A stretch of DNA of 64,000 bases from Streptomyces milbemycinicus (GTDB taxonomy: Bacteria > Actinomycetota > Actinomycetes > Streptomycetales > Streptomycetaceae). The stretch spans positions 1 to 64,000 of the forward strand of contig NZ_MUNE01000318.1 in assembly GCF_002154605.1 (NCBI RefSeq), given 5' to 3'. Below the pieces are notes generated by a model that did not search any database, had not been told where the DNA came from, and saw only the letters and a list, made by a program, of their open reading frames with translations. The position numbers and the translations under genes are program-made. Positions 1 to 64,000 of this stretch are shown here, piece after piece. Numbering within the stretch: the first letter of the stretch is position 1; each line of letters begins with the position of its first letter.

Positions 1-99
1 CGCCCACCCGGCCCGTTCGCTCACCCGGCTCCGAAATCCCCTACACATCCTTGACACCATCGGGGCGCAGCCTCCCTACTTAACTCTGCCCGACGCAAC

Positions 100-113
100 T
101 GACAACGTTGTCT
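100..113. promoter_or_regulatory. LacI-type operator upstream of GH92 gene
   Basis: A perfect 12-bp palindrome, GACAACGTTGTC (101-112), lies about 20 bases before the GH92 start. Its central AACGTT with flanking GACA/TGTC matches the usual shape of LacI-family operators in front of actinobacterial sugar genes. A TTGACA at 51-56 could be a -35 box, but no convincing -10 is spaced from it. No LacI gene is in the window, so the regulator would be elsewhere. Confidence 0.55.
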
Positions 114-133
114 AGCTCGTGGAGAGGCGGAGC

Positions 134-3100
134 ATGCGACTGAGACGCCCCAGCCCCAGACCATGGCACGCACCCCGACGAACGGCCGCCCTGGTGGCGG
201 CCGTTGTGCTGACGCTGACGGCCCAGGGCGCGGCGGCCGCCGCCGCGCAGGCCGATCCCGCCGCCGCGTCCGCCAAGTCGTCCTCCAAATCATCCTTCGC
301 GTCGTCCTTCGAATCGAACGACCCGCAACCCGACTGGCGCGACACGGTCGAGACCGGCCCCGACGGCGGGAAGAAGGCCTCCGGGGTCGACGGCGACTAC
401 AGCAGCGGTATCCCCGGCAATGTCACCGACAAGGTCAGCGCGGTCCGGGCCAACGGGGAGAACACCGGGGGCGGCGAGGTGAAGGAGAACGTCGCCGACG
501 GCGACACCAGCACCAAGTGGCTGGTCTTCGAGAAGACCGCCTGGCTGGAGTTCGACCTCTGCGACCCGGCCAAGGCCGTCCGCTACGCCCTCACCTCCGC
601 CAACGACGCCCCCGGCCGCGACCCCGCCGACTGGACCCTCAAGGGCTCCGCCGACGGCTCCGACTGGAAGACCCTCGACACCCGCGAGAACCAGTCCTTC
701 GCCTCGCGCCACCAGACCCGCGAGTTCAGCTTCGACAACGAGACGGCGTACCGGCACTACCGGCTGGAGATCACCCGCAACGCCGGCGACGACATCGTGC
801 AACTCGCCGAGCTGCAGCTCGCGACCGCCGACACCACCCCGCCCGCCGCCGCCGATATGCGCACCCACATCGACTGCGGCGGCGCCGTCGGCTCCCCCAC
901 CGCCAAGGCGAAAGCCGGCTTCACCGGCACCCGCGCCCTGCTGTACGCGGGCACCCACAAGCCGGACGGCCGGGCGTACTCGTACAACAAGATCTTCGAC
1001 GTGAACACGGCCGTCACCCGCGACACCCTGTTCTCGTACCGGATCTTCCCCTCGATGCCGGAGACCGACCTCAACTATCCGGCCACCCACGTCTCCGTCG
1101 ACCTCGCCTTCACCGACGGCACCTACCTGAGCGATTTGCCCGGCGCCGTCGACCAGCACGGCGCCCGGCTGAGTCCCCAGGGCCAGGCCGCCTCCAAGAC
1201 GCTGTACGTCAACCAGTGGAACCACAAGGAGTCGCGCATCGGCGCGGTCGCGGCGGGCAAGACGATCGACCGCGTCCTGGTCGCGTACGACTCCCCCAAG
1301 GGCGCGGCGAAGTTCCGCGGCTGGGTCGACGACATCTCCATCGCCCCCAAGGCCCCCGAGAAGCGCCTCAAGCACCTCTCCGACTACGCGGTCACCACCC
1401 GCGGCACCAACTCCAGCGGCAGCTTCTCCCGCGGCAACAACTTCCCGGCCACCGCCGTCCCGAACGGCTTCAACTTCTGGACCCCGGTGACCAACGCGGG
1501 CACGGACAGCTGGCTGTACGAGTACGCCCGTGCCAACAACGCCGACAACCTCCCCACCGTCCAGGCCTTCAGCGCGAGCCATGAGCCGAGCCCCTGGATG
1601 GGTGACCGGCAGACGTTCCAGGTCATGCCCTCGATCGCGTCCGACGTACCCGACGCCGGGCGCACCGCCCGCGCCCTCCCCTTCCGCCACACCAACGAGA
1701 CCGCCCGGCCGCACTACTACGGCGTGACCTTCGAGAACGGCCTCAAGACGGAGATAGCCCCCACCGACCACGCCGCGATCATGCGCTTCACCTACCCCGG
1801 CAACGATGCGAGTGTCATCTTCGACAACGTCACCGGGGACGGCGGGCTGACGCTGGACGCCGAGCACGGCGTCGTCAGCGGCTACTCCGACGTCAAGAGC
1901 GGCGGGAGCACGGGAGCGGGCCGCATGTTCGTGTACGGAGTCTTCGACGCACCCGTCAGCGCGGGCGGCAAGCTGTCCGGCGGGGCCGGGAAAGACGTCA
2001 CCGGCTACTTCCGCTTCAAGCCCGGCGCGGACCGTACGGTCACGCTCCGGATCGCCACCTCCCTGATAAGCCTCGACCAGGCGAAGACGAACCTGGACCG
2101 CGAAATCCCGGCATCGGCTTCGTTCACGCAGGTCAAGGAGGTTGCGCAGACCGCCTGGGACGACATCCTGGGGAGGATCGAGGTCGAGGGCGCGACCCGC
2201 GACCAGCTCACCACCCTCTACTCCAGCCTCTACCGGCTGTACCTGTATCCCAATTCCGGTTTCGAGAACACGGGAACCGTAGGGAAGCCCCGATACCAAT
2301 ACGCCAGCGCGTTCTCCAAGCCGGCCGGCGAGAACACCCCGACCCACACCGGCGCCAAGATCGTCGAAGGCCAGGTCTACGTCAACAACGGCTTCTGGGA
2401 CACCTACCGCACCACCTGGCCCGCGTACTCCCTGCTGACCCCGGCCCGGGCCGGGAAGATGGTCGACGGCTTCGTCCAGCAGTACAAGGACGGCGGCTGG
2501 ATCTCCCGCTGGTCCTCCCCCGGCTACTCCGACCTGATGACCGGCACCAGTTCCGACGTCGCCTTCGCCGACGCCTACCTCAAGGGCGTCCACTTCGACG
2601 CCGAGGCCGCGTACGAGGCCGCCCTGAAGAACGCCACCACCGTCCCGCCCTCGTCGGGCGTCGGCCGCAAGGGCATGGACACGTCCATCTTCCTCGGCTA
2701 CACCACGACCAAGACCCACGAGGGCCTGTCCTGGGCGCTGGAGGGCTACCTCAACGACTTCGGCCTCGCGAAGATGGGCAAGGCGCTCTACGAGAAGACC
2801 AAGAAGGCCCGCTACAAGGAGGAGTCCGAGTACTTCCTGCGCCGCGCCCAGAACTACGTCAAGCTCTTCGACGACAAGGCGGGCTTCTTCCAGGGCAAGG
2901 ACGCGGACGGGCAGTGGCGCGTCGACTCCGACAAGTACGACCCCCGGGTCTGGGGCTACGACTACACCGAGACCAACGGCTGGGGCTACGCCTTCACCGC
3001 CCCCCAGGACAGCCGGGGCCTCGCCAACCTCTACGGCGGGCGTTCCGGCCTCGCGAAGAAGCTCGACACCTACTTCTCCACCCCGGAAACCGCCTCCCCC

Positions 3101-4018
3101 GACCTCGCCGGCTCCTACGGCGGCGTCATCCACGAGATGACCGAGGCCCGTGACGTCCGCATGGGCATGTACGGCCACAGCAACCAGGTCGCCCACCACG
3201 CGACATACATGTACGACGCGGCCGGCCAACCCTGGAAGACCCAGGAAAAGGTCCGCGAAGTCCTCTCCCGCCTCTACCTCGGCAGCGAAATCGGCCAGGG
3301 CTACCACGGCGACGAGGACAATGGCGAGCAGTCCGCGTGGTACGTCTTCAGCGCCCTGGGGTTCTATCCGCTGGTCATGGGCGGCTCCGAGTACGCGGTG
3401 GGCTCCCCCTTGTTCACCAAGGCCACGGTGCACCTGGAGAACGGCCGCGACCTGGTCATCAAGGCCCCGAAGAACAGCGCCCGGAATGTCTACATCCAGG
3501 GGTTGAGGGTGAACGGCAAGCCGTGGAACTCGACCGCTCTGCCGCATGACGTGCTCGCGCGGGGCGGGACGCTGGACTTCGACATGGGCGTTAGGCCCAC
3601 CAAGTGGGGCACCGGGAAGGGCGCAGCGCCTATATCGATTACGACGGACGACAAGGTCCCGACGCCGCGCCACGATGTGACGGTGCCGCCGAGTGGAGGT
3701 TCGGCGCTGCTGGACGACACATCGGGGACGGAGGCGTCGTTCGAGTCCGTTGACCTTCCGGTGGCTGAGGCCTCGCGGGTGGTGCAGTACACGCTGACGT
3801 CGCCCGGGGATCGGTCGAAGGCCCCGTCGGGGTGGGTGCTGCAGGGTTCCGACGACGGCGAGAAGTGGACGGATGTGGACCTGCGCTCGGGCGAGTCCTT
3901 CACGTGGGACAAGCAGACGCGGGTCTTCTCGGTCAGCTCGCCGGGGTCGTATGAGCGGTACCGGCTGGTGCCGGACGGCGGCAAGGCGACGCTGGCGGAG
4001 GTGGAGCTGCTGGCGTAG
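134..4018 (+). CDS. Secreted GH92 alpha-mannosidase with F5/8 C-type domains
   Basis: Predicted exo-alpha-mannosidase of family GH92, exported to trim mannose from glycans. ATG 134 is preferred over GTG 119 because GGAGAGGCGG (121-130) sits just before it. The N terminus has an Arg-rich head, a hydrophobic core and an AQA-type cleavage region, so it is a Sec signal peptide. A discoidin-like (F5/8 C) domain covers about residues 110-230 and a second lies in the last 110 residues. The catalytic part (about 440-1150) shows NNGFWDTYRTTWPAY, DGGWISRWSSPGYSD and GDEDNGEQSAWYVFSALGFYP, all typical of GH92. It is monocistronic, with an operator before it and a terminator after it. Length (about 1,294 aa) fits multidomain Streptomyces members. 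Linkage preference cannot be read from the sequence. Confidence 0.92.
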   Translation: MRLRRPSPRPWHAPRRTAALVAAVVLTLTAQGAAAAAAQADPAAASAKSSSKSSFASSFESNDPQPDWRDTVETGPDGGKKASGVDGDYSSGIPGNVTDKVSAVRANGENTGGGEVKENVADGDTSTKWLVFEKTAWLEFDLCDPAKAVRYALTSANDAPGRDPADWTLKGSADGSDWKTLDTRENQSFASRHQTREFSFDNETAYRHYRLEITRNAGDDIVQLAELQLATADTTPPAAADMRTHIDCGGAVGSPTAKAKAGFTGTRALLYAGTHKPDGRAYSYNKIFDVNTAVTRDTLFSYRIFPSMPETDLNYPATHVSVDLAFTDGTYLSDLPGAVDQHGARLSPQGQAASKTLYVNQWNHKESRIGAVAAGKTIDRVLVAYDSPKGAAKFRGWVDDISIAPKAPEKRLKHLSDYAVTTRGTNSSGSFSRGNNFPATAVPNGFNFWTPVTNAGTDSWLYEYARANNADNLPTVQAFSASHEPSPWMGDRQTFQVMPSIASDVPDAGRTARALPFRHTNETARPHYYGVTFENGLKTEIAPTDHAAIMRFTYPGNDASVIFDNVTGDGGLTLDAEHGVVSGYSDVKSGGSTGAGRMFVYGVFDAPVSAGGKLSGGAGKDVTGYFRFKPGADRTVTLRIATSLISLDQAKTNLDREIPASASFTQVKEVAQTAWDDILGRIEVEGATRDQLTTLYSSLYRLYLYPNSGFENTGTVGKPRYQYASAFSKPAGENTPTHTGAKIVEGQVYVNNGFWDTYRTTWPAYSLLTPARAGKMVDGFVQQYKDGGWISRWSSPGYSDLMTGTSSDVAFADAYLKGVHFDAEAAYEAALKNATTVPPSSGVGRKGMDTSIFLGYTTTKTHEGLSWALEGYLNDFGLAKMGKALYEKTKKARYKEESEYFLRRAQNYVKLFDDKAGFFQGKDADGQWRVDSDKYDPRVWGYDYTETNGWGYAFTAPQDSRGLANLYGGRSGLAKKLDTYFSTPETASPDLAGSYGGVIHEMTEARDVRMGMYGHSNQVAHHATYMYDAAGQPWKTQEKVREVLSRLYLGSEIGQGYHGDEDNGEQSAWYVFSALGFYPLVMGGSEYAVGSPLFTKATVHLENGRDLVIKAPKNSARNVYIQGLRVNGKPWNSTALPHDVLARGGTLDFDMGVRPTKWGTGKGAAPISITTDDKVPTPRHDVTVPPSGGSALLDDTSGTEASFESVDLPVAEASRVVQYTLTSPGDRSKAPSGWVLQGSDDGEKWTDVDLRSGESFTWDKQTRVFSVSSPGSYERYRLVPDGGKATLAEVELLA

Positions 4019-4034
4019 TTGGTTTGCGCTCGGC

Positions 4035-4072
4035 ACGGGCCGCGTCGTCCCTGCGGGGGTGGCGCGGCCCGT
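4035..4072. terminator. Hairpin terminator between convergent genes
   Basis: A perfect 10-bp inverted repeat (ACGGGCCGCG / CGCGGCCCGT) with an 18-base loop sits 17 bases after the GH92 stop and just before the end of the convergent gene at 4080. There is no U tract, as is common in Streptomyces. It probably stops both transcripts. Confidence 0.7.
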
Positions 4073-4079
4073 CGGCGTC

Positions 4080-4406
4080 TCAGGCCGCCTCGAAGCTGGG
4101 CGCGGAGGGTGCGGCGAACCAAAGCAGCCGGGCGGTGGTGTCGCTGTGACGCCCAAACCACCAGGTAGCGCGCTCAGCAGACTTGAGGCTCAACCGATAC
4201 CGACCGTCCACGGTGACGACGTGGGCGCTCCCGTCGTCGTACGCCAGTCCCCAGGCGGCGATCCGCCCGTCGGGCTCGCCTGGTGCCACGTCGTACTGGA
4301 CGGTGACGGCGAAGACGCGGGGGGCGTTGTTCAGGGCGAGCTCGCGGAGCTCTTTGTCGGCGTCATACGGGGCGGGTTGGGTGTTCTGCGGGGATACGGT
4401 GTCCAT
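4080..4406 (-). CDS. Hypothetical 108-aa cytoplasmic protein
   Basis: No family recognised. The product is soluble, has no signal peptide or membrane segment, and is rich in aromatic residues in its second half (RATWWFGRH, RLLWFAAP). An AGGAGA ribosome site precedes the ATG. It runs convergently to the GH92 gene and divergently from the XRE regulator at 4558, so it shares a 150-base promoter region with that regulator. Short proteins of this look are common next to XRE/DUF397 pairs in Streptomyces, but I can assign no role. Confidence 0.7.
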   Translation of the reverse strand: MDTVSPQNTQPAPYDADKELRELALNNAPRVFAVTVQYDVAPGEPDGRIAAWGLAYDDGSAHVVTVDGRYRLSLKSAERATWWFGRHSDTTARLLWFAAPSAPSFEAA

Positions 4407-4508
4407 GGATGTCTCCTGTCACAAGGAGGAGTTGGAGTGGCCTGGCTCACAACATAACGCGCCACCTCTAACGGTTTACTCGACTCGCACCAAAAGCTTT
4501 ACGAGTAC

Positions 4509-4530
4509 CCTCTTGTGAGTGACCAAGAGG
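4509..4530. promoter_or_regulatory. Inverted repeat before the XRE regulator
   Basis: CCTCTTG and CAAGAGG form a 7-bp inverted repeat with an 8-base spacer, 28 bases upstream of ATG 4558. It overlaps the possible upstream GTG start (4519), which favours the later start and suggests an autoregulatory operator. No footprint-like evidence beyond symmetry and position. Confidence 0.35.
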
Positions 4531-4557
4531 CCCATGAGCGGGCAAGAAAGAAGGACC

Positions 4558-5418
4558 ATGCCGCCCAGCAACCCTCCAACCGTGCGACGACAGCGCCTGG
4601 GCGCGGAGCTGCGGAAGCTCCGCGAGCGCGCCGGGATGTCAGCGGCAGCAGCGGCAGGCCTCCTGGGCAGCAACCAGACCCAGATCAGCAACATCGAGGC
4701 GGGACGGCATGGGGTGAGCGCGGACCGGGTGCGGACACTGGCCTGCAACTACTCGTGCACGGACGAAGCGCTCATCGAGGCGCTGGTCGGCATGACAGGA
4801 GAGCGCGGACGCCAGTGGTGGGAGGAGTACCGAGGGATCCTGCCCGCCGGGCTACTCGACCTGGCTGAACTCGGCCACCACGCACTCGCCTTGCGCGTCT
4901 CGCCCGCCATCCACATTCCCGGCCTGCTCCAGACACCGGAACACGCCCGAGAGGTCTTCCGCCAGGTCGTCCCAGCCCTCCCACCACACGAGGTAGAGCA
5001 TCGAGTGTCGCTCCGCACCAAACGACAAGAGGTCCTGCACCGGGACGGCCCAACACCACTCACCGCAGTCATCCACGAAGCCGCCTTGCGCATGAAGTTC
5101 GGCGGACCGGAGATCACGCGGATGCAGCTGCAGCATCTTTTGGAGATGAGCGAGCGGGACCACATCACGATCCGAGTCATCCCCTTCGACGCAGGAGTCC
5201 TTCCAGGCGCCGGGCAGGCCGTCTTCTACGCTGTTGGCCCCGCCCCACAACTGGATACAGTCCAATTGGACCAGTCACACGGTCCCGTATTCATCGACGC
5301 GGAAGCGCAGCTTCAGAAGTACCGGGCACTCTTGGACCGGCTGGAAGAGGTGTCTCTCAAGCAAGAAGAGTCACGTGGTTTTATCCACAACATCGTGCGA
5401 AGCCTCAGAAAGGCATAG
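4558..5418 (+). CDS. XRE-family regulator with DUF5753 (WhiJ-like)
   Basis: DNA-binding protein with an N-terminal helix-turn-helix: RRQRLGAELRKLRERAGM, then AAGLLGSNQTQISNIEAGRHG as the recognition part. The rest (about residues 90-280) is the ligand-sensing DUF5753 domain, with its usual IPGLLQTPEHARE and LRTKRQEVL segments. ATG 4558 is chosen because an upstream GTG (4519) sits inside an inverted repeat; with GTG the protein gains 13 residues. The next gene, a DUF397 protein, starts three bases after the stop. Such pairs are the WhiJ-type modules of Streptomyces, many of which affect development or antibiotic production. The target is unknown. Confidence 0.9.
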   Translation: MPPSNPPTVRRQRLGAELRKLRERAGMSAAAAAGLLGSNQTQISNIEAGRHGVSADRVRTLACNYSCTDEALIEALVGMTGERGRQWWEEYRGILPAGLLDLAELGHHALALRVSPAIHIPGLLQTPEHAREVFRQVVPALPPHEVEHRVSLRTKRQEVLHRDGPTPLTAVIHEAALRMKFGGPEITRMQLQHLLEMSERDHITIRVIPFDAGVLPGAGQAVFYAVGPAPQLDTVQLDQSHGPVFIDAEAQLQKYRALLDRLEEVSLKQEESRGFIHNIVRSLRKA

Positions 5419-5421
5419 AAG

Positions 5422-5688
5422 TTGCAGACCATCACCTGGCGAACATCGTCCTACTGCGGAGAAGGAGAGAGCTGCGTGAACGTCGCACGAATCGCCGCCG
5501 ATTGGCAGAAGTCCTCCTACAGCCAAGAGGGCTCCAACTGCCTCAACGTCGCCGCCCCCACCCCCGACATCATCAAACTACGCGAGAGCGACGACCCCGA
5601 CATCATCCTCACCGCCACCCCCGCCGCCCTCGGCGTCTTCATACGCGCCGCCAAGGCAGGCCAGTTCGACCACCTCACCGGTCACTAG
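5422..5688 (+). CDS. DUF397 protein with a duplicated N-terminal half
   Basis: Small acidic partner of the preceding XRE regulator. The start is TTG 5422, with AAAGG upstream inside the regulator's last codons, so translation is likely coupled. The usual DUF397 opening (W-x-x-S-S-Y ... C-x-N-V-A) occurs twice: WRTSSYCGEGESCVNVA, then WQKSSYSQEGSNCLNVA. It is followed by the single usual tail RESDDPDIILTATPAALGVF and KAGQFDHL. The family normally has one copy (about 60-70 aa); this one is 88 aa. The last 100 bases recur in damaged form at 6626-6723. Confidence 0.88.
   Translation: MQTITWRTSSYCGEGESCVNVARIAADWQKSSYSQEGSNCLNVAAPTPDIIKLRESDDPDIILTATPAALGVFIRAAKAGQFDHLTGH
5581..5680 (+). repeat. 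Direct repeat, copy 1 (intact DUF397 3' end)
   Basis: This 100-base stretch encodes the intact DUF397 tail and is about 85% identical by eye to 6626-6723. The two copies are in direct orientation and bracket about 0.95 kb of AT-richer DNA whose genes lie on the other strand. This is the layout left by insertion into, or unequal exchange between, tandem DUF397 genes. Confidence 0.75.
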
Positions 5689-5742
5689 AACCCGAAGACC
5701 TGCACACCTTCTCAACCCTGCCACCTCGCAGGACCGCCGTGT

Positions 5743-6123
5743 TCAGGAGAAGAGCATGGGAACACTCTGCTGCACGCAGACCTCAAGGACCGTTACGAGA
5801 GCCTTGGCGTCATCAAGAAGATCTTCATCAAGATCACCAAATTCGACATCGGACCAATTCGCCACGATCTCCTTGAGCCTCGGAAGCACTTGTGTACATT
5901 CAACTACCGAGAGCTGACCTCGGTCATGCGGATGATCGAGAAACGGCCTGAGCGGGCTTGCGAACTCGCTCCACGATCGGCCGCCCCCAAAGCCCTGCAT
6001 GGCCTCAAGGTCGATGCCCACAGCCGCCGCAAGCTCCCTTCGAAACATATCGAAATCTGAGTACGACCAACTAGACTCAACATGGCCTGCGTTACCGCTG
6101 TCCGGATAGAGGGTCAATCCCAT
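5743..6123 (-). CDS. Hypothetical 126-aa acidic protein, possible immunity protein
   Basis: Soluble, acidic, aromatic-rich protein (MGLTLYPDSGNAGH... then SSWSYSDFDMFRREL) with no recognised domain. Its ATG shares one base with the stop codon of the broken upstream reading frame (TAATG), so the two were once a translationally coupled operon. Base composition is clearly less GC-rich than the surroundings. Size, acidity and location behind an RHS toxin locus would suit an immunity protein, but the toxin gene is 1.5 kb away with a regulator between them. That role is only a guess. Confidence 0.65.
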   Translation of the reverse strand: MGLTLYPDSGNAGHVESSWSYSDFDMFRRELAAAVGIDLEAMQGFGGGRSWSEFASPLRPFLDHPHDRGQLSVVECTQVLPRLKEIVANWSDVEFGDLDEDLLDDAKALVTVLEVCVQQSVPMLFS

Positions 6124-6590
6124 TATTCACCGAGAGCTTCGCCAATTGCTCTCGCCACGGATATTGGCGTCGCCTCATCGCATGGATCGTCCATACCGAG
6201 AAGCGGTAGCCCAAGGAGGATAACCACCTCGTTGCCAAACTCGCGCCTGATTGCCTCGAGGCTTCGAACGATTGCAAAATATGCAGGACTCATCGCCGCA
6301 AAGTCCTCGCGTACCGTAATCTCGTCACCTTTTCGCGTAACGGGAAGATGTGGGGGAATGGCTACCCACGAGGGAAATCCATCCCCCTTTCGTTCGGCAA
6401 GATCTGAGCCTGATTATGAGATGGCCGTCCACCGTAACGTTCGAACGCCCAGATGCCAGCCATCACGATGATATCGGCCTCCACCAACGTGGCCGATGAT
6501 TCAATAACCTCCACATCATCCCGCGTCCGGAAAACATTCATCCACGATCCGGAAGTCTGGGGGGGTTGTCGTCGCGATGTAAATTTTCAC
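6123..6590 (-). pseudogene. Frameshifted gene of unknown function
   Basis: Three consecutive minus-strand segments in different frames read as one protein of about 155 aa. GTG 6590 opens VKIYIATTTPPDFRIVDECF and stops after PDAG. The next frame continues DDVEVIESSATLVEADIIVM and AGIWAFERYGGRPSHNQ. The third runs from LAERKGDGFPSWVAIPPHLP through VILLGLPLLGMDDPCDE to EALGE and the TAA at 6123-6125. Protein-like composition in every segment, plus a stop that overlaps the next gene's ATG, argues for a recently broken gene. Two single-base shifts would explain it; sequencing error cannot be excluded. No family recognised. Each fragment is too short to show in a simple ORF search. Confidence 0.65.
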
Positions 6591-6599
6591 GATTCACCA

Positions 6600-6727
6600 A
6601 GGAGCTGGCATCCAAGGCAACAATGCGCGAGAGCAACGAGCCCGACGTTATCCTCACCGCCACCCCCGCTCCTCGACGCCTTCATACGCACCGCCAAGGC
6701 CAGCCGATTCGCCCACCTCACCACGAC
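6600..6727 (+). pseudogene. DUF397 3'-end remnant (direct repeat, copy 2)
   Basis: Reads MRESNEPDVILTATPA and then, after a two-base deletion relative to copy 1, LLDAFIRTAKASRFAHLTT in another frame. This is the C-terminal half of a DUF397 protein, without its start and frameshifted. Bases 6626-6723 match 5581-5680. It marks the right edge of the inserted island. Confidence 0.75.
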
Positions 6728-6734
6728 GACAGCC

Positions 6735-7496
6735 TCATCCATGCTGATCACTGCCCCAGGAACGGGCCGCTTCGCTCATCTGCCGCACCTGGTCACCCGT
6801 CAGCCGTCGTACATCCCACAGGAGTTCTGCCAGGCCAACCAGTGCCGGCTCAGGCTTTCCGGTGGGAAGCTTGATGCCGGTCAAAGCAGCCAGGTCGTTT
6901 GCCGGGATTCCCAGTACCGTCCCGAATCCGGCCAGCAGCTCGGGAGTCAGCTCCTTACGGCCGTGTCCAACCGCCCCGATCGTGGACGCTGAGAGATAGA
7001 GGTCGGTCATCACGAGCAGCACCTTCGCCGACGCCGTCCAGTCGAGGTTCCGATTGCCGAGCAGGCGCACGAGAAGCGCCCCGAAGCTCGGGTCGTACTG
7101 CTGGTACGCCGGAAGCGTCGGAGCTGGATGCTCGCGTGCTTCATCCGGCAGCGACTGAGCAAGCCGGCGCAATCGCAGTCTGTGCTCGGGCGACAGAGCC
7201 GCCGCATGTGAGACGAGTTGGGGGATCCATGCCCTGGCTCCCGGGTCCAGGGGAAACAGGTCGTCTGGCAGCGGTACCTCTGCGATCTGGAAGAGGTCTG
7301 CCGTGTGCAGGCCGAGTGCGGGTGCGAGCCGACGCAGCAGTGTCGGGCTCGGCACCCCTCCTTCAGCGACCGCTAGCAACTCGGGTTCGGGAAGCTGGGC
7401 GCGCTGCGACAGGGTCTGCAGGTTTAGCCTCCGGCTCTCCATCAGCCCCGCCAATAGCACAGCGAAACCAGGCAGCCCGCTCTCGGTCGAACTCAC
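6735..7496 (-). CDS. HTH (XRE-like) transcriptional regulator
   Basis: A 253-aa protein with an N-terminal Cro/C1-like fold: GFAVLLAGLMESRRLNLQTL, SQRAQLPEPELLAVAEGG and LLRRLAPALGLHTADLF. A longer helical C-terminal part has LSASTIGAVGHGRKELTPEL and GIPANDLAALTGI, which resembles a second degenerate HTH repeat. The start is GTG 7496 behind GAAGGA. It lies 107 bases downstream of the RHS toxin on the same strand, where an immunity gene is usually expected, and has no resemblance to known immunity families. Function as a DNA-binding regulator is inferred from the fold only. Confidence 0.7.
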   Translation of the reverse strand: MSSTESGLPGFAVLLAGLMESRRLNLQTLSQRAQLPEPELLAVAEGGVPSPTLLRRLAPALGLHTADLFQIAEVPLPDDLFPLDPGARAWIPQLVSHAAALSPEHRLRLRRLAQSLPDEAREHPAPTLPAYQQYDPSFGALLVRLLGNRNLDWTASAKVLLVMTDLYLSASTIGAVGHGRKELTPELLAGFGTVLGIPANDLAALTGIKLPTGKPEPALVGLAELLWDVRRLTGDQVRQMSEAARSWGSDQHG

Positions 7497-7603
7497 TCCG
7501 CCGTCCTTCTTCCCTCATGGCCCCCGCAGGGCCGACTGTCCTTTACTACCGCTATGCAGGCCGACGCACTCTGCGACCGACGGCCAGAGTGCACGGATGC
7601 CCA

Positions 7604-10600
7604 TCACCTATAGGAAGGAGGGATCCAAGGATCCCAGGCATCTGGAGCTGGTTCCAGTCTGTGTCGCGCGAAGGCTGCGCGTGCGATGTCCTCCAAAGAC
7701 TTGGACCCCGGCAACTGAGCGGGCTGGTAATGACCTGAGAAATTGTCGAACCTGTTGATCACACCGTCGGCGTTGACATCGAATGTGCCGGCCATGAGAA
7801 CGGGCTGTCTCTCTCCCAAGCTTGTATGCCCGGCATCTGGTGCGAGCCTCCACATGTCGTCGTCGTACATCGCGCGCAGCGAACCGTCTAGTTTGACCAC
7901 ATAGTGGTGTCCGCCTGGTTTAAGGGCTTCTCCAGGCTTGATCCCCGCGTCTGCGGGAAGTGCACCCTGCGGTGAGTCGTCCACGCCCGGACGACCGGGA
8001 TGCCACACCTCGGATGACCCACCTCCACACCCCTCCTTGACACCACTGAGCCCCAGTGGGTCTACCCATCCAGTCGGGTTGTGGACGTAAGTGGTGGGGT
8101 TGGGTGCTGGGGTGAGTCCGAGGGGGTCGGGGGTGAGGTAGCGGGCGGTGGTGGGGTCGTAGTAGCGGTGGTGGTTGTAGTGGAGGCCGGTTTCCGGGTC
8201 GTAGTACTGGCCGGGGAAGCGGAGGGGCGTGTAGGTGGTGCTGTCTGCGGTCCAGGTGGTGGTGCCCCAGAGAGTGGCGCGGGTGCGCCAGGCGATGTCG
8301 CCCGTCTCCTCTACGAGTTCAGTAGGTGTACCGACGAGGTCGGTGACGATGGCGAAGAACCGCCGGTCAATCTCCTGCTGGGTAGTTACATCAGTGATGC
8401 GCTCGGTCTGCGCGAGGGGGTGGAGACCTCGATGATCCCAGGTGAGAGTGACCGGGTGGGGCAAGCCGGGTGTGGTGGTGGTCTGTTCGACGAGGGTTGC
8501 GCCTTCCCACGTGAAGTCCACCTGCTCGGCGACCGCGCCGTCGTCCGCTAAGCGTTGTTTGGCGGTGCGGCGGCCGAAGGGGTCGTAGAGGTAGCGCCAC
8601 ACCGCGCCATCGGGGGTGGTGACGGCGGTGAGGCGGTCTTCGGCGTCCCAGGCGTAGCGCCAGGTGTCGGGCTTCTTCGACAAGCGGGTCTTCTGACGGA
8701 GGGTAAGTCGACCCGCATCGTCGTGTTCATAGCGGATGTTGCCCGCGCGGGTGATCCGCGTGCCGACGTAGGCGCGAGTGCCTGTTGAATCCTGTGCGGG
8801 GTGGGCTGCGGGCCAGCTCGCGTGAGTCTGGTTGCCCGCTTCGTCATAGGCATACCTCTCGGTCCAGCCCTGCGCTCGGACCGTGGTAACGCGGCCTGCT
8901 GTGTCGAGATCGAAGGCGCGGCGGCCAGTGAGATGGTCATCGATCGTGGTGACATAGCCGTCGGCGCGGTAGGTGTACGCCCGGTGGCGAACAGGGTCGG
9001 GCGTGGGGCCGGTAAGTGTTTGCTCGGTAAGGCGACCCAAGGGGTCCCAAGTGTGGGTGAGGGTGAGTGCCTCGCCTATGTGGCGGGTGGTTTCGCGGCC
9101 CGCGGCGTCGTGGTCGAAGGCGACGGTGTGGCCGGAGGCCGTCAGGGTGGTGCGGTTGCCAGCAGCGTCGTAGGTGTAGGTGGTGGTGGCGCCAGTGGGG
9201 GTAGTGCGGCGGGTACGGCGGCCTAAGGCGTCGTAGGCGTGGGTCAGGACCCGGCCGTTCACCATCTCGGATTTGACCCGCCCCAGCCGGTCGCGCTGGT
9301 AAATCACCTCCGCCTCCGGGCTGGTGGCCTGGAGTAGGCGGCCTGCCGGGTCGTACGTGTAGCGGGTGACGCGGTCGTCCGCGGCTTTGCTGGCGATGCG
9401 GCCCGTTGCGTCGCGCTCGTAGTGGATCGTCTGGCCGAGCGGGTTGGTGTGAGTCGTGAGGCGGCCTGCCGCGTCGTGGGTGTAGGTGAGGGTGCGGTCG
9501 TCGAAGTCCGTTTCGGCGACCAGGCGTCCCGCTGGGTCGTAGTCGTACGACCAGGACAGGCCCTGGGGGTTGGTGACCTGCGTCAGGCGTAGGTGAGCGT
9601 CATGCGTGAATTCGTAGCGCACGCCGTCAGGGTTGGTGCGCGCGGCCAGCAGGTCGAAGTGGGTGTACTCGTACGAGGTCACCCGGCCCGCCGCGTCGAC
9701 GCTCTTCGTGCAGTTGCCCTCGCCGTCGTACGTCCAGGTTTCCATTGTCCCGTCCGGGTTGGTCCGGGCGACGAGCTTGCCCTCCACCGTCCACCGCAGG
9801 TGCGTGGTGTGGCCCAGGGGGTCGGTGAGGATCACAGGGCGGCCGAAGGCGTCGCGCTGGTAGCGGGTGGTGGCGCCCGGCGGATCCATGATCTCGACTG
9901 GCAGGCCCGCCGCGTCACAACGCACACCTGTGGTCTGACCCAGCGCGTCAGTGATGGCGATCAAGTGACCCCGGTCGTCATAGGCGTACCGGGTGGCGTG
10001 GCCGGTCGGGTCCGTGACACTGGTGTGGTGGCCTGCTTCGTCGTACGCCTGGTTCCAGGTGACGCCGTCCGGGCCGGTAACGGAAGTCGGCAGACCCAGG
10101 GCGTTGTACGTGGCGGTGGACTCGTGGCCGTCCGGACCTGTGATCTTTGTGAGGTTTCCGGCCTCGTCGTAGGTGTAGGCGGTGGTGTGGCCCAGCGGGT
10201 CGGTGTGGGTCAGCGGGCGGTCGTGGCGGTCGTACGTGGCGCGGGTGGTGTGGCCGAGGGGGTTGGTCTCGGCAACCAGCTGGTACGCGTCGTTGAACAG
10301 GTAGCGGGTGGCATGGCCGTCAACCGTCGTGACGGTCGTGATCCGGTGGCCTGTGCCCTGGTCGATGCGGTCGTAGTCGAGACGCAGCGCTATGTGGCCC
10401 GCTTCCCCACCTTGGGCGATGCAGCGATCACGGTTGTCGTAGACGTAGTCGTAACGGCGCTCGTTGGTGTCGGTCCAGGAGATCACCCGGGACTCGTCGT
10501 CGTACTCGAACCTCAGGGGCAGCCCGCTGGAGTTGACGACCTCGGTGAGGTTGCCGTCGGCGTAGCCGTAGCGGATCAGTTCCTGGTCGGTGCCGTCGGC

Positions 10601-12304
10601 GGCTGCGCCTGCCAGGTGGAGGGCTGTGATCCGGCCGTCCTGAGTCGTCAGCTTCAGGTGGTAGCCGGCGGAGTGGACGATTGCGGTCGGTGTGCCGCCG
10701 GAGTCGTATTCGAAGGTGATGAAGTTGCCGGAGCGGTCCGATATCTGCTCCAGCCGCGCCGTCCCGTCGCCTCCGTCGCTCGGGCCGGTGAAGTGGCGGG
10801 TGTGGCCGCCGGCCGGGTCGGTGACGGTGTAGTCGCCGTGCTCGTTCCGGTCGAGCGGCCAGCGGGGACCTGTCTCGGGGAGCGTGGACAGGTCGGGTGC
10901 GGGGTGCGGATAGGACAGCAGCAGGCCGTCCTCGCTGACGAAAACGACGCCTTCGGCGTCGATCTCCAAGCGCTGGTCGACGGTGCTTGACCACGAGGAC
11001 CCGAACCAGCGGCCCTCGGTGTAGCCGGATTCCACACGGCGGGTGAACACCAGCGGCAGCGCACCGGGCAGGGTCACATCCGTCTGCGGCAGGAACATCT
11101 TTCCCGTCGCCAGGTCGATGGGGTCCGTGCCGCCGGAACATTTCTTTTTGCGCGCGAAGGCTTTCTTCCCCCAATTGCGCAGCGAGTCGCGGACCCTGCC
11201 CCGCGGCCGCGCATATTTGCCCGCCGTGATCCCCTTGCGCGCCGCACCGATCCCCTTGGCCCCCAGCACTTCGCCGAAAACCCTGCCGGTGCCCTCGGCA
11301 GGGTCCTTGGCGAACCCGTCCAGCATCTGCTTGCCCGCGCCGTACGGGTCGCTGGCCACATTCACCAGGCCCGCCGCCGTGTTGTTCAAACCGGTCGCGT
11401 ACTCGGCCGGGTGCGTGATGTTGTACGGGTCCAGCGGGTTAACGCTGCGCGCGAAGCCGACAACGCTGGCACCGCCCTTGATCACACCCGCCGTGAAGTG
11501 CGTGGCGTCCAGCTTCAAGCCGGTCAGGCCGTCCTCCGCCTGCTCGAAGTACGACGGCTTGGGCGGCGCCGCGTCCCGCGCCGCCTTGACCGCCGTACGG
11601 GCCGTATCAGCCGCCTCGTTGCGCTGGCGGCGGGCCTCGTCCAGCTTCTGCTGCGCGAGTTTGGCCTTGCCCGGGCCCGGGTCGTGGAACTTCCCCGGCT
11701 TGCAGGCGTCCTTGCCGTCCTCGACAGCCGCGTTGTACGCCACGACCTGCTCGTTGTAAGCCGACACCGCGTCCTTCGACGCCTTCTTCGCCGCCTTGTA
11801 GTCGTCGATGGCCTCCTGCGCCTGGAGCTGCGCCCACTCCACCGTGCCCGCGAACGTCTCCATCGCGAGCGCGGCCTTCTCACACGCGTCGGCGGCCTTG
11901 AACCACTTCTTCGGCTCGACCGCCACCTCCTCGCGGAACGCGTCCGCCGCCTTGCCCTTCCAGTGCGCCGAGTCCAGCCGCTTCAGACCGTCCCCGACGT
12001 CGTTGAACGCCTTCTTGAAATCCCGCAGATGGCCCGCCGTCGAGCGGATCTTGCCCGCACTGCCGTAGATCAGCTTCTTCGGGTCCTCGGTCTCGTCCAG
12101 CCGCATCTCGGCGACATCCGCGCCCAGTTCGTTCGCCACCGAGCGGGACTTGTCACGGACCCAGTCCGCCCCGTCCTCCAAGCCCACCTTGTCCAGGCCG
12201 TCGGCGACCTTGTTGCCGCCCCACTCGATGCCGTCCCCGATGACCTCGGTGCCCTTTTCGACCGCGTCATCGATGAAGTCCGGCGTCAGGTCGAGTCCGC
12301 CCAT
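7604..12304 (-). CDS. RHS-repeat polymorphic toxin with T7SS-type N terminus
   Basis: A 1,566-aa antibacterial toxin carrier. Residues 1-260 are a helical WXG100/LXG-like region (AHWKGKAADAFREEV) that suits type VII-like export. The DUF6531 entry motif, GGTDPIDLATGKMFLPQTDV, follows near 395. About 25 YD/RHS repeats of the YTYDAAGNRT kind form the shell up to about 1,360. The RHS core ends at YDPETGLHYNHHRYYDP ... YLTPDPLGL and NPTGWVDPLGL. The exchangeable tip is residues 1420-1566, with GGHHYVVKLDGSLRAMYDD and DGVINRFDNFSGHYQP. I do not know its activity; the His-rich start and SGHYQP resemble other RHS/LXG toxin tips. The tip DNA (7604-8044) looks less GC-rich than the repeats, as expected for swapped tips. 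The ATG overlaps the stop of the upstream partner by one base. Confidence 0.93.
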   Translation of the reverse strand: MGGLDLTPDFIDDAVEKGTEVIGDGIEWGGNKVADGLDKVGLEDGADWVRDKSRSVANELGADVAEMRLDETEDPKKLIYGSAGKIRSTAGHLRDFKKAFNDVGDGLKRLDSAHWKGKAADAFREEVAVEPKKWFKAADACEKAALAMETFAGTVEWAQLQAQEAIDDYKAAKKASKDAVSAYNEQVVAYNAAVEDGKDACKPGKFHDPGPGKAKLAQQKLDEARRQRNEAADTARTAVKAARDAAPPKPSYFEQAEDGLTGLKLDATHFTAGVIKGGASVVGFARSVNPLDPYNITHPAEYATGLNNTAAGLVNVASDPYGAGKQMLDGFAKDPAEGTGRVFGEVLGAKGIGAARKGITAGKYARPRGRVRDSLRNWGKKAFARKKKCSGGTDPIDLATGKMFLPQTDVTLPGALPLVFTRRVESGYTEGRWFGSSWSSTVDQRLEIDAEGVVFVSEDGLLLSYPHPAPDLSTLPETGPRWPLDRNEHGDYTVTDPAGGHTRHFTGPSDGGDGTARLEQISDRSGNFITFEYDSGGTPTAIVHSAGYHLKLTTQDGRITALHLAGAAADGTDQELIRYGYADGNLTEVVNSSGLPLRFEYDDESRVISWTDTNERRYDYVYDNRDRCIAQGGEAGHIALRLDYDRIDQGTGHRITTVTTVDGHATRYLFNDAYQLVAETNPLGHTTRATYDRHDRPLTHTDPLGHTTAYTYDEAGNLTKITGPDGHESTATYNALGLPTSVTGPDGVTWNQAYDEAGHHTSVTDPTGHATRYAYDDRGHLIAITDALGQTTGVRCDAAGLPVEIMDPPGATTRYQRDAFGRPVILTDPLGHTTHLRWTVEGKLVARTNPDGTMETWTYDGEGNCTKSVDAAGRVTSYEYTHFDLLAARTNPDGVRYEFTHDAHLRLTQVTNPQGLSWSYDYDPAGRLVAETDFDDRTLTYTHDAAGRLTTHTNPLGQTIHYERDATGRIASKAADDRVTRYTYDPAGRLLQATSPEAEVIYQRDRLGRVKSEMVNGRVLTHAYDALGRRTRRTTPTGATTTYTYDAAGNRTTLTASGHTVAFDHDAAGRETTRHIGEALTLTHTWDPLGRLTEQTLTGPTPDPVRHRAYTYRADGYVTTIDDHLTGRRAFDLDTAGRVTTVRAQGWTERYAYDEAGNQTHASWPAAHPAQDSTGTRAYVGTRITRAGNIRYEHDDAGRLTLRQKTRLSKKPDTWRYAWDAEDRLTAVTTPDGAVWRYLYDPFGRRTAKQRLADDGAVAEQVDFTWEGATLVEQTTTTPGLPHPVTLTWDHRGLHPLAQTERITDVTTQQEIDRRFFAIVTDLVGTPTELVEETGDIAWRTRATLWGTTTWTADSTTYTPLRFPGQYYDPETGLHYNHHRYYDPTTARYLTPDPLGLTPAPNPTTYVHNPTGWVDPLGLSGVKEGCGGGSSEVWHPGRPGVDDSPQGALPADAGIKPGEALKPGGHHYVVKLDGSLRAMYDDDMWRLAPDAGHTSLGERQPVLMAGTFDVNADGVINRFDNFSGHYQPAQLPGSKSLEDIARAAFARHRLEPAPDAWDPWIPPSYR

Positions 12305-12894
12305 CAGCCCTCACCGCCAACCTGGTCGCCGCCCTGCTCAGCGGGCGGGACGGCGTAATGGGCGATACGGCTGGTGCCGCCTATCTTGTCGCCCGTGGCC
12401 TGCCAGGTGCCCTTGATCTCCTCGCTCGCCTTCTCGTACGACTCCTTGCTGTAGTCCGGGCGCCAGGTGTCCCCCGAGAACAGCTCGCCCCACTTCTTCT
12501 GGGTGACCTCCTCCTCGCTCAGATGCGGGTTCCCGGCCACCGAGTTCGCCACGACCTTGAACGTGCCGTCGATGTACTGGTCTTCCTCCCACTGCATCCC
12601 GGCCGCCAGGCCCACCTTCTTCGCCAGCTTGTTCGCGTCCTGGATCAGGCCGCGCACGCCCCACTCCCAGCGCTCACAGAAGTCCTCGAAGTCCTTGGCC
12701 AGCCCGTTGTGTCCCGCCTCCATCGACGTCAGCGACAACTCGTCGAACCCCGACCCCATCACCGCGTCCGTCGCCGACCCGATGTCCTTCAACTCGCTGA
12801 TCGCCGCCCGCAACCCCTTGGTGATGTCCTGTAACGCCTCCTTGTCCAGCTTCAGGTCCGGCTCCTTGCCGCCACCGCCCCCACCGCCGCTCAT
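12304..12894 (-). CDS. WXG100-like partner of the RHS toxin
   Basis: A 196-aa helical protein with a Gly-rich head (MSGGGGGGGKEPDL), then a helical pair containing SLTSMEAGHNGLAKDFEDF and ERWEWGVRGLIQDANKLAKK. This is the layout of ESX/T7SS-associated partner or chaperone proteins. The chosen ATG 12894 has AGGGAGGG seven bases upstream; an in-frame extension to 13050 has none and is Arg-rich junk. Its stop overlaps the RHS gene's ATG (TGATG), so the two are coupled. It probably pairs with the N-terminal domain of the toxin for secretion. Confidence 0.82.
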   Translation of the reverse strand: MSGGGGGGGKEPDLKLDKEALQDITKGLRAAISELKDIGSATDAVMGSGFDELSLTSMEAGHNGLAKDFEDFCERWEWGVRGLIQDANKLAKKVGLAAGMQWEEDQYIDGTFKVVANSVAGNPHLSEEEVTQKKWGELFSGDTWRPDYSKESYEKASEEIKGTWQATGDKIGGTSRIAHYAVPPAEQGGDQVGGEG

Positions 12895-13375
12895 CGGGCG
12901 CCCTCCCTGGGCAGGGCGACGCACAGGGCAGGTCTGAGCTCTGCTACACGCGTAGCGACTCCACAGCGGCTGCCCCGTCGTATCGCGATCTGCCCCAGCA
13001 GGCTCATCACGCCCCCTTGCCCTCCCTCGTCGAACCCCCGTGCTACGCAACGGTATTCGATTGGCAACGGAGTGTCACCGCCATTGGAGGGCGTGTCGCG
13101 GGTCAGTGCGGTGGTGAGTGCCCAACGCTTGATTGCGCTCCGGCTCAGCACCACTGGGCGGCATGCGGCTCTGGCGGGTGCGGGCATCGTCTCGCGCCTT
13201 CGGCGCAGGGCGGCCGGCAGCGGGGAGGAGGGCGGTGGGGCTGCCGCCGTCGCCATCAGGTGGCCTGACGGGCCGGTGGCTCGTGACTGGGTGGGTGGTG
13301 CGACGTGGCGGGAAGGGGCAGCGGCGCATTATCGGCTGGGCGCCCGCGAAGCGGGGCAGGGCGGTCCGATCAGGG

Positions 13376-13447
13376 CCTCCCTCCACCCCCTTGCAAAAAA
13401 TCGTTTGATGGAGAGCAAGCGATTTTTTGCAAGGGGGTGGGGGGAGG
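13376..13447. repeat. Long palindromic element (28-bp arms)
   Basis: The arms at 13376-13403 and 13420-13447 are reverse complements apart from one A/G position, around a 16-base loop (13404-13419). Each arm joins a purine/pyrimidine-skewed block (CCTCCCTCCACCCCC) to an A-rich block (TTGCAAAAAATCG), very unlike the surrounding coding DNA. The A-run in a 70%-GC genome is striking. It ends ten bases before the AraC fragment begins. It could be a mobile palindromic repeat or a strong hairpin; there is no long terminal T tract to make it a classic terminator. Confidence 0.85.
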
Positions 13448-13456
13448 GCTCCGCTC

Positions 13457-13596
13457 GGGCCGCCCAACGCATCGCGGCCCGCTGGGGACTTACCAACTGC
13501 CCCCATTGCAGCGGCGCCTTCCGCACCGCCTACGGCCTACCTCCCAAGGACTACCGGCAGCTGCGCCGAACCCAGCAGCAGGACACGCCTCGATGA
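13457..13596 (+). pseudogene. AraC-family regulator, C-terminal fragment
   Basis: The frame ending at TGA 13594-13596 reads AAQRIAARWGLTNCPHCSGA and then FRTAYGLPPKDYRQL. It aligns with the second HTH of AraC proteins (usual form AARWGFTNPAHFSRAFRAAYG-PPREYR), with Cys in place of the usual Phe in NCPHC. Everything before this point is missing and the palindrome starts there instead, so the gene was cut at the element. Confidence 0.7.
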
Positions 13597-13947
13597 CGAC
13601 CGGGCCGCAGCGGGGACCAGCCCCAGGGGGACGGTCCCCGGCAGGCCGGGGCTCACTGAGCGCCCGGCTCACGGGGCTGGCGCGGAGTACTAAGAGGAAG
13701 GCGCTGTCTGCTAACAATGCGGCGCCGGGAGGGGATCGGGAGGGGACCCGGTACGCCTCGCCGAGCCACGGTACGGTCACGTTGCGCCACGAACAGGCGG
13801 CGGAACGGCCGCTGTTGCAAACTCCGCACAAACCAGACCCCAGGATCTTCCCAGCCCGACTCTCGGTAAGTTCCCTTCCGTTATTGCGCTCTGTTACCTT
13901 CCTAGTTCTGCCATGAAGAACGTGGTACACGGGTGGAGGAAGGCAGT

Positions 13948-14433
13948 ATGGGGGACACAGGACTGTCTGAGCGTTGGCAGGCGTTTTACGACGCGGCGGG
14001 CGGAACGGATAGCGGCGGCAAAGACGTCCAAACCAGGCTGGCCAGTGCGGACGGGGATAAAGGGGGCGGCAAGGGCGGATCCGACGGCGATCTGAAATCG
14101 TCGAAGGGGCCGTGGAATGCCGCGTCAAACGCCCTGGACGATCTGCGCCGGAATGCCACGACCGCGCTGGGCGACCTCAAACACGGCCAGGAGGGCGCGG
14201 GAGTCGCCAGCAAGGGCGTCGAGGGGCTGGAGAGTACGTCCATGCAGCAGCGGGTCTTCAACTCCTGGGAGGCCCGGCTGACGGTCGTACGCGACGAATG
14301 CGGCGAACTCATGGGGAAGCTGCAGAAGGCGGGCAAGGACCTCGGTAATCAGGACGACGCGATAGAGGCTCTGTTCAAGGCGCAGGATACGAGGCCCATA
14401 CCCCCGCCGGGCGGCCCGTCGGGGAGCTGGTGA
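13948..14433 (+). CDS. WXG100/ESX-like helical protein
   Basis: A 161-aa soluble protein. ATG 13948 is preceded by GGAGGAAGG, better than GTG 13933. It has a low-complexity Gly/Lys/Ser stretch (about 25-55), then a long helical half containing VFNSWEARLTVVRDECGELM and LQKAGKDLGNQDDAIEALF, and a Pro-rich tail. Its stop overlaps the GTG of the DUF1023 hydrolase. Small proteins like this precede DUF1023 hydrolases in many Streptomyces and are treated as T7SS-type substrates or partners. No catalytic motif is present. Confidence 0.75.
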   Translation: MGDTGLSERWQAFYDAAGGTDSGGKDVQTRLASADGDKGGGKGGSDGDLKSSKGPWNAASNALDDLRRNATTALGDLKHGQEGAGVASKGVEGLESTSMQQRVFNSWEARLTVVRDECGELMGKLQKAGKDLGNQDDAIEALFKAQDTRPIPPPGGPSGSW

Positions 14434-16196
14434 CCCGCGTCATGGTGACTTTCGCGCAGTTGAAGGCGGTCGACCCCGCTCAGTTCGAGCAGGCGGCGGA
14501 CGGCTGGCACAAGGTGAGCAGCAGTGCCAGTGCGGCCAAGGACCGGCTGGACAATGAGATCAACGCGAAGCTTCGCGGGGGCCTGAAGGGCCAGGGGGTT
14601 GGTGCGGCGCTGGGCCGGCTGGAGCGGCTGAGCGAGAACTTCCACTACATGCAGGTGGAGTGCTCGCTGATCCTGACGGCGTTGAACGGGCTGGCCGCGG
14701 AGTTGCGGGCGGCGAAGAAGAAACTGGACAACGCCGTCCAGGACGCGCGGGACGCGGGGATGACCGTCAAGGAAGACGGTTCGGTGGAGTACAAGCCCCC
14801 GCTGGTGCTGCTGCCCGGCCAGGAGTACGAGCCGGCCGGCAACGGCCGCACCCCGTTCGTCGCCACGACGCCGAAGCAGCAGGCCCAGGGGTTCGCCGAC
14901 CGGATCGGCGACGCGCTCAAGGACGCGACCGAGGCTGACGGCAAGTACGCCAAGACGCTGGGCAAGCTGATCACGGTGGCCGATCTGTCGGTCACCAAGG
15001 AGGACTGGACCGACGCGGACAAGGACCGGGGCGACGTCAAGAAGACGGTCGGCGACTATCTGCGCGATATCCCCAAGGACAAGTCCCCGAAGGACAACGC
15101 CGCCTGGTGGAAGAGCCTCAGCAAAGAGGAGCAGGCGGAATACATCTCCCTCTACCCCGCGAGCCTGGGCAAGCTGGACGGCCTTCCCGCCGAGGACCGT
15201 GACGAGGCCAACCGCGTCTGGTTCAACGAGCAGCGGGCCAAGTACCAGACCGAGCTGGACAATCCGCCGGCCGAGCCGAAGCCGAAGTACATCCTGGCCG
15301 GACGGTCCATGGTCCTCAATCCGGAGTGGACCAAGTGGGACAACCATATTAAGCATGTGAAGTCCTCCCTCAACGGTATGAAGCGCATTCAGATGCGTTT
15401 CGACGACACAGGGAAGGTCGACGCCTTCGACAACACCCGGCCCTCCGGTTACAAGCCGACCGGCGACGGGCTGCCGCCCGCATTTCTGCTGGATTTCGAC
15501 CCCGAGAAGAACGGGCGCGCGATCATCGCCAACGGCGACCCTGACAAGGCCGATCACACCGCCGTGATGGTCGGCGGCACCAACGGCACGCTCGGCGGCA
15601 TCAACAAACCCGTCATCGCGGGCACCAACCTCTGGCAGGCAGCCAGCGCGATGCCGGGTGAGCCCAAGGTGTCGACCATCACCTGGCACGGTTACGACGC
15701 TCCGCAGAACTTTTTCCCGGAAGCCATGAAGGACAAATACGCGGACAAAGCGGGGCCGGATCTCAATCAATTCCTGTCGGGGCTGCGCACCGCCCATGAC
15801 CCGTCGGCAGGCGACCACCTGTCGGTGCAGGCGCAGAGCTACGGCACCGTGGTCGTGGGCTCCGCCGCCCGCCAGGGCGATCTGCCGGCGGACGATGTGA
15901 TGCTCAGCGGCAGTCCCGGCGTCCAGGTGGGGCGGGCCAAGGATCTGGACGTGCCCTCAGGGCATGTGTGGAACCAGAAGGCAGAGGGTGACTGGGTGCC
16001 CAAGTGGGGGGCGCCCACTCATGGCCACCATGAGGGTCTGACGCAGTTCATCACCCCCAGCGACGCCGTCTTCGGCGCCAACCAGATGTCCACCGACACC
16101 CATGGGCACGGAAACTACTGGCTGGCCGGTTCGGAGAGCCTGGAGAACCAGGCGAGAGTCGTGGTGGGACGCTACGACGAGGTCCAGTTGAAGTAG
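14430..16196 (+). CDS. DUF1023 alpha/beta-hydrolase with helical N terminus
   Basis: Residues 1-130 are a WXG-type helical hairpin (FEQAADGWHKVSSSASAAKD and LERLSENFHYMQVEC). Residues about 270-560 form the DUF1023 hydrolase core. The nucleophile is in the AQSYG elbow (QAQSYGTVVVGSAA), an acidic residue lies in LPADDVMLSGSPG, and a His-rich segment GAPTHGHHE is followed by THGHGNYW near the end. Substrate unknown; related proteins are often called esterases. The start is GTG 14430, overlapping the previous stop by four bases; ATG 14442 is a possible alternative. With its neighbours it forms a three-gene operon (13948-16700). No signal peptide, so export would depend on the WXG-like head. Confidence 0.82.
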   Translation: MTRVMVTFAQLKAVDPAQFEQAADGWHKVSSSASAAKDRLDNEINAKLRGGLKGQGVGAALGRLERLSENFHYMQVECSLILTALNGLAAELRAAKKKLDNAVQDARDAGMTVKEDGSVEYKPPLVLLPGQEYEPAGNGRTPFVATTPKQQAQGFADRIGDALKDATEADGKYAKTLGKLITVADLSVTKEDWTDADKDRGDVKKTVGDYLRDIPKDKSPKDNAAWWKSLSKEEQAEYISLYPASLGKLDGLPAEDRDEANRVWFNEQRAKYQTELDNPPAEPKPKYILAGRSMVLNPEWTKWDNHIKHVKSSLNGMKRIQMRFDDTGKVDAFDNTRPSGYKPTGDGLPPAFLLDFDPEKNGRAIIANGDPDKADHTAVMVGGTNGTLGGINKPVIAGTNLWQAASAMPGEPKVSTITWHGYDAPQNFFPEAMKDKYADKAGPDLNQFLSGLRTAHDPSAGDHLSVQAQSYGTVVVGSAARQGDLPADDVMLSGSPGVQVGRAKDLDVPSGHVWNQKAEGDWVPKWGAPTHGHHEGLTQFITPSDAVFGANQMSTDTHGHGNYWLAGSESLENQARVVVGRYDEVQLK

Positions 16197-16211
16197 CGGG
16201 GGTAATTTTCG

Positions 16212-16700
16212 ATGTCCGACTCCGATGACCTCGGTCTCGGCTACACGCCCGAGGTGCGGGAGGTCCCCGCGCTGCGGGAGGAGGCCAGGCGGCTCTCCAG
16301 TGAGCTGTACGACCTGCTGCGGGTGAAGGGGAAGACGACCGCGCCCGGCCCAGTCGCGGACGTGTGCGGCGACTTGGACCCCGAGACGTTCTATGTCATC
16401 CGCCATCTGTGGTCGCTGTACGGCCTGCCGGCCGGGGATCTCGAGGCCGGCTGGCAGGGGCTCAAGGAGGACCTTCCCCGGCACGGCTGGGAGATCGTCC
16501 ACGAGGGGCGGGAGTCGACCGTCGCCCAGTCCCCGTTCCTGATGGCCGACTCCACCCAGAAGAAGTTCACCCTGAAGGCCACCTTGCTGATCCCGACCGC
16601 ACGGGACGCCGAGCGGAGCGGTGCGGAGCCCGGGATCATGTTCCATCTCGTCTCCGCCTGCTTCCGGGTCCCCGACGGCACCACGGTGGACGAGTACTGA
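16212..16700 (+). CDS. Hypothetical 162-aa protein, third gene of the DUF1023 operon
   Basis: Soluble protein without signal peptide. The helical first half (PALREEARRLSSELYDLLR) is followed by a beta-rich second half (KKFTLKATLLIPT, IMFHLVSACFRVPDG). It starts 15 bases after the hydrolase stop behind GGGGGT and ends before a terminator, so it is the last gene of the operon. In its position it could be an immunity or accessory factor for the upstream protein; nothing in its sequence proves this. Confidence 0.7.
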   Translation: MSDSDDLGLGYTPEVREVPALREEARRLSSELYDLLRVKGKTTAPGPVADVCGDLDPETFYVIRHLWSLYGLPAGDLEAGWQGLKEDLPRHGWEIVHEGRESTVAQSPFLMADSTQKKFTLKATLLIPTARDAERSGAEPGIMFHLVSACFRVPDGTTVDEY

Positions 16701-16722
16701 GCCCTCACAGGGCACACACGCT

Positions 16723-16743
16723 CCCGGTCGCCCGGTGACCGGG
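16723..16743. terminator. Short GC hairpin after the DUF1023 operon
   Basis: CCCGGTC and GACCGGG are a perfect 7-bp inverted repeat with a 7-base loop, 22 bases after the stop at 16700. There is no T tract. Reasonable as a Streptomyces terminator. Confidence 0.5.
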
Positions 16744-16772
16744 GCCGCCAACCCCGTGGCGCATCGGGCATC

Positions 16773-16937
16773 ATGGACGCCTCCGACGGCCGTCGGCGCG
16801 GCTGGATCCAGGTCCACGTCCACCCCGACGCGCTGCGACGCCTCGGGCTCCATCCCGACCAGCCGACCGCGGCGGTCGTGGGACCGTCCCCGCCCGGCTG
16901 GTGGCATGCCGTCGCGGAGCGCCACGCCCAGATGTAG
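16773..16937 (+). CDS. Possible 54-aa small protein or gene remnant
   Basis: Reads MDASDGRRRGWIQVHV, PDALRRLGLHPDQPTAAVVG and PPGWWHAVAERHAQM, with strong G/C at third positions, as in real Streptomyces genes. No clear ribosome site precedes the ATG and a hairpin lies just upstream, so it may be the 3' part of a lost gene rather than an expressed one. It ends seven bases before the end of the convergent MFS gene. No family recognised. Confidence 0.4.
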   Translation: MDASDGRRRGWIQVHVHPDALRRLGLHPDQPTAAVVGPSPPGWWHAVAERHAQM

Positions 16938-16944
16938 GCACCCC

Positions 16945-18165
16945 TCACGTCGTACGCGGCCGCTCCGCGGGGAAGCCGTGCGCACGGGCGGCGATCACCA
17001 CGGCCAGTACGGGCGCCAGGAGCGCCAGGACGCTCCAGGGGAAGGCATCGGGGCCGAGGCGGTCGAGGAGGATGCCGCCGACGACTCCGCCGCCGGCCAT
17101 GGCCGCGTTCCACAGGGTGACGAGCATGGCCTGCGCGGAGTCCGCCGCGTCGCCTCCCGCGTCGGCCACGGCGGTCTGCAGCAGCGTGGGAACGCCTCCC
17201 CAGCCCAGGCCCCACAGCGCCGCCGCGAGGTAGACCAGGGCGCGGCTGTCGGCCGGGATCGCGAGGACGGCGGCCGCGGCGGCGAACAGGACCGTGGCGG
17301 CGATGGTCAGTGCCCGCAGCCGGCGGTCGATGCGGGCGCCCACGATCCAGATGCTCGCCACGGAGGCGGCGCCGAAGACCAGCAGGACGAGGTCGGTGGA
17401 GCCGCCCATGCCGAGCACGTCGAGGTAGGTGGCGATGTAGGTGTAGAGGATGGTGTGGGCCAGCACGTACACCAGCGTGACGAACAGGACCGGCGCCACT
17501 CCGGGGACGGTCAGGGCCCGCAGGATCGAGGGGCGGCCGTCCCGCCGCTGCCCGGGGTAGTCGGGGACCAGCGCGGCGATCCACCCGATCAGAACGGCTG
17601 CGAGCACGGTGATGAGGGTGAACGTCACCCGCCAGCCCAGCACTTCGCCGAGGAAGGTGCCCGCGGGCACCCCCAGCGACAGGGCGATCGGTATGCCGGT
17701 CATCACGACGGCGACCGCCTTGCCCTGCAGCGCCACGGGCGCCATACGGCGGGCGTATCCGGCCAGCAGTGCCCAGGCCAGGCCGGCGGCGACCCCGGCG
17801 ACGAACCGGGCGGCCATGGTCAGGGGGTAGCTCGTCGAGGCCGCGGTGACCGTGTTGGCGACGGCGAAGCCCCCCATGGCCGTCAGCAGCAGCCGCTTAC
17901 GGCGCCATCCCGCCGTGGCCGCGGACAGGGGGATCGCGGTGAGTGCGGTCCCGATGGCGTAGATCGTCACCGACTGCCCCATCGCGGATTCGCCGACGCC
18001 CAGGTCGTTGCCCATCGCGGGCAGCACGCCCGCGGGCAGTGTCTCGGTCAGGCTGGTGATGAAGACGGCGGTGGCCAGCGCCAGCAGCGCGGGCAGGGGG
18101 AGTTTCGGGTTCTGGTCCTCGGTTCCGGTGCGGGAACCGGCTTGTGGTGTGGTGTCGTTGCGCAC
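16945..18165 (-). CDS. MFS drug/sugar-type exporter (DHA1-like)
   Basis: A 406-aa membrane protein with about 12 hydrophobic segments in the two-by-six pattern of the major facilitator superfamily. The first segment is LPALLALATAVFITSLTETL; ETLPAGVLPAMG and the basic loop after TM2-TM3 (GWRRKRLL) match DHA1/AraJ-type exporters. The start is ATG 18165. It is divergent from a MerR regulator with a 22-bp operator between them, so it is probably induced when the regulator binds a toxic ligand. The substrate cannot be told. Confidence 0.88.
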   Translation of the reverse strand: MRNDTTPQAGSRTGTEDQNPKLPLPALLALATAVFITSLTETLPAGVLPAMGNDLGVGESAMGQSVTIYAIGTALTAIPLSAATAGWRRKRLLLTAMGGFAVANTVTAASTSYPLTMAARFVAGVAAGLAWALLAGYARRMAPVALQGKAVAVVMTGIPIALSLGVPAGTFLGEVLGWRVTFTLITVLAAVLIGWIAALVPDYPGQRRDGRPSILRALTVPGVAPVLFVTLVYVLAHTILYTYIATYLDVLGMGGSTDLVLLVFGAASVASIWIVGARIDRRLRALTIAATVLFAAAAAVLAIPADSRALVYLAAALWGLGWGGVPTLLQTAVADAGGDAADSAQAMLVTLWNAAMAGGGVVGGILLDRLGPDAFPWSVLALLAPVLAVVIAARAHGFPAERPRTT

Positions 18166-18180
18166 GCCGCGTATGCTCGA

Positions 18181-18202
18181 ACCATCACATTGATGTGAAG
18201 GT
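18181..18202. promoter_or_regulatory. MerR operator between MFS and merR-type genes
   Basis: A 22-bp near-perfect palindrome: ACCATCACAT, TG, then ATGTGAAGGT, with one mismatched pair. On the minus strand a TTGACC lies at its edge and 19 bases of spacer follow it, the over-long spacing typical of MerR-controlled promoters. The -10 element is not obvious (TCGAGC or GCATAC). It lies 15 bases before the exporter and 27 before the regulator. Confidence 0.7.
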
Positions 18203-18229
18203 CAAGCGAGTGTGTATGAGGTGGAGCAC

Positions 18230-18655
18230 ATGCGCATCGGAGAGCTGTCGGAGCGCACCGGCACCCCCCGCCGGTTGCTGCGCTACTACGAGGAGCAGGG
18301 GCTCATCGCCGCGGACCGCTGCCCGAACGGCTACCGCGACTACGACGAGCGCTTCGTGGACCGGATCCTGCAGATCAGAGGGTTGCTCGACGCCGGGCTG
18401 CCGACCCGGATCATCAAACAGATCCTCCCCTGTCTCGACAAGCCCCGGATCATCCACTTCTCGGACGCGACACCGGAGATGATCGCCACGCTGGAGCACG
18501 AACGCGACCGGATGACCGAGCGCATCGGCTGTCTGGTGCGCAACCGGGACGCCATCGCGGAGTACCTGGAGACCGTGCTCAGCAACGACCGCGCGCGGGC
18601 CGCCGCCGCCCGCCAGGCGTCGGCCGGGGCATCTGCCGGGGCGTCAGAGGGCTGA
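18230..18655 (+). CDS. MerR-family regulator
   Basis: A 141-aa regulator. The winged HTH is at the N terminus (MRIGELSERTGTPRRLLRYY then EEQGLIAADRCPNGYRDYD). A dimer helix contains ATPEMIATLEHERDRMTERI, and the tail is Ala/Ser-rich. There is no paired-Cys metal site, so it is more like the small-molecule-sensing members. ATG 18230 is chosen over GTG 18212 because GAGGTGGAG precedes it. It is expected to control itself and the divergent exporter through the palindrome at 18181-18202. Confidence 0.88.
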   Translation: MRIGELSERTGTPRRLLRYYEEQGLIAADRCPNGYRDYDERFVDRILQIRGLLDAGLPTRIIKQILPCLDKPRIIHFSDATPEMIATLEHERDRMTERIGCLVRNRDAIAEYLETVLSNDRARAAAARQASAGASAGASEG

Positions 18656-18660
18656 CGCCC
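18639..18660. terminator. Hairpin at the end of the MerR gene
   Basis: GGGCGTCAG and CTGACGCCC pair perfectly (9 bp) around AGGG. The hairpin covers the MerR stop codon and lies between two convergent genes, so it can serve both. Confidence 0.6.
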
Positions 18661-18662
18661 GC

Positions 18663-18690
18663 GTCAGGACTCCTCGGTCAGGACTCCTCG
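18663..18690. repeat. Tandem 14-bp duplication over a stop codon
   Basis: GTCAGGACTCCTCG occurs twice in a row. On the minus strand each copy encodes the end of the dehydrogenase alpha subunit (Glu-Glu-Ser-stop), so the gene's terminus has been duplicated and the first stop is used. Confidence 0.7.
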
Positions 18691-20156
18691 CCCAGGGCCG
18701 CGATTTCGCCGAGCGTCACCGGTGTGGCCAGCGGTCGGCGGGCCAGCGGAAGGAGATCGTCCGCGCTGGGTGTGCTGGGTGATCCGCCCGTGAGCGCCGC
18801 CGCCACCTGGGCGGTCGCGAAGCCGCACACCCGGCCCTGGCACATCCCCATACCGGGCCGGGCCAGCATCTTCAGTGTCCGTGGGTCCTTCGCGCCGAGT
18901 TCGCGGGCCGCGTGGCACAGATCGCCGTACGTCACCTCCTCGCAGCGGCAGATGAGCGTGGACCCGTCGAGCCAGTCGGTCCAGCCCGGCGGTACCGGAG
19001 TGGCGGTGTGCAGGGCGGCGGCGAAGCGCCGGCCCCTGCGGATGGCGCGCTGCAGCCGGCGCATCCGGCCCTCGTCGATGGTCCGTCCCAGGTCGCCTGC
19101 CGCGGCAAGCCCGCTCAGCCGCCCCTCGCGGACGGCGAGCGCCGCGCCGCCGACCCCGGTGGCCTCCCCTGCCAGATAGACACCAGGGCCTCCGGGCACA
19201 TCGGCCCGCTGCCGTGCGTCGACCACGGCGACCAGCGAGCCGTCGGTGTCCAGCCGGGTGCGCGCGCCGACCATCAGCGGCAGTTCGAGCGACGGGGTGA
19301 ACCCCCAGCCCAGCGCGACGAGATCGGCGTCCACCTCGATCCGCACACCGCTTCGCGGGCGTCCGTCGCGGTCCAGCGGCGCGATGCGGACGGACCGCAC
19401 CCGGTCCTCGCCGCGGATCTCGGTGACCACTGTCCTGGTGCGGTACGGGATGCCGTGCCGGGCGAGGAGCGCGGCGTACTGGGCGCCCTCGACCGCCTTG
19501 GCCGGTTCCCGTAGCGCGCCGCCCGGGTCGCGCAGCCAGCCGCGGAGCGGATTGGCCTCGCAGACCATGACGATCTCGGCGCCCGCCGCGGCGAGGCCGG
19601 TGGCCACCGGCAGCAGGAAGGGTCCCGTCCCCGCCACCACGGCCCGCCGCCCGGCGAGGGTGCCGCTCCCCTTGAGCAGGGCCTGTACCCCGCCGGCCGC
19701 CATGACGCCGGGCAGATCCCAGCCGGGCACCGGGAGTTGGCGATCGTACGCACCCGGGCAGAGGATCAGCGAACGCGCGGTCAGCGTCCTGGTCCCGGGT
19801 CCGCGGCCGTCGTGTGTGGGCCGCAGGTGGAGGGTGAACCGGTCGGCGTCGCGGGCGATGAGCCACACCTGGTGTCCGAAGAACGTACGGGTCCCCGTAC
19901 GGACCAGGCCCGCGCGCAGGGCGGCGAACGTACGGCGGCCGTGCTGACCCGCGAGAGGTCCCTCGTCGTGCGGACCGTGCCGCCAGTACTGGCCGCCTGG
20001 CCGCTCGCCGGCGTCCACCAGGGCCACGGTCAGCCCGGCCGTCGCCGCCTCGACCGCGGCGGCCATCCCCGCCGGACCGGCGCCGACCACCGCCACATCG
20101 GCAACCGCCACGTCCGCCACGGCCACATCGGCCGTTACATCAGCGTTCCCGCGCAT
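18678..20156 (-). CDS. D-hydroxyproline dehydrogenase, alpha-type FAD/NAD(P) subunit
   Basis: A 492-aa flavoprotein of the HcnB/OoxA type. The FAD site is VAVVGAGPAGMAAAVEAA and the pyridine-nucleotide fold is near AVVAGTGPFLLPVATGLAA. The C terminus has a BFD-like Fe-S motif, ICRCEEVTYGDL and then GMCQGRVC. With the small [2Fe-2S] protein and the DAO-type subunit just upstream, it completes the heterotrimer layout known for D-hydroxyproline and related amino-acid dehydrogenases. That enzyme oxidises cis-4-hydroxy-D-proline to pyrroline-4-hydroxy-2-carboxylate. Last gene of the six-gene operon; its start overlaps the previous gene by 17 bases. The N terminus has a repeated VAVAD stretch that may be non-native. 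Confidence 0.85.
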   Translation of the reverse strand: MRGNADVTADVAVADVAVADVAVVGAGPAGMAAAVEAATAGLTVALVDAGERPGGQYWRHGPHDEGPLAGQHGRRTFAALRAGLVRTGTRTFFGHQVWLIARDADRFTLHLRPTHDGRGPGTRTLTARSLILCPGAYDRQLPVPGWDLPGVMAAGGVQALLKGSGTLAGRRAVVAGTGPFLLPVATGLAAAGAEIVMVCEANPLRGWLRDPGGALREPAKAVEGAQYAALLARHGIPYRTRTVVTEIRGEDRVRSVRIAPLDRDGRPRSGVRIEVDADLVALGWGFTPSLELPLMVGARTRLDTDGSLVAVVDARQRADVPGGPGVYLAGEATGVGGAALAVREGRLSGLAAAGDLGRTIDEGRMRRLQRAIRRGRRFAAALHTATPVPPGWTDWLDGSTLICRCEEVTYGDLCHAARELGAKDPRTLKMLARPGMGMCQGRVCGFATAQVAAALTGGSPSTPSADDLLPLARRPLATPVTLGEIAALGEES

Positions 20157-20466
20157 CGGTGTCCCTCCCCGTACGTCCGGACTCCAGCCGCATACCGTCG
20201 GCCGCGGGCACCAGACAGGCCCGCTGGTCGGGGCGGCCGTCGACGGTGATCAGGCAGTCGTAACAGACGCCGATCCCGCAGAACAGCCCGCGCGGCCTGC
20301 CCTCGCCACGGGTGGTGCGCCAGGCGACCACCCCGGCCTCGACCAGCGCCGCCCCGACGCTCTGGCCCGGCCGGGCGTGGATGGTCCGCCCGTCGAAGGA
20401 CAGGTCGAAGGGCTGCGGGAAGGGCGGGTTGCCGGGGGCCGTCTCGGGAGGCATCTCAGGGGGCAT
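20140..20466 (-). CDS. [2Fe-2S] small subunit of D-hydroxyproline dehydrogenase
   Basis: A 108-aa ferredoxin-like protein. Cluster ligands appear as FCGIGVCYDC and, later, QRACL, the plant-type [2Fe-2S] spacing used by the gamma subunits of HcnA/OoxC-type dehydrogenases. It starts inside the end of the DAO-type gene and ends inside the start of the alpha subunit, so all three are coupled. It should pass electrons between the two flavin subunits. Confidence 0.88.
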   Translation of the reverse strand: MPPEMPPETAPGNPPFPQPFDLSFDGRTIHARPGQSVGAALVEAGVVAWRTTRGEGRPRGLFCGIGVCYDCLITVDGRPDQRACLVPAADGMRLESGRTGRDTDARER

Positions 20467-21661
20467 CGGGGTTCACCTCGTCGCCGGGCAGGGCTTGTTC
20501 GAATCGTTCGGGCGCGAAGGGGGTCAGGTCCAGGCCGGTCGGGCGGTCCGTCAGCGCCTGCGCGAGCAGCTTGCCGGTCCCCACGGACAGGCCCACTCCG
20601 GCGCCCTCGTGGCCGCAGGCGTGCCAGAGCCCCGGGGCCCGCGGGTCGGGGCCGATCACCGGCAGGTGGTCGGGGCAGTACGGCCGGAAGCCCAGATAGC
20701 TGCGGATGGCCTGGACGGAGGCCAGGAAGGGGAAGAGCGCGATCGCGTTGCGGGCCAGTGCGGCAAGGAGGGGCGGCGGGACCTCGCGGTCGAAGCCGAC
20801 CCGTTCCCGGGACGAGCCGATCAGAATGGTGCCCGCGCGGGTGCCCTCGACGACGGGTGAGGTCTGCAGCGCCGCGTCCGAACTGGCCACGTCGCCCACG
20901 TACTCCGCCGCGTACACCTTGTGCCGGACCATGACCGGCAGCGGCTGGGTGACCAGGACGCATCCCCTCCGCGGCAGCACCGGCACCCGCACCCCGGCCA
21001 GTTCGGCGACCACGCCGGCCCAGGTGCCCCCGGCGTTGAGCACGGCGGGGGCGCTGAGCGGGCCGCGGCTGGTGCGGACCCCGGTGATCCGCTCGCCGGT
21101 CCGGAGGAACCCGGTGACCTCGGTGTCCGTCCGCACCCGGGCGCCGGCCTGCCGCGCCATACGGAGCAGATGCGCCACCACCAGCATCGGCTGGACCTGT
21201 GCGTCCTGCGGGTAGAAGGCGCCGGAGACCAGCTCGGGCGACAGGTGGGGCTCGTAGTCCGGCAGCTCGTCCTTCGGTACGTCGACGGCCTCGATCCCTT
21301 GGGCGCGCTGCTCCAGGACAAGCTTGGCGAGCGCGTCCGCGCCGCCCGGGGTGGCGGCCACCACCAGGCCGCCCTTGGCCTCGAACTCCCAAAGACCCGC
21401 GTGTTCGGCCAGGTCCTCGCGCCAGACCCGCTGGGAGAACAGGGCCAGGTCGAGTTCGGGTCCGGCCTCCTTGTCGGAGACCAGCAGATTGCCCTCGCCG
21501 GCGCTGGACGTACCGCCGGCGAGCGGGCCACGGTCGACGACGGTGACGCGGAGCCCGGCGCGCGCCGCGAAGTACGCGGCGGCCGCGCCGACCACCCCGG
21601 CCCCGATCACCACCAGATCCGTGGTCTCGGCGCGCGGCGAGTGCCCGGTCGGCCCCGTCAT
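20456..21661 (-). CDS. D-hydroxyproline dehydrogenase, DAO-type catalytic subunit
   Basis: A 401-aa FAD-dependent oxidoreductase of the DadA/DAO fold. The dinucleotide site is DLVVIGAGVVGAAAAYFAAR, and the C-terminal FAD/substrate part has YLGFRPYCPDHLPVIGPD and HACGHEGAGVGLSVGTGKLL. In the heterotrimeric enzymes this subunit oxidises the imino acid. The start overlaps the GntR stop by four bases. Context (4-hydroxyproline epimerase and the Pyr4H2C deaminase in the same operon) makes cis-4-hydroxy-D-proline the likely substrate. Confidence 0.87.
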   Translation of the reverse strand: MTGPTGHSPRAETTDLVVIGAGVVGAAAAYFAARAGLRVTVVDRGPLAGGTSSAGEGNLLVSDKEAGPELDLALFSQRVWREDLAEHAGLWEFEAKGGLVVAATPGGADALAKLVLEQRAQGIEAVDVPKDELPDYEPHLSPELVSGAFYPQDAQVQPMLVVAHLLRMARQAGARVRTDTEVTGFLRTGERITGVRTSRGPLSAPAVLNAGGTWAGVVAELAGVRVPVLPRRGCVLVTQPLPVMVRHKVYAAEYVGDVASSDAALQTSPVVEGTRAGTILIGSSRERVGFDREVPPPLLAALARNAIALFPFLASVQAIRSYLGFRPYCPDHLPVIGPDPRAPGLWHACGHEGAGVGLSVGTGKLLAQALTDRPTGLDLTPFAPERFEQALPGDEVNPDAP

Positions 21662-22347
21662 GTGCCGCCCGCCCAGATGCCCCGTACGTGTCCGATGTGG
21701 CGGTGCATGAACAGCTCGGCCGCCTCGGCGTTCCTGGACTCGACGAAGTCCAGCAGCTGGTGGTGTTCCGCCGCGGACTCCACCAGGGTGCCCTTGCTGA
21801 CCAGGGGCGCCAGCCCCAGCAGCCGGGTCTGGGCCCGGAGGCTGGACACCACGTCCAGCAGCCGCCGGTTGCCGCCGTGCGCCAGCAGGGCGAGGTGGAA
21901 GACCCGGTCGGCCTCGACATAGCCGATGAGGTCGCCCTTCTCGGCGGCCTCCACGATCCGCTGGGCCAGCTCCCGCAGCGCGGGGAACGCCTCCGCGGGG
22001 ACCAGCGGCACCACGGCCCGTACCGAGGGCGGCTCCACCAGCAGCCGCACCGCCGTCACCTCGTCCAGGTCCTGCTCGGAGACCTCGGTGATGAGGAAGC
22101 CCTTGTTGGGCTGCGCCACCACCAGCTCCTCCTTGACCAGATCGATCATCGCCTCGCGCACCGGGGTGGAGGACACCCCGAACTTGGCGGCCAGCGTCGG
22201 CGCGGAGTACACCGTGCCGGGTGTCAGCTCCCCGGAGATGATCGCGGCGCGCAGGGCGTTTCGCACCCGGTCACGGAGGATTTCACGCTTTCCCACGGTG
22301 CGGAGGTGCGTCGTCGACTTCTCCGTGACCGGCCGTTCGCCGTCCAA
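21658..22347 (-). CDS. GntR/FCD regulator of the hydroxyproline operons
   Basis: A 229-aa regulator. The wHTH at the N terminus reads RVRNALRAAIISGELTPGTV and KFGVSSTPVREAMIDLVKEE; a helical FCD ligand domain follows (SEQDLDEVTAVRLLVEP, MHRHIGHVRG). The start is TTG 22347 behind GAGG, 15 bases after the epimerase stop. It sits inside the operon, so it is made with the enzymes. GntR/FCD proteins bind palindromes with a GT-N-AC core, which is what the two shared sites (24286-24308 and 33437-33459) contain. It is the best candidate for binding both. Confidence 0.88.
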   Translation of the reverse strand: MDGERPVTEKSTTHLRTVGKREILRDRVRNALRAAIISGELTPGTVYSAPTLAAKFGVSSTPVREAMIDLVKEELVVAQPNKGFLITEVSEQDLDEVTAVRLLVEPPSVRAVVPLVPAEAFPALRELAQRIVEAAEKGDLIGYVEADRVFHLALLAHGGNRRLLDVVSSLRAQTRLLGLAPLVSKGTLVESAAEHHQLLDFVESRNAEAAELFMHRHIGHVRGIWAGGT

Positions 22348-22362
22348 CTGGGTTGCCTCTTT

Positions 22363-23364
22363 CTAAAGCAGGAATCCGGCCGGAAAGGGGTCGTCCGGAT
22401 CCAGGGTGAACTGGGCGGTGCCGGTGACCCATGCCCGCCCGGTGATGGTGGGCACCACGGCGGGTCGTCCGGCCACCTCAGTCTCCTCGATCAGCCGCCC
22501 GATGAAGTGCGTGCCGATGAAGGACTCGTTCACGAACTCCGCCCCCAGGGCCAGTTCGCCCCGGGCGTGGAGCTGCGCCATACGGGCGCTGGTGCCGGTG
22601 CCGCACGGCGAGCGGTCGAACCAGCCGGGGTGGATACCCATGGCGTGCCGGGAGTGGGCTGCGGTCGAGCCGGGTGCCTTGAGGTAGACGTGGTGACAGC
22701 CGCGGATGTCGGGGCGCTCGGGGTGGACCGGTTCGTCCTGTTCGTTGATGGCGGCCATGATCCCCATGCTGGCCGCCAGCAGTTCGGCCCCGGCCCGCCG
22801 GTCGAACGGCAGGCCCAGCTCCGCCAGCTCGACGATGGCGTAGAAGTTGCCGCCGAACGCCATGTCGTAGCGGACCTTGCCGAGGCCGGGCACATCGACC
22901 GTGCGGTCCAGGGCGTGGGCGAAGGAGACGACGTTGCGCAGGGTCACCGAGCGCGCACGGCCGTCCTCCACCGCCACCTCGGCCGTCACCGGCCCGGCCG
23001 GGGTGTCCAGACGGATGACGGTGACCGGTTCGCGCACCTCCACCATGCCGGTTTCCACCAGCACGGTGGCGACTCCGATGGTGCCGTGGCCGCACATCGG
23101 CAGCAGGCCGCTGACCTCGATGAACAACACGCCCCAGTCGGCCTCGGGGGTGGTCGGCGGCTGCAGGATGGCGCCGCTCATCGCCGAGTGGCCGCGCGGC
23201 TCGTACATCAGCAGGGTGCGTACGTCGTCGCGGTTGGCCATGAACCACGAGCGGCGCTCGGCCATGGTGTCCCCCGGGATGACACCGACGCCGCCGACCA
23301 CGACCCGGGTGGGCATGCCCTCCGTATGGGATTCGACGGTGTGGAAGACGCGGCTGGATCTCAC
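22363..23364 (-). CDS. 4-hydroxyproline 2-epimerase
   Basis: A 333-aa member of the proline racemase family. Both catalytic Cys are present: C91 in MCGHGTIGVA and C254 in RSPCGTGTSA. The dehydratase branch has Thr at the second site, so this is an epimerase; the operon points to trans-4-hydroxy-L-proline to cis-4-hydroxy-D-proline. The start overlaps the preceding gene's stop by four bases. Proline racemase itself is the main alternative, made unlikely by the neighbouring deaminase and dehydrogenase genes. Confidence 0.9.
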   Translation of the reverse strand: MRSSRVFHTVESHTEGMPTRVVVGGVGVIPGDTMAERRSWFMANRDDVRTLLMYEPRGHSAMSGAILQPPTTPEADWGVLFIEVSGLLPMCGHGTIGVATVLVETGMVEVREPVTVIRLDTPAGPVTAEVAVEDGRARSVTLRNVVSFAHALDRTVDVPGLGKVRYDMAFGGNFYAIVELAELGLPFDRRAGAELLAASMGIMAAINEQDEPVHPERPDIRGCHHVYLKAPGSTAAHSRHAMGIHPGWFDRSPCGTGTSARMAQLHARGELALGAEFVNESFIGTHFIGRLIEETEVAGRPAVVPTITGRAWVTGTAQFTLDPDDPFPAGFLL

Positions 23365-24269
23365 TTGTATCCCTTGGCGACAGCGGCTTCGGTGTCCCGG
23401 ACGACCCGCTCGGCGATCTCGGGCGGGAGCGGGGTGCGCGGCGGGCGGCAGGGGCCGCCGCGCAACCCGACGACATCCATGGACAGCTTGATGGACTGGA
23501 CGAACTCGGTCTTGGAGTCCCAGCGCAGCAGCGGGTGCAGATCGCGGTAGAGCGGCAGGGCCTTGGCGATGTCGGCGGGTTCACCGGAGGTGGCGAGCCG
23601 GTAGAGCTCCACGCAGCTCTCCGGGAGAACGCCCGGGTAGCCGGCGATCCAGCCGACCGCCCCGGCCAGGCCCAGTTCGAGCAGGACGTCGTCGGCGCCG
23701 ATGATCAGGTCGAGGCCGGGGGCGAGTTCGGCCAGCTCATAGGCGCGGCGGACGTCTCCGCTGAACTCCTTGACGGCGACGATCAGGCCCTCGCCGTGCA
23801 GTTCGGCCAGCAGGTCGGGGGTGAGATCGACCCTGGTGTCGTGGGGGTTGTTGTAGGCGACGACCGGAAGGCCGACCGTGGCGACCTCGCGGTAGTGCGC
23901 CAGCACGCCCTCGCGGTCGGCGCGGTAGGTGTTGGGCGGCAGCAGCAGCACCGAGTCGGCGCCCGCCTCGGCCGCCTGCTCGGTCCACCGGCGGGCCTCC
24001 AGCGCACCGTACGCGGACACGCCGGGCATCACGGTGTGGCCCTCGGGGGACGCCTCGACGGCGGTGCGCACCATACGGGCGCGTTCCTCGTCGGTCAGGG
24101 TCTGGTACTCGCCGAGGGAGCCGTTGGGGCAGACGCCGTCGCAGCCGCCCTCGGTGAGGAAGCGGACGTGTTCCGCGTAGGCGTCGTAGTCGACGGAGAG
24201 GTCGCTGCGCAGCGGCAGCGGTGTCGCGACATGAACACCGCGCCAGGGGGTGTCGGGGCCAGCAGTCAT
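23361..24269 (-). CDS. DapA-family Pyr4H2C deaminase
   Basis: A 302-aa TIM-barrel lyase of the DHDPS/NAL superfamily. The Schiff-base Lys is K167 (GLIVAVKEFSGD) and the partner Tyr is Y139 (VVAYNNP). In hydroxyproline operons this family converts 1-pyrroline-4-hydroxy-2-carboxylate to 2-oxoglutarate semialdehyde and ammonia. ATG 24269 has AAGGAGG upstream; the longer in-frame start at 24293 falls inside the operator. First gene of the leftward operon. The dehydrogenase that would finish the route to 2-oxoglutarate is not in the window. Confidence 0.88.
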   Translation of the reverse strand: MTAGPDTPWRGVHVATPLPLRSDLSVDYDAYAEHVRFLTEGGCDGVCPNGSLGEYQTLTDEERARMVRTAVEASPEGHTVMPGVSAYGALEARRWTEQAAEAGADSVLLLPPNTYRADREGVLAHYREVATVGLPVVAYNNPHDTRVDLTPDLLAELHGEGLIVAVKEFSGDVRRAYELAELAPGLDLIIGADDVLLELGLAGAVGWIAGYPGVLPESCVELYRLATSGEPADIAKALPLYRDLHPLLRWDSKTEFVQSIKLSMDVVGLRGGPCRPPRTPLPPEIAERVVRDTEAAVAKGYK

Positions 24270-24285
24270 GGATCCTCCTTCGGAA

Positions 24286-24308
24286 CAGTGCAATGTTACA
24301 TGCCACTG
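24286..24308. promoter_or_regulatory. Shared GntR-type operator, site 1
   Basis: A 23-bp palindrome made of CAGTGCAATGT, a central T, and ACATGCCACTG, 17 bases before the deaminase ATG. Nine of eleven pairs are symmetric and the core is TGT-T-ACA, the GntR/FCD pattern. A TAGTAT (minus strand, 24315-24320) six bases upstream could be the -10, putting the operator over the transcription start. The same palindrome recurs at 33437-33459. Confidence 0.78.
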
Positions 24309-24346
24309 TAGTGGATACTACTTCGATGCTTGGGCTTGTTACGGTT

Positions 24347-24381
24347 CCCCGGCCGACGGGCCGACGGTCCATCGGCCGGGG
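24347..24381. terminator. Hairpin after the aminopeptidase gene
   Basis: CCCCGGCCGA and TCGGCCGGGG form a perfect 10-bp stem with a 15-base loop, 12 bases beyond the stop of the leftward aminopeptidase gene (24394). It separates the peptide-uptake operon from the hydroxyproline promoter. Confidence 0.7.
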
Positions 24382-24393
24382 GTCGGCAGACGG

Positions 24394-25932
24394 TCAGCGG
24401 GTCGTCATCCAGCGCTCCAGACCCGTCGCGTCGAGCGGCAGCGCCGAGGACAGCACCTCCGCACCCTCCTCGGTGACCAGCAGATCGTCCTCGATGCGCA
24501 TCCCGATCCCGCGCAGCTCCGGCGGGAGGGTGCGGTCGTGCTCGTGGAAGTACAGCCCCGGTTCCACGGTGAGCACCATGCCGGGCGCCATCTTCGCCCC
24601 TTGGTACGCGTCGTAGTCCGCCCGCGCGCAGTCGTGCACATCGAGACCCAGGTGGTGGCCGATGCCACACACCAGATAGCGCCGGTGGTGCTGGCCCTGC
24701 GGGGACAGCGCCTCGTCGACGGAGACCGGCAGCAGCCCCCAGTCGGCGAGGCCCCGCGCCACCACCTCCATCGCGGCGGTGTGGAAGTCGGCGAAGTCCC
24801 GGCCCGGGGCGACGGCGGCCAGGCCCGCCCGGTGCGCCCGCTCCACCAGGTCGTGCGCGGCGCGCTGGGCCGGGCTGAACCGGCCCGAGGCCGGGAAGGT
24901 GCGCGTCACATCGGCGGTGTAGTAACTGTTCGTCTCCACACCCAGGTCCAGCAGCACCGCCTTGTCCTCCGCCACCGGGCCGTCGCAGCGCACCCAGTGC
25001 AGCGTGGCCGCGTGTGCGCCGCTGCCCACGATGGACGCGTAGCCGGGGCCGTTGCCGTGGGTGCGGGCGTAGCGGTCGAAGGTGCCCTGCAGCCAGCGCT
25101 CTCCGCCGCCCGCGATGGCCGCCGGGAACTCGCGCACCACGGCGGCGAATCCCTCGACGGTGCGGTCCACGGCCTGCCGCATCTGCTCGATTTCCCAGGC
25201 GTCCTTGACCATGCGCAGTTCGGACAGGGTACGGCCCAGATCGGCGGACGCGGCGAGTCCGTGGCGGTGTGCGGTGTCGGGGTCGAGCGCGCCGGTCAGC
25301 AGCGGCTTGGTCAGTCCGGCCAGCGCGGCGTCGAGCTCGTCGAGCGGGCGGACGTCCAGGCCCAGCGCCTCGCTCCACTCGTCAAGCCCGGGTGCGCCAC
25401 CGACCCACAGCTCGCCGTGCGCGGCGTCGGCGAAGAACCCCAGATCCCCGGGGCGGGCCGGGGTGGGCAGGTGCAGGGTCGCGTCATGGCCCCCCGGTAC
25501 GGGGCGCAGCACCAGTACGCCGTGCTCCACCCCGCCACACCCGGTCAGCCAGTAGAAGTCGCTGTCCGGGCGGAAGTCGTAGTTGGTGTCGTTGGAACGC
25601 ACCGGAGCGCGCCCGGCGGCCACCACGATCGGCGCTCCCGGGTGGGCGGCGCTGAGCCGCGCCCGGTGGTGTGCGGCGGCGTCCGCGGCTCCCGGCACGG
25701 TCCGGGCGCTGCGGTCGGGGGTGTCCCAGCCCTCCGCCATGAACGCCGCGAAGGAGGGCAGCTCGGCCAGCCGGGGCATACGGGGGTCCAGCCGCGTGGA
25801 CCGCGGCGAGGACTGCGGCGCGGTGGCGGCGGCTTCCGTGGCGGGGGTATCCGTGGCGGGGGTTTCCGTGGCGATGGCGGGAGCCTCCGTGGCGGTGGCG
25901 GTACGGGATCGGGTTGACAGGTCGTCGGTCAT
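24394..25932 (-). CDS. Xaa-Pro aminopeptidase (M24B, PepP-type)
   Basis: A 512-aa two-metal peptidase that removes the residue before proline (or hydroxyproline) from peptides. The pita-bread fold is in the C-terminal half. Metal ligands are visible: two Asp in VLLDLGVETNSYYTADVTRT, His in CGIGHHLGLDVHD, Glu in LTVEPGLYF and Glu in MRIEDDLLVT. The first 45 residues are a low-complexity Thr/Ala/Glu/Pro stretch from an imperfect DNA repeat and are probably disordered. No signal peptide. Last gene of the uptake operon, overlapping the ATPase by four bases. It fits intracellular release of Hyp/Pro from imported peptides. Confidence 0.9.
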   Translation of the reverse strand: MTDDLSTRSRTATATEAPAIATETPATDTPATEAAATAPQSSPRSTRLDPRMPRLAELPSFAAFMAEGWDTPDRSARTVPGAADAAAHHRARLSAAHPGAPIVVAAGRAPVRSNDTNYDFRPDSDFYWLTGCGGVEHGVLVLRPVPGGHDATLHLPTPARPGDLGFFADAAHGELWVGGAPGLDEWSEALGLDVRPLDELDAALAGLTKPLLTGALDPDTAHRHGLAASADLGRTLSELRMVKDAWEIEQMRQAVDRTVEGFAAVVREFPAAIAGGGERWLQGTFDRYARTHGNGPGYASIVGSGAHAATLHWVRCDGPVAEDKAVLLDLGVETNSYYTADVTRTFPASGRFSPAQRAAHDLVERAHRAGLAAVAPGRDFADFHTAAMEVVARGLADWGLLPVSVDEALSPQGQHHRRYLVCGIGHHLGLDVHDCARADYDAYQGAKMAPGMVLTVEPGLYFHEHDRTLPPELRGIGMRIEDDLLVTEEGAEVLSSALPLDATGLERWMTTR

Positions 25933-26825
25933 GGCAGTTCCTCGGGTGAGGCGGTGATGGACGCGTGCTCAGCGGCGCCCTCGCGGCGCCGGCGGTCCCA
26001 TTCCGGGTCGATACGGGGTATCGCGGCCAGCAGGGTGCGGGTGTACGGGTCCCGGGGGCGCTCGAAGACCTCCGCGCAGGGGCCGGACTCCACGATGACA
26101 CCCTGCTTCATCACCGCGATACGGTGCGAAATCCGGCGCACCACGGCGAGGTCGTGGGCGATGAAGAGGTACGAGAAGCCGCTCTCCCGCTGGAGGCGCA
26201 GCAGCAGGTCCATCACCTGTGCCTGCACCGACACATCGAGCGCGGAGACCGCCTCGTCGCAGATCACCAGCTTGGGGCCGACCGCGAGGGCGCGGGCGAT
26301 GCCGATCCGCTGGGCCTGTCCGCCGGAGAACTGCGCCGGGTAGCGGTGCAGATGGTCGGGGTTGAGGCCGACCCGTTCCATCAGCTCCCCGGCGAAGGCC
26401 CGCCGCCCCCCGGGGATGGGAAGCCCCTGGTAGACCAGGGGTGCGGTGAGGATGCGCTCCACGGTGTGGCGGGGGTTGAGCGAGGAGAAGGGGTCCTGGA
26501 AGACGACCTGGACGTCATTGCGGAAGCGGGCCAGGTCGGTCCCGCGGGCATGGGTGACGTCCCGCCCGGCGAACTCGATGGTGCCGTCGGTGGCTTCCAT
26601 CAGCTTCGCCACCAGCCGCGCGGTGGTGGACTTCCCGCTGCCGGACTCGCCCACCAGCGCCAGCGTCTCGTGCGGAAACACCTCGAAGCTGACCGAGTCC
26701 ACGGCGGTGAACACCGATTTGCGCCCCAGCGGACCGCCCCCGCCCCGCGTGGTGAAGCGCTTGGTGAGATCACGGGCGCGCAGCAGCGGCGGTGCATCAG
26801 CTTGGCTGCCTCGGCTGCCGGTCAC
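25929..26825 (-). CDS. Oligopeptide ABC transporter ATPase (DppF/OppF-type)
   Basis: A 298-aa ATPase. Walker A is GESGSGKST, the Q loop VFQDPFSSLNP, the signature FSGGQAQRIGIA (an Ala where Arg is usual in GGQRQR), Walker B KLVICDEAVSALD, and the switch His is in FIAHDLAVV. The C-terminal YTRTLLAAIPRIDP is the OppD/F tail. Pairs with the ATPase encoded just upstream; the genes overlap by four bases. Confidence 0.9.
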   Translation of the reverse strand: MTGSRGSQADAPPLLRARDLTKRFTTRGGGGPLGRKSVFTAVDSVSFEVFPHETLALVGESGSGKSTTARLVAKLMEATDGTIEFAGRDVTHARGTDLARFRNDVQVVFQDPFSSLNPRHTVERILTAPLVYQGLPIPGGRRAFAGELMERVGLNPDHLHRYPAQFSGGQAQRIGIARALAVGPKLVICDEAVSALDVSVQAQVMDLLLRLQRESGFSYLFIAHDLAVVRRISHRIAVMKQGVIVESGPCAEVFERPRDPYTRTLLAAIPRIDPEWDRRRREGAAEHASITASPEELP

Positions 26826-27733
26826 CGGACTTCCTCCTGTGCTGGGGCGGGATCTGTTGGTCGGGCTGGTCGGGCCGTCGGCGATACGACGCCCGGTGCG
26901 GCCAGCTCGTCGTCGATACGCGGGATGCTCTCCAGCAGCATCCGGGTGTAGGGGTGGCGCGGCGCGGAGAAGACCCGCTCCGTGTCGGCGTATTCGAGCT
27001 GTTCCCCGTCGCGCATCACCAGCACCCGCTGGGCGATCGTGGCGATCACCGCCAGGTCGTGGGTGATGAAGAGCATGCCGGTGCCGGTCTGCCGCTTCAG
27101 CTCGGCCAGCAGCTCGAGGATCTGGGACTGCACCGTGACGTCCAGCGCGGTGGTGGGCTCGTCCGCGATGAGCAGGGCGGGTTCGCAGATCAGTGCCATC
27201 GCGATCATGATGCGCTGACGCTGTCCACCGGAGAACTGGTGCGGATAGCGGTCGACCCGCTCGGCCGGGTCCGGGATGCCGACCCGGCCGAGTGCGTCGA
27301 TGGCCATCCGGCGGGCCGCGCGGCGCGAACCGCCGCGGTGGCAGCGGTAGACCTCGGCGATCTGGAGGCCCACCGTGTAGTACGGGTTGAGCGAGGACAG
27401 CGGGTCCTGGAAGACCATGGACATCGCGTTTCCGCGCAGCCGGCGCAGCTCGGCGTCCGGGCGGCCGAGCAGTTCGGTGCCCCGGAACCGGATGCTGCCG
27501 CTGGTGCGCGCGCCCCGTGGGAGCAGCCCCATGACGGCGAGCGCCGTCATGGACTTGCCCGAGCCGGACTCGCCGACGATGCCCAGGGTTTCGTTGTTCC
27601 GCAGAGTGAAGGTGTTGTCGCGGACGACGTCCACCGGTCCGCGAGTGGTCGGGAAGGTCACGGTCAGGCCCTCGACCTCCAGCAGGTCCGCGGACTCGTC
27701 CGGTCCGGCCCGGTGGGCTGGGGATTCGGTCAT
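26822..27733 (-). CDS. Oligopeptide ABC transporter ATPase (DppD/OppD-type)
   Basis: A 303-aa ATPase. Walker A is GESGSGKSMTALAVMG, Q loop VFQDPLSSLNPYYTV, signature FSGGQRQRIMIAMALI, Walker B ALLIADEPTTALDV, switch FITHDLAVI. The start is ATG 27733 (MTESPAHRAG), overlapping the permease stop by four bases; the much longer in-frame extension belongs to another frame of the permease. First ATPase of the importer in the usual D-then-F order. Confidence 0.9.
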   Translation of the reverse strand: MTESPAHRAGPDESADLLEVEGLTVTFPTTRGPVDVVRDNTFTLRNNETLGIVGESGSGKSMTALAVMGLLPRGARTSGSIRFRGTELLGRPDAELRRLRGNAMSMVFQDPLSSLNPYYTVGLQIAEVYRCHRGGSRRAARRMAIDALGRVGIPDPAERVDRYPHQFSGGQRQRIMIAMALICEPALLIADEPTTALDVTVQSQILELLAELKRQTGTGMLFITHDLAVIATIAQRVLVMRDGEQLEYADTERVFSAPRHPYTRMLLESIPRIDDELAAPGVVSPTARPARPTDPAPAQEEVR

Positions 27734-28725
27734 GACGCGGTGGTCCTTACGCGCGGGTCCAGCGCCGTGTAGAGCAGGTCGACCACGACGTTGCCGATCA
27801 CCACGAAGAACGCCGCCAGCAGCGTGACCGCCATGATCACCGGCTGGTCGTTCTTCGCGATCGCGTCCGAGGCCATCTTGCCCACGCCGTTGAGGCCGAA
27901 GACGGTTTCGGTGATGAGGGCGCCGCCGAGCAGACCGGCGAAGTCCATCCCGAAGATGGTGACGATCGGGGTGAGCGCCGGCCGCAGCGCATGCCGGCGG
28001 AGTATCAGGACCGGCCCGAGCCCCTTGGCGCGGGCCGTGCGCATGAAGTTCTCGGCGAGCGTGTCGATGACGTTGGCCCGGGTCATCCGGGCGTAGAGAC
28101 AGGCGTATCCGATGGCGAGCACGATCCACGGCATCAGATACGACTGGAACCAGGCCACCGGATCGTCGCCGAACGGGATCGCCGCGGGAAACGGCAGCAC
28201 TTGCCACTTGACCACCAGCAGGTACTGGAGCGCCAGGGCGAGTACGTACGGGGGGATGCTGGAGCCGCCGAGCGCCAGCGCCATGGTGGAGCGGTCCCAC
28301 CACGTACCCTCCTTGACCCCGCTCAGCAGCCCGATGGTGACCCCGCCGAGCAGCCAGAGCACGGCCGCGCCGACGGCGACGGTGACGCTCACCGGGAGCC
28401 GCTCGAGGACCATCTCCCACACCGACTGGCCGCTCTGGAAGCTGTAGCCGAGGCAGGGGGCGGGGCAGTGGACCAGATTGGCGCCCGAGCCGTAGTCCCG
28501 GCCGGCCACGATGCCGCGCAGGAAGTCCCCCAGCTGCTGAAGGAAGGGGCGGTCGAGGCCGAGGGAGGTCCGGATCGTGTCGATGCGCTCCGGTGTGCAG
28601 GTCTTGCCGCAGATCATCACCGCGGGGTCGGGTGAGAGCTGGAAGAAGATGACATAGGTGAACACACAGACTGCCAGCAGGATGACCAGCACCCAGGAGA
28701 GCCGGCCGGCGACGTAGCGGAGCAT
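27730..28725 (-). CDS. Oligopeptide ABC transporter permease (DppB-type)
   Basis: A 331-aa inner-membrane subunit with about six membrane segments. The first is WVLVILLAVCVFTYVIFFQL. The family's long outer loop after TM1 carries two Cys in an ICGKTC motif, and the EAA contact loop is near ENFMRTARAKGLGP. One-base overlap with the other permease gene (TGATG). It forms the channel with the DppC-type partner. Confidence 0.9.
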   Translation of the reverse strand: MLRYVAGRLSWVLVILLAVCVFTYVIFFQLSPDPAVMICGKTCTPERIDTIRTSLGLDRPFLQQLGDFLRGIVAGRDYGSGANLVHCPAPCLGYSFQSGQSVWEMVLERLPVSVTVAVGAAVLWLLGGVTIGLLSGVKEGTWWDRSTMALALGGSSIPPYVLALALQYLLVVKWQVLPFPAAIPFGDDPVAWFQSYLMPWIVLAIGYACLYARMTRANVIDTLAENFMRTARAKGLGPVLILRRHALRPALTPIVTIFGMDFAGLLGGALITETVFGLNGVGKMASDAIAKNDQPVIMAVTLLAAFFVVIGNVVVDLLYTALDPRVRTTAS

Positions 28726-29684
28726 CAGGAGGCCTCCCCCGCGTCCAGGGCGTGCCGCAGCCGGTCGCCCACCACGGTCAGGGCGAGCACGGTGCCGAAG
28801 AGGAAGGCGCCGGGGATCACGAAGTACATCGGGTCCACCTGGTACCAGCTGACCGAGTTGGCGATCATCTGCCCCCAGGAGGCGGTCGGCGGGGTGACCC
28901 CGACGCCGAGGAAGGAGAGTCCGGCCTCGGTGCCGATGTATCCGGGCACGGCGAGCGTGGTCATCACGATGATGGTGCTGCGCAGATTGGGCAGGATCTC
29001 CGCGAAGATCAGCGCCCGGCTGCCGGCCCCGGAGGCCCGCGCCGCCTCGACGAACTCCCGGCCCGTCAGGGTCAGCGTCTGACCGCGCACCACACGCGCC
29101 AGATACGGCCAGCCGAAGACACTCAACACGATCACCAGCAGTACCGGGCGGTTGCCGGCCGGCAGCGCGGACAGCACCGCGATCATGAAGATCAGGGCCG
29201 GGAAGGCCATCAGGAAGTCCATCAGCCGGGAGATGACCTGGTCCACCCAGCGGCCGTAGAACCCGGCCAGCAGGCCGAGCACCACGCCGATGACGGTGGT
29301 CAGGAGGGTCGCGGAGACGGCGATCAGCATCGAGATCCGCGCCCCGTAGGCGATCCGGACCAGGATGTCGCGGCCGTTCTGCGGTTCCACGCCCAGCCAG
29401 TGGTCGCCGCTGATGCCACCGAGCGACCCCTTGGGCAGCCCGCCCAGGTCCTTGTCGACGGCCGCGCTGTCGAAGGTGTCCGGGCCGTGCCCGGCCAGCG
29501 TGCCGATCAGCGGCGCGAAGAGGGCCATCAGCACGATCAGGACGAGAAACGCGGTGCTGAGCACGGCCCCGATGTCGCGCCGCAGCTCGCGCAGGACACG
29601 TCGCGCGGTGCCGCCGGGCGGCGCGGCGCCGGTCGGTGGCGAGGGCAGTGACGGCTGCGCCTCGTGGAGGGTGGTGGTCGCCAT
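28725..29684 (-). CDS. Oligopeptide ABC transporter permease (DppC-type)
   Basis: A 319-aa permease with the DppC layout: a charged N terminus (RRVLRELRRDIGAVL), one membrane segment, an outer loop with DHWLGVEPQNGRDILVRIAYG, then five more segments with the EAA loop at FVEAARASGAGSRALIFAEI. The start is ATG 29684, five bases after the binding-protein stop. Order here is binding protein, C, B, D, F rather than the commoner A, B, C. Confidence 0.9.
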   Translation of the reverse strand: MATTTLHEAQPSLPSPPTGAAPPGGTARRVLRELRRDIGAVLSTAFLVLIVLMALFAPLIGTLAGHGPDTFDSAAVDKDLGGLPKGSLGGISGDHWLGVEPQNGRDILVRIAYGARISMLIAVSATLLTTVIGVVLGLLAGFYGRWVDQVISRLMDFLMAFPALIFMIAVLSALPAGNRPVLLVIVLSVFGWPYLARVVRGQTLTLTGREFVEAARASGAGSRALIFAEILPNLRSTIIVMTTLAVPGYIGTEAGLSFLGVGVTPPTASWGQMIANSVSWYQVDPMYFVIPGAFLFGTVLALTVVGDRLRHALDAGEAS

Positions 29685-29689
29685 GCCGG

Positions 29690-31387
29690 TTACTTCTTCG
29701 GGTCCGCGAGGCCGATGCCGACCAGGTCGATTCCGCCGCTGTACGAGATCGAGGTGTGGGCGCCCGCGATATTGGTGCCGACCACCAGCACGGTCTTGGA
29801 GTAGTTGAGCGGCACGATCGGGGCGCGCTTCATGATCTCGGCGTCGAGCTTGCCGTAGGCCTCGTTCTGCGCCGTCTCGTCCTCCATCGCCGCGATCTCG
29901 TCGATGCGCTTCTGGATCTTCTTGTCGTCGAGCATGGAGAGCACCGAGTTGCCCTTGTCGGAGATGAGGCGTCCGTCGAACAGCGGCGGCAGGAAGGTGG
30001 TGCCGCCCGGCCAGTCCGGGCACCAGCCGGTGAGCGCCGCGTCGTGCTGCTGTGAGGGCGTGCCGATGACCTCGTAGAAGGTCGAGGTGTCAATGGTGTT
30101 GATCTTCACCTTGATGCCCACCCGCTTCAGCCCCTGCTGGACGGCCACCGCCACCGCCTGCTCGGTGGCGTTGGCGCGGGCGTCCACGGTGAGGGTGAAG
30201 CCCTTGGACTGGCCGGCCTCGGCCAGCAGTTTGCGGGCGGCTTCCGGATCGCCGGTGCCGTCCTTGGAGGGATACACATCCGTGGCGTCCCGCCCGGGGA
30301 TCGACGGGGGCTCGATGGAGGTGGCCGCGGTGGCCAGGGCGGAGCCGCCGAGGGCGTCCACCGTGGTCTGCTTGTTGACGGCGTACTCGATCGCCTGGCG
30401 CACCCGGACGTCCCGGAGCGGCCCCTTGGTGGTGTTCAGGCTCATATACGTGGTGCAGCCGGTCACGCCGGCGAGCGTGCGCTGCTTGAGCTGCGGTGTC
30501 TGGAGCCGGGCGATGGTCGCGGGCTGCACCTTGGGGCCGACGGCGTTGATGTCCTTGCCCTGCCCCGCTATCAGACGCTCGTCGATGGTCGCCGCGTCCA
30601 GGCCGAAGGTCCATACGAAACTGTCCGGGCGGGCGGCGCGCACCGTGTCGGTGGAGCGCTTCCAGTGCTTGTTGCGGACCAGCTCGAGCGACGAGCCCCG
30701 CCGGTAGTTCGCCACCTCGTACGGGCCGGACGCGATCGGCTTGGTGTCGAAGGCGGCCTTGGCGCCGGTGCCCTTGGGGAAGGGGGTGAAGTTCGGCTGT
30801 GCGACGACGCTGGAGAACTGCGGATAGGACTTCTTGAGATGGAAGACGATGGTGCGCTCGTCAGGGGTCTCGATGGTGTCCAGGTCGCCCGACTGGTACG
30901 GGCCCTTGTAGTCGGCGGGTGCGGCGATGACCTGCTTGGCGTACGGCGAGCCGATGCCCGCGTCGGGATCCCAGGCCCGCTCCACGCCGAACTTGACGTC
31001 CTGGCTGGTGATCGGGGCGCCGTTCTGGAAGAACAGCCCCTTCTTGAGGGTGAAGGTCCAGGTCTTGTTGTTCTCGGACGCCCGGCCGGTGTCGGTGGCC
31101 AGATCGCCGACGATCTTCGTCCCGTCGCTGTGCGGACCGGCCGCCTCCCGGGTGGTGAGGGTGCGGTAGATCAGGCGGTAGAAGTTGTTGACCCCGCCGT
31201 CGAAGCCGCGCGCCGGATCGAGGTGCGAGAAGTCGGGCTTCTCCAGGAAGTGCACGGTGCCGCCGGTGGCGGGGTCCGCGGTGGGCTTGGCCTGGCCGGA
31301 GGCGGCCGGGCCGCCTCCGCTGCAGGCGGTGAGGGTCAGGGGAATGGCAGTACACAGGGCGGCGCAGGACAGGACGGCTCTTCTCAT
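29690..31387 (-). CDS. Peptide-binding lipoprotein of the ABC importer
   Basis: A 565-aa family-5 solute-binding protein. ATG 31387 has GGAGAAGG upstream and opens a lipoprotein signal (MRRAVLSCAALCTAIPLTLT) with lipobox LTAC, so the Cys is lipidated and the protein is tethered outside the membrane. Typical family motifs follow: GGTVHFLEKPDFSHLDPARG, SQDVKFGVERAWDP and AIEYAVNKQTTVDALGG. Next to GH127 and Xaa-Pro aminopeptidase genes, its ligand is plausibly a Hyp-rich, perhaps arabinosylated, peptide; the family alone only says peptide or similar solute. Confidence 0.9.
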   Translation of the reverse strand: MRRAVLSCAALCTAIPLTLTACSGGGPAASGQAKPTADPATGGTVHFLEKPDFSHLDPARGFDGGVNNFYRLIYRTLTTREAAGPHSDGTKIVGDLATDTGRASENNKTWTFTLKKGLFFQNGAPITSQDVKFGVERAWDPDAGIGSPYAKQVIAAPADYKGPYQSGDLDTIETPDERTIVFHLKKSYPQFSSVVAQPNFTPFPKGTGAKAAFDTKPIASGPYEVANYRRGSSLELVRNKHWKRSTDTVRAARPDSFVWTFGLDAATIDERLIAGQGKDINAVGPKVQPATIARLQTPQLKQRTLAGVTGCTTYMSLNTTKGPLRDVRVRQAIEYAVNKQTTVDALGGSALATAATSIEPPSIPGRDATDVYPSKDGTGDPEAARKLLAEAGQSKGFTLTVDARANATEQAVAVAVQQGLKRVGIKVKINTIDTSTFYEVIGTPSQQHDAALTGWCPDWPGGTTFLPPLFDGRLISDKGNSVLSMLDDKKIQKRIDEIAAMEDETAQNEAYGKLDAEIMKRAPIVPLNYSKTVLVVGTNIAGAHTSISYSGGIDLVGIGLADPKK

Positions 31388-31478
31388 GGCACCTTCTCCG
31401 GGAGTGAGCAACGTGCGGACATGGGACGTACGCGGGGGGACGTACATGTGGGGGGGGAGAGATACGGGCGTGGGGTGA

Positions 31479-33428
31479 TCAGGTGTTTCTGATCCACACC
31501 CGCATGGGGCCGGGCTCTCGGTTGCCCCAGGCGAAATACGGAACGAGGGTCAGCTCGGCGGTGTCGGTGTCGGTGCCGGTGCCGGGCTGCGCCTGCTGCG
31601 GGCCGGTCGCGAGCACGGGATACAGCTCGGGTGAGGGCGGCGGCGCGACATCCGCGGTGACCCCGATCAGCGGCGCTCCCGACGGCACACCATCGGATTC
31701 CGGGGCGACCGCGGTCCGGGCGGCCGCGATGTGTTCGGCGCCGATCACCACGTCGTCGACACCGGCCGGGCAGTCCTGCTGCTCCACGCAGTAGACCAGC
31801 GGCCCCCGGGCCACCGCGACCGTGCCGCGCGTCGCGTCCAGGTAGGGGTGGGAGACATGGCCGCGGACCGGCATGGGCAGGCTCAGCCGCAGTTCGTCAC
31901 CCGGGCGCCAGCGCCGCTCGACGGTCAGCCAGCCGTCCGACACGTCCCCGGCCGCGGTCTCTTCGCCCGCCGTGCCCACCGTGAGCCGGACCTGTCCGGG
32001 GTCCGCCCAGCCGGGCACCCGGAGCGAGATCCGGTACGGCTCGTCGGGCGCCCGGCGTACGGTGAGCCGCACCTCGCCGTCCCACGGATAGCCGGTCGCC
32101 ATGTCCAGCGCGGCCTCCGCCCCGTCCACACCGGCCTGGGCGTACCCCGCGACCAGCAGTTCCCCCGGCCGTTCCGCGACGAGGAAGTCGGCGAGCTGGG
32201 CCATCCAGCGCACCACGTTGGGCGGGCAGCAGGGGCAGCTGAACCAGGCCTGGCGCAGCGGCTCGCCGCCCTCCTCGGCCCCGCTGCGCTGCTCGTGGTC
32301 GGGGCGCCGCTGCAGCGGGTTGTCGTAGAAGAAGGCGCGCCCGTCCGCTGAAAGACCCACGGCGAACGCGTTGTACAGGACGCGCTCCAGGACATCGGGG
32401 TAGCGGGCGTCGCCGGTGGCCAGGAACATCCGCCAGGCCCACTGCATGGTGCCGATGGCCGCGCAGGTCTCGCTGTAGGAGCGTTCGGAGGGGAGTTCGT
32501 AACGGTCCCCCACGGCCTCGTCGGAGTGGCGGCTGCCCAGCCCGCCCGTCACATACAGCTTGGTGGCCACCATGTCGTCCCACAGCCGCCGCAGCGCGTC
32601 GAGCAGGGTGCGGTCGCCGGTTTCCAGGAACACATCGGTGGCGCCCGCGGCCAGGTAGGCCATCCGCACCGCGTGTCCGGTCACCGACGGGAGTTCACGC
32701 AGCGGCAGATGGTCCTGGAAGTACGCGGAGCCCATGCCCCGCGATGGCACAGTGCCCCGGCCTCGGCGGTCGACGAACAGCCGGGCCTGGGTCAGATACC
32801 GCTCGTCGCCGGTCTCCCGGTACAACTCCACCAGGGCCATTTCGACTTCGGGATGGCCGCAGACCGCATCCTCGCCCTGCGGTCCGTAGCGCTCCACCAC
32901 CAGATCCGCGAAGCGGACGGCCACGTCCAGCAGGCGTTTGTCCCCGAGCTGCCGGTGAGCGGCGACCGCGGCCTGGATGAGGTGACCGAGGTTGTACATT
33001 TCATGACCCCAGGAAAGATCTTCCCAGGGCGCCTTGGCGCAGTCGGGATCCTGGAAGAAAGAGTTGAGATAGCCGTCCGGGGCCTGGACGCGCTCCAGCA
33101 GGTCCACGGTCTCCTCGTAGAAGTCCCGCATCGCCTGCCGGCCACCGTCGTCGTCCGGCCGCGCCAGCTCGTAGGCCAAGCCCTCCAAGGTCTTGTAGAG
33201 GTCGGTGTCCAGGAACGGATACCGGCCGCGGTAGGGCGTGTCCTGCCGCTTCTCGTCCGACACCTCGGGCAGCAGCCGGCGGAGGTTGTCGAGGTTACCG
33301 GCCTTCCTGAGCTGCTCCAGCGTATGCGGCGCGGTGGCCTCGCGGTTGCGCCGCTGCCAGTCGGCCAGCAGTCCCCCGGTGATACGCACGCGTGAGCCAC
33401 CCAGGGGCGTCACAGTCTGACGAGCCAT
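31479..33428 (-). CDS. GH127 beta-L-arabinofuranosidase (HypBA1-like)
   Basis: A 649-aa family GH127 (DUF1680) enzyme. The Zn/catalytic set matches HypBA1: E320 and C322 in SYSETCAAIG, and C400/C401 in FSCPCCPPNVV, corresponding to Glu338, Cys340, Cys417 and Cys418 there. The (alpha/alpha)6 barrel includes WGHEMYNLGHLIQAAVAAH; a beta-sandwich tail follows. ATG 33428 has GGAGG five bases upstream; upstream in-frame codons lie in the operator and promoter. No signal peptide, so it acts on imported substrate. HypBA1 removes beta-L-arabinofuranose from hydroxyproline glycans of extensin, which fits the peptide importer and hydroxyproline genes here. First gene of the uptake operon. Confidence 0.9.
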   Translation of the reverse strand: MARQTVTPLGGSRVRITGGLLADWQRRNREATAPHTLEQLRKAGNLDNLRRLLPEVSDEKRQDTPYRGRYPFLDTDLYKTLEGLAYELARPDDDGGRQAMRDFYEETVDLLERVQAPDGYLNSFFQDPDCAKAPWEDLSWGHEMYNLGHLIQAAVAAHRQLGDKRLLDVAVRFADLVVERYGPQGEDAVCGHPEVEMALVELYRETGDERYLTQARLFVDRRGRGTVPSRGMGSAYFQDHLPLRELPSVTGHAVRMAYLAAGATDVFLETGDRTLLDALRRLWDDMVATKLYVTGGLGSRHSDEAVGDRYELPSERSYSETCAAIGTMQWAWRMFLATGDARYPDVLERVLYNAFAVGLSADGRAFFYDNPLQRRPDHEQRSGAEEGGEPLRQAWFSCPCCPPNVVRWMAQLADFLVAERPGELLVAGYAQAGVDGAEAALDMATGYPWDGEVRLTVRRAPDEPYRISLRVPGWADPGQVRLTVGTAGEETAAGDVSDGWLTVERRWRPGDELRLSLPMPVRGHVSHPYLDATRGTVAVARGPLVYCVEQQDCPAGVDDVVIGAEHIAAARTAVAPESDGVPSGAPLIGVTADVAPPPSPELYPVLATGPQQAQPGTGTDTDTAELTLVPYFAWGNREPGPMRVWIRNT

Positions 33429-33436
33429 CCGACCTC

Positions 33437-33459
33437 CAGTGCCGTGTAGCATTGCACTG
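33437..33459. promoter_or_regulatory. Shared GntR-type operator, site 2
   Basis: On the minus strand CAGTGCAATGC, T, ACACGGCACTG, eight bases before the GH127 ATG and abutting its ribosome site. It matches site 1 (24286-24308) at 20 of 23 positions. It sits directly downstream of a good -35/-10 pair, over the expected transcription start, so a bound repressor would block initiation. Confidence 0.78.
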
Positions 33460-33460
33460 C

Positions 33461-33489
33461 ACCATAAACACAGTTGCGGGCCATGCCAA
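33461..33489 (-). promoter_or_regulatory. Promoter of the GH127/peptide-uptake operon
   Basis: On the minus strand TTGGCA (33489-33484) and TATGGT (33466-33461) are separated by exactly 17 bases, a good match to the vegetative promoter pattern. The operator begins one base after the -10. Confidence 0.65.
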
Positions 33490-33586
33490 GGGTTGTGCGG
33501 AACGGAAACCTCCGTGCCCGCCTGTTTCATCGGACGAGGTACGGGGGACCCGCGGGCTCGCACCAGAACCCTCATCACGCGTTCGG

Positions 33587-33622
33587 CCTCAGCTGCGGGG
33601 TTTCCGCACGCCGCAGCTGAGG
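33587..33622 (+). promoter_or_regulatory. Hairpin reaching into the SRPBCC gene's ribosome site
   Basis: CCTCAGCTGCGG and CCGCAGCTGAGG are perfect 12-bp arms with a 12-base loop. The right arm ends in the first bases of the GGAGAGG ribosome site (33621-33627). It could be an operator in DNA or a leader hairpin that limits translation; the sequence cannot decide. Confidence 0.55.
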
Positions 33623-33636
33623 AGAGGCAGGCCGCC

Positions 33637-34179
33637 ATGACCCTGATCCGGGCTTCGGTCGACATCGATGTGCCGGTCGATATCGCCTACAACCAGTGGA
33701 CGCAGTTCCCTCTCTTCCCCCGCTTCATGGACGGGGTGAAGCGCGTCGACCGGCCTCAGGCCAATATGACCCACTGGGTCACCAAGATGTACGGCGTCAC
33801 CCGCGAGTTCGACGCCGAGACCGTGGAGCAACGTCCTGATGAGCGGCTGAGGTGGCGCTCCCTGGAGCATCCCGAGCGCTCGGGCCGCTGGAGGAGCAGG
33901 CCCAGGCACGTCGGCCGGGTGGAGTTCCAGCCGCTCGAAGGGGACCGCTCCAGGGTGACGCTGGCGATGTCCTTCAGACCCAGCGGAGTGATGGAAAGAG
34001 CAGGTGGCGGCCTGGGCATCGTCCGCCGCCATATCCAGGGCGAGCTGGAGAACTTCAAGGAATTCATCGAAGAGGAGGGGAGCGAGACCGGAAAGTGGCG
34101 CGGTGCGATCAAGGACGGCTATGTGCAGCCCGAGTCCGGACAGGAGCGCCCACAGGTTCCGAACTGGCCGTGCGGCTGA
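33637..34179 (+). CDS. SRPBCC (START-like) family protein
   Basis: A 180-aa protein with a coenzyme-Q-binding/cyclase-like fold. SVDIDVPVDIAYNQWTQFPL and FPRFMDGVKRVDR are the usual N-terminal strand and helix; VEFQPLEGDRSRVTLAMSF and a C-terminal helix complete the cavity. Streptomyces has many such proteins near stress genes, where they bind hydrophobic ligands; a polyketide-cyclase name would be misleading here. ATG 33637 follows GGAGAGG. The next gene (FdhF/YdeP) begins 30 bases downstream, so they are probably co-transcribed. Confidence 0.85.
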   Translation: MTLIRASVDIDVPVDIAYNQWTQFPLFPRFMDGVKRVDRPQANMTHWVTKMYGVTREFDAETVEQRPDERLRWRSLEHPERSGRWRSRPRHVGRVEFQPLEGDRSRVTLAMSFRPSGVMERAGGGLGIVRRHIQGELENFKEFIEEEGSETGKWRGAIKDGYVQPESGQERPQVPNWPCG

Positions 34180-34209
34180 CCGGCGCGGACCGACGAAAGG
34201 TGCACTGCG

Positions 34210-36513
34210 ATGGAGGACCCGAGGACCCCGGATGGGCATGATGACAACGCAACGGTGACGCCGCCCAAGACCTGGGCCGTCGGCGTCCCCGGGGTGGCGA
34301 ACGCGCTCAAGTACTCGCTGAGCCAGACATCGCCTCGGCGTACCGCTCTGACGCTGCTGAACATAAATCAGACGAAGGGTTTCGACTGCCCCGGCTGTGC
34401 GTGGCCGGAGCCCGAACCGGGCATGCGGCATCGAAACGAGTACTGCGAGAACGGCGCCAAACACGTCAATGACGAGGCGACGACGCGCCGGATCACCGCC
34501 GAATTCTTCCGCCGGTATCCGGTCTCGGAACTCGGCCGCCGATCCGACCAGTGGCTCAATCAACAGGGCCGGCTCACCGTGCCCATGGTGAAGCCGCCCG
34601 ACGCGGACCACTACGAGCCGATCAGCTGGAGCGGTGCGCTGCAATTGATCGCCGACGAGCTGCGGGGGCTGGACTCGCCGAACGAAGCGGTCTTCTACAC
34701 CTCCGGACGGGCCAGTAACGAAGCCGCGTTCGTCCTCCAGCTCTTCGCCCGCGCCTTCGGCACCAACAATCTTCCCGACTGCTCCAATATGTGCCATGAG
34801 TCCAGCGGCGCGGCGCTGTTCGAGACACTGGGCATCGGCAAGGGAGACGTGAGCCTGACGGATATCTACCACGCCGATCTGATTTTTGTGGTGGGACAGA
34901 ATCCGGGCACCAACCATCCCCGGATGCTGTCCGCGCTGGAGGAGTGCAAGCGCCGGGGCGGCCGGATCGTCGCGGTGAACACCCTCCCCGAGGCCGGGCT
35001 GATGCGCTTCAAACACCCGCAGGAGCCCCGCGGTGTGATCGGCCGCGGCACCCCGCTCGCCGACCAGTTCCTGCATATCCGTCTCGGCGGCGACCTCGCC
35101 CTCTTCCAGGCCCTCAACCTGCTCCTTCTGGAGGCCGAGGAGGCCGCGCCCGGCACGGTGCTGGGCCGGAGCTTCATCGACTCCCATACCAGCGGCTTCG
35201 CCGAGTTCGCCGAACACCTCCACAAGACCGTCTCCTGGCCGGATGTCCTCACCGCCACCGGGCTCACCCGCGGGGAGATCGAGGACCTGCGCGATCTGGT
35301 GCTGCGCAGCGGCCGGATCGTGGTCTGCTGGGCGATGGGGCTGACCCAGCACAAACACGGCGTTCCCACCATTCGCGAGGTGGTGAACTTTCTTCTGCTG
35401 CGCGGGAACATCGGGAAGCTCGGCGCCGGCGTATGCCCGGTGCGGGGTCACAGCAATGTCCAGGGCGACCGGACCATGGGAATCTGGGAGCAGATGCCGC
35501 AGGAATTCCTGGACGCACTGGAAAAGGAATTCTCCTTCACCCCGCCGGCCGCACACGGCTGGGATACGGTGGCCTCCATCAAGGCCATGCTCGACGGCCG
35601 GGCGAAGGTCTTCCTCGGTCTGGCCGGAAACTTCGTCCGCGCCACGCCCGACAGCAAGGTCACGGAGCAGGCGATGCGCCAGTGCCGGCTCACCGTGCAT
35701 ATCTCCACAAAGCTGAACCGCTCACATGCGGTCTGCGGCCGGACAGCGCTCATCCTCCCCACACTCGGCCGCAGCGAACGCGATATCCAGGCCGGCGGAG
35801 AGCAGTTCGTCACGGTCGAGGACTCGATGAGCGAGGTGCACGCCTCCTACGGAAAACTGGAGCCCGCCTCCAAACACCTGCTCAGCGAGGTGACGATTCT
35901 CAGCAGACTGGCCCGGCGGACCCTGGGCGACAAAGTGCCGGTCTCCTGGGAGCGCTTCGAGACGAGTTACGAAACGATCCGGGAACACATTTCCCATGTC
36001 GTGCCGGGTTTCCACGACTTCAACGCCCGGGTGCTCAAACCTGGCGGCTTCAGACTTCCGAGCCTGGTCGACGAGGGAATTTTCGAGACGGCGACCGGAA
36101 AAGCAATGTTCACCTGCAATGAATTCGACATGCTGCAAGCGCCGGAAGGGCATCTCATCCTGCAGAGCCTGCGCTCCCACGACCAGTGGAACACCGTCCC
36201 GTACACCTTGAACGACCGCTACCGCGGCATCCACGGCTCCCGCCATGTCGTCTTCGTCAACCCCGCCGATCTGCGTGCGCTCGGCCTGCAGCAGGACGAC
36301 CGGGTCGATCTGGTGAGCGTCTGGCACGACGGGGTCGAGCGCCGTGCGGAAGACTTCCAGCTGGTCGCCTATCCCACGGCGCCCGGGTGCGCCGCCGCGT
36401 ACTACCCGGAGACCAACGTCCTGGTGCCGTTGGACAGTGTGGCGGACATCAGCAATACGCCGACGTCGAAGGGGATCGTGGTCCGTCTGGAGGAGCGCGT
36501 CAGGCACACATGA
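34210..36513 (+). CDS. FdhF/YdeP-family molybdopterin oxidoreductase
   Basis: A 767-aa protein of the formate-dehydrogenase-alpha/YdeP group that binds a bis-MGD molybdenum cofactor. The N terminus has GFDCPGCAWPEPEPG, the conserved CPGCAWP motif of this branch, in place of the four-Cys [4Fe-4S] motif of true formate dehydrogenases. Cofactor-binding stretches include SGRASNEAAFVLQLFARAFG, VGQNPGTNHPRMLSALE and MGLTQHKHGVPTIREVVNF. No Tat signal, so cytoplasmic. YdeP homologues are linked to acid and stress resistance; the reaction is unknown. It overlaps the convergent phosphoesterase gene by 14 bases at the 3' end. Confidence 0.9.
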   Translation: MEDPRTPDGHDDNATVTPPKTWAVGVPGVANALKYSLSQTSPRRTALTLLNINQTKGFDCPGCAWPEPEPGMRHRNEYCENGAKHVNDEATTRRITAEFFRRYPVSELGRRSDQWLNQQGRLTVPMVKPPDADHYEPISWSGALQLIADELRGLDSPNEAVFYTSGRASNEAAFVLQLFARAFGTNNLPDCSNMCHESSGAALFETLGIGKGDVSLTDIYHADLIFVVGQNPGTNHPRMLSALEECKRRGGRIVAVNTLPEAGLMRFKHPQEPRGVIGRGTPLADQFLHIRLGGDLALFQALNLLLLEAEEAAPGTVLGRSFIDSHTSGFAEFAEHLHKTVSWPDVLTATGLTRGEIEDLRDLVLRSGRIVVCWAMGLTQHKHGVPTIREVVNFLLLRGNIGKLGAGVCPVRGHSNVQGDRTMGIWEQMPQEFLDALEKEFSFTPPAAHGWDTVASIKAMLDGRAKVFLGLAGNFVRATPDSKVTEQAMRQCRLTVHISTKLNRSHAVCGRTALILPTLGRSERDIQAGGEQFVTVEDSMSEVHASYGKLEPASKHLLSEVTILSRLARRTLGDKVPVSWERFETSYETIREHISHVVPGFHDFNARVLKPGGFRLPSLVDEGIFETATGKAMFTCNEFDMLQAPEGHLILQSLRSHDQWNTVPYTLNDRYRGIHGSRHVVFVNPADLRALGLQQDDRVDLVSVWHDGVERRAEDFQLVAYPTAPGCAAAYYPETNVLVPLDSVADISNTPTSKGIVVRLEERVRHT

Positions 36514-38383
36514 AGTCCCGCACCGCCAGCGCCCGGTCCACGACCCGGACGTCGCCGATCCAGCCGTTCATGACCTGGTCGATCTTCCCGCCGTACTCAT
36601 AGCCGCCCAGCAGCCAGGGCAGCCCGAGGGTGGTGAGGCCGGTGGCCACGGTCGAGGGGTTGCGGGCCACCGGGCAGCCGTCCACATACATCGTGGTGTG
36701 CCGTCCGTCGTTCACCACCGCCGCATGCCACCAGGTGTTCAGCGGCAGCTCATGGCTCCAGTTGGTGACCGCGCCGTCCTGGTTCAGCGGATAGACGGCC
36801 CACTGGAGCCCATGGCCGTCGGACAGCGAGAGGGTGACCACCGGCTCGTCCGTGTCCCCGCCGGTCTTTCCGGCATCGCCGCTGCGGCCCCGCCGGCTGA
36901 GCAGCGCCGACCAGGCGTTGTGCCCGCTGTCCCAGTCTGCGGGCAGCTTGAGGAACGCCTCGACGGTGTAGCCGGAGCGGAAGGTCTCGCCGCTCAGCGG
37001 GGCGCCGTCGGCCGTACGCAGATAGGCGCCGCGCAGCGGGGGTTTGTCGCCGTGGAAGGCGAGGCTGCCGTGTCCCGGCTGGTCGGGGTGGTACTCATCG
37101 GACCAGGTGAGGGCGGTGGCGGGGCTGCCGTCCACGGTGACCTTGGTGAGGTGGTTGCCGCGGCCGGAGTGGTCGGTGATCCGTACGGAGTCCTCGACGG
37201 GAGCGCCGTTCCGGTCCCCCTGGTCGAAGCGCCAGTACGCGACCGTACCGGGGATCACCATCCGGGAGGCGGGCCGGGCCGGGCGCGGGGCGACGGGGGC
37301 GAACCCGGCGAAGCGCCGCTCGAAGTCGACGGGGATGCTGAAGTAGTCCTGCGGACCCGTGCGTTCGATCTCGCCGCGCTCCAGCTCGTTGAGTTCGTCG
37401 TCGGCGCGGCCGAGGATCCAGGGCGAGAGCGTCCGGACGTCGATGGTGTTACGGGCCAGGTCGAACTGGTAGAGGCGGATCATCCCGGCGCCGCCGTAGT
37501 AGCGGTCCTGGTAGTTGGTGATGTGCAGATGGACGTCGTGGCCCGCGGTGTTCTTGCGGACCGTGCGGGCGGGCGGCCAGTAGTGGCCGTTGAGCGTCAG
37601 GAATATCTGGTCGTGGTCCGCGATCAGCTCGTCCCACAGCCACTGGCCGTGGTCGGAGAACTGCGCCTCCTCGCCCTCGCGGTCCGCGTAGACCAGTTCA
37701 TGGGTGGTGAGCAGTACCGGGGTCCTGGGGTGTTGTGCGATGACGTCCCGCGCCCAGGCGATGCCCTTCGCGGAGGGGCGCCAGTCCAGGGCGAGCACCA
37801 GCCACTCCCGGCCCGCGGCGCGGAAGGTGTGGTACGTGTTGTAGCCGTCCGGGCTCGCGCCGCGGAACGAGGGCGCGGAGCGGAACCGCCGGGGGCCGAA
37901 GGTGTCCAGGTAGGGCGTCCGGCCGCGCTGGTCGTCGGTGCGCGAGTCGAGGTCGTGGTTGCCGGCCACCACGCTGTAGGCGGCGCCCCGCTCGTCCAGG
38001 AGCCGGAAGGCCCGGCCGATCGGCCCGAATTCGGCGGGCTGTCCGTGTTCGGTGAGGTCGCCGAGGTGGGACAGGAAGACGATGTTCTCCTCGCGTGCGC
38101 GGCTGAGGAGATAGCGGAAGGACGCCTCCACCGGCGCCGGGTGGATGCTCTCGCCGTCGAAGAGGTACTGGGTGTCCGGCATGACGGCGACGGTGAACCG
38201 CGGGCTGTCGGGGTCGGGGCGCCAGGCGGGGGCCTGTTCGGCAGCCGGTTCGGCGGCCCCGGCGGGCGCCGCCTCGAGACCGGGGATCGCCACGCCCGCG
38301 CCGACGAGTCCCGTGGTGCGCAGGAAGGTACGGCGGCGGGTTCCGGTCTGCGGCTCACTGGCCTGATCGGGTCTTCTGCACAT
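36500..38383 (-). CDS. Tat-exported metallophosphoesterase with LamG domain
   Basis: A 627-aa secreted protein. The Tat signal is RRRTFLRTTGLVGAGVAIPG. The calcineurin-like phosphoesterase core has the metal-site motifs AVMPDTQYLFDG, LSHLGDLTEHG, AGNHDLDSR, LLTTHELVYAD and LNGHYWPP. The C-terminal 220 residues form a concanavalin-like LamG domain (HSGRGNHLTKV, FRSGYTVEAFLKLP, WWHAAVVNDGRHTTMYVDG), probably for binding carbohydrate or surface material. Substrate not known. It is alone in its transcription unit. Confidence 0.9.
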   Translation of the reverse strand: MCRRPDQASEPQTGTRRRTFLRTTGLVGAGVAIPGLEAAPAGAAEPAAEQAPAWRPDPDSPRFTVAVMPDTQYLFDGESIHPAPVEASFRYLLSRAREENIVFLSHLGDLTEHGQPAEFGPIGRAFRLLDERGAAYSVVAGNHDLDSRTDDQRGRTPYLDTFGPRRFRSAPSFRGASPDGYNTYHTFRAAGREWLVLALDWRPSAKGIAWARDVIAQHPRTPVLLTTHELVYADREGEEAQFSDHGQWLWDELIADHDQIFLTLNGHYWPPARTVRKNTAGHDVHLHITNYQDRYYGGAGMIRLYQFDLARNTIDVRTLSPWILGRADDELNELERGEIERTGPQDYFSIPVDFERRFAGFAPVAPRPARPASRMVIPGTVAYWRFDQGDRNGAPVEDSVRITDHSGRGNHLTKVTVDGSPATALTWSDEYHPDQPGHGSLAFHGDKPPLRGAYLRTADGAPLSGETFRSGYTVEAFLKLPADWDSGHNAWSALLSRRGRSGDAGKTGGDTDEPVVTLSLSDGHGLQWAVYPLNQDGAVTNWSHELPLNTWWHAAVVNDGRHTTMYVDGCPVARNPSTVATGLTTLGLPWLLGGYEYGGKIDQVMNGWIGDVRVVDRALAVRDFMCA

Positions 38384-38563
38384 GGCGCTGCTCCACGCGG
38401 TGGTACGGGGGTGATGGAGCGCACGCTATGAGCCGCGGGGGTGCGAACACAGGAAGGTGGTCGGTAACGGACGGGGAAGTGCTCATGAATGCCCCGGTGG
38501 GCGTCCGCCGTACGGGCCGGGCCGGGCCGCGGGCGGTGGCGGTGGCGGATCCGGTCGGACCGA

Positions 38564-39643
38564 TCAGAGATGGTCCACGTCGACGACGGCCCGGGCGAAG
38601 GCCGTGGGCGCCTCCTGGGGCAGGTTGTGGCCGATGCCCTCCAGGGTGCGGTGCTCGTACGCGCCCGTGAACCTGTCCCGGTACGTGCTGCCGTCGCCCG
38701 GCGCCGTGAAGGGGTCGAGCTCGGGGTCGAGGGTGATGGTGGGTACCTCGATGTACGGCCGTGCGGCGAGCCGCTTCTCGAGACCGTCGTAGCGGCGCTC
38801 GCCGTCGGCGAGACTCAGCCGCCAGCGGTAGTTGTGGATGACGATGTCCGCGTAGTCGGGGTTCTCGAAGGCCGCGGCCGTGCGCTCGAAGGTGGCGTCG
38901 TCGAAGTCCCATGTCGGGGAGACGGTCTCCCAGACGAGCCTGGTCAGCTCGGAGCGATGGGTCCTGTCCTCCATGGCCTGCCGGCCTCGCTCCGTGGCGA
39001 AGTAGTACTGGTACCACCAGGTGTGCTCGGCCTTCGCCGCGATCGGCTCGAGGTTGGCCTTGAGGTTGGTGATGAGGTATCCGCTCACGGACACCAGCGC
39101 CTTGCACCGCTCGGGCCAGAGCGCGGCGATGATGTCGGCGGTGCGCGATCCCCAGTCGAAGCCGGCCAGCACGGCCTTCTCGATCTTGAGGGCGTCCATC
39201 AGGGCGACGATGTCGAGGGCGACGGCCGACTGCTGGGCGTTCCGGAACGTCCGGTCCGAGAGGAAGCGCGTCGTGCCGTGGCCGCGCAGATAGGGCACGA
39301 TCACCCGATAGCCCTCCTCGGCCAGGAGGGGAGCCACGTCGACGAAGCTGTGAATGTCGTAGGGCCAGCCGTGCAGGCAGATGACCGCGGGGCCGCGGGC
39401 GGGGCCCAGCTCGGCGTAGCCGACGTCGAGCAGACCGGCCCTGACCTGCTTGAGCCGGGGGAAAGCGGTGTGCGTGCCGGGGGCGGGCGCGGTCGCTGTC
39501 GCGGCCTTGTGCGAGGTGGCGGCGTTCGGTGTGGCGACGTTCGATGTGGCAGCGGAGGCGGTCGGCAGGCCCAGCGGGCCGGTCAGCGAGGCGGCCGCCG
39601 CGCCCGTACCCAGGGCCTTGCCGAAGGTACGCCTGTTGATCAT
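38564..39643 (-). CDS. Tat-exported alpha/beta hydrolase, epoxide-hydrolase-like
   Basis: A 359-aa protein with a Tat signal (MINRRTFGKALGTGAAAASL). The hydrolase core has the oxyanion motif LHGWPYD, the nucleophile elbow LAGFDWGSRTA with Asp as nucleophile, and the catalytic His in LEGIGHNLPQEAP. An Asp nucleophile points to the epoxide hydrolase/haloalkane dehalogenase branch rather than esterases. Between about residues 30 and 60 is an Ala/Thr/Val-rich linker (SNVATPNAATSHKAAT) that looks disordered. Substrate unknown. Confidence 0.85.
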   Translation of the reverse strand: MINRRTFGKALGTGAAAASLTGPLGLPTASAATSNVATPNAATSHKAATATAPAPGTHTAFPRLKQVRAGLLDVGYAELGPARGPAVICLHGWPYDIHSFVDVAPLLAEEGYRVIVPYLRGHGTTRFLSDRTFRNAQQSAVALDIVALMDALKIEKAVLAGFDWGSRTADIIAALWPERCKALVSVSGYLITNLKANLEPIAAKAEHTWWYQYYFATERGRQAMEDRTHRSELTRLVWETVSPTWDFDDATFERTAAAFENPDYADIVIHNYRWRLSLADGERRYDGLEKRLAARPYIEVPTITLDPELDPFTAPGDGSTYRDRFTGAYEHRTLEGIGHNLPQEAPTAFARAVVDVDHL

Positions 39644-39717
39644 CTGGAAGCCTCCGCGTCGTCCGGTGTCGGCCTGCTGTCGCAGGAGATCCGCGGGATG
39701 ACTGTCGCACAGGCTTC

Positions 39718-39738
39718 GTCACCGGTCAAACAGGTGAC
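39718..39738. promoter_or_regulatory. Inverted repeat upstream of the alpha/beta hydrolase
   Basis: GTCACC and GGTGAC flank a 9-base spacer about 75 bases before the hydrolase start. Its central part on the minus strand contains TTGACC, which could be a -35. A weak operator candidate, perhaps for the lost TetR-like neighbour. Confidence 0.3.
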
Positions 39739-39771
39739 GCAATCCATGGAGCGGACGCCCGCCGACGGCGG

Positions 39772-39849
39772 TCACAGGGTGACCGACTTGTACTCGACGT
39801 ACTGGGCGAGCCCGACGGCGCCGTACTCGCGGCCGCGGACACCCCGGCC
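39772..39849 (-). pseudogene. Aldehyde dehydrogenase, C-terminal remnant
   Basis: The minus strand reads GRGVRGREYGAVGLAQYVEY, KSVTL and a stop at 39774-39772. This is the terminal signature of NAD-dependent aldehyde dehydrogenases (GREYG-GL--Y-EYKSV). The rest of the gene is gone; coding sense stops where a TetR-like frame begins on the other strand. Confidence 0.65.
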
Positions 39850-39987
39850 GCCTGGGCGAGTTCGCTGCTACCGCAGCTGATGCACCTGGCCGCGCAGCAG
39901 CTGCCCCATCTCAGCGACGCCCAGGCCGCCGACATGGTGGTCGACACCTTTCTGCGCGGGCTCGGCGCGCAACAACCCGCACGGTAA
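39838..39987 (+). pseudogene. TetR-like regulator, C-terminal remnant
   Basis: The plus frame ending at TAA 39985-39987 reads ADTPAAWASSLLPQLMHLAA, QQLPHLSDAQAADMVVDTFL and RGLGAQQPAR. Helical, GC3-rich and TetR-C-terminus-like, without any HTH or start. It abuts the aldehyde dehydrogenase tail, so both lost their 5' parts in one deletion. Confidence 0.45.
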
Positions 39988-40136
39988 CCCGCAGTCGCCA
40001 CGCCATCACCAACACACTTCGGCCCCGGCCAAACGGTAATTCCGAATACTTGGAACGGGCAGCCGGTGCGCACTCCGTGCCGGAGCTCAAGGACCGACCC
40101 CGCAGGCAGAGTGCTCTTCGTGTGAAAGGTAGTCGG

Positions 40137-41756
40137 ATGCAGCAGGCAGTGCCGGAGGTCCCGCTCACCATCCCGTCGATGATCACGAGTCGGGCCGAAA
40201 AGCTGTTTGCCGGCCGGCCGGTGGTCAGCCGGGTCGGGGAGGGCCTTCACCGCTCGACATGGGGCGAAGTGGTGGAGCGGGCCCGGCGGTTGGCCGGGGC
40301 GTTGCGGGAGCTGGGCATCCGGCCGGGCGACCGGGTGGCGACCTTCGCCGGGAGCACACACCGGCACGTCGAGACCTATCTCGCCGTACCGTCGATGGGC
40401 GCGGTGCTGCACACGGTGAACACCAGCCTCCCCGCCGAGCAGGTCGCCTACATCGTGGACCACGCCGACGACTCGATCGTGCTCTGCGACCGCAGCCTCC
40501 TCTCCGAGTGGCGGCTGGCCGAGAAGCAGCTGAGCCGCCCGCGACGCGTCATCGTCCTGCCCGACTCCACCGACACCTCGCGGGACGGAGACGCGCTGGA
40601 CTACGAGGCGCTGCTCGCCGCGGCGGAGCCGGTGGAGACCTGGCCGGTACTGGAGGAGAGCGCCCCGGCCCACACCAGCTATACGACCGGTACGACGGGG
40701 CGCCCCAAGGGCGTGGTCTTCAGCCACCGCAGCACCGTTCTGCAGAGTTTCTGCACGGGCCTCACCGACGCGGAGGGGCTTTCCTCGTCCGAGACCCTGC
40801 TGGCCCTGGTCCCGTTGGGGCTCAGCCAGGTCGGGCTGCCCTTCGCCGCCGCGCTGCACGGCTCGGCGCTGGTTCTGCCGGGCCGCGATCTGACCCCGGC
40901 CGGGGTGTGCGAGCTGGTGGAGAAGGAACGCCCCACCGTGGCCGTGGGGTTCGGGGCAGCGCTGACCGGGCTGCTCGACCACTGGCGGGCCCAGCGCCCC
41001 GATCTGTCGTCGCTCAAGCGCATGGTGTGCGGCGGCTCTCCGGTCGCCCGGCCGATCTCGCGCGCCTTCGACGAAGAGGTGGGCTTCCCGGTCGTCCAGG
41101 TCTTCGGCATGACCGAGACCAGCGGCCACGGCAGCTTCAGCGGGCTCCCCGCGGAGGTGGGCGAGCGCCCGACCGAGGAGACCCGCGGGTACTACGCGAC
41201 CTCACAGGGGCGTCCGCTGCCGCTGGTGGAGATGAGGATCGCCGACGACGCCGGGACGGAGATGGCGCGGGACGGCCACACCATGGGGGAACTGCAGGCG
41301 CGTGGCCCCTGGGTCGCCCGCGAGTACTCCCGCGAGGGCGCCCAGCCCGACAAGTTCATGGACGGCTGGCTGCGCACCGGCGATGTGGCCGTCATCGACG
41401 AACTGGGCTACATCCGCATCGTCGACCGGATGAAGGACCTGGTGAAGTCCGACGGGGAGTGGATCTCCTCGCTCAAGCTGGAGGAGCAGCTGCTCAACCA
41501 CCCCGCCGTGGTGGAGGCCGCCGTCGTCGCGGTCCCCGATGCGAAGACCGGAGAGCGCCCGCTGGCCTGCGTGGTGCTCCGCGCGGAGGCCGGCGAATCG
41601 GTGACGGGAGAGCAGCTGCGCGAGTTCCTGGCCTCCCGGGTCGCGGCCTCGTGGGTCCCGGACACCATCGAGCCGGTCGCCGCACTGCCCAAGACCAGCA
41701 TCGGCAAGATCGACAAGAAGACCCTGCGGGCGCGGTATTCCGAGGACACCGCCTGA
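40137..41756 (+). CDS. FadD-like AMP-forming ligase, possible diazotase-type enzyme
   Basis: A 539-aa ANL-superfamily enzyme. The P-loop is TSYTTGTTGRPKGVVFSHRS, then FGMTETSGHGSF, the adenylate-binding DGWLRTGDVAVIDELGYIRI, and the catalytic Lys in LPKTSIGKIDKKTL. KDLVKSDGEWISSLKLEEQL is the FadD hinge. ATG 40137 follows AAAGG. It is the first gene of the biosynthetic cluster. FadD-like ligases in nitrite-forming clusters (CreM, AvaA6) activate nitrite to diazotise an amine; with the CreE/CreD-like pair at 50345-53817 that role is possible, and ordinary acyl-CoA ligation is the plain alternative. Confidence 0.85.
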   Translation: MQQAVPEVPLTIPSMITSRAEKLFAGRPVVSRVGEGLHRSTWGEVVERARRLAGALRELGIRPGDRVATFAGSTHRHVETYLAVPSMGAVLHTVNTSLPAEQVAYIVDHADDSIVLCDRSLLSEWRLAEKQLSRPRRVIVLPDSTDTSRDGDALDYEALLAAAEPVETWPVLEESAPAHTSYTTGTTGRPKGVVFSHRSTVLQSFCTGLTDAEGLSSSETLLALVPLGLSQVGLPFAAALHGSALVLPGRDLTPAGVCELVEKERPTVAVGFGAALTGLLDHWRAQRPDLSSLKRMVCGGSPVARPISRAFDEEVGFPVVQVFGMTETSGHGSFSGLPAEVGERPTEETRGYYATSQGRPLPLVEMRIADDAGTEMARDGHTMGELQARGPWVAREYSREGAQPDKFMDGWLRTGDVAVIDELGYIRIVDRMKDLVKSDGEWISSLKLEEQLLNHPAVVEAAVVAVPDAKTGERPLACVVLRAEAGESVTGEQLREFLASRVAASWVPDTIEPVAALPKTSIGKIDKKTLRARYSEDTA

Positions 41757-41804
41757 GGTCGCACACACATCAGCCGCACAGAAGCCGAGAAGAGGAATCT
41801 CATA

Positions 41805-42365
41805 GTGGCGCAGTCCGCAACGACCAGCGAGGAAGTGCACCAGCAGGTGCCGGCCGCAGATCGGGTGTCGAGCCAGGAAGTGTCCAAACGGCTTGCGGTG
41901 CGAGGACTGTCGCTGCCGGAACCCTGGCGCATCCCGATCAGCCCCGATGTGAAGATTCCGGCCCAGCTGGTGCGGGTGGTCGGCTCCCGGGTCTTCATCT
42001 CGGGGCATGTACCGATCAGCACAGTGGGGCAGCTCACCGGCCCCTACGGCAAGATCGGCGACACCGTCGGCCTCCCCTCCGCACAGGACGCCGCGGTGCG
42101 GACGGTTCTGTCCATGGTCGCGAGCGTCGAGCGCACGGTGGGGGACCTGAGCCGGGTGAGGGCGTGGTGCCGACTGCACTGCATGGCCAACGCGGTTCCC
42201 GGCTTCTTCGACTTCCCCGCCGTCTTCAACCCGGCTTCGCAACTCCTGCTCGACATGTTCGGCGAGGACATCGGCTACCACGCCCGGGTGGCGGTCGGCG
42301 TGGCCGGGCTGCCGTGGGATGTGCCGGTGGAGATCGCGGCGGAACTCGAATTGCACCCCGAGTGA
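41805..42365 (+). CDS. RidA-fold protein (first of two in the cluster)
   Basis: A 186-aa YjgF/RidA-family protein, longer than the usual 130 aa by an N-terminal extension. The fold motifs are GSRVFISGHVPIS, RVRAWCRLHCMANAVPGFFD and HARVAVGVAGLPWDVPVEIA. The Arg equivalent to the catalytic Arg105 of RidA is present in HARVAV and the Glu in PVEIA. GTG 41805 starts it. RidA proteins hydrolyse enamine/imine intermediates; in a cluster they may act on such an intermediate or as a binding protein. Confidence 0.82.
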   Translation: MAQSATTSEEVHQQVPAADRVSSQEVSKRLAVRGLSLPEPWRIPISPDVKIPAQLVRVVGSRVFISGHVPISTVGQLTGPYGKIGDTVGLPSAQDAAVRTVLSMVASVERTVGDLSRVRAWCRLHCMANAVPGFFDFPAVFNPASQLLLDMFGEDIGYHARVAVGVAGLPWDVPVEIAAELELHPE

Positions 42366-42381
42366 GAGTGAGGACACCACG

Positions 42382-43380
42382 ATGAAGACACGCATGCTGG
42401 GCGGACTCGAGGTCTCCGCCATCGGTCTCGGTTGCATGGGCATGTCGCAGAACTACGGTCCTGCCGACCGGGGTGAGTCGATTGCCTCCATCCACCGGTC
42501 GCTCGACCTCGGCATGACGTTCCTCGACAGCTCGGATATGTACGGGGTTTCGAGCGTGTCCGGGATGGGGCACAACGAGGAGCTGATCGGCGAGGCCATC
42601 GCCGGACGCCGGGACGAGGTGACGATCGCCACCAAGTTCGGCATCAAGGGCTGGTCCAAGGACGGCAGTTTCGTCCTCGACTCCAGCCCGGCGTATGCGA
42701 AGCAGGCGTGCGAGGCGTCCCTGCGCCGGCTGAAGGCCGATGTCATCGACCTCTACTACCTGCACCGCAGGGACCGTTCGATGCCCATTGAGGAGATCAT
42801 CGGCGGTATGGCCGAGCTGGTGACCGAGGGGAAGGTCCGCCACATCGGCCTGTCCGAGGTCAATGAGGACACGCTCCGGCGGGCGCACGCCACCTATCCC
42901 CTGGCGGCCCTGGAGAGCGAGTACTCGCTGTTCGCCCGGCACAACGAGCCCGCCATTCTGCCGGCGTGCCTGGAACTGGGCATCGGACTGGTCGCCTTCT
43001 CACCGCTGGGGCGGGGCATGCTGACCGGCACGGTCCGCACCCTGGAGGGGCTGTCCGATGACGACTACCGGCACACCGACCCCCGGTTCCAGGGCGACAA
43101 CCTCGTCCGCAACCTCGCCCTGTTCGACCGCATCCAGGACTTCGCCAAGGAGGCCGGAGCGACCACCGGGCAGATCGCACTCGCCTGGCTCCTGGCCAAA
43201 AATGAACACATCGTTCCGATCCCCGGCACCAAGCGAGTGCGCTACGTGGAGGAGAACGCGGCGGCGGCCGACGTTGTGCTGACCGCCGCCCAGGTCGGCG
43301 AACTGGATGCGCTGGTGCCCGGTGACGCGGTGTCGGGAGACCGGTATCCGGAGGGAATCATGCGGACGATCGACGCCTGA
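42382..43380 (+). CDS. Aldo/keto reductase
   Basis: A 332-aa NADPH-dependent reductase with the (beta/alpha)8 AKR fold. The catalytic tetrad is visible: Asp and Tyr in FLDSSDMYG, Lys in IATKFGIKG and His in LYYLHRRD. The cofactor site includes VPIPGTKRVRYVEENAAAA. It starts 16 bases after the RidA stop behind GTGAGG. Reduces a carbonyl, presumably in the pathway. A strong hairpin follows, ending the first transcription unit of the cluster. Confidence 0.9.
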   Translation: MKTRMLGGLEVSAIGLGCMGMSQNYGPADRGESIASIHRSLDLGMTFLDSSDMYGVSSVSGMGHNEELIGEAIAGRRDEVTIATKFGIKGWSKDGSFVLDSSPAYAKQACEASLRRLKADVIDLYYLHRRDRSMPIEEIIGGMAELVTEGKVRHIGLSEVNEDTLRRAHATYPLAALESEYSLFARHNEPAILPACLELGIGLVAFSPLGRGMLTGTVRTLEGLSDDDYRHTDPRFQGDNLVRNLALFDRIQDFAKEAGATTGQIALAWLLAKNEHIVPIPGTKRVRYVEENAAAADVVLTAAQVGELDALVPGDAVSGDRYPEGIMRTIDA

Positions 43381-43412
43381 CCGCTACAGGCGCGGCAGTG
43401 CCGCTGAATGGA

Positions 43413-43454
43413 CTGGGGCCTGGTCGATGACGGTGGTCATCGGGCAGGCCCCAG
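43413..43454. terminator. Nested strong hairpin, bidirectional terminator
   Basis: CTGGGGCCTG and CAGGCCCCAG pair perfectly (10 bp), and a second perfect stem, GATGAC/GTCATC, lies inside the loop. It follows the aldo/keto reductase and overlaps the last codons of the convergent regulator (stop at 43437). Confidence 0.8.
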
Positions 43455-44156
43455 TTCGCACAGTGTCAGACCGAAGGTGCGCCGTAATCCGGCCAGACCG
43501 ACCCTCGTCGGGGCGACGGTGCGGTCGTCCTTGGAGGCCCGTGTCAGCCATCCGAGGCTGAAAAGACGCTGGGTCAGGGCCGCGGCCAGACCGCCGGCGA
43601 TGTGGTGGCTCGGCCCGCTCCAGTCGGCGCAGCCACGGACGATGGGCCGCCGGGAGTCCTTCAGCGGCTCACAGGTGATGCCCAGGGGGCGGCGTTGATC
43701 CCATGTCTCGAATTCGACCTCCCATTGCTGGGCGTCCCGGCGGATCAGGCCCTGTTCCTGCAGTGCTTCGGTGAGTGCCACCCCGAGCTTCCCGCCGAGA
43801 TGGTCGTAGCACGTTCTTGTCTCGCTCAGAACACTCGGACCGTGAGCCGGCGGGGCGGGCGGCGTCAGATCCGGGGCCACCGAGGCCAAGGCGTCCAGCG
43901 CGACGGCGACGTCGTGGCTCGCGAGCCGGTAATAAGCGTGCCGCCCGACGCGCTCGACATGCAATATGCCTCCTTCGACCAGCTTGCCCAGATGTTCGCT
44001 GGCGGTCGGCCTGGAAATTCCGACCAGGGCCGCCAGCGAACTGGCTGATAATGGCTGGCCCGTTGTCAACTCACCGACCATGAGGGCACGCGTCCGATCC
44101 CCTAACAACTGTGCCACCGTGGCGATATCAGGCCCGAACTCCGGTGATCGTCCCAT
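43437..44156 (-). CDS. ArsR-like winged-helix regulator A
   Basis: A 239-aa regulator. The wHTH at residues 10-90 shows PDIATVAQLLGDRTRALMVG, SLAALVGISRPTASEHLGKL and HVERVGRHAYYRLAS. The C-terminal half is an effector domain with RTCYDHLGGKLGVALTEAL and RGCADWSGPSHHIAGGLAAA. ATG 44156 gives the same N-terminal length as its paralogue at 49520; the longer in-frame starts add unrelated sequence. It has no ArsR metal Cys motif, so a small molecule (perhaps the product or an intermediate) is a likelier signal. It is divergent from the ThiF-led operon. Confidence 0.87.
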   Translation of the reverse strand: MGRSPEFGPDIATVAQLLGDRTRALMVGELTTGQPLSASSLAALVGISRPTASEHLGKLVEGGILHVERVGRHAYYRLASHDVAVALDALASVAPDLTPPAPPAHGPSVLSETRTCYDHLGGKLGVALTEALQEQGLIRRDAQQWEVEFETWDQRRPLGITCEPLKDSRRPIVRGCADWSGPSHHIAGGLAAALTQRLFSLGWLTRASKDDRTVAPTRVGLAGLRRTFGLTLCELGPAR

Positions 44157-44496
44157 GTCGATCACCATAACCTCGGCCCCGCCGAAGCCAACTGAGCGAC
44201 ACGCCGAAGTAGGGAATTCCATAGTCATTTTCGGCCTCGCCCACAGGAACGGAATCTTTACTTCCAACGAATCCAGAGAGACTGATGGATTCACCTCCCA
44301 TCGGAACGGAATGAAGTATTCCGATTGCCTTGCCGGGCCAACACCCTGCGTCTTTCGCACACTTAGGCGGGTCCCGAACTGTTCTTCAGGTAACTTTTTG
44401 GCAGCAGGCGCCGCAAGGGAAACAAGGATCAATCAACCCCCTTGACCGCGCCCAGGTGCGTTGAGTTTTCCGCTCATTCACGAGAGGATCCACGCG
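44157..44496. promoter_or_regulatory. Divergent control region with repeated GGAAT motifs
   Basis: A 340-base AT-richer gap between regulator A and the ThiF operon, without an open gene. It holds three related inverted repeats: GGAATTCC (44213-44220), GGAA-7-TTCC (44251-44265) and CGGAAT-5-ATTCCG (44307-44323). The last shares GAATACTT with the region upstream of the ligase gene (about 40043-40056). They could bind the ArsR-like regulators. No confident -10/-35 pair was found. Confidence 0.5.
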
Positions 44497-45369
44497 ATGG
44501 CTGACAGGCTCACCTATCGGGGCACCTACGACGAGAAATTCTACTGGGAGCGGGTCGACCGCAACCTCGGCTGGCTCGGCAACACCCCCGAAGAGCAGCG
44601 GGCCCGCCAGGAGAAGCTTCGCGACTCCGTCATCGGAATCGTCGGGACCGGTGGAATCGGCGGCGCGGTCGCGATGCGGCTCGCCCGTATGGGAGTCCGC
44701 AATCTCAAGCTCGCCGACCCCGACATCTTCGAGCTCTCCAATGTGCAGCGGCAGATGGGGGCGGATGTCAAGACCATCGGCCGCAACAAGGCCGAGGTCG
44801 TCGCGGAAATGACGTACGACCTGACCAAGGACGTGAATATCGACGTGTTCCCCGAGGGGATCACGCCCGATTCAGCCGAAGAGTTCATGGACGGCTGTGA
44901 CTACGTCATGGACCAGATGGAGTTCTACCAGGTAAAGAATCGGTATGCTCTGCACCGCGCATTCCGAAAGTCCGACCGGTGCAAGTTCATGCTCAAGATA
45001 CCGACGGTGGGCCATACGGTCATCGTCTACAAGTACACCAAGGACTCGATGACCATCGAGGAGGTGTACGACATCCCCGAGGACGCCGAGTTCACGCCCG
45101 AGGTCATCAACAAGCTGGTGGAGCGCGCCATCGCGGTGATGCCGTCCTATCCGGGACGCGAGATGATCGACCACTGGTTCGTCGATATGCAGCGCATGCC
45201 CATCTTCGGCGCCTGCCCGCCGATGGCCGAGGGCATCCTGACCGAGCGGCTCGCCCTGGAAATCCTTGAGATCCCAGGCCTCGAACCCCTCCCCGTCCAG
45301 CCCGGCTACGCCATCTTCGACTCGCTGAGCTGGACGGCGAAGATGGTCCCGGGGAAGTGGTGGGCTTAA
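44497..45369 (+). CDS. ThiF/E1-like adenylyltransferase
   Basis: A 290-aa E1-superfamily enzyme. The ATP site is SVIGIVGTGGIGGAVAMRLA, followed by MGVRNLKLADPDIFELSNVQ and RQMGADVKTIGRNKAEVVAE, all typical of ThiF/MoeB/UBA. It lacks the paired CxxC zinc motifs and the rhodanese domain of MoeB. Cys occur in MDGCDYVMD and FGACPPMAEG, but neither is the usual catalytic Cys context. Such stand-alone E1-like proteins activate a carboxylate as adenylate, either of a carrier protein or of a small molecule. No ubiquitin-like carrier gene is beside it. The formyltransferase gene starts on the next base. Confidence 0.87.
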   Translation: MADRLTYRGTYDEKFYWERVDRNLGWLGNTPEEQRARQEKLRDSVIGIVGTGGIGGAVAMRLARMGVRNLKLADPDIFELSNVQRQMGADVKTIGRNKAEVVAEMTYDLTKDVNIDVFPEGITPDSAEEFMDGCDYVMDQMEFYQVKNRYALHRAFRKSDRCKFMLKIPTVGHTVIVYKYTKDSMTIEEVYDIPEDAEFTPEVINKLVERAIAVMPSYPGREMIDHWFVDMQRMPIFGACPPMAEGILTERLALEILEIPGLEPLPVQPGYAIFDSLSWTAKMVPGKWWA

Positions 45370-46344
45370 GTGAGCGAGTTACACCCGATCCGGGTCGTAC
45401 TCTTCTCCGAAGTCAACTCAAAGCTCGGTTCGCCGTTCCTGTCCATTCTCGCCGAGCACCCGCTGGTCCAACTCGTCGGCGTGGTCACCAGCCCGCCCGG
45501 AAAGCTGTGCCCCTACTTCATCGGGGAAGAGGATCAGGTCGACCTCGAGAAGCAGGCCAGTGAACGAGGCATTCCGGTGTTTCGCGCGGCCAAGGTCAAC
45601 GACCCCGCGGTGATCAGTGAACTGGCGGCCCTGGAGCCGGATTACTTCCTGATCGGCAACTACCAGCAGATCCTCCGGCCCGACATTCTGGCGGTGCCGA
45701 CCGTCACCACGGTCAACTTCCACCCAAGTCCGCTGCCGCGCTATGCCGGCTGGGCGCCCTTCTTCTGGATGGTCAGAGAGGGAGAGCTGGACAGTGGGGT
45801 GACCGCGATCGATGTGACACCGGAAATCGACGGTGGGCCGGTCATCATGCAGAAGCCGATCCGGCTGACCGGCCATGAAACGGCCCTCGAGGTCAGGGAA
45901 TCCCATACGATGGCCAATGTGGCGCTGCTGAGGCAGCTCCTCCCGCGGCTGATCGCACGGGAGTACACGACCTCCCCTCAGGTGGCCGACTTGCGCAGCT
46001 ACTTCAGCAAGCCGGAGGATCGCGACTACTGGCTGGACTTCACCCAGCCGAGTGCCGCGATCGCGAGAACCGTCCGTGCGGGATACCGCAGACCCGGTGC
46101 CTATGTCTCCACCGACCGGGGGGACCAACTCACCATCCTGACCGTGGAAGACGTCGGCCGTAAGTTCCCCGAGCCCGATGCTCCGGGAATGCTGCGCGTC
46201 GAATCCGGCGCGGTTTATGCGGCGAGCCGGGACGGCTGGCTGCGACTGTGGTCCATCGACGTCAAGGGTGAGGAACGGCTCGCCCGAGTTCCGGACGGCA
46301 CCGCGCGTTTCGACACCCGATTCCAGGCCCGCGGCGACATCTAG
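45370..46344 (+). CDS. Formyltransferase (methionyl-tRNA formyltransferase-like)
   Basis: A 324-aa protein. The folate-formyltransferase core has the Asn and His of the catalytic triad in TVNFHPSPLPRYAGWAP and the Asp in TAIDVTPEIDGGPVI. A C-terminal FMT-like domain follows (YRRPGAYVSTDRGDQLTI). GTG 45370 follows the ThiF stop with no gap. Codon 4 is TTA, which needs the rare bldA tRNA. It should formylate an amino or hydroxylamine/hydrazine nitrogen of an intermediate using 10-formyltetrahydrofolate; the acceptor is unknown. A hairpin follows at 46361. Confidence 0.87.
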   Translation: MSELHPIRVVLFSEVNSKLGSPFLSILAEHPLVQLVGVVTSPPGKLCPYFIGEEDQVDLEKQASERGIPVFRAAKVNDPAVISELAALEPDYFLIGNYQQILRPDILAVPTVTTVNFHPSPLPRYAGWAPFFWMVREGELDSGVTAIDVTPEIDGGPVIMQKPIRLTGHETALEVRESHTMANVALLRQLLPRLIAREYTTSPQVADLRSYFSKPEDRDYWLDFTQPSAAIARTVRAGYRRPGAYVSTDRGDQLTILTVEDVGRKFPEPDAPGMLRVESGAVYAASRDGWLRLWSIDVKGEERLARVPDGTARFDTRFQARGDI

Positions 46345-46360
46345 CGGCGACCTTCACCCC

Positions 46361-46399
46361 AGCGTGTCCGGCCGCGGCCGCGGCTGCGGCCGGACGCGC
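46361..46399. terminator. Hairpin after the formyltransferase
   Basis: GTCCGGCCGC and GCGGCCGGAC form a 10-bp stem, extended on both sides with one mismatch, starting about 17 bases after the stop. Ends the ThiF-formyltransferase unit. Confidence 0.65.
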
Positions 46400-46428
46400 T
46401 GTTCCCTGCCCGCACAGCGGCTGTTACA

Positions 46429-46484
46429 TCCCGCCGGCCCCTTCCCGCCGGCCCCTTCCCGCCGGCCCCTTCCCGCCGGCCATT
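46429..46484. repeat. 14-bp tandem repeat, about four copies
   Basis: TCCCGCCGGCCCCT is repeated three times exactly and a fourth time with changes at the end, in the leader of the methyltransferase gene. Probably a slippage minisatellite. Too short and spacerless for CRISPR. Confidence 0.75.
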
Positions 46485-46529
46485 CCCCGGGGCCAGGCCC
46501 GTGTGGTCGGCAACGAGAGGAACACCCAC

Positions 46530-47717
46530 ATGGTTGAGCAATCCCCCACTTCTGGCATCGGACTCGACGACCGCGCGTACGCGTCCGGCTCCCCCACCCG
46601 CCGTGACGACAGCGTCAGGACATTGGTGGACTTCAACTATCTGTCCGCCACGACCGGCGAGCAGAAGACGGTCCGCGCCGCTCATCAGATATACGAGCAT
46701 CTGATAGGTATGTGGGCGCCCGCAGTCATCGAGGCCGCCCACGACCTCGGGGTCTTCTCCTGGCTGGCCAACCGGTCCGGCACGGTGGAGGAGATGTCCG
46801 CCGAGCTCCAAACCGAACAGCGGGCCACCCGGGTCCTGCTGGGCGGGCTCCTCGCCTACGGGGTGATCGAGCGTTCCGAGCTCGACGGTGAGGTCCGCTA
46901 CTCCCTTCCGAGTGATTTCCAGCAGGCGCTGCTCCCCGGCGGAACCTTCAGCCTGGTGGGCAAGATGCTCCATGACCGGCATGTCGCCTGGGCCGGCTGG
47001 CGCAACCTCGGCGACGCGGTCCGGCACGGCACCCGCGACCAGTCGGGCAACGACCGTACGAACCAGATCTCGGAGACCAACTACGAGGATCTGACCTCCG
47101 GTATCAACTTCTGGGCGCCGCCGATCGTGGACGTGCTGTCCGCCGCCCTGGCCGAGACCGGCTGGAAGAAGGACGAAGTCGTCTCGGTGCTCGATGTCGG
47201 CTGCGGGACCGGCCTTTACAGCCAGCTGCTCCTCGAGCGGTTCCCCACCTGGAAGGCGGAGGGCATCGACGCTCCGCGCATCATCCGCCTGGCCACGGCA
47301 CAGGCGGAGCGGCTCGGCGTCGGCTCGCGCTTCACCGGCACGGTCCGCGACTTCTGGAAGGACGGCTGGGGCGAGACCGTCGACCTGATCCTGTTCGCCA
47401 ACATCTTCCATCTGCAGACACCCGACTCCGTACAGAAGCTGATGCGCAGCGCCGCCGACGTGCTCGCCCCCGACGGCCTCATCTGCATCGCCGACCAGAT
47501 CGTCGTGGACGAGGCGCGGCCGGTGACGGCGCAGGACCGCTTCGCCATGCTGTTCGCCGCCTCGATGCTGGCCACCGGCGGCGGCGACGCCTACACGCTG
47601 AGCGCCTACGACCAGTGGCTGGCGGAGGCCGGGCTCGAGCGGGTGGCGGTGCTCGAGGCGCCGATGCACCGCCTCCTCCTGATCGGCCACGCGGGCCGGC
47701 ACCCGTTGCCCGCCTGA
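46530..47717 (+). CDS. SAM-dependent O-methyltransferase-like enzyme
   Basis: A 395-aa methyltransferase with the plant-type/actinobacterial O-methyltransferase layout: a winged-helix dimer domain (residues about 50-150, HQIYEHLIGMWAPAVIEAAH), then a Rossmann domain with VLDVGCGTGLYSQLLLE as SAM motif I and LILFANIFHLQTP near the active site. ATG 46530 follows GAGAGG. It is a tailoring enzyme of the cluster; whether O, N or C is methylated cannot be read. Confidence 0.88.
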   Translation: MVEQSPTSGIGLDDRAYASGSPTRRDDSVRTLVDFNYLSATTGEQKTVRAAHQIYEHLIGMWAPAVIEAAHDLGVFSWLANRSGTVEEMSAELQTEQRATRVLLGGLLAYGVIERSELDGEVRYSLPSDFQQALLPGGTFSLVGKMLHDRHVAWAGWRNLGDAVRHGTRDQSGNDRTNQISETNYEDLTSGINFWAPPIVDVLSAALAETGWKKDEVVSVLDVGCGTGLYSQLLLERFPTWKAEGIDAPRIIRLATAQAERLGVGSRFTGTVRDFWKDGWGETVDLILFANIFHLQTPDSVQKLMRSAADVLAPDGLICIADQIVVDEARPVTAQDRFAMLFAASMLATGGGDAYTLSAYDQWLAEAGLERVAVLEAPMHRLLLIGHAGRHPLPA

Positions 47718-47857
47718 ACCCGCGCACCGCGGGGCAGCGACCGACCGCCGCGCCCGACGACGGTTAGGCCGCCCCCGAATCACGGAGCAACTAGGCTTAT
47801 TCGGCAAAACGGAGTGGACACATTCCACGCCCGTCTCCAGCGTCCGAAAGAGTGAGC

Positions 47858-49063
47858 ATGGCAGTCTCCTTATTCGCGGTTGGCGATGTCTTCATCGACC
47901 GGGAGAATCCCGAGACCGCGTTTGATGTGGCCAAGAACGTACTGAGCGCCGGGGACGTCGTCTTCGGCAACTGCGAAGGAGTTTTCAGCGACACCTGGGA
48001 AAGGGCGCCGAGTTCCGGATCTCCCGTCGTGGCCCCGGCCAAGAACGCCGCACCGTTCGCGGAAGCGGGATTCCATGTGATGTCGCTGGCCAACAACCAC
48101 AGCGTGGACGGCGGTCATCAGGCGCTGCTCAACACCCGGGACACGCTGCACGATCTGGGCATCGCGACGGTCGGCGCGGGCGCCAACATCGCCGAGGCGC
48201 GTACTCCGGCGATCGTCGAGCGGGACGGGCTGCGCATCGCCTTCCTGGCCTACTCCTCGGTCTTCCCCCACGGCTATGAGGCCCGCGCCGGGGTTCCCGG
48301 ACTCGCCCCGCTGCGCGCCCACACCCGCTATACGCCGTGGGAGCTCAACGAGTGGAATCCCGGGCTGCTGCCCCGCGTCACCACGGAGAACTTCCCCGAG
48401 GACGTGGAGGCTTTCACCCGTGACGTACGAGCCGCGCGCGAGCAGGCGGACATCGTTGCCATCAGCTTCCACTGGGGGGACTTCACCCGCCCGTTCGTAC
48501 TGACCGACAACGAGCGCCGACTGGCCCGGCTCGCCGTGGATTCCGGGGCGGACATCGTCCTCGGGCACCACCACCACATGCTGCGCGGCATCGAGTGGTA
48601 CGAGGGCAAGCCGATCTTCTACGGGCTCGGGCACTACGTCTTCGATCTGCCCAACCTGCCCCAGCGCCTGGCCAAGGACGGCTACCTGAGCGCGGCTCGG
48701 CCCCAGGACGAGATCGAGCTGAGCCGCCGGTTCGGCGAGTTCCGTATCAGCCCCAAGGAGGAATACCCGCTGCTGCCCTTCCACCCGGATGCGCGGATGA
48801 CCGGTGTGGCCGTGGTCCGCGTCAGTTCCGAGGGAGTGCTCTCCGCCGGGTTCTGCCCGGCGCTGATCGACGCCCGTAACGAACCGGTGCCGGTGGCGCC
48901 CGAGAGCGAGACCGGGCGCCGGATCGTCGAATACCTCACGGAATGCTGCTCCCAGGAGCGGCTGCCGACCCGCTTCAGCGCACCGCTGGACGGCTCGGGG
49001 CTGCCGGCCGACAGCATCCAGGCTCTCCCCGTGTCGGAGTCCGAGATCGGAGCCAAGGCATGA
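47858..49063 (+). CDS. CapA/PGA-capsule-type metallophosphatase-like protein
   Basis: A 401-aa PGA_cap family protein. Family metal motifs are visible: FAVGDVFIDREN, FGNCEGVFSD, SLANNHSVDGG, ISFHWGDFTRPF and LGHHHHMLRG. No signal peptide or membrane anchor, unlike polyglutamate-capsule CapA. Codon 5 is TTA (47870-47872). In secondary-metabolite clusters, relatives such as the CapA-like ligases form amide bonds; a phosphoesterase is also possible. It overlaps the next RidA-like gene by four bases. The 140-base gap before it holds a CCGAAT/ATTCGG inverted repeat (47775-47804). Confidence 0.85.
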   Translation: MAVSLFAVGDVFIDRENPETAFDVAKNVLSAGDVVFGNCEGVFSDTWERAPSSGSPVVAPAKNAAPFAEAGFHVMSLANNHSVDGGHQALLNTRDTLHDLGIATVGAGANIAEARTPAIVERDGLRIAFLAYSSVFPHGYEARAGVPGLAPLRAHTRYTPWELNEWNPGLLPRVTTENFPEDVEAFTRDVRAAREQADIVAISFHWGDFTRPFVLTDNERRLARLAVDSGADIVLGHHHHMLRGIEWYEGKPIFYGLGHYVFDLPNLPQRLAKDGYLSAARPQDEIELSRRFGEFRISPKEEYPLLPFHPDARMTGVAVVRVSSEGVLSAGFCPALIDARNEPVPVAPESETGRRIVEYLTECCSQERLPTRFSAPLDGSGLPADSIQALPVSESEIGAKA

Positions 49064-49506
49064 CCACTGACCGTCGGGAAGACGGAGCGGCGGCGGACGA
49101 GGAGGTCGTCCGGTATGTGGAGGTGCCCGGTGTCGGCGATCCGCGCAGGTTCGGATACGCACAGGCGGTCAGCGCCGGCGGACTGCTCTTCGTCTCGGGT
49201 CAGCTCGGCATCGACGAGGACTACAAGCCGGTCAGTGACAGCTTCGACGAGCAGGCGTACCGGGCGATGGAGAACATCCGGCGCGTGCTGAGCGCGGCGG
49301 GCGGTGGCATGGAACACCTGGTGTCCATGACCATCTATCTGACGGATATGCGCAATGCCCCGCGTTTCTTTGACATTCGAAGGGAGATCCTTGGGGAAAT
49401 TCTGGTCTCGAGCACCGCGGTGGCCGTGTCCGGGCTGCCTCTGCCCAACCTCCAGGTGGAGGTTCAGTGCGTAGCGCATATTCCCCCCTCACAACCCACG
49501 GCGTGA
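49060..49506 (+). CDS. RidA-fold protein lacking the deaminase Arg
   Basis: A 148-aa YjgF/RidA-family protein. The fold is clear (AGGLLFVSGQLGIDED, GGGMEHLVSMTIYLTDM, LPLPNLQVEVQCVAHIPP). The position of the catalytic Arg105 of RidA, just before the last strand pair, reads SSTAVAVSG with no Arg, so classic imine deaminase activity is unlikely. It overlaps CapA by four bases and precedes regulator B, so it is in one operon with both. It may be a binding or dedicated pathway protein. Confidence 0.83.
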   Translation: MTTDRREDGAAADEEVVRYVEVPGVGDPRRFGYAQAVSAGGLLFVSGQLGIDEDYKPVSDSFDEQAYRAMENIRRVLSAAGGGMEHLVSMTIYLTDMRNAPRFFDIRREILGEILVSSTAVAVSGLPLPNLQVEVQCVAHIPPSQPTA

Positions 49507-49519
49507 CAACGGAGAAAAC

Positions 49520-50224
49520 ATGCTGGACCCCGGGCAGCCACGGCCCGATATCGCGACCGTAGCCGAGCTTTTGGGCAATACGACACGTGCGACGATGGTC
49601 AGCGCTCTGGCGGGAGACTTTGTGATGCCCGCCGGCGAACTCGCCTCGATCGCGGGCGTCTCCAGGCCCACGGCGAGCGAACACCTCTCCCGTCTGGTGG
49701 ACCGCGGTCTGCTCTCCGTCGACCGCATGGGGCGGCACGCCTACTACCGGATCTCGAGTCCGCAGGTGGCGGAGTTGATCGAGGCGCTGGCGGTCATCGC
49801 ACCGCTGAGGCCTCCCACCTCGCTGCGGTCCGCGCGGCTGCTGAAGACCCTCAGCCACGCACGTACCTGCTACCGGCACCTGGCCGGGCGGATCGGGGTG
49901 GAGCTGGCGGGCGCGTTGCTCGACCGGGGGCTGGTGCGCCGTGGGGAGAGCGGCCTGGAGATCGACACGGAGCGCTGGGACGCGGAGAAGCCGCTCGGCC
50001 TGGCCTCCGGCCCGTTGGAGATCGAGGGACAGCCGCTGATCAAAGGGTGCGTGGACTGGAGCGAGCGCCGCCACCACCTGGCCGGGACCGCGGCAACGGC
50101 CCTGACGGACCAGCTGTTCGAGCTGGGCTGGATCGTGCGAGCGCGCGAGCACAAGCGGGCGGTCGTGGTGACCCCCGCGGGCGCGGAAGGGCTGTCGGAC
50201 GAGTTCGGATTGAACCTCCTGTGA
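49520..50224 (+). CDS. ArsR-like winged-helix regulator B
   Basis: A 234-aa regulator, clearly a paralogue of regulator A (43437-44156): shared RPDIATVAELLGNTTRATMV, GVSRPTASEHLSRLVDRG, RMGRHAYYRISS, ARTCYRHLAGRIGVELAGAL and KGCVDWSERRHHLAG. The HTH is nearly the same, so they may bind related operators, while the effector halves have drifted. It starts 13 bases after the RidA gene behind GGAG. A hairpin at 50234 ends its unit. Confidence 0.88.
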   Translation: MLDPGQPRPDIATVAELLGNTTRATMVSALAGDFVMPAGELASIAGVSRPTASEHLSRLVDRGLLSVDRMGRHAYYRISSPQVAELIEALAVIAPLRPPTSLRSARLLKTLSHARTCYRHLAGRIGVELAGALLDRGLVRRGESGLEIDTERWDAEKPLGLASGPLEIEGQPLIKGCVDWSERRHHLAGTAATALTDQLFELGWIVRAREHKRAVVVTPAGAEGLSDEFGLNLL

Positions 50225-50233
50225 ATCGCCCCT

Positions 50234-50261
50234 CGCCGCCCGGGGCAACTCCCGGGCGGCG
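50234..50261. terminator. Hairpin after regulator B
   Basis: CGCCGCCCGGG and CCCGGGCGGCG form a perfect 11-bp stem with a six-base loop, ten bases after the stop; pairing can extend outward by CCCC/GGGG with one bulge. Confidence 0.75.
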
Positions 50262-50344
50262 GGGCGGTGGAGTGTGCGCAGACGGCCGTCCACGCTCTGG
50301 GCTGCTGTCCGTCGGTTTGACGCAAGCAACCCATTGGAGAATTG

Positions 50345-52351
50345 ATGGCTGGCCGACGACTCGACATCTGCATCATCGGCATGGGGCCTCGAGGACTCTC
50401 GGTGCTGGAGAGAATCTGTGCCAACGCCCGGCATACGGGGCCCGACACGCAGATCACCGTGCATGTCGTGGATCCCCACCCGGCAGGGGCGGGCAAGGTG
50501 TGGCGCACCGCGCAGTCGCGACACCTGCTGATGAACACCGTCGCCTCGCAGGTGACCATGTTCACCGACGACAGTGTGGACCTCGAAGGCCCGCTGGCGC
50601 CCGGTCCGAGCCTGTACGAATGGGCCAGGTTCCTCACGCTGATGGGGCCCTTCGACAAGTACCAGTACCGGCCCCTGATCCTTGAGGAGGCCGCCGCGCT
50701 GGGGCCGGACTCGTATCCGAGCCGGGCCTTCTACGGGCACTATCTGGAATGGGTGTTCCACCGTGTCGTGGGCGCGGCACCGGACCATGTCCTGGTCCAG
50801 GTCCACGAGGCACGCGCCGTCGCCCTGGACGACGCCGCTCCCCCGATGGCAGCGGCCGGGGAGGACACCCGGACCGCGGAGCGCGGAGCCGGTGATCTGC
50901 AAACCGTGCAGCTGGACGACGGCAGCTGGCTCGACGGGCTGCACGCGGTGGTGCTCGCCCAGGGCCATCTGCCCACCGCCGCCACCGGACGCGAGGCCGC
51001 GCTGAGCCGGTTCGCGGACGAGCGCGAACTGCTGTACTTCCCGCCGGCCAACCCGGCGGACGCGGATCTCGGCCAGGTGCGCCCGAAGGAGCTCGTCGCC
51101 CTGCTCGGTCTTGGCCTGTGCGCCTTCGACTACATCGCCCTGTTCACCGTGGGGCGCGGTGGGCGGTTCGAACGCGAGGAGGACGGCTCCCTCACCTATC
51201 TGGCGTCCGGCAACGAGCCGCGTCTGTACGCCGGTTCCCGGCGCGGCATCCCCTTCCACTCCCGGGGCGAGAACGAGAAGGGCCCGCATGGGCGGCACAT
51301 TCCCGTCGTCCTCACCCCCGAAGTGATCGACGGCCTGCGGGCACGGGCGTCGAACGGTGGCATCGACTTCCGTCGCGACATATGGCCGCTGGTGGCGAAG
51401 GAGGTGGAGACGGTCTACTACGCCACCTCGCTTACGGCGTCACAGGGCGTACGGGCGGCCGAGGCGTTCCGCAGACGCTATCTCGCCCTCCCGTGGGACA
51501 CGCCGGAGGAGGCCCGGCTCCTGGACACCTTCGGCTTCCCCCGCGACCGCAGATGGGACTGGGAGCGGATCGCCCGCCCGTACGGCGACCGGAAGTTCAC
51601 CAGCCCCACCGACTTCCGCGACTGGCTGCTGGACCATCTGCGCCAGGACATCGCCGAGGCGCGGGCGGGCAATGTCAGCGGTCCGCTCAAGGCCGCGCTG
51701 GATGTGCTGCGCGATCTGCGGAACGAGGTGCGGCTGCTGGTCGACCACCGGGGGCTCACCGGCCGCTCCCACCGCCAGGACCTCGAACGCTGGTACACGC
51801 CGTTGAACGCCTTCCTGTCCATCGGTCCGCCCGTCCAGCGGATCGAGGAAGCCGTGGCCCTGATCGACGCGGGCCTGCTGGAGGTCCTGGGCCCCGATGT
51901 GACCGCGCACGCCGACGACGAAGCGGGGGTCTTCGCCGTCAGAGCGGGCTCAGTACCGGGGTCCGAGGTGTGGACCACGGCCCTCATCGACGCCCGGCTG
52001 CCCGATATCGACGTACGCAGGACCGCCGATCCGCTGCTGACGTATCTGCTGGTCAGCGGCGCGTGCCGACCGCACCGGATTCCCAACCCCGACGGCACGG
52101 CCTACCAGACCGGCGGCCTGGACGTGACCGAGGGCCGCTTCCAACTGCTCGATGCGTCGGGCCGGCCGCATCCGAGGCGGTTCGCCTTCGGTGTGCCCAC
52201 GGAAGCGGTGCACTGGGTGACCGCCGCGGGCATCCGTCCGGGCGTCAACTCGGTGACGCTCAGCGACGCCGATGCCATCGCCCGGGCCGCCCTCTCTCTG
52301 GCCGCCGAAGTGTCCGGGACGGAAACCGAGACCACGAAGGCCACGGTATGA
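50345..52351 (+). CDS. CreE-like FAD/NAD(P)-binding monooxygenase
   Basis: A 668-aa flavoprotein. The N-terminal dinucleotide site is ICIIGMGPRGLSVLERICAN, followed by a NAD_binding_9-type region (HVVDPHPAGAGKVWRTAQS, LMNTVASQVTMFTDD). A second nucleotide fold is near ELVALLGLGLCAFDYIALF. ATG 50345 follows GGAGA. Together with the overlapping lyase gene, this is the arrangement of CreE/CreD and FzmM/FzmL: oxidation of L-aspartate to nitrosuccinate. Family and pairing support this; the reaction is inferred. Amine N-hydroxylation on another substrate is the alternative. Confidence 0.78.
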   Translation: MAGRRLDICIIGMGPRGLSVLERICANARHTGPDTQITVHVVDPHPAGAGKVWRTAQSRHLLMNTVASQVTMFTDDSVDLEGPLAPGPSLYEWARFLTLMGPFDKYQYRPLILEEAAALGPDSYPSRAFYGHYLEWVFHRVVGAAPDHVLVQVHEARAVALDDAAPPMAAAGEDTRTAERGAGDLQTVQLDDGSWLDGLHAVVLAQGHLPTAATGREAALSRFADERELLYFPPANPADADLGQVRPKELVALLGLGLCAFDYIALFTVGRGGRFEREEDGSLTYLASGNEPRLYAGSRRGIPFHSRGENEKGPHGRHIPVVLTPEVIDGLRARASNGGIDFRRDIWPLVAKEVETVYYATSLTASQGVRAAEAFRRRYLALPWDTPEEARLLDTFGFPRDRRWDWERIARPYGDRKFTSPTDFRDWLLDHLRQDIAEARAGNVSGPLKAALDVLRDLRNEVRLLVDHRGLTGRSHRQDLERWYTPLNAFLSIGPPVQRIEEAVALIDAGLLEVLGPDVTAHADDEAGVFAVRAGSVPGSEVWTTALIDARLPDIDVRRTADPLLTYLLVSGACRPHRIPNPDGTAYQTGGLDVTEGRFQLLDASGRPHPRRFAFGVPTEAVHWVTAAGIRPGVNSVTLSDADAIARAALSLAAEVSGTETETTKATV

Positions 52352-53817
52352 CCGCGCAGGACGGCCCCACTCCGGCCGTCGACTGCGGCCTGGACTCCGG
52401 ACTGCTGTCCCCGGTGCGCGCGGGCGCGCCGGCGGAAGCCGCGACCTCCGACGAGGCGTGGCTCCAGGCGCTGCTGGACGCGGAGGCGGGCCTGGTGAGG
52501 GCCCAGGCCCGGCTGGGTGTCGTACCCGAGGATGCCGCCGCGGCCATCACCCGTACCGCGCAGGCCGGTCGGCTCGACCTCGTACGGCTGGCTCGCAGCA
52601 GCCGCGGTGCCGCCAACCCGGTGGTGGCGTTGGTGGAGGAGCTGACCGCCGCCGTCGCCCTGACCGACCCGGACTCGGCCGAGTACGTCCATCGGGGCTC
52701 CACGAGCCAGGACATCATGGACAGCGCCGCGATGCTGGTCGCGCACCGGACCACGGGGCTGATCCTGGCCGACCTGGACCGGGTGGCCGCGGCGCTGGCC
52801 CGGCTCGCCGAGGACCACCGGGACACCGCCATGCCGGGGCGCACCCTCGCGCTGCACGCGGTGCCCGTCACCTTCGGGCTGAAGGCGGCGGGCTGGCTGC
52901 AGGCCGTCCTGGAGGCCGGGGAGCGGCTGCGCGCGCTGCGCGCACAGCTGCCCGTCCAGCTCGGCGGTGCGGCGGGCACCCTGGCGGGCTATCTGGAGTA
53001 CGCCCGTGTCCACCCCCGGCCGGACGCTGGTGACGGTGGCGGGGCGCGCGTGGCGGAGTACTCCGCGGGTTACGGGGACAGGCTCATCGCCGCCTTCGCC
53101 GCCGAGCTGGGGCTGGCCGAACCGGTGCTGCCCTGGCATACGGCGCGCGCCCCCATCGCCCGGATCGGATCGACACTCGCCGAGGTCACCGGCGCGCTCG
53201 GCAAGCTCGCCGTGGACGTCCAGACGCTCTCCCGCACCGAGATCGCCGAGGTCGCCGAGCCGGCGGCGGCAGGCCGCGGAGTGTCGTCGGCGATGCCGCA
53301 CAAGCGGAACCCGGCGCTGGCCACGCTCATTCGCTCCGCAGCCCTTCAAGTCCCCGCTCTCGCCCTGGTGCTGGCGCAGGCCATGCTGGCCGAGGACGAG
53401 CGGCCCGCCGGGGTCTGGCACGCCGAGTGGCAGCCGATGCGCGAGTGTCTGCGGCTGGCGGGAGGCGCCGCGCACAACGCCGTCGAACTGGCCGAAGGGC
53501 TGAGCGTGCGCCCCGGGCGGATGCAGGACAACTTGGGAATGACCGGCAGTCTGCTGATCACCGAGCGGCTGGCCGCCGTGCTGGCGCCCGTGGTCGGCAA
53601 GGCCACGGCGAAGTCGCTGATGAGCCGGGCCGCGGCGGAGACGACGCGCACCGGCAGACCGCTGAGCGCCGTCCTGCTGGACCTTCCCGATCTGAACGGC
53701 CACTTCGACGCGGCCGAACTGGCCGAACTGCTCGACCCCGGACGCTACACCGGTGCCGCCGGCGAACTCGTCGACCGGGCCCTCGCCCACTACCGGGAGA
53801 CCCGCCGGCCGCTCTGA
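52348..53817 (+). CDS. CreD-like nitrosuccinate lyase (fumarase/aspartase superfamily)
   Basis: A 489-aa class II fumarase/adenylosuccinate-lyase superfamily enzyme, closest in look to 3-carboxymuconate cycloisomerase. The signature loop with the catalytic Ser is SSAMPHKRNPALATLI; HRGSTSQDIMDSAAMLV and LHAVPVTFGLKAAGW are the other two active-site segments. It overlaps the CreE-like gene by four bases. CreD releases nitrous acid from nitrosuccinate, leaving fumarate; the gene pair makes this the best assignment. The MHS transporter downstream would also suit a PcaB-like role, but no other aromatic-degradation gene is present. Confidence 0.78.
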   Translation: MTAQDGPTPAVDCGLDSGLLSPVRAGAPAEAATSDEAWLQALLDAEAGLVRAQARLGVVPEDAAAAITRTAQAGRLDLVRLARSSRGAANPVVALVEELTAAVALTDPDSAEYVHRGSTSQDIMDSAAMLVAHRTTGLILADLDRVAAALARLAEDHRDTAMPGRTLALHAVPVTFGLKAAGWLQAVLEAGERLRALRAQLPVQLGGAAGTLAGYLEYARVHPRPDAGDGGGARVAEYSAGYGDRLIAAFAAELGLAEPVLPWHTARAPIARIGSTLAEVTGALGKLAVDVQTLSRTEIAEVAEPAAAGRGVSSAMPHKRNPALATLIRSAALQVPALALVLAQAMLAEDERPAGVWHAEWQPMRECLRLAGGAAHNAVELAEGLSVRPGRMQDNLGMTGSLLITERLAAVLAPVVGKATAKSLMSRAAAETTRTGRPLSAVLLDLPDLNGHFDAAELAELLDPGRYTGAAGELVDRALAHYRETRRPL

Positions 53818-53900
53818 CACCCCGACGCTCCCACAGTCTTCCCACAGTCCGGATCAACGCCCACGCACGCCCGTATCCGCACAGGCAAAGGGGTATCGCG

Positions 53901-55316
53901 ATGTCTCGGCTCGACCCGGGATCCGGCACGGAAAACCGTGCGCAGATCCGCCGTGTCGTGCTGTCCGGCTGGCTCGGCAGCACGATCGAGTACTACGACT
54001 TCCTCCTCTACGGCACTGCCGCATCCCTCGTGTTCGACAAGCTCTTCTTCACCAACCTCTCCCCCGTGGCCGGGACGATCGCCTCCTTCGGCACCTTCGC
54101 CGTCGGCTATCTGGCCCGCCCCCTGGGCGGGGCGATCTTCGGTCACTTCGGGGACCGGCTCGGCCGCAAGGCGATGCTGGTGGTCTCGATGGCGATGATG
54201 GGCATCGCCAGCACGCTCATCGGCCTTCTCCCCACACATGACCAGGTCGGCAACCTGGCACCCACGCTCCTGATCGTGCTGCGGCTCATCCAGGGTGTCG
54301 CCGTCGGCGGCGAGTGGGGCGGGGCCGCGCTGCTGACCGCCGAGCACGCGTCGTCGCGCCGGCGCGGACTGCTGACCAGTCTGGTGCAGATGGGAGGGCC
54401 GGCCGGTACGGTGCTGTCCACGCTCGCCCTCATGCTGTTCTCCACCCTGCCCGACGACGAGTTCCTGTCCTGGGGCTGGCGGATCCCGTTCCTGCTGAGT
54501 GCAGCCCTGCTCACGATCGGCCTGTTCGTACGGCTGAAGGTGACCGAGAGCCCGCTGTTCACCGAGGTCCAGCAGAGCGAGTCCGTGGTGCGCAGACCGC
54601 TGGTCGAGATCTTCCGCAAGCCCAAGCCCCTGTTTCAGGCGTGCTTCGTGGTCTTCGGAGCCACCGTGTCCCAGGCCCTGACCAGTGTCTTCGCCATCAG
54701 CTTCGCGAAGGACGTCGGCTATGGGCGCACCGAGATCCTGATCGGCCAACTGGTCAACGGCGTTGCGGCGGCGATCGCGATACCGGTCTCCGCGGCCTGG
54801 TCCGACCGGGTCGGCCGGCGTCCGGTCCTGCTGGGCGCGGCGCTCACCCTCGGCGCCATGGCGTTCCCGGTCTTCGCCCTGATCAACACGGGGTCGCTGC
54901 CGCTGATGCTGATCGCGCTGGGAATCCTCGCGCCGCTGCCGATGGGCTCGCTGCTCGGCCCGGTGCCCGCGCTGTTCTCCGAGATGTTCGGCACCAGCAC
55001 CCGCTACACCGGGGTGTCCATGGGCTACCAGCTGGCCGCCGTCGTCGGCGGCGGCCTCGCGCCGCTGATCGGGGCGCTTCTGCTGTCGGCCAACGGAGGC
55101 GACGACCCCTGGCTGGTCGCGCTGTACATGCTGGCCACCTGCCTGGTCAGCGCCACCGTGGTCTGGCACACCGCCGAGACCCGGGGACGGGATCTCGCGC
55201 TTGAGTCGACTGCTCCGCCGTTGGGAGAAGGTGCGGACAACGGAGCCAAGGCGGCAGTGCTCGCCGCTCCTTACCAGGCGCGCGACGAGGTCGCGGGGGA
55301 TCTCGATGCCCGGTAG
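53901..55316 (+). CDS. MHS-family MFS transporter
   Basis: A 471-aa transporter with about 12 membrane segments of the metabolite:H+ symporter type. STIEYYDFLLYGTAASLVF is the characteristic first segment, and GHFGDRLGRKAMLVVSMAMM is the conserved cytoplasmic loop. LIVLRLIQGVAVGGEWGGAAL is also diagnostic. MHS proteins import dicarboxylates, shikimate or betaine-like solutes, so it may supply a precursor rather than export the product. ATG 53901. Its end overlaps the next gene's start by 11 bases. Confidence 0.9.
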   Translation: MSRLDPGSGTENRAQIRRVVLSGWLGSTIEYYDFLLYGTAASLVFDKLFFTNLSPVAGTIASFGTFAVGYLARPLGGAIFGHFGDRLGRKAMLVVSMAMMGIASTLIGLLPTHDQVGNLAPTLLIVLRLIQGVAVGGEWGGAALLTAEHASSRRRGLLTSLVQMGGPAGTVLSTLALMLFSTLPDDEFLSWGWRIPFLLSAALLTIGLFVRLKVTESPLFTEVQQSESVVRRPLVEIFRKPKPLFQACFVVFGATVSQALTSVFAISFAKDVGYGRTEILIGQLVNGVAAAIAIPVSAAWSDRVGRRPVLLGAALTLGAMAFPVFALINTGSLPLMLIALGILAPLPMGSLLGPVPALFSEMFGTSTRYTGVSMGYQLAAVVGGGLAPLIGALLLSANGGDDPWLVALYMLATCLVSATVVWHTAETRGRDLALESTAPPLGEGADNGAKAAVLAAPYQARDEVAGDLDAR

Positions 55317-56757
55317 TCAGGATTGTCGCCACACCAGCGAGGTGGCCATCGTCGGCGGCGGTATCGCGGGGGCCTGGCTGGCCTACCGGCTGGCTCAGCG
55401 AGAAGTGCCGACGGTGCTGATCTCCACGGAGGAGCATGCGCCGGCGACCTCCCGGCAGTGGGCGTTCGGCCTTGTGGAACAGCGGGTTTTCGACTGTGCC
55501 ACCGCGCCCGCGGCAGAGGTGTTCGCGGACGGCTCCGGCACCCAGGATCCGGGCTACGCCCCCATGATGGCCGAGTACTTCGCCGAGGAATTCGAGGAAC
55601 TGAACCGGCTGGTGGAATACGGGCCCTTCGGTCCGTATCTGCACCCGCGCCTTGCCGAACCGGGTATTCATATGGGCGGCGGCGGCAGCGTGGTGGACGC
55701 GGTGCTGGCCCGGTTCGAGAAACTGGGCGGGACCACAATCCACGGCCGGGTGACCGATCTCGTCGTCGACGGTGACGTCTGTCTGGGCGTGCGTTATGAA
55801 CACCATGGCGTGCCCGGCAGGATTCTGTGCACCCAATTGGTCTTCGCGTCGGGCGGGTTCTGCGGATTGTTCGCGGACGGGGTCGGCAGCAACACCGGGT
55901 ATCTGCTGGGCACCTATGCGCGGCACGGCGGCCGTCTGGCCAGTCTCGAACTGTTCAACCGGTTCCCGCTGGGCCTCCCCGACCGCAACCGCCCCCTCTA
56001 CCCCTCGGATTTCGACGGGGCGCCCCGGCTGCTGCGGGCCGGGGAACGGGCGGGCGAACTGGAGAAGGCGCTCGACGCGTACCAGGGGGACCGGTGCGAC
56101 GTGGATGTGTTCGCGCACTACTGGACGCGGAACCTCGATGTGCCGCACACCGTGGAGCTGGCGGACGGCTCGTTCCGGCTGGGGCCGGTCAGGGGATTCA
56201 GCATGGGGGGCATGGCGACGCGGTTGGCCCCCACCGTGCGGAACGTCCACGCCACCGGCGAATGCGCCTACGGCCTGGCCGTCGACTCGATTTCCGGTAA
56301 ACCCTTCCCGTCCTTCCTCGCCAAGGGCCGTATGCTCGCCGACGCGCTGGCGCGACACTCGACCGGCGTCGCCGAGGCCGACTTCGAGGCGGGCGGGGCC
56401 CAGCCGGGTGCGGATGCGTCCTTGCGCCAGGAGATCCGGCACCGTCTGGACGCCTTTCAGGACAGCAGATTCTCCCTGGCCTCGGCCGAGGAATTCGCGC
56501 GGTGGTGCCGGAGCCAACGAGGGCGGCGCCGGGCGGACGGCACACCGGACAACGAGGACGTGGATCTGCTCATCCTGGCCGAGGCATACACCCGGTCGAC
56601 CATGGCGCGCGGGGAGAGTCGCGGATTCTTCTTCCGCCCCGATCTGCCCACCGCCGATCACACCCTGGACAACCACGTGACCCTGGCCCATTACGACGCG
56701 GCCGACGACCGGATACACGTGACGCTCTCCCCCCGAGAAACAGGAGCGAGTACATGA
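55306..56757 (+). CDS. L-aspartate oxidase/fumarate-reductase-like flavoprotein
   Basis: A 483-aa FAD enzyme. The FAD site is VAIVGGGIAGAWLAYRLA; FSMGGMATRLAPTVRNVHAT then GECAYG is the NadB/SdhA-type FAD-capping region, and ESRGFFFRPDLP near the end matches the NadB tail. ATG 55306 has GGGGGA upstream; the longer in-frame reading belongs to the transporter's end. Slightly shorter than NadB (about 540 aa). Roles could be oxidation of an amino or saturated acid in starter formation. It is coupled to the KAS III-like gene by an ATGA overlap. Confidence 0.82.
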   Translation: MPGSQDCRHTSEVAIVGGGIAGAWLAYRLAQREVPTVLISTEEHAPATSRQWAFGLVEQRVFDCATAPAAEVFADGSGTQDPGYAPMMAEYFAEEFEELNRLVEYGPFGPYLHPRLAEPGIHMGGGGSVVDAVLARFEKLGGTTIHGRVTDLVVDGDVCLGVRYEHHGVPGRILCTQLVFASGGFCGLFADGVGSNTGYLLGTYARHGGRLASLELFNRFPLGLPDRNRPLYPSDFDGAPRLLRAGERAGELEKALDAYQGDRCDVDVFAHYWTRNLDVPHTVELADGSFRLGPVRGFSMGGMATRLAPTVRNVHATGECAYGLAVDSISGKPFPSFLAKGRMLADALARHSTGVAEADFEAGGAQPGADASLRQEIRHRLDAFQDSRFSLASAEEFARWCRSQRGRRRADGTPDNEDVDLLILAEAYTRSTMARGESRGFFFRPDLPTADHTLDNHVTLAHYDAADDRIHVTLSPRETGAST

Positions 56758-57893
56758 CCGCCGTCACCGGAATCGATCCCCGACTCATCTCAATCGCCAC
56801 CGAAATGCCTCGCCCCGAGTACACGACCGAGGAATTACTCGAGGCCGGCCGGGGGCACTGCTCCGACAAGCTCGCGGCGATGCTGGGCAGCCTGGGGGTG
56901 GAGAAGAGGCATTCGGTCCTCGCCAATTACACGGACGTCCTCTTCCAGGGTGCCGAGCCGAAACTGGACACGCTCGCCGTCGACCTCGCGGTCGGCGCCG
57001 CCCGTAAATGTCTGGCCAAGGCCGATGTGCCGGTGGAGTCGATCGGTCTGGTGCTGGGCGTGAGCAGCACCCCCGGCCGGCTGCTGCCCAGCCTGGTGTG
57101 CGATGTGTTCGCGCGGATGCCGGAACTGCCGCGGACCGCGGCGAACCTGAGCATCGAATACATGGGCTGCTCCGCGATGTCGAAGGTCGTCGATACGGCC
57201 CGTTGGTATCTGAGCTGCAATCCCGGCAAACGGGTCCTTGTCTGCTTCATGGAGGCGATCACACCGCTGTCCCCGGAACTTCCGGGCTTCTACTCGCACT
57301 TCTCCGAAGTGGACCAGGAAGAACACCAGGACACGGTGAACGTGCTGCACGGCTTTCTCTTCGCGGACGCGGCCGTGGCGATGCTGCTCGGCGCGGAGGG
57401 CGAGGGACCGTCGTTCGGCCCGGTGTCCAATCTGACGAACGAGCAGCCGGAGGACGCCGAACTCGGCACCGTCCCCGATGGCGGATCGGATATTCCGGTG
57501 GTGCACGGGCGGCGGGCCTACACGCTGGGCCCCGACGTCACTCCGCGCGGATCCTTCTACGCCCGGGAAACCGTCCGTATGGCGCTGGCCGACGAGTCCT
57601 GCGCCCTGTCCGACCCCCGCGACGCCTCGGTGCTCCTCCTGCACACCGGCAGTGTGCGCATCCTGGACACCCTGTGCGAGCAGTTCGGCCATCCCAAGGA
57701 CGCCGAATCCGTCGCCTCGTCGTACCGGGTGCTGCGCGACTACGGCAATACGCTGGGGTGTTCGGTGCCCCTGATGGTGGCGGAGCCGGTGCACCGCCCG
57801 GCGGGGCAGGGCCTTCTCGTGGCGTTCGGTCTCAGCTTCAGCTGCGGCGCGTTCACGATGACGATTCCCGACGGCGGTTGGAGCCCCCGGTGA
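56754..57893 (+). CDS. KAS III-like ketosynthase
   Basis: A 379-aa thiolase-fold enzyme with the full triad: C139 (EYMGCSAMSK), H297 (LLLHTGSVRI) and N332 (RDYGNTLGCS). It resembles KAS III/chalcone-synthase-like condensing or acyl-transferring enzymes of PKS clusters. Codon 28 is TTA (56835-56837). It is coupled to the flavoprotein upstream and the ligase downstream. It could prime or extend a starter, or transfer an acyl group to a non-thiol acceptor; the non-standard sequence around His makes it unlike housekeeping FabH. Confidence 0.87.
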   Translation: MTAVTGIDPRLISIATEMPRPEYTTEELLEAGRGHCSDKLAAMLGSLGVEKRHSVLANYTDVLFQGAEPKLDTLAVDLAVGAARKCLAKADVPVESIGLVLGVSSTPGRLLPSLVCDVFARMPELPRTAANLSIEYMGCSAMSKVVDTARWYLSCNPGKRVLVCFMEAITPLSPELPGFYSHFSEVDQEEHQDTVNVLHGFLFADAAVAMLLGAEGEGPSFGPVSNLTNEQPEDAELGTVPDGGSDIPVVHGRRAYTLGPDVTPRGSFYARETVRMALADESCALSDPRDASVLLLHTGSVRILDTLCEQFGHPKDAESVASSYRVLRDYGNTLGCSVPLMVAEPVHRPAGQGLLVAFGLSFSCGAFTMTIPDGGWSPR

Positions 57894-59461
57894 CGGCCGC
57901 GGGGTGGAATGTCGACGCCGCCGTGGGGCAGCGGAACCTCGCCGACATCGTATGGGGGACGGGGCAGGGCGACGGGGTCGCGCTGATCGAGCACCCGACC
58001 GGCCGGACCCACCGGTACCAGGACCTTCTGCTCGACAGCCGACGGTTCGCCGCCGCCCTGCTGCGTCGGGGGCTTCGCCCCGGCGAGAGCGTGGCGATCA
58101 TCTGTGACAACAGCGGCGAATTCATCGTTTCCTACTACGGCACGCTGTGGGCCGGGGGCGTGGTCCTCCCCCTGGAGCCCCTGGGCAGCGGGAACGAATG
58201 GCATACGGCGCTGGAGCACAGCCGCCCACGGTTCGCGGTCGTGACCGCTGCGGTGTGGCAGAAGCTCGAGGGGCAGGCCTTCGCGGACTCGTTCCAGCAT
58301 GTCTTCGTCATCGGGGAAGGCGGCACACGGTCGGCGTCCCCCACGGTCGAAGCAGTCGAAGCGGCCGACTGGGACCAGATGCTCGGCGCGGAGCCGGCCA
58401 CCGCGGTGGCCGAGGGAGGCGGCCGGACGGCGGTGCTGGCCGCGTCCAGCGGCAGTTCGGGCACGCCCAAGCAGATCGTGCTGACCCATCGCAACCTCGC
58501 CGCGAACATCCTCCAGGTCGACCACGTACACCGGCTGACGGCCGACGACGTGGTGCTGGGCATCACCCCGTTCCGCCATCTGTACGGGATGCAGATCTCG
58601 ATGAACCGCACGGTGCACGCACGCGGCACGCTCGTCTCCCTCGCCACGCCGTTCAGCGCCGAGAACCTGCTCGACGCCGTGCAACGCCACCGCGTCACGG
58701 TCGCCTATGTGGTCCCGAGCGTGCTCGCCGAACTCGCCCGGTTCCCCGATATCGAGCGGTACGACACCTCGAGCCTGCGGATGCTGCACTCGGGCGGCGC
58801 ACCGCTCCCCCTGGCGATCGCCGAGACCTGCGCACGCGTCCTGGGGGCCGAGGTCGTCCAGAGCTACGGCATGACCGAGGCGGGTGGCTGCACCCACGCT
58901 CCGCCCGACGGCAGCCCCAGCCCGCCGGGATCGATCGGGGTCCCCATCCCGGGCACGCAGACGCGGTTCGTCGACCCCGACACCGGCCTCGACGTCGGAA
59001 ACGGGGCGGCCGGCGAGATCTGGATCCGCGGTCCGCAGATCTCCCCGGGCTGCCTGCAAGGGCCGGACAGCGTCGTCCCCGTGGTCGACGCCGACGGCTG
59101 GCTGCACACGGGTGACATCGGCCGCAGCGACGCGCGGGGATACGTCACGATCACCGGTCGGTGCAAGCAGCTCATCAAATACAAGGGCCATCAGGTCGCG
59201 CCCGCCGAGCTCGAAGCGATCCTGCTCGGCCACCCGGATGTCAGCGACGCCGTCGTCGTGGGCGTACCGGACGAGGCCGTCGGAGAAATCCCCAAGGCAT
59301 ACGTGGTCCTCAGCGCTCCGGTCCCGCTCGACGAGGTGTCGGCGTATGTCGCGGAGCGGGTGGCGCCGTACAAGAAGATCCGGCGCATCGAGGCCGTGCC
59401 CAGCATTCCCAGGTCGCCGATGGGCAAGGTGCTGCGCGGCGCGCTCGGGTCCGACCGGTGA
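57890..59461 (+). CDS. Acyl-CoA/4-coumarate-CoA ligase-like enzyme
   Basis: A 523-aa ANL-superfamily ligase. The P-loop is LAASSGSSGTPKQIVLTHRN, then QSYGMTEAGGCTH, DGWLHTGDIGRSDARGYV and the hinge KQLIKYKGHQVAPAELEA; the catalytic Lys is in IPRSPMGKVLRGAL. It resembles 4-coumarate-CoA ligase, so an aromatic or short acid substrate is plausible. GTG 57890 overlaps the KAS III stop by four bases. It is one of three AMP-forming enzymes in the cluster (with 40137 and the PKS loading domain). Confidence 0.88.
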   Translation: MTAAGWNVDAAVGQRNLADIVWGTGQGDGVALIEHPTGRTHRYQDLLLDSRRFAAALLRRGLRPGESVAIICDNSGEFIVSYYGTLWAGGVVLPLEPLGSGNEWHTALEHSRPRFAVVTAAVWQKLEGQAFADSFQHVFVIGEGGTRSASPTVEAVEAADWDQMLGAEPATAVAEGGGRTAVLAASSGSSGTPKQIVLTHRNLAANILQVDHVHRLTADDVVLGITPFRHLYGMQISMNRTVHARGTLVSLATPFSAENLLDAVQRHRVTVAYVVPSVLAELARFPDIERYDTSSLRMLHSGGAPLPLAIAETCARVLGAEVVQSYGMTEAGGCTHAPPDGSPSPPGSIGVPIPGTQTRFVDPDTGLDVGNGAAGEIWIRGPQISPGCLQGPDSVVPVVDADGWLHTGDIGRSDARGYVTITGRCKQLIKYKGHQVAPAELEAILLGHPDVSDAVVVGVPDEAVGEIPKAYVVLSAPVPLDEVSAYVAERVAPYKKIRRIEAVPSIPRSPMGKVLRGALGSDR

Positions 59462-59478
59462 ACACCTCAGGAGTGAGC

Positions 59479-62400
59479 ATGCGTTACACGCTTCCCTCAC
59501 TGTTCGCCGCGGCCACGGACGCCGCCGCGGACCGACCCGCGGTGTTCACCGACGGCGGATACCGGACCTGGGCGCAGTGGCGTGCGGAGGCGGACGCGCT
59601 GACCCGCGGCCTCCAGGAGCTGGGCGTCGGGCAAGGTGACGTGGTCGCCGTGCACCTGCCCAACTGCTGGGAATTCCTCACCGTCCACGTCGCCGTCGCC
59701 GCCACGGGCGCCGTGATGCTTCCGCTGCACATGGGCCTGGGGGTGAAGGAGCTGCGTTCGCTGCTCGAACGCACCCGGGCCCGGACGCTGGTCCTCACCC
59801 CCGGCCACCAGGGCCTGCCGTGCGGCGAGTTCGTCCGGCAGCTTCTGGAGGGATCGACGGCGCTCAGGCATGTGCTGGTCGCCGACGAAGCGGACGCGGA
59901 TAGCGATGTGTCGTCACTGGGGGCGTTGGTGCGCCGCTGGCGAGGGACCGAGCCGCTGCCCGCGCAGGTCTCGCCGGAGGATCCGTTCGTTCTCCTCCCG
60001 TCCTCCGGTACGACCTCGCTCCGCCAGAAGATCTGCGTGCACACCCATGACGGTCTGCTGGCCAACGCCGCCGCCGTGGCCGCCGACGGTAAGGCGCTCG
60101 GCACCGACACGATCGTCAGCGGCAGCCCGTTCACCCATCTCTTCGGGCTCCTCTCGCTCCATCTCAGCCTGGTGACGCGGGGCAGGCAGGCGCTGCTGCG
60201 CCGGTGGGACGTGGCGGACTTCCTCCGGCTGGCCCGGCAGAGCGAGCCGACCGTGCTCTTCGCCGTACCCGCACAGCTGCGCGATGTCGTCTCCCGGCTG
60301 CGCTCGTCGGCCTACTCGGACGGAGCGGACAGACCGCGGCTGCGCGAGGTACGGGCCGCCGGCGCGGCCGTGCCCGCCACGCTGGTCGAGGACGCCGGGC
60401 GCCTGCTGGGCGCGCGGATGGTCACCCACTGGGGCATGTCCGAGTTGGGCGCGGGCCTGTACACCCGGCCCGATGACCCGCCGGAGGCGGCGACCGGCAG
60501 CATCGGCCGCCCGGTCTCCGGTGGCCGGGCGCGCGTGGTCGCGGAGGACGGTGGCCCATGCGCCATGGGCGAAACCGGGGAACTCCAGTTCCACGGGCCG
60601 TCCCTCTTCCAGGAGTACTTCGAGGACCCGGAGCTGACGCGGAACGCGTTCACCGGCGACGGCTGGCTACGGACCGGCGACCTGGCCAGTGTGAACGAGG
60701 ACGGCACGATCGCCTTCCGGGGCCGCGACGCCGAGGTGATCAACGTCGGCGGGGTGAAGTTCAGCGCGGCGGAGATCGAGGGGCTGCTCGACGATCTGCC
60801 CGGCCTGGGGCTGCTCGCCGTCGTCGGCCGCCCGGACGACCGGCTCGGCGAGTATCCGTGCCTCGCCGTCACCTTGCGCGACGGCGCATCCGTCACCTTG
60901 GACGAGATCACCGGGCATCTGGCCGCCAAGGGGGTGGCCGAGTACAAGATCCCCGTCGAGCTGATCGTGCTCGACGACATGCCGTGCACCCCGACCGGAA
61001 AGATCGCCAAAAGCCGCCTCCCGACGATGCTCGACCACGAGGGACCGGTTGAGCGCACGCCGTGGGCCCGGCGGGTCCTGGCGCTGCCCCCGTCCGAGCG
61101 GCTTCAGCCGGCGCTGGACCTGGTGGGCGAACTCCTGGCCTCGGTGCTCGGGCGGTCCGACCGGATCGGCCCGGACCAGGTGTTCACGGAGTACGGCCTG
61201 AAGTCGCTGACCGCGGTCAGGCTGCGCGCCGGACTCGTCGAGGCCACCGGGCTCGGTCTGCCGACAACCGTCGCCTTCGACCTGCCGACTCCGAACCGGC
61301 TGGCCCGCCACTTGACCGGTCTCCTCACCGGAGAGCGAGACGGGGAGCCGCACGAGCCCGGCGCCGCGGTCCTGTCGCGGTCGTCCGACGAAGAGGATCC
61401 GGTCGTCGTCGTGGGCATGGGATGCCGGCTGCCGGGCGGCGGCGGGTCGCCCGCGGAGTTCTGGGACCTCCTCGCGGCCGGAGAGGAGGCGATCACCGGG
61501 TTTCCCTCCGATCGCGGCTGGGACCTCGCCCCGGACGCCTCGTACACCTCTCGCGGCGGCTTCCTCCCGGGCGCCGCCTGGTTCGACTCCGACTTCTTCC
61601 GGATCGCCCCACGGGAAGCCGTGACGATGGATCCCCAGCAGCGGCTGCTGCTGGAGACGGCGTGGGAGGCGCTGGAACACGCCCGGATCGACCCGGACTC
61701 GCTCAAGGACAGCGAAACCGGGGTCTTCGTCGGCATGATGGCCTCCGACTACGTATCGCGCTGCGCCGGAACGGCCGAGGACGCCGACGGCGGCACGGTG
61801 ACCGGGAACACCGGCGGCGTCGCATCCGGCCGGATCTCGTATGTGCTGGGGCTTCGCGGCCCGTCCCTCACCGTGGACACGGCGTGCTCCTCTTCGCTGG
61901 TGGCCCTGCACCTGGCGGCGCGCTCGCTGCGGGACGGTGAGTGCTCGCTGGCGCTGGTCGGCGGCGCGACGGTCATGTCGACCCCGGCCACCTTCACGGA
62001 GTTCACCCGGCAGCAGGCCCTCGCGGCCGACGGGCGGTGCAAGGCGTTCGCCGCCGCGGCCGACGGGACGGGCTTCTCGGAAGGGGTCGGGGTGCTCGTC
62101 CTCGAACGCCTCTCGGACGCCCGCCGGACCGGCCATCGTGTACTCGGTGTCATCCGGGCCACGGCCGTCAACCAGGACGGAGCCTCGAACGGCCTGACCG
62201 CCCCCAACGGCCAGGCGCAACAACTGGTGATCCGCCGCGCGCTGGCGCAGGCCGGACTCCAAGGGGCCGACGTGGACGTGGTGGAGGCCCACGGCACGGG
62301 CACCAGGCTCGGCGACCCGATCGAGGCGCGGGCGATCCTGGCGGCGTACGGGGAGGACCGCGAAAGCCCGCTGCTGCTGGGCTCGGTGAAGTCGAACATC

Positions 62401-64000
62401 GGCCACACCCAGGCCGCCGCGGGCGTTCTCGGGACAATCAAGATGATCATGGCCCTGCGCCGTGGGGTGGTACCCAGGACCCTGCACGTGGACGAGCCCA
62501 CCCCGCACGTGGACTGGACCGCGGGAGCGGTGCGCCTGGTCACCGAGCCGGTGCCCTGGCCGGAGGCCGGACGGCCGCGCCGCGCCGGTGTCTCGGCGTT
62601 CGGGATCAGCGGTACGAACGCCCATGTCATCGTCGAGCAGGCCCCACCGGATGACGAACGGGCCGAAGAGAGCTCGGTGGCGGGGCAGGGCGCGGTGAAG
62701 GGGCAGGGCGCGGTGAAGAGGGAAGGAGCTGCCTCCGCGGTGCCGCTGATCCTCTCGGCAGCGACACCGCAGGCACTGAGCGATCAGGCCGCACGGGTGC
62801 TCGCCCTCCTGGAGACGGGTGCCGCACCCGCGGATGTCGGCTACTCGCTGGCCGCCACCCGCGCACGGCTCGACCATCGCGCCGTCGTGCGGGGCGCCGA
62901 TCGGGACGACCTGGCCGCGCTTGCCTCCGGGGCGCCCGGTGCCGCGGTGACCGGTCAGGCGGACCTGCGGGGCCGGACCGTGTTCGTCTTCCCCGGTCAG
63001 GGCGCGCAATGGGTCGGCATGGGCGTCGAACTGCTCGGCTCCTCCCCCGCTTTCGCCGCCGCGATGGCGGAGTGCGAGCGCACACTGGCCGAGTTCGTCG
63101 ACTGGTCGTTGACCGAAGTCCTCGGCGACGAATCGGCCCTGCGCAGGGACGAAGTCGTCCAGCCCGCCCTCTTCGCCGTCATGGTCTCGCTGGCACGCCT
63201 GTGGCAGTCCCACGGCGTCGTACCGGACGCGGTGGTCGGCCATTCACAGGGGGAGATCGCGGCCGCGCATATCGCGGGTGTGCTGTCGCTGCGCGACGCC
63301 GTCCGGGCGGTCGTCCGCCGCAGCATGCTCTGCTCCTCCCTGGCCGGCACCGGTCTGCTGCTGTCGGTCGAGGCGGCACACGACGTCGAGCAACGGATCT
63401 CCGGAATGCCGGAAGTGAGCGTCGCCGCGTACAACGGGCCCTCCTCCGTGGTCCTGGCGGGAGACACCGCGTCCGTCACCGCACTGGCCGAGGAGTACCA
63501 GGCCGAGGGGGTACGGGCCCGGGTCATCCCGGTCCGCTACGCCTCGCACTCCGTCCATGTCGAGCCCATCCGGGACCGTCTGCTGGAAGAGCTCGCCGAC
63601 ATCCGCCCGCAACCGGCGCGCATCCCCTGGTACTCGACGGTGACCGGCCGGGTGATGGCAGGCCCGGAGGCCGACGCCCGCTACTGGTACGACAACCTCC
63701 GCCGGCCGGTGCGGTTCGCCCAGGTCGTGGAGACCCTGGCGTCAGCGGGGTTCAGCCACTTCGTCGAGGCCGGCCCCCGCCCCGTGCTCGCCGCCGCGAT
63801 CCAGGAGACGGTGGGCGGATCCGGCCTGGCCCTGGCCACGTTGCGCCGTGATCAGGGCGGTGCCGACCGGTTTACGACATCGCTGGCCGAGGGGTACGTA
63901 CGCGGGCTTGCCGTCGACTGGACGAGCCCGTTCGACGGCAGCGGAGCCCGCCATATCGACCTGCCCACCTACCCCTTCCAGCGCCGCCGCTACTGGGTCG
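59479..64000 (+). CDS. Type I modular PKS, ligase-ACP-KS-AT..., cut by window edge
   Basis: At least 1,507 aa, open at the right edge. ATG 59479 follows AGGAG. Residues 1-520 are a CoA-ligase-type loading domain (VLLPSSGTTSLRQKICVHTH, DGWLRTGDLASVNEDGTIAF, CTPTGKIAKSRLP). An ACP follows with its phosphopantetheine Ser at S576 (EYGLKSLTAV). The KS runs from about 640 with C803 (VDTACSSSLV), H938 (VEAHGTGT) and H976 (SNIGHTQAAAG), so it is active. The AT starts near 1170 with S1256 (VVGHSQGEIAAAH) and YASH at 1354, the methylmalonyl-CoA type. The window ends at PTYPFQRRRYWV, the post-AT linker. Loading ligase domains take a free acid starter, as in rapamycin-type synthases. Confidence 0.93.
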   Translation, partial: MRYTLPSLFAAATDAAADRPAVFTDGGYRTWAQWRAEADALTRGLQELGVGQGDVVAVHLPNCWEFLTVHVAVAATGAVMLPLHMGLGVKELRSLLERTRARTLVLTPGHQGLPCGEFVRQLLEGSTALRHVLVADEADADSDVSSLGALVRRWRGTEPLPAQVSPEDPFVLLPSSGTTSLRQKICVHTHDGLLANAAAVAADGKALGTDTIVSGSPFTHLFGLLSLHLSLVTRGRQALLRRWDVADFLRLARQSEPTVLFAVPAQLRDVVSRLRSSAYSDGADRPRLREVRAAGAAVPATLVEDAGRLLGARMVTHWGMSELGAGLYTRPDDPPEAATGSIGRPVSGGRARVVAEDGGPCAMGETGELQFHGPSLFQEYFEDPELTRNAFTGDGWLRTGDLASVNEDGTIAFRGRDAEVINVGGVKFSAAEIEGLLDDLPGLGLLAVVGRPDDRLGEYPCLAVTLRDGASVTLDEITGHLAAKGVAEYKIPVELIVLDDMPCTPTGKIAKSRLPTMLDHEGPVERTPWARRVLALPPSERLQPALDLVGELLASVLGRSDRIGPDQVFTEYGLKSLTAVRLRAGLVEATGLGLPTTVAFDLPTPNRLARHLTGLLTGERDGEPHEPGAAVLSRSSDEEDPVVVVGMGCRLPGGGGSPAEFWDLLAAGEEAITGFPSDRGWDLAPDASYTSRGGFLPGAAWFDSDFFRIAPREAVTMDPQQRLLLETAWEALEHARIDPDSLKDSETGVFVGMMASDYVSRCAGTAEDADGGTVTGNTGGVASGRISYVLGLRGPSLTVDTACSSSLVALHLAARSLRDGECSLALVGGATVMSTPATFTEFTRQQALAADGRCKAFAAAADGTGFSEGVGVLVLERLSDARRTGHRVLGVIRATAVNQDGASNGLTAPNGQAQQLVIRRALAQAGLQGADVDVVEAHGTGTRLGDPIEARAILAAYGEDRESPLLLGSVKSNIGHTQAAAGVLGTIKMIMALRRGVVPRTLHVDEPTPHVDWTAGAVRLVTEPVPWPEAGRPRRAGVSAFGISGTNAHVIVEQAPPDDERAEESSVAGQGAVKGQGAVKREGAASAVPLILSAATPQALSDQAARVLALLETGAAPADVGYSLAATRARLDHRAVVRGADRDDLAALASGAPGAAVTGQADLRGRTVFVFPGQGAQWVGMGVELLGSSPAFAAAMAECERTLAEFVDWSLTEVLGDESALRRDEVVQPALFAVMVSLARLWQSHGVVPDAVVGHSQGEIAAAHIAGVLSLRDAVRAVVRRSMLCSSLAGTGLLLSVEAAHDVEQRISGMPEVSVAAYNGPSSVVLAGDTASVTALAEEYQAEGVRARVIPVRYASHSVHVEPIRDRLLEELADIRPQPARIPWYSTVTGRVMAGPEADARYWYDNLRRPVRFAQVVETLASAGFSHFVEAGPRPVLAAAIQETVGGSGLALATLRRDQGGADRFTTSLAEGYVRGLAVDWTSPFDGSGARHIDLPTYPFQRRRYWV

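What the first reader, a model, noticed from the sequence alone, without database searches (positions are those of the whole stretch)
7604..8044. RHS toxin tip with no immunity gene next to it
The 147-aa tip after DPLGL has a His-rich start and an SGHYQP motif, and its DNA is less GC-rich than the repeats. Immunity genes normally follow directly, but here a HTH regulator follows, and then a broken gene and an acidic 126-aa protein. The immunity function may be in one of these, or the broken gene may be the old immunity.
Basis: partly seen in the sequence, partly recalled or inferred. Interest (0 to 1): 0.5.

Follow-up and report, generated by a model that had tools for sequence, protein, structure and literature searches.

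The report
Toxin tip with repressor-like immunity partner
A large secreted Streptomyces protein ends in an unnamed toxin-like tip, and the gene right behind it, which looks like a DNA-binding repressor, travels with that tip between genomes and is probably the missing antidote rather than an ordinary regulator.

Summary
The tip is real: the 146 C-terminal residues of a 1566-aa T7SS-signal/RHS protein. The claim that no immunity gene lies next to it is probably wrong. The adjacent "HTH regulator" (6735-7496, minus) has homologues beside 13 of 16 distinct close tip relatives, in five actinobacterial genera, although carriers and gene orientation differ. Tip and HTH divergence correlate (r 0.93 over 13 loci, 0 of 20,000 permutations). 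In six Hint-carried loci tip and HTH agree (r 0.94) while tip and Hint do not (r 0.00). That is how a cognate immunity gene behaves. The HTH protein is predicted to have a lambda-repressor (XRE) fold, in two-domain (same strand) or one-domain (convergent) versions.

Against: solo HTH copies occur in 8 of 60 other genomes, 3 of 16 tip loci lack it, and XRE proteins usually bind DNA. The two other candidates fail: the broken gene is a frameshifted DUF397 remnant, and the acidic 126-aa gene shows no link to the tip.

The tip belongs to an unnamed family (invariant H73, S103, G104, H105 in 31 of 31 aligned), also on LXG and RHS carriers in other phyla. Its activity is unknown; a small His-dependent enzyme is my guess. 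Toxicity and neutralisation are untested.

The parts
7604..8044 (-). C-terminal tip, 146 aa plus stop; an unnamed toxin-type domain ('SGHY' domain, my label)
   Evidence: translation; relatives at the C-termini of other large secreted-type proteins; no Pfam, NCBIfam, PHROGs or PADLOC match; AF2 model pLDDT 78.8, pTM 0.76
8045..12304 (-). carrier part of the same ORF: T7SS secretion-signal domain, DUF6531, RHS repeats, RHS-associated core ending ...RYLTPDPLGL...VDPLGLS
   Evidence: Pfam PF21725 E 2e-97, PF05593 19 stretches, PF20148; NCBIfam TIGR03696 E 1.5e-22
6735..7496 (-). XRE/HTH-fold protein, 253 aa, GTG start, 107 bp after the tip; proposed cognate immunity protein
   Evidence: homologue beside 13 of 16 distinct close tip relatives; mirror-tree; AF2 pLDDT 87.6, pTM 0.85, XRE fold Z up to 11.8; only copy found in the genome
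12304..13050 (-). small ORF directly upstream of the RHS gene, possibly an export partner (inference only)
   Evidence: position; no Pfam match above cut-off

Best explanation
The tip is the toxin module of a polymorphic (RHS) toxin that is probably exported by a type VII system. The neighbouring XRE/HTH-fold protein is its cognate immunity protein. Steps: (1) the RHS shell carries the 146-aa tip, and the tip is released in a rival cell (inferred from the domain layout); (2) the tip acts as a small alpha/beta enzyme using its invariant His73 and Ser103-Gly-His105 (inferred from conservation); (3) sister cells are protected because the XRE-fold protein binds the tip directly. The one-domain version would act as a dimer and the two-domain version as a built-in pair (inferred). 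Shown here: tip and HTH gene are inherited together as a cassette that is found on different carrier proteins.
For: Carrier architecture; three EccC places over cut-off in the genome. HTH homologue beside the tip in 13 of 16 distinct close relatives, on RHS, Hint and other carriers: 5 same-strand (window included) and 6 convergent, plus L045 and L060. Tip against HTH r 0.93, n 13, 0 of 20,000 permutations. In six Hint-carried loci tip-HTH r 0.94 and tip-Hint r -0.003. This genome has 6 RHS-core places but one HTH copy. Of 10 distinct genus loci with the more distant tip clade, 0 have the HTH; each has another same-strand 111-181-aa ORF in that place. Solo copy L066 is 79-81% identical to the tip-linked HTHs of L023, L024 and L045 and nests among them, as an orphan immunity gene would. 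The 13 HTH proteins have pI 5.2-6.8; the Pfam HTH match is below cut-off in W and absent in L023.
Against: 8 of 60 other genomes carry a homologue with no tip nearby, so the family also exists alone; at this rate solo copies are commoner in the genus than close tips. 3 of 16 close tip loci lack it: L006 (complete tip, no HTH match anywhere in that genome), L022 (a 74-aa weakly IF2_N-like ORF follows) and L009 (truncated tip). XRE folds usually bind DNA (one search lists repressors as well as HigA antitoxins), and L028 passes the Pfam HTH_31 cut-off. 12 of 15 loci folded show a long hairpin just past the tip (my reading), so tip and HTH are often separate transcripts. By identity W's HTH is closest to a solo copy (L061, 50%), not to a tip-linked one (L008, 42%). 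The permutation test does not remove shared ancestry. No interaction or toxicity data; a complex could not be modelled.
Confidence: 0.68

Rival explanations
1. The HTH protein is a transcription regulator dedicated to this toxin cassette (for example silencing or inducing it), and immunity is elsewhere, is not needed, or is provided by target specificity.
For: XRE fold predicted with Z 9-12 to known DNA-binding repressors; HTH_31 over the Pfam cut-off in L028; solo copies exist.
Against: It tracks the tip, not the carrier. In six loci it is convergent, at the 3' end, far from the carrier's promoter. In L023, L024 and L025 the first domain aligns without most of the HTH core.
Confidence: 0.18
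2. Both: an antitoxin-like protein that neutralises the tip by binding it and also represses its own or the toxin's promoter, as HigA-type antitoxins do. (This overlaps the best explanation, so the odds do not add to 1.)
For: XRE fold with HigA and GraA antitoxins among the top structure matches; tight cassette behaviour.
Against: The toxin candidate is the end of a giant protein rather than a small operon toxin; often separate transcription units; HTH core lost in L023, L024 and L025.
Confidence: 0.25
3. The pairing has nothing to do with immunity: the HTH gene is only a hitch-hiker beside a common insertion point used for tip exchange.
For: Solo copies in unrelated places.
Against: Adjacency in 13 of 16 loci with different orientations and carriers, and correlated divergence.
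Confidence: 0.07
4. The acidic 126-aa gene or the broken gene is, or was, the immunity gene.
For: Position downstream and acidity.
Against: Acidic gene: homologues in 10 of 61 genomes, a second copy (65% identical) in this genome, none at E <= 1e-3 in the loci searched with it, L001-L031. Broken gene: DUF397 remnant on the other strand.
Confidence: 0.05

Closest known systems
Polymorphic toxin systems with RHS carriers (Zhang et al. 2012, PMC3482391; passages by term search only)
   Same: N-terminal trafficking domain, RHS repeats and core, exchangeable C-terminal tip, small tip-specific gene next door
   Different: tip matches no curated family searched; the neighbour has an XRE fold. In the part of that paper that is held, 'HTH' was found twice, in one passage, as a toxin fold
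HigA/GraA-type XRE antitoxins of type II toxin-antitoxin pairs
   Same: XRE fold by structure comparison; proposed neutralisation of a partner enzyme
   Different: partner here is the end of a 1566-aa polymorphic toxin; one- or two-domain forms; often convergent with the toxin
HTH_31 / XRE regulators of Streptomyces (Pfam PF13560)
   Same: first domain superposes on lambda-repressor-like domains
   Different: W scores 12.6 bits against a cut-off of 27; tandem duplication; pI below 7; linkage to a toxin tip
Two unrelated immunity proteins for one toxin: Tde5 with Tdi5a and Tdi5b (PMC13392607; outline with abstract and start of introduction seen)
   Same: different immunity proteins serving one toxin family
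   Different: there both act on one toxin; here the two types belong to different clades of tips

Membership tests
Polymorphic toxin system (RHS type) | N-terminal secretion/trafficking domain | tested here: met
   PF21725 T7SS_signal, E 2.2e-97
Polymorphic toxin system (RHS type) | RHS repeats and RHS-associated core before the tip | tested here: met
   PF05593 19 stretches, TIGR03696
Polymorphic toxin system (RHS type) | C-terminal domain exchangeable between carriers | tested here: met
   same tip on RHS, Hint and other carriers (PT-HINT by Pfam in L006 and L027; others by their Hint-type ends)
Polymorphic toxin system (RHS type) | adjacent small gene that tracks the tip | tested here: met
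   XRE/HTH gene beside 13 of 16; r 0.93
Polymorphic toxin system (RHS type) | tip is toxic and the neighbour neutralises it | not testable with these tools
   needs expression experiments
A named toxin family (Pfam, NCBIfam, PHROGs, PADLOC) | profile match of the window's tip | tested here: not met
   no match; some relatives have only sub-cut-off Pfam matches such as LVIVD, 18.5 against 20.2 bits
Phosphohistidine phosphatase (PHPT1) fold | fold similarity of the tip | tested here: inconclusive
   best Z 4.5, rmsd 3.1, 80 aligned; under the level the tool calls meaningful
XRE / lambda-repressor-like proteins | five-helix HTH fold | tested here: met
   model residues 7-76 against 9a7f Z 11.8 and 8-72 against 6rnz Z 9.5; 2cro Z 9.3. 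Caveat: the tool warns that helical models can reach Z 13 by arrangement alone; sequence support comes from HTH_31 in L028
XRE / lambda-repressor-like proteins | curated Pfam HTH cut-off | tested here: inconclusive
   W 12.6 against 27 bits; L008 23.5 against 27; L028 29.8 against 27; L023 none
XRE / lambda-repressor-like proteins | binds operator DNA | not testable with these tools
   none
HigA-type type II antitoxin | small toxin gene in one operon | tested here: not met
   the toxin candidate is the end of a 1566-aa ORF; convergent in six loci

The most novel reading that the evidence does not exclude
An unnamed, phylum-crossing toxin family (SGHY domain with invariant His/Ser/His) whose actinobacterial branch is neutralised by a repurposed XRE repressor that may still act on DNA: a delivered polymorphic toxin using a type II antitoxin-like protein as immunity, with one-domain (dimer) and tandem two-domain (built-in pair) versions.
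Probability: 0.3. Interest if true: 0.68.

Novelty: new variant of a known kind. Interest (0 to 1): 0.5.

Why it matters
If the XRE-fold neighbour is the immunity protein, some 'immunity-less' toxin genes are not immunity-less, and the line between polymorphic-toxin immunity proteins and type II antitoxins becomes thinner. The tip also gives a simple signature (GH...V..AG...N.SGHY.P) for a toxin-type family for which I found no curated profile, on RHS, LXG and Hint carriers and behind WXG100 genes.

Tried and rejected
Known toxin family for the tip: no hits for the window's tip in Pfam, NCBIfam, PHROGs or PADLOC; best PDB sequence match E 0.07. PDB fold search: 0 matches at E <= 0.001, and VIA best Z 4.5 (PHPT1), too weak to use. 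The viral library gave one match at E 6.6e-4, an unnamed 351-aa protein (G8DGH9), not followed. An ADP-ribosyltransferase idea was dropped because the Glu of 'AGE' is not conserved in the close clade.

Broken gene as old immunity: rejected, DUF397 remnant. Acidic gene as immunity: rejected. HTH as a common Streptomyces housekeeping regulator: rejected, 1 copy in this genome and 9 of 61 genomes in all. Solo HTHs as partners of diverged tips: no tip profile match at E <= 1 in 8 of 8 regions of 16 kb and no RHS, YD or Hint signatures (simple text patterns only).

The genus and phylum profile searches scored at most 10 first-look candidates per genome, so their counts are lower bounds.

Literature: no paper of the library holds 'SGHY' with 'toxin'; none holds 'immunity gene', 'helix-turn-helix', 'Rhs' and 'Streptomyces' together. 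In the listings (20 of 33 shown; 20 of 61 shown; 5; 4) I saw, by title and the printed start of the abstract, no XRE immunity protein for a polymorphic toxin. I opened only PMC3482391 (term searches) and PMC13392607 (outline with abstract and start of introduction). That is not proof of absence.

Full report
What is in the window. ORF 7604-12304 (minus, 1566 aa) has a T7SS secretion-signal domain (PF21725, E 2e-97), DUF6531, RHS repeats and an RHS-associated core. The last 146 residues after ...DPLGLS form the tip. It is lower in G+C (60.3% against 67.7%; third positions 62% against 87%), as an exchanged module would be. It matches no Pfam, NCBIfam, PHROGs or PADLOC family. Three EccC places above the curated cut-off show that the genome has T7SS-type machinery. 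The export route is inferred from the signal domain only. That the genome is a Streptomyces is inferred: genomes of its genus include contigs that are those of named Streptomyces records (L005 lies inside L025 and L007 inside L031).

Relatives of the tip. In 295 genomes of the genus 18 match at E <= 0.01, own genome included, several of them weak chance hits in unrelated frames. A profile search of 392 genomes of the genus gives 17 at E <= 1e-5, own included, and of 396 genomes of the phylum 2, own included; both scored at most 10 candidates per genome. One genome-contig scan gave 10 loci in Catenulispora, Streptomyces, Saccharothrix, Micromonospora, Paractinoplanes and Amycolatopsis, and the plasmid collection gave one more. 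Removing duplicates (for example L005, L025 and L044 are one locus) leaves 16 distinct close relatives, window included: W, L006, L008, L009, L022-L031 (ten), L045 and L060. L009 has a truncated tip. A more distant clade in the genus has 10 distinct loci (L010, L011, L013, L017, L018, L050, L053, L054, L057, L059). Still more distant members sit on an RHS protein (Janthinobacterium), an LXG protein (Listeria innocua), a protein behind WXG100 genes (Nocardia) and a hypothetical protein (Fibrella). In the first three a small gene of unknown function follows directly; in Fibrella none is annotated. In an alignment of 31 sequences (15 close, 10 genus-distant, 6 others; L009 left out) tip positions G44, H73, V82, A85, G86, S103, G104 and H105 are identical in 31 of 31, N101 and P108 in 30 and Y106 in 29. 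I take H73 and S103-H105 as the likely active site; that is inference.

The neighbour. Directly behind the tip, 107 bp away on the same strand, lies the 253-aa HTH ORF. Searching the ORFs of the fetched loci with it (L001-L031), and later with a profile of the tip-linked members (L001-L060), finds a homologue directly behind the tip in 13 of 16 distinct close loci. In W, L008, L023, L024, L025, L045 and L060 it is a 230-278-aa protein on the same strand. In L026-L031 it is a 118-127-aa one-domain protein on the opposite strand, its stop codon 57-124 bp from that of the tip gene. The 13 come from five genera (Streptomyces, Saccharothrix, Micromonospora, Paractinoplanes, Amycolatopsis). The exceptions are L006 (no HTH match anywhere in that genome), L022 (a 74-aa ORF weakly like IF2_N, below cut-off) and L009 (truncated tip; none in the 16-kb region, or by the window's HTH in that genome). 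Carriers differ: T7SS/RHS without Hint (W), Hint-type (L026-L031, L060, by their ends), YD-rich (L071, the wider region of L008) and one without any Pfam match (L023).

Cassette test. Pairwise identities of tip and HTH over 13 loci correlate with r 0.93, and 0 of 20,000 permutations reach it. Within the two-domain group r is 0.94 (11 of 5040 permutations reach it) and within the one-domain group 0.88 (10 of 720). Shared ancestry can produce this, so the Hint part of the carrier was used as a control. In six Hint-carried loci (15 pairs) tip-HTH r is 0.94 and tip-Hint r is -0.003; for the five convergent ones alone the values are 0.88 and 0.36. L030 was left out because its carrier frame is short. 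Tip and HTH therefore move together while the carrier is exchanged, which a carrier-bound regulator would not do. The control is small.

Rarity and solo copies. The own genome has one HTH copy but six RHS-core places, some partial or at contig ends. Of 60 other genomes 8 hold a homologue at E <= 1e-6. None of the eight has a tip nearby: no tip match at E <= 0.01 within 1.5 kb and none at E <= 1 in 16-kb regions. At least four look like intact two-domain genes and two (L067, L068) look degraded. L066 is 79-81% identical to the tip-linked HTHs of L023, L024 and L045 and nests among them, as an orphan immunity gene would. The other five solo copies in the tree form their own group (support 0.84). 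The unrooted tree sets W and L008 apart from the rest with weak support (0.71), and by identity W is closest to the solo copy L061 (50%). The solo copies are therefore the main evidence against a purely tip-bound role.

Structure. The tip model (pLDDT 78.8, pTM 0.76) is a small alpha/beta domain without a usable PDB match. The HTH model (pLDDT 87.6, pTM 0.85; the other four models 65-74) has two helical domains in tandem. Its first domain superposes on XRE domains such as DdrO and 434 Cro (Z 9.3-9.5, about 2 Angstrom), and HigA antitoxins are also listed (Z up to 9.8, with larger rmsd); Foldseek alone gave no E <= 0.001. The tool warns that helical models can reach such Z by arrangement alone; the HTH_31 match of L028 (29.8 against 27 bits) supports it by sequence. 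A profile of the one-domain proteins aligns with the second domain of the two-domain ones (hhalign probability 95.5, E 1.5e-8), which supports a tandem duplication. In L023, L024 and L025 the first domain aligns without most of the HTH core.

Other candidates. The broken gene is a frameshifted DUF397 copy on the plus strand (tblastn with the intact DUF397 neighbour at 5422-5688, E 3e-7). It fits the HTH_31/DUF5753-DUF397 pair next to it, not an immunity gene. The acidic 126-aa ORF has homologues in 10 of 61 genomes and a second copy in this genome, and none at E <= 1e-3 in the loci searched with it, L001-L031.

Transcription. By my reading, 12 of 15 loci folded have a long hairpin just past the tip (not W and L022; imperfect in L008), so tip and HTH are often separate units. 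Separate expression suits an immunity gene that must be on before the toxin, but it suits a plain neighbour equally well.

Verdict. The tip is a toxin-type domain of an unnamed family, and its HTH neighbour is most likely its immunity protein (0.68). Shown: conservation, adjacency, cassette behaviour, predicted folds. Inferred: toxicity, enzymatic nature, binding, delivery. What the fold can do on DNA is open.

Noticed in passing
window 6623-6722 (+): Frameshifted remnant of a DUF397 gene close to the intact HTH_31/DUF5753 (4519-5418) and DUF397 (5422-5688) pair.
   Followed up: yes
window 5743-6123 (-): Acidic 126-aa ORF without Pfam match; homologues in 10 of 61 genomes, including a second copy in this genome.
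   Followed up: partly
L010, L011, L013, L017, L018, L050, L053, L054, L057, L059: The more distant tip clade is followed by same-strand 111-181-aa ORFs; the two tested have no Pfam match above cut-off. Several share a 'YEAMLDAFSDSWRDRDL'-like end by eye: a second candidate immunity family.
   Followed up: partly
L022:4441-6708: In Catenulispora the tip ends a 658-aa protein that by eye has a membrane segment near its start, and is followed by a 74-aa IF2_N-like ORF.
   Followed up: partly
L042, L043: In one 2.2-Mb genome of the same phylum two proteins without a Pfam match carry the SGHY domain; L042 has tandem 'NQPLYEDLRHVVGEG' repeats before it.
   Followed up: no
tip model against the viral structure library: One match at E 6.6e-4 (G8DGH9, 351 aa, no name) and weaker ones, among them a Pandoravirus and a phage RadC-like protein, hint that the fold also occurs in viruses.
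   Followed up: no
window 119-4018 (+): 1299-aa ORF beside the toxin locus is a glycosyl hydrolase family 92 protein with an F5/8 type C domain (Pfam PF07971 E 2.7e-144).
   Followed up: partly
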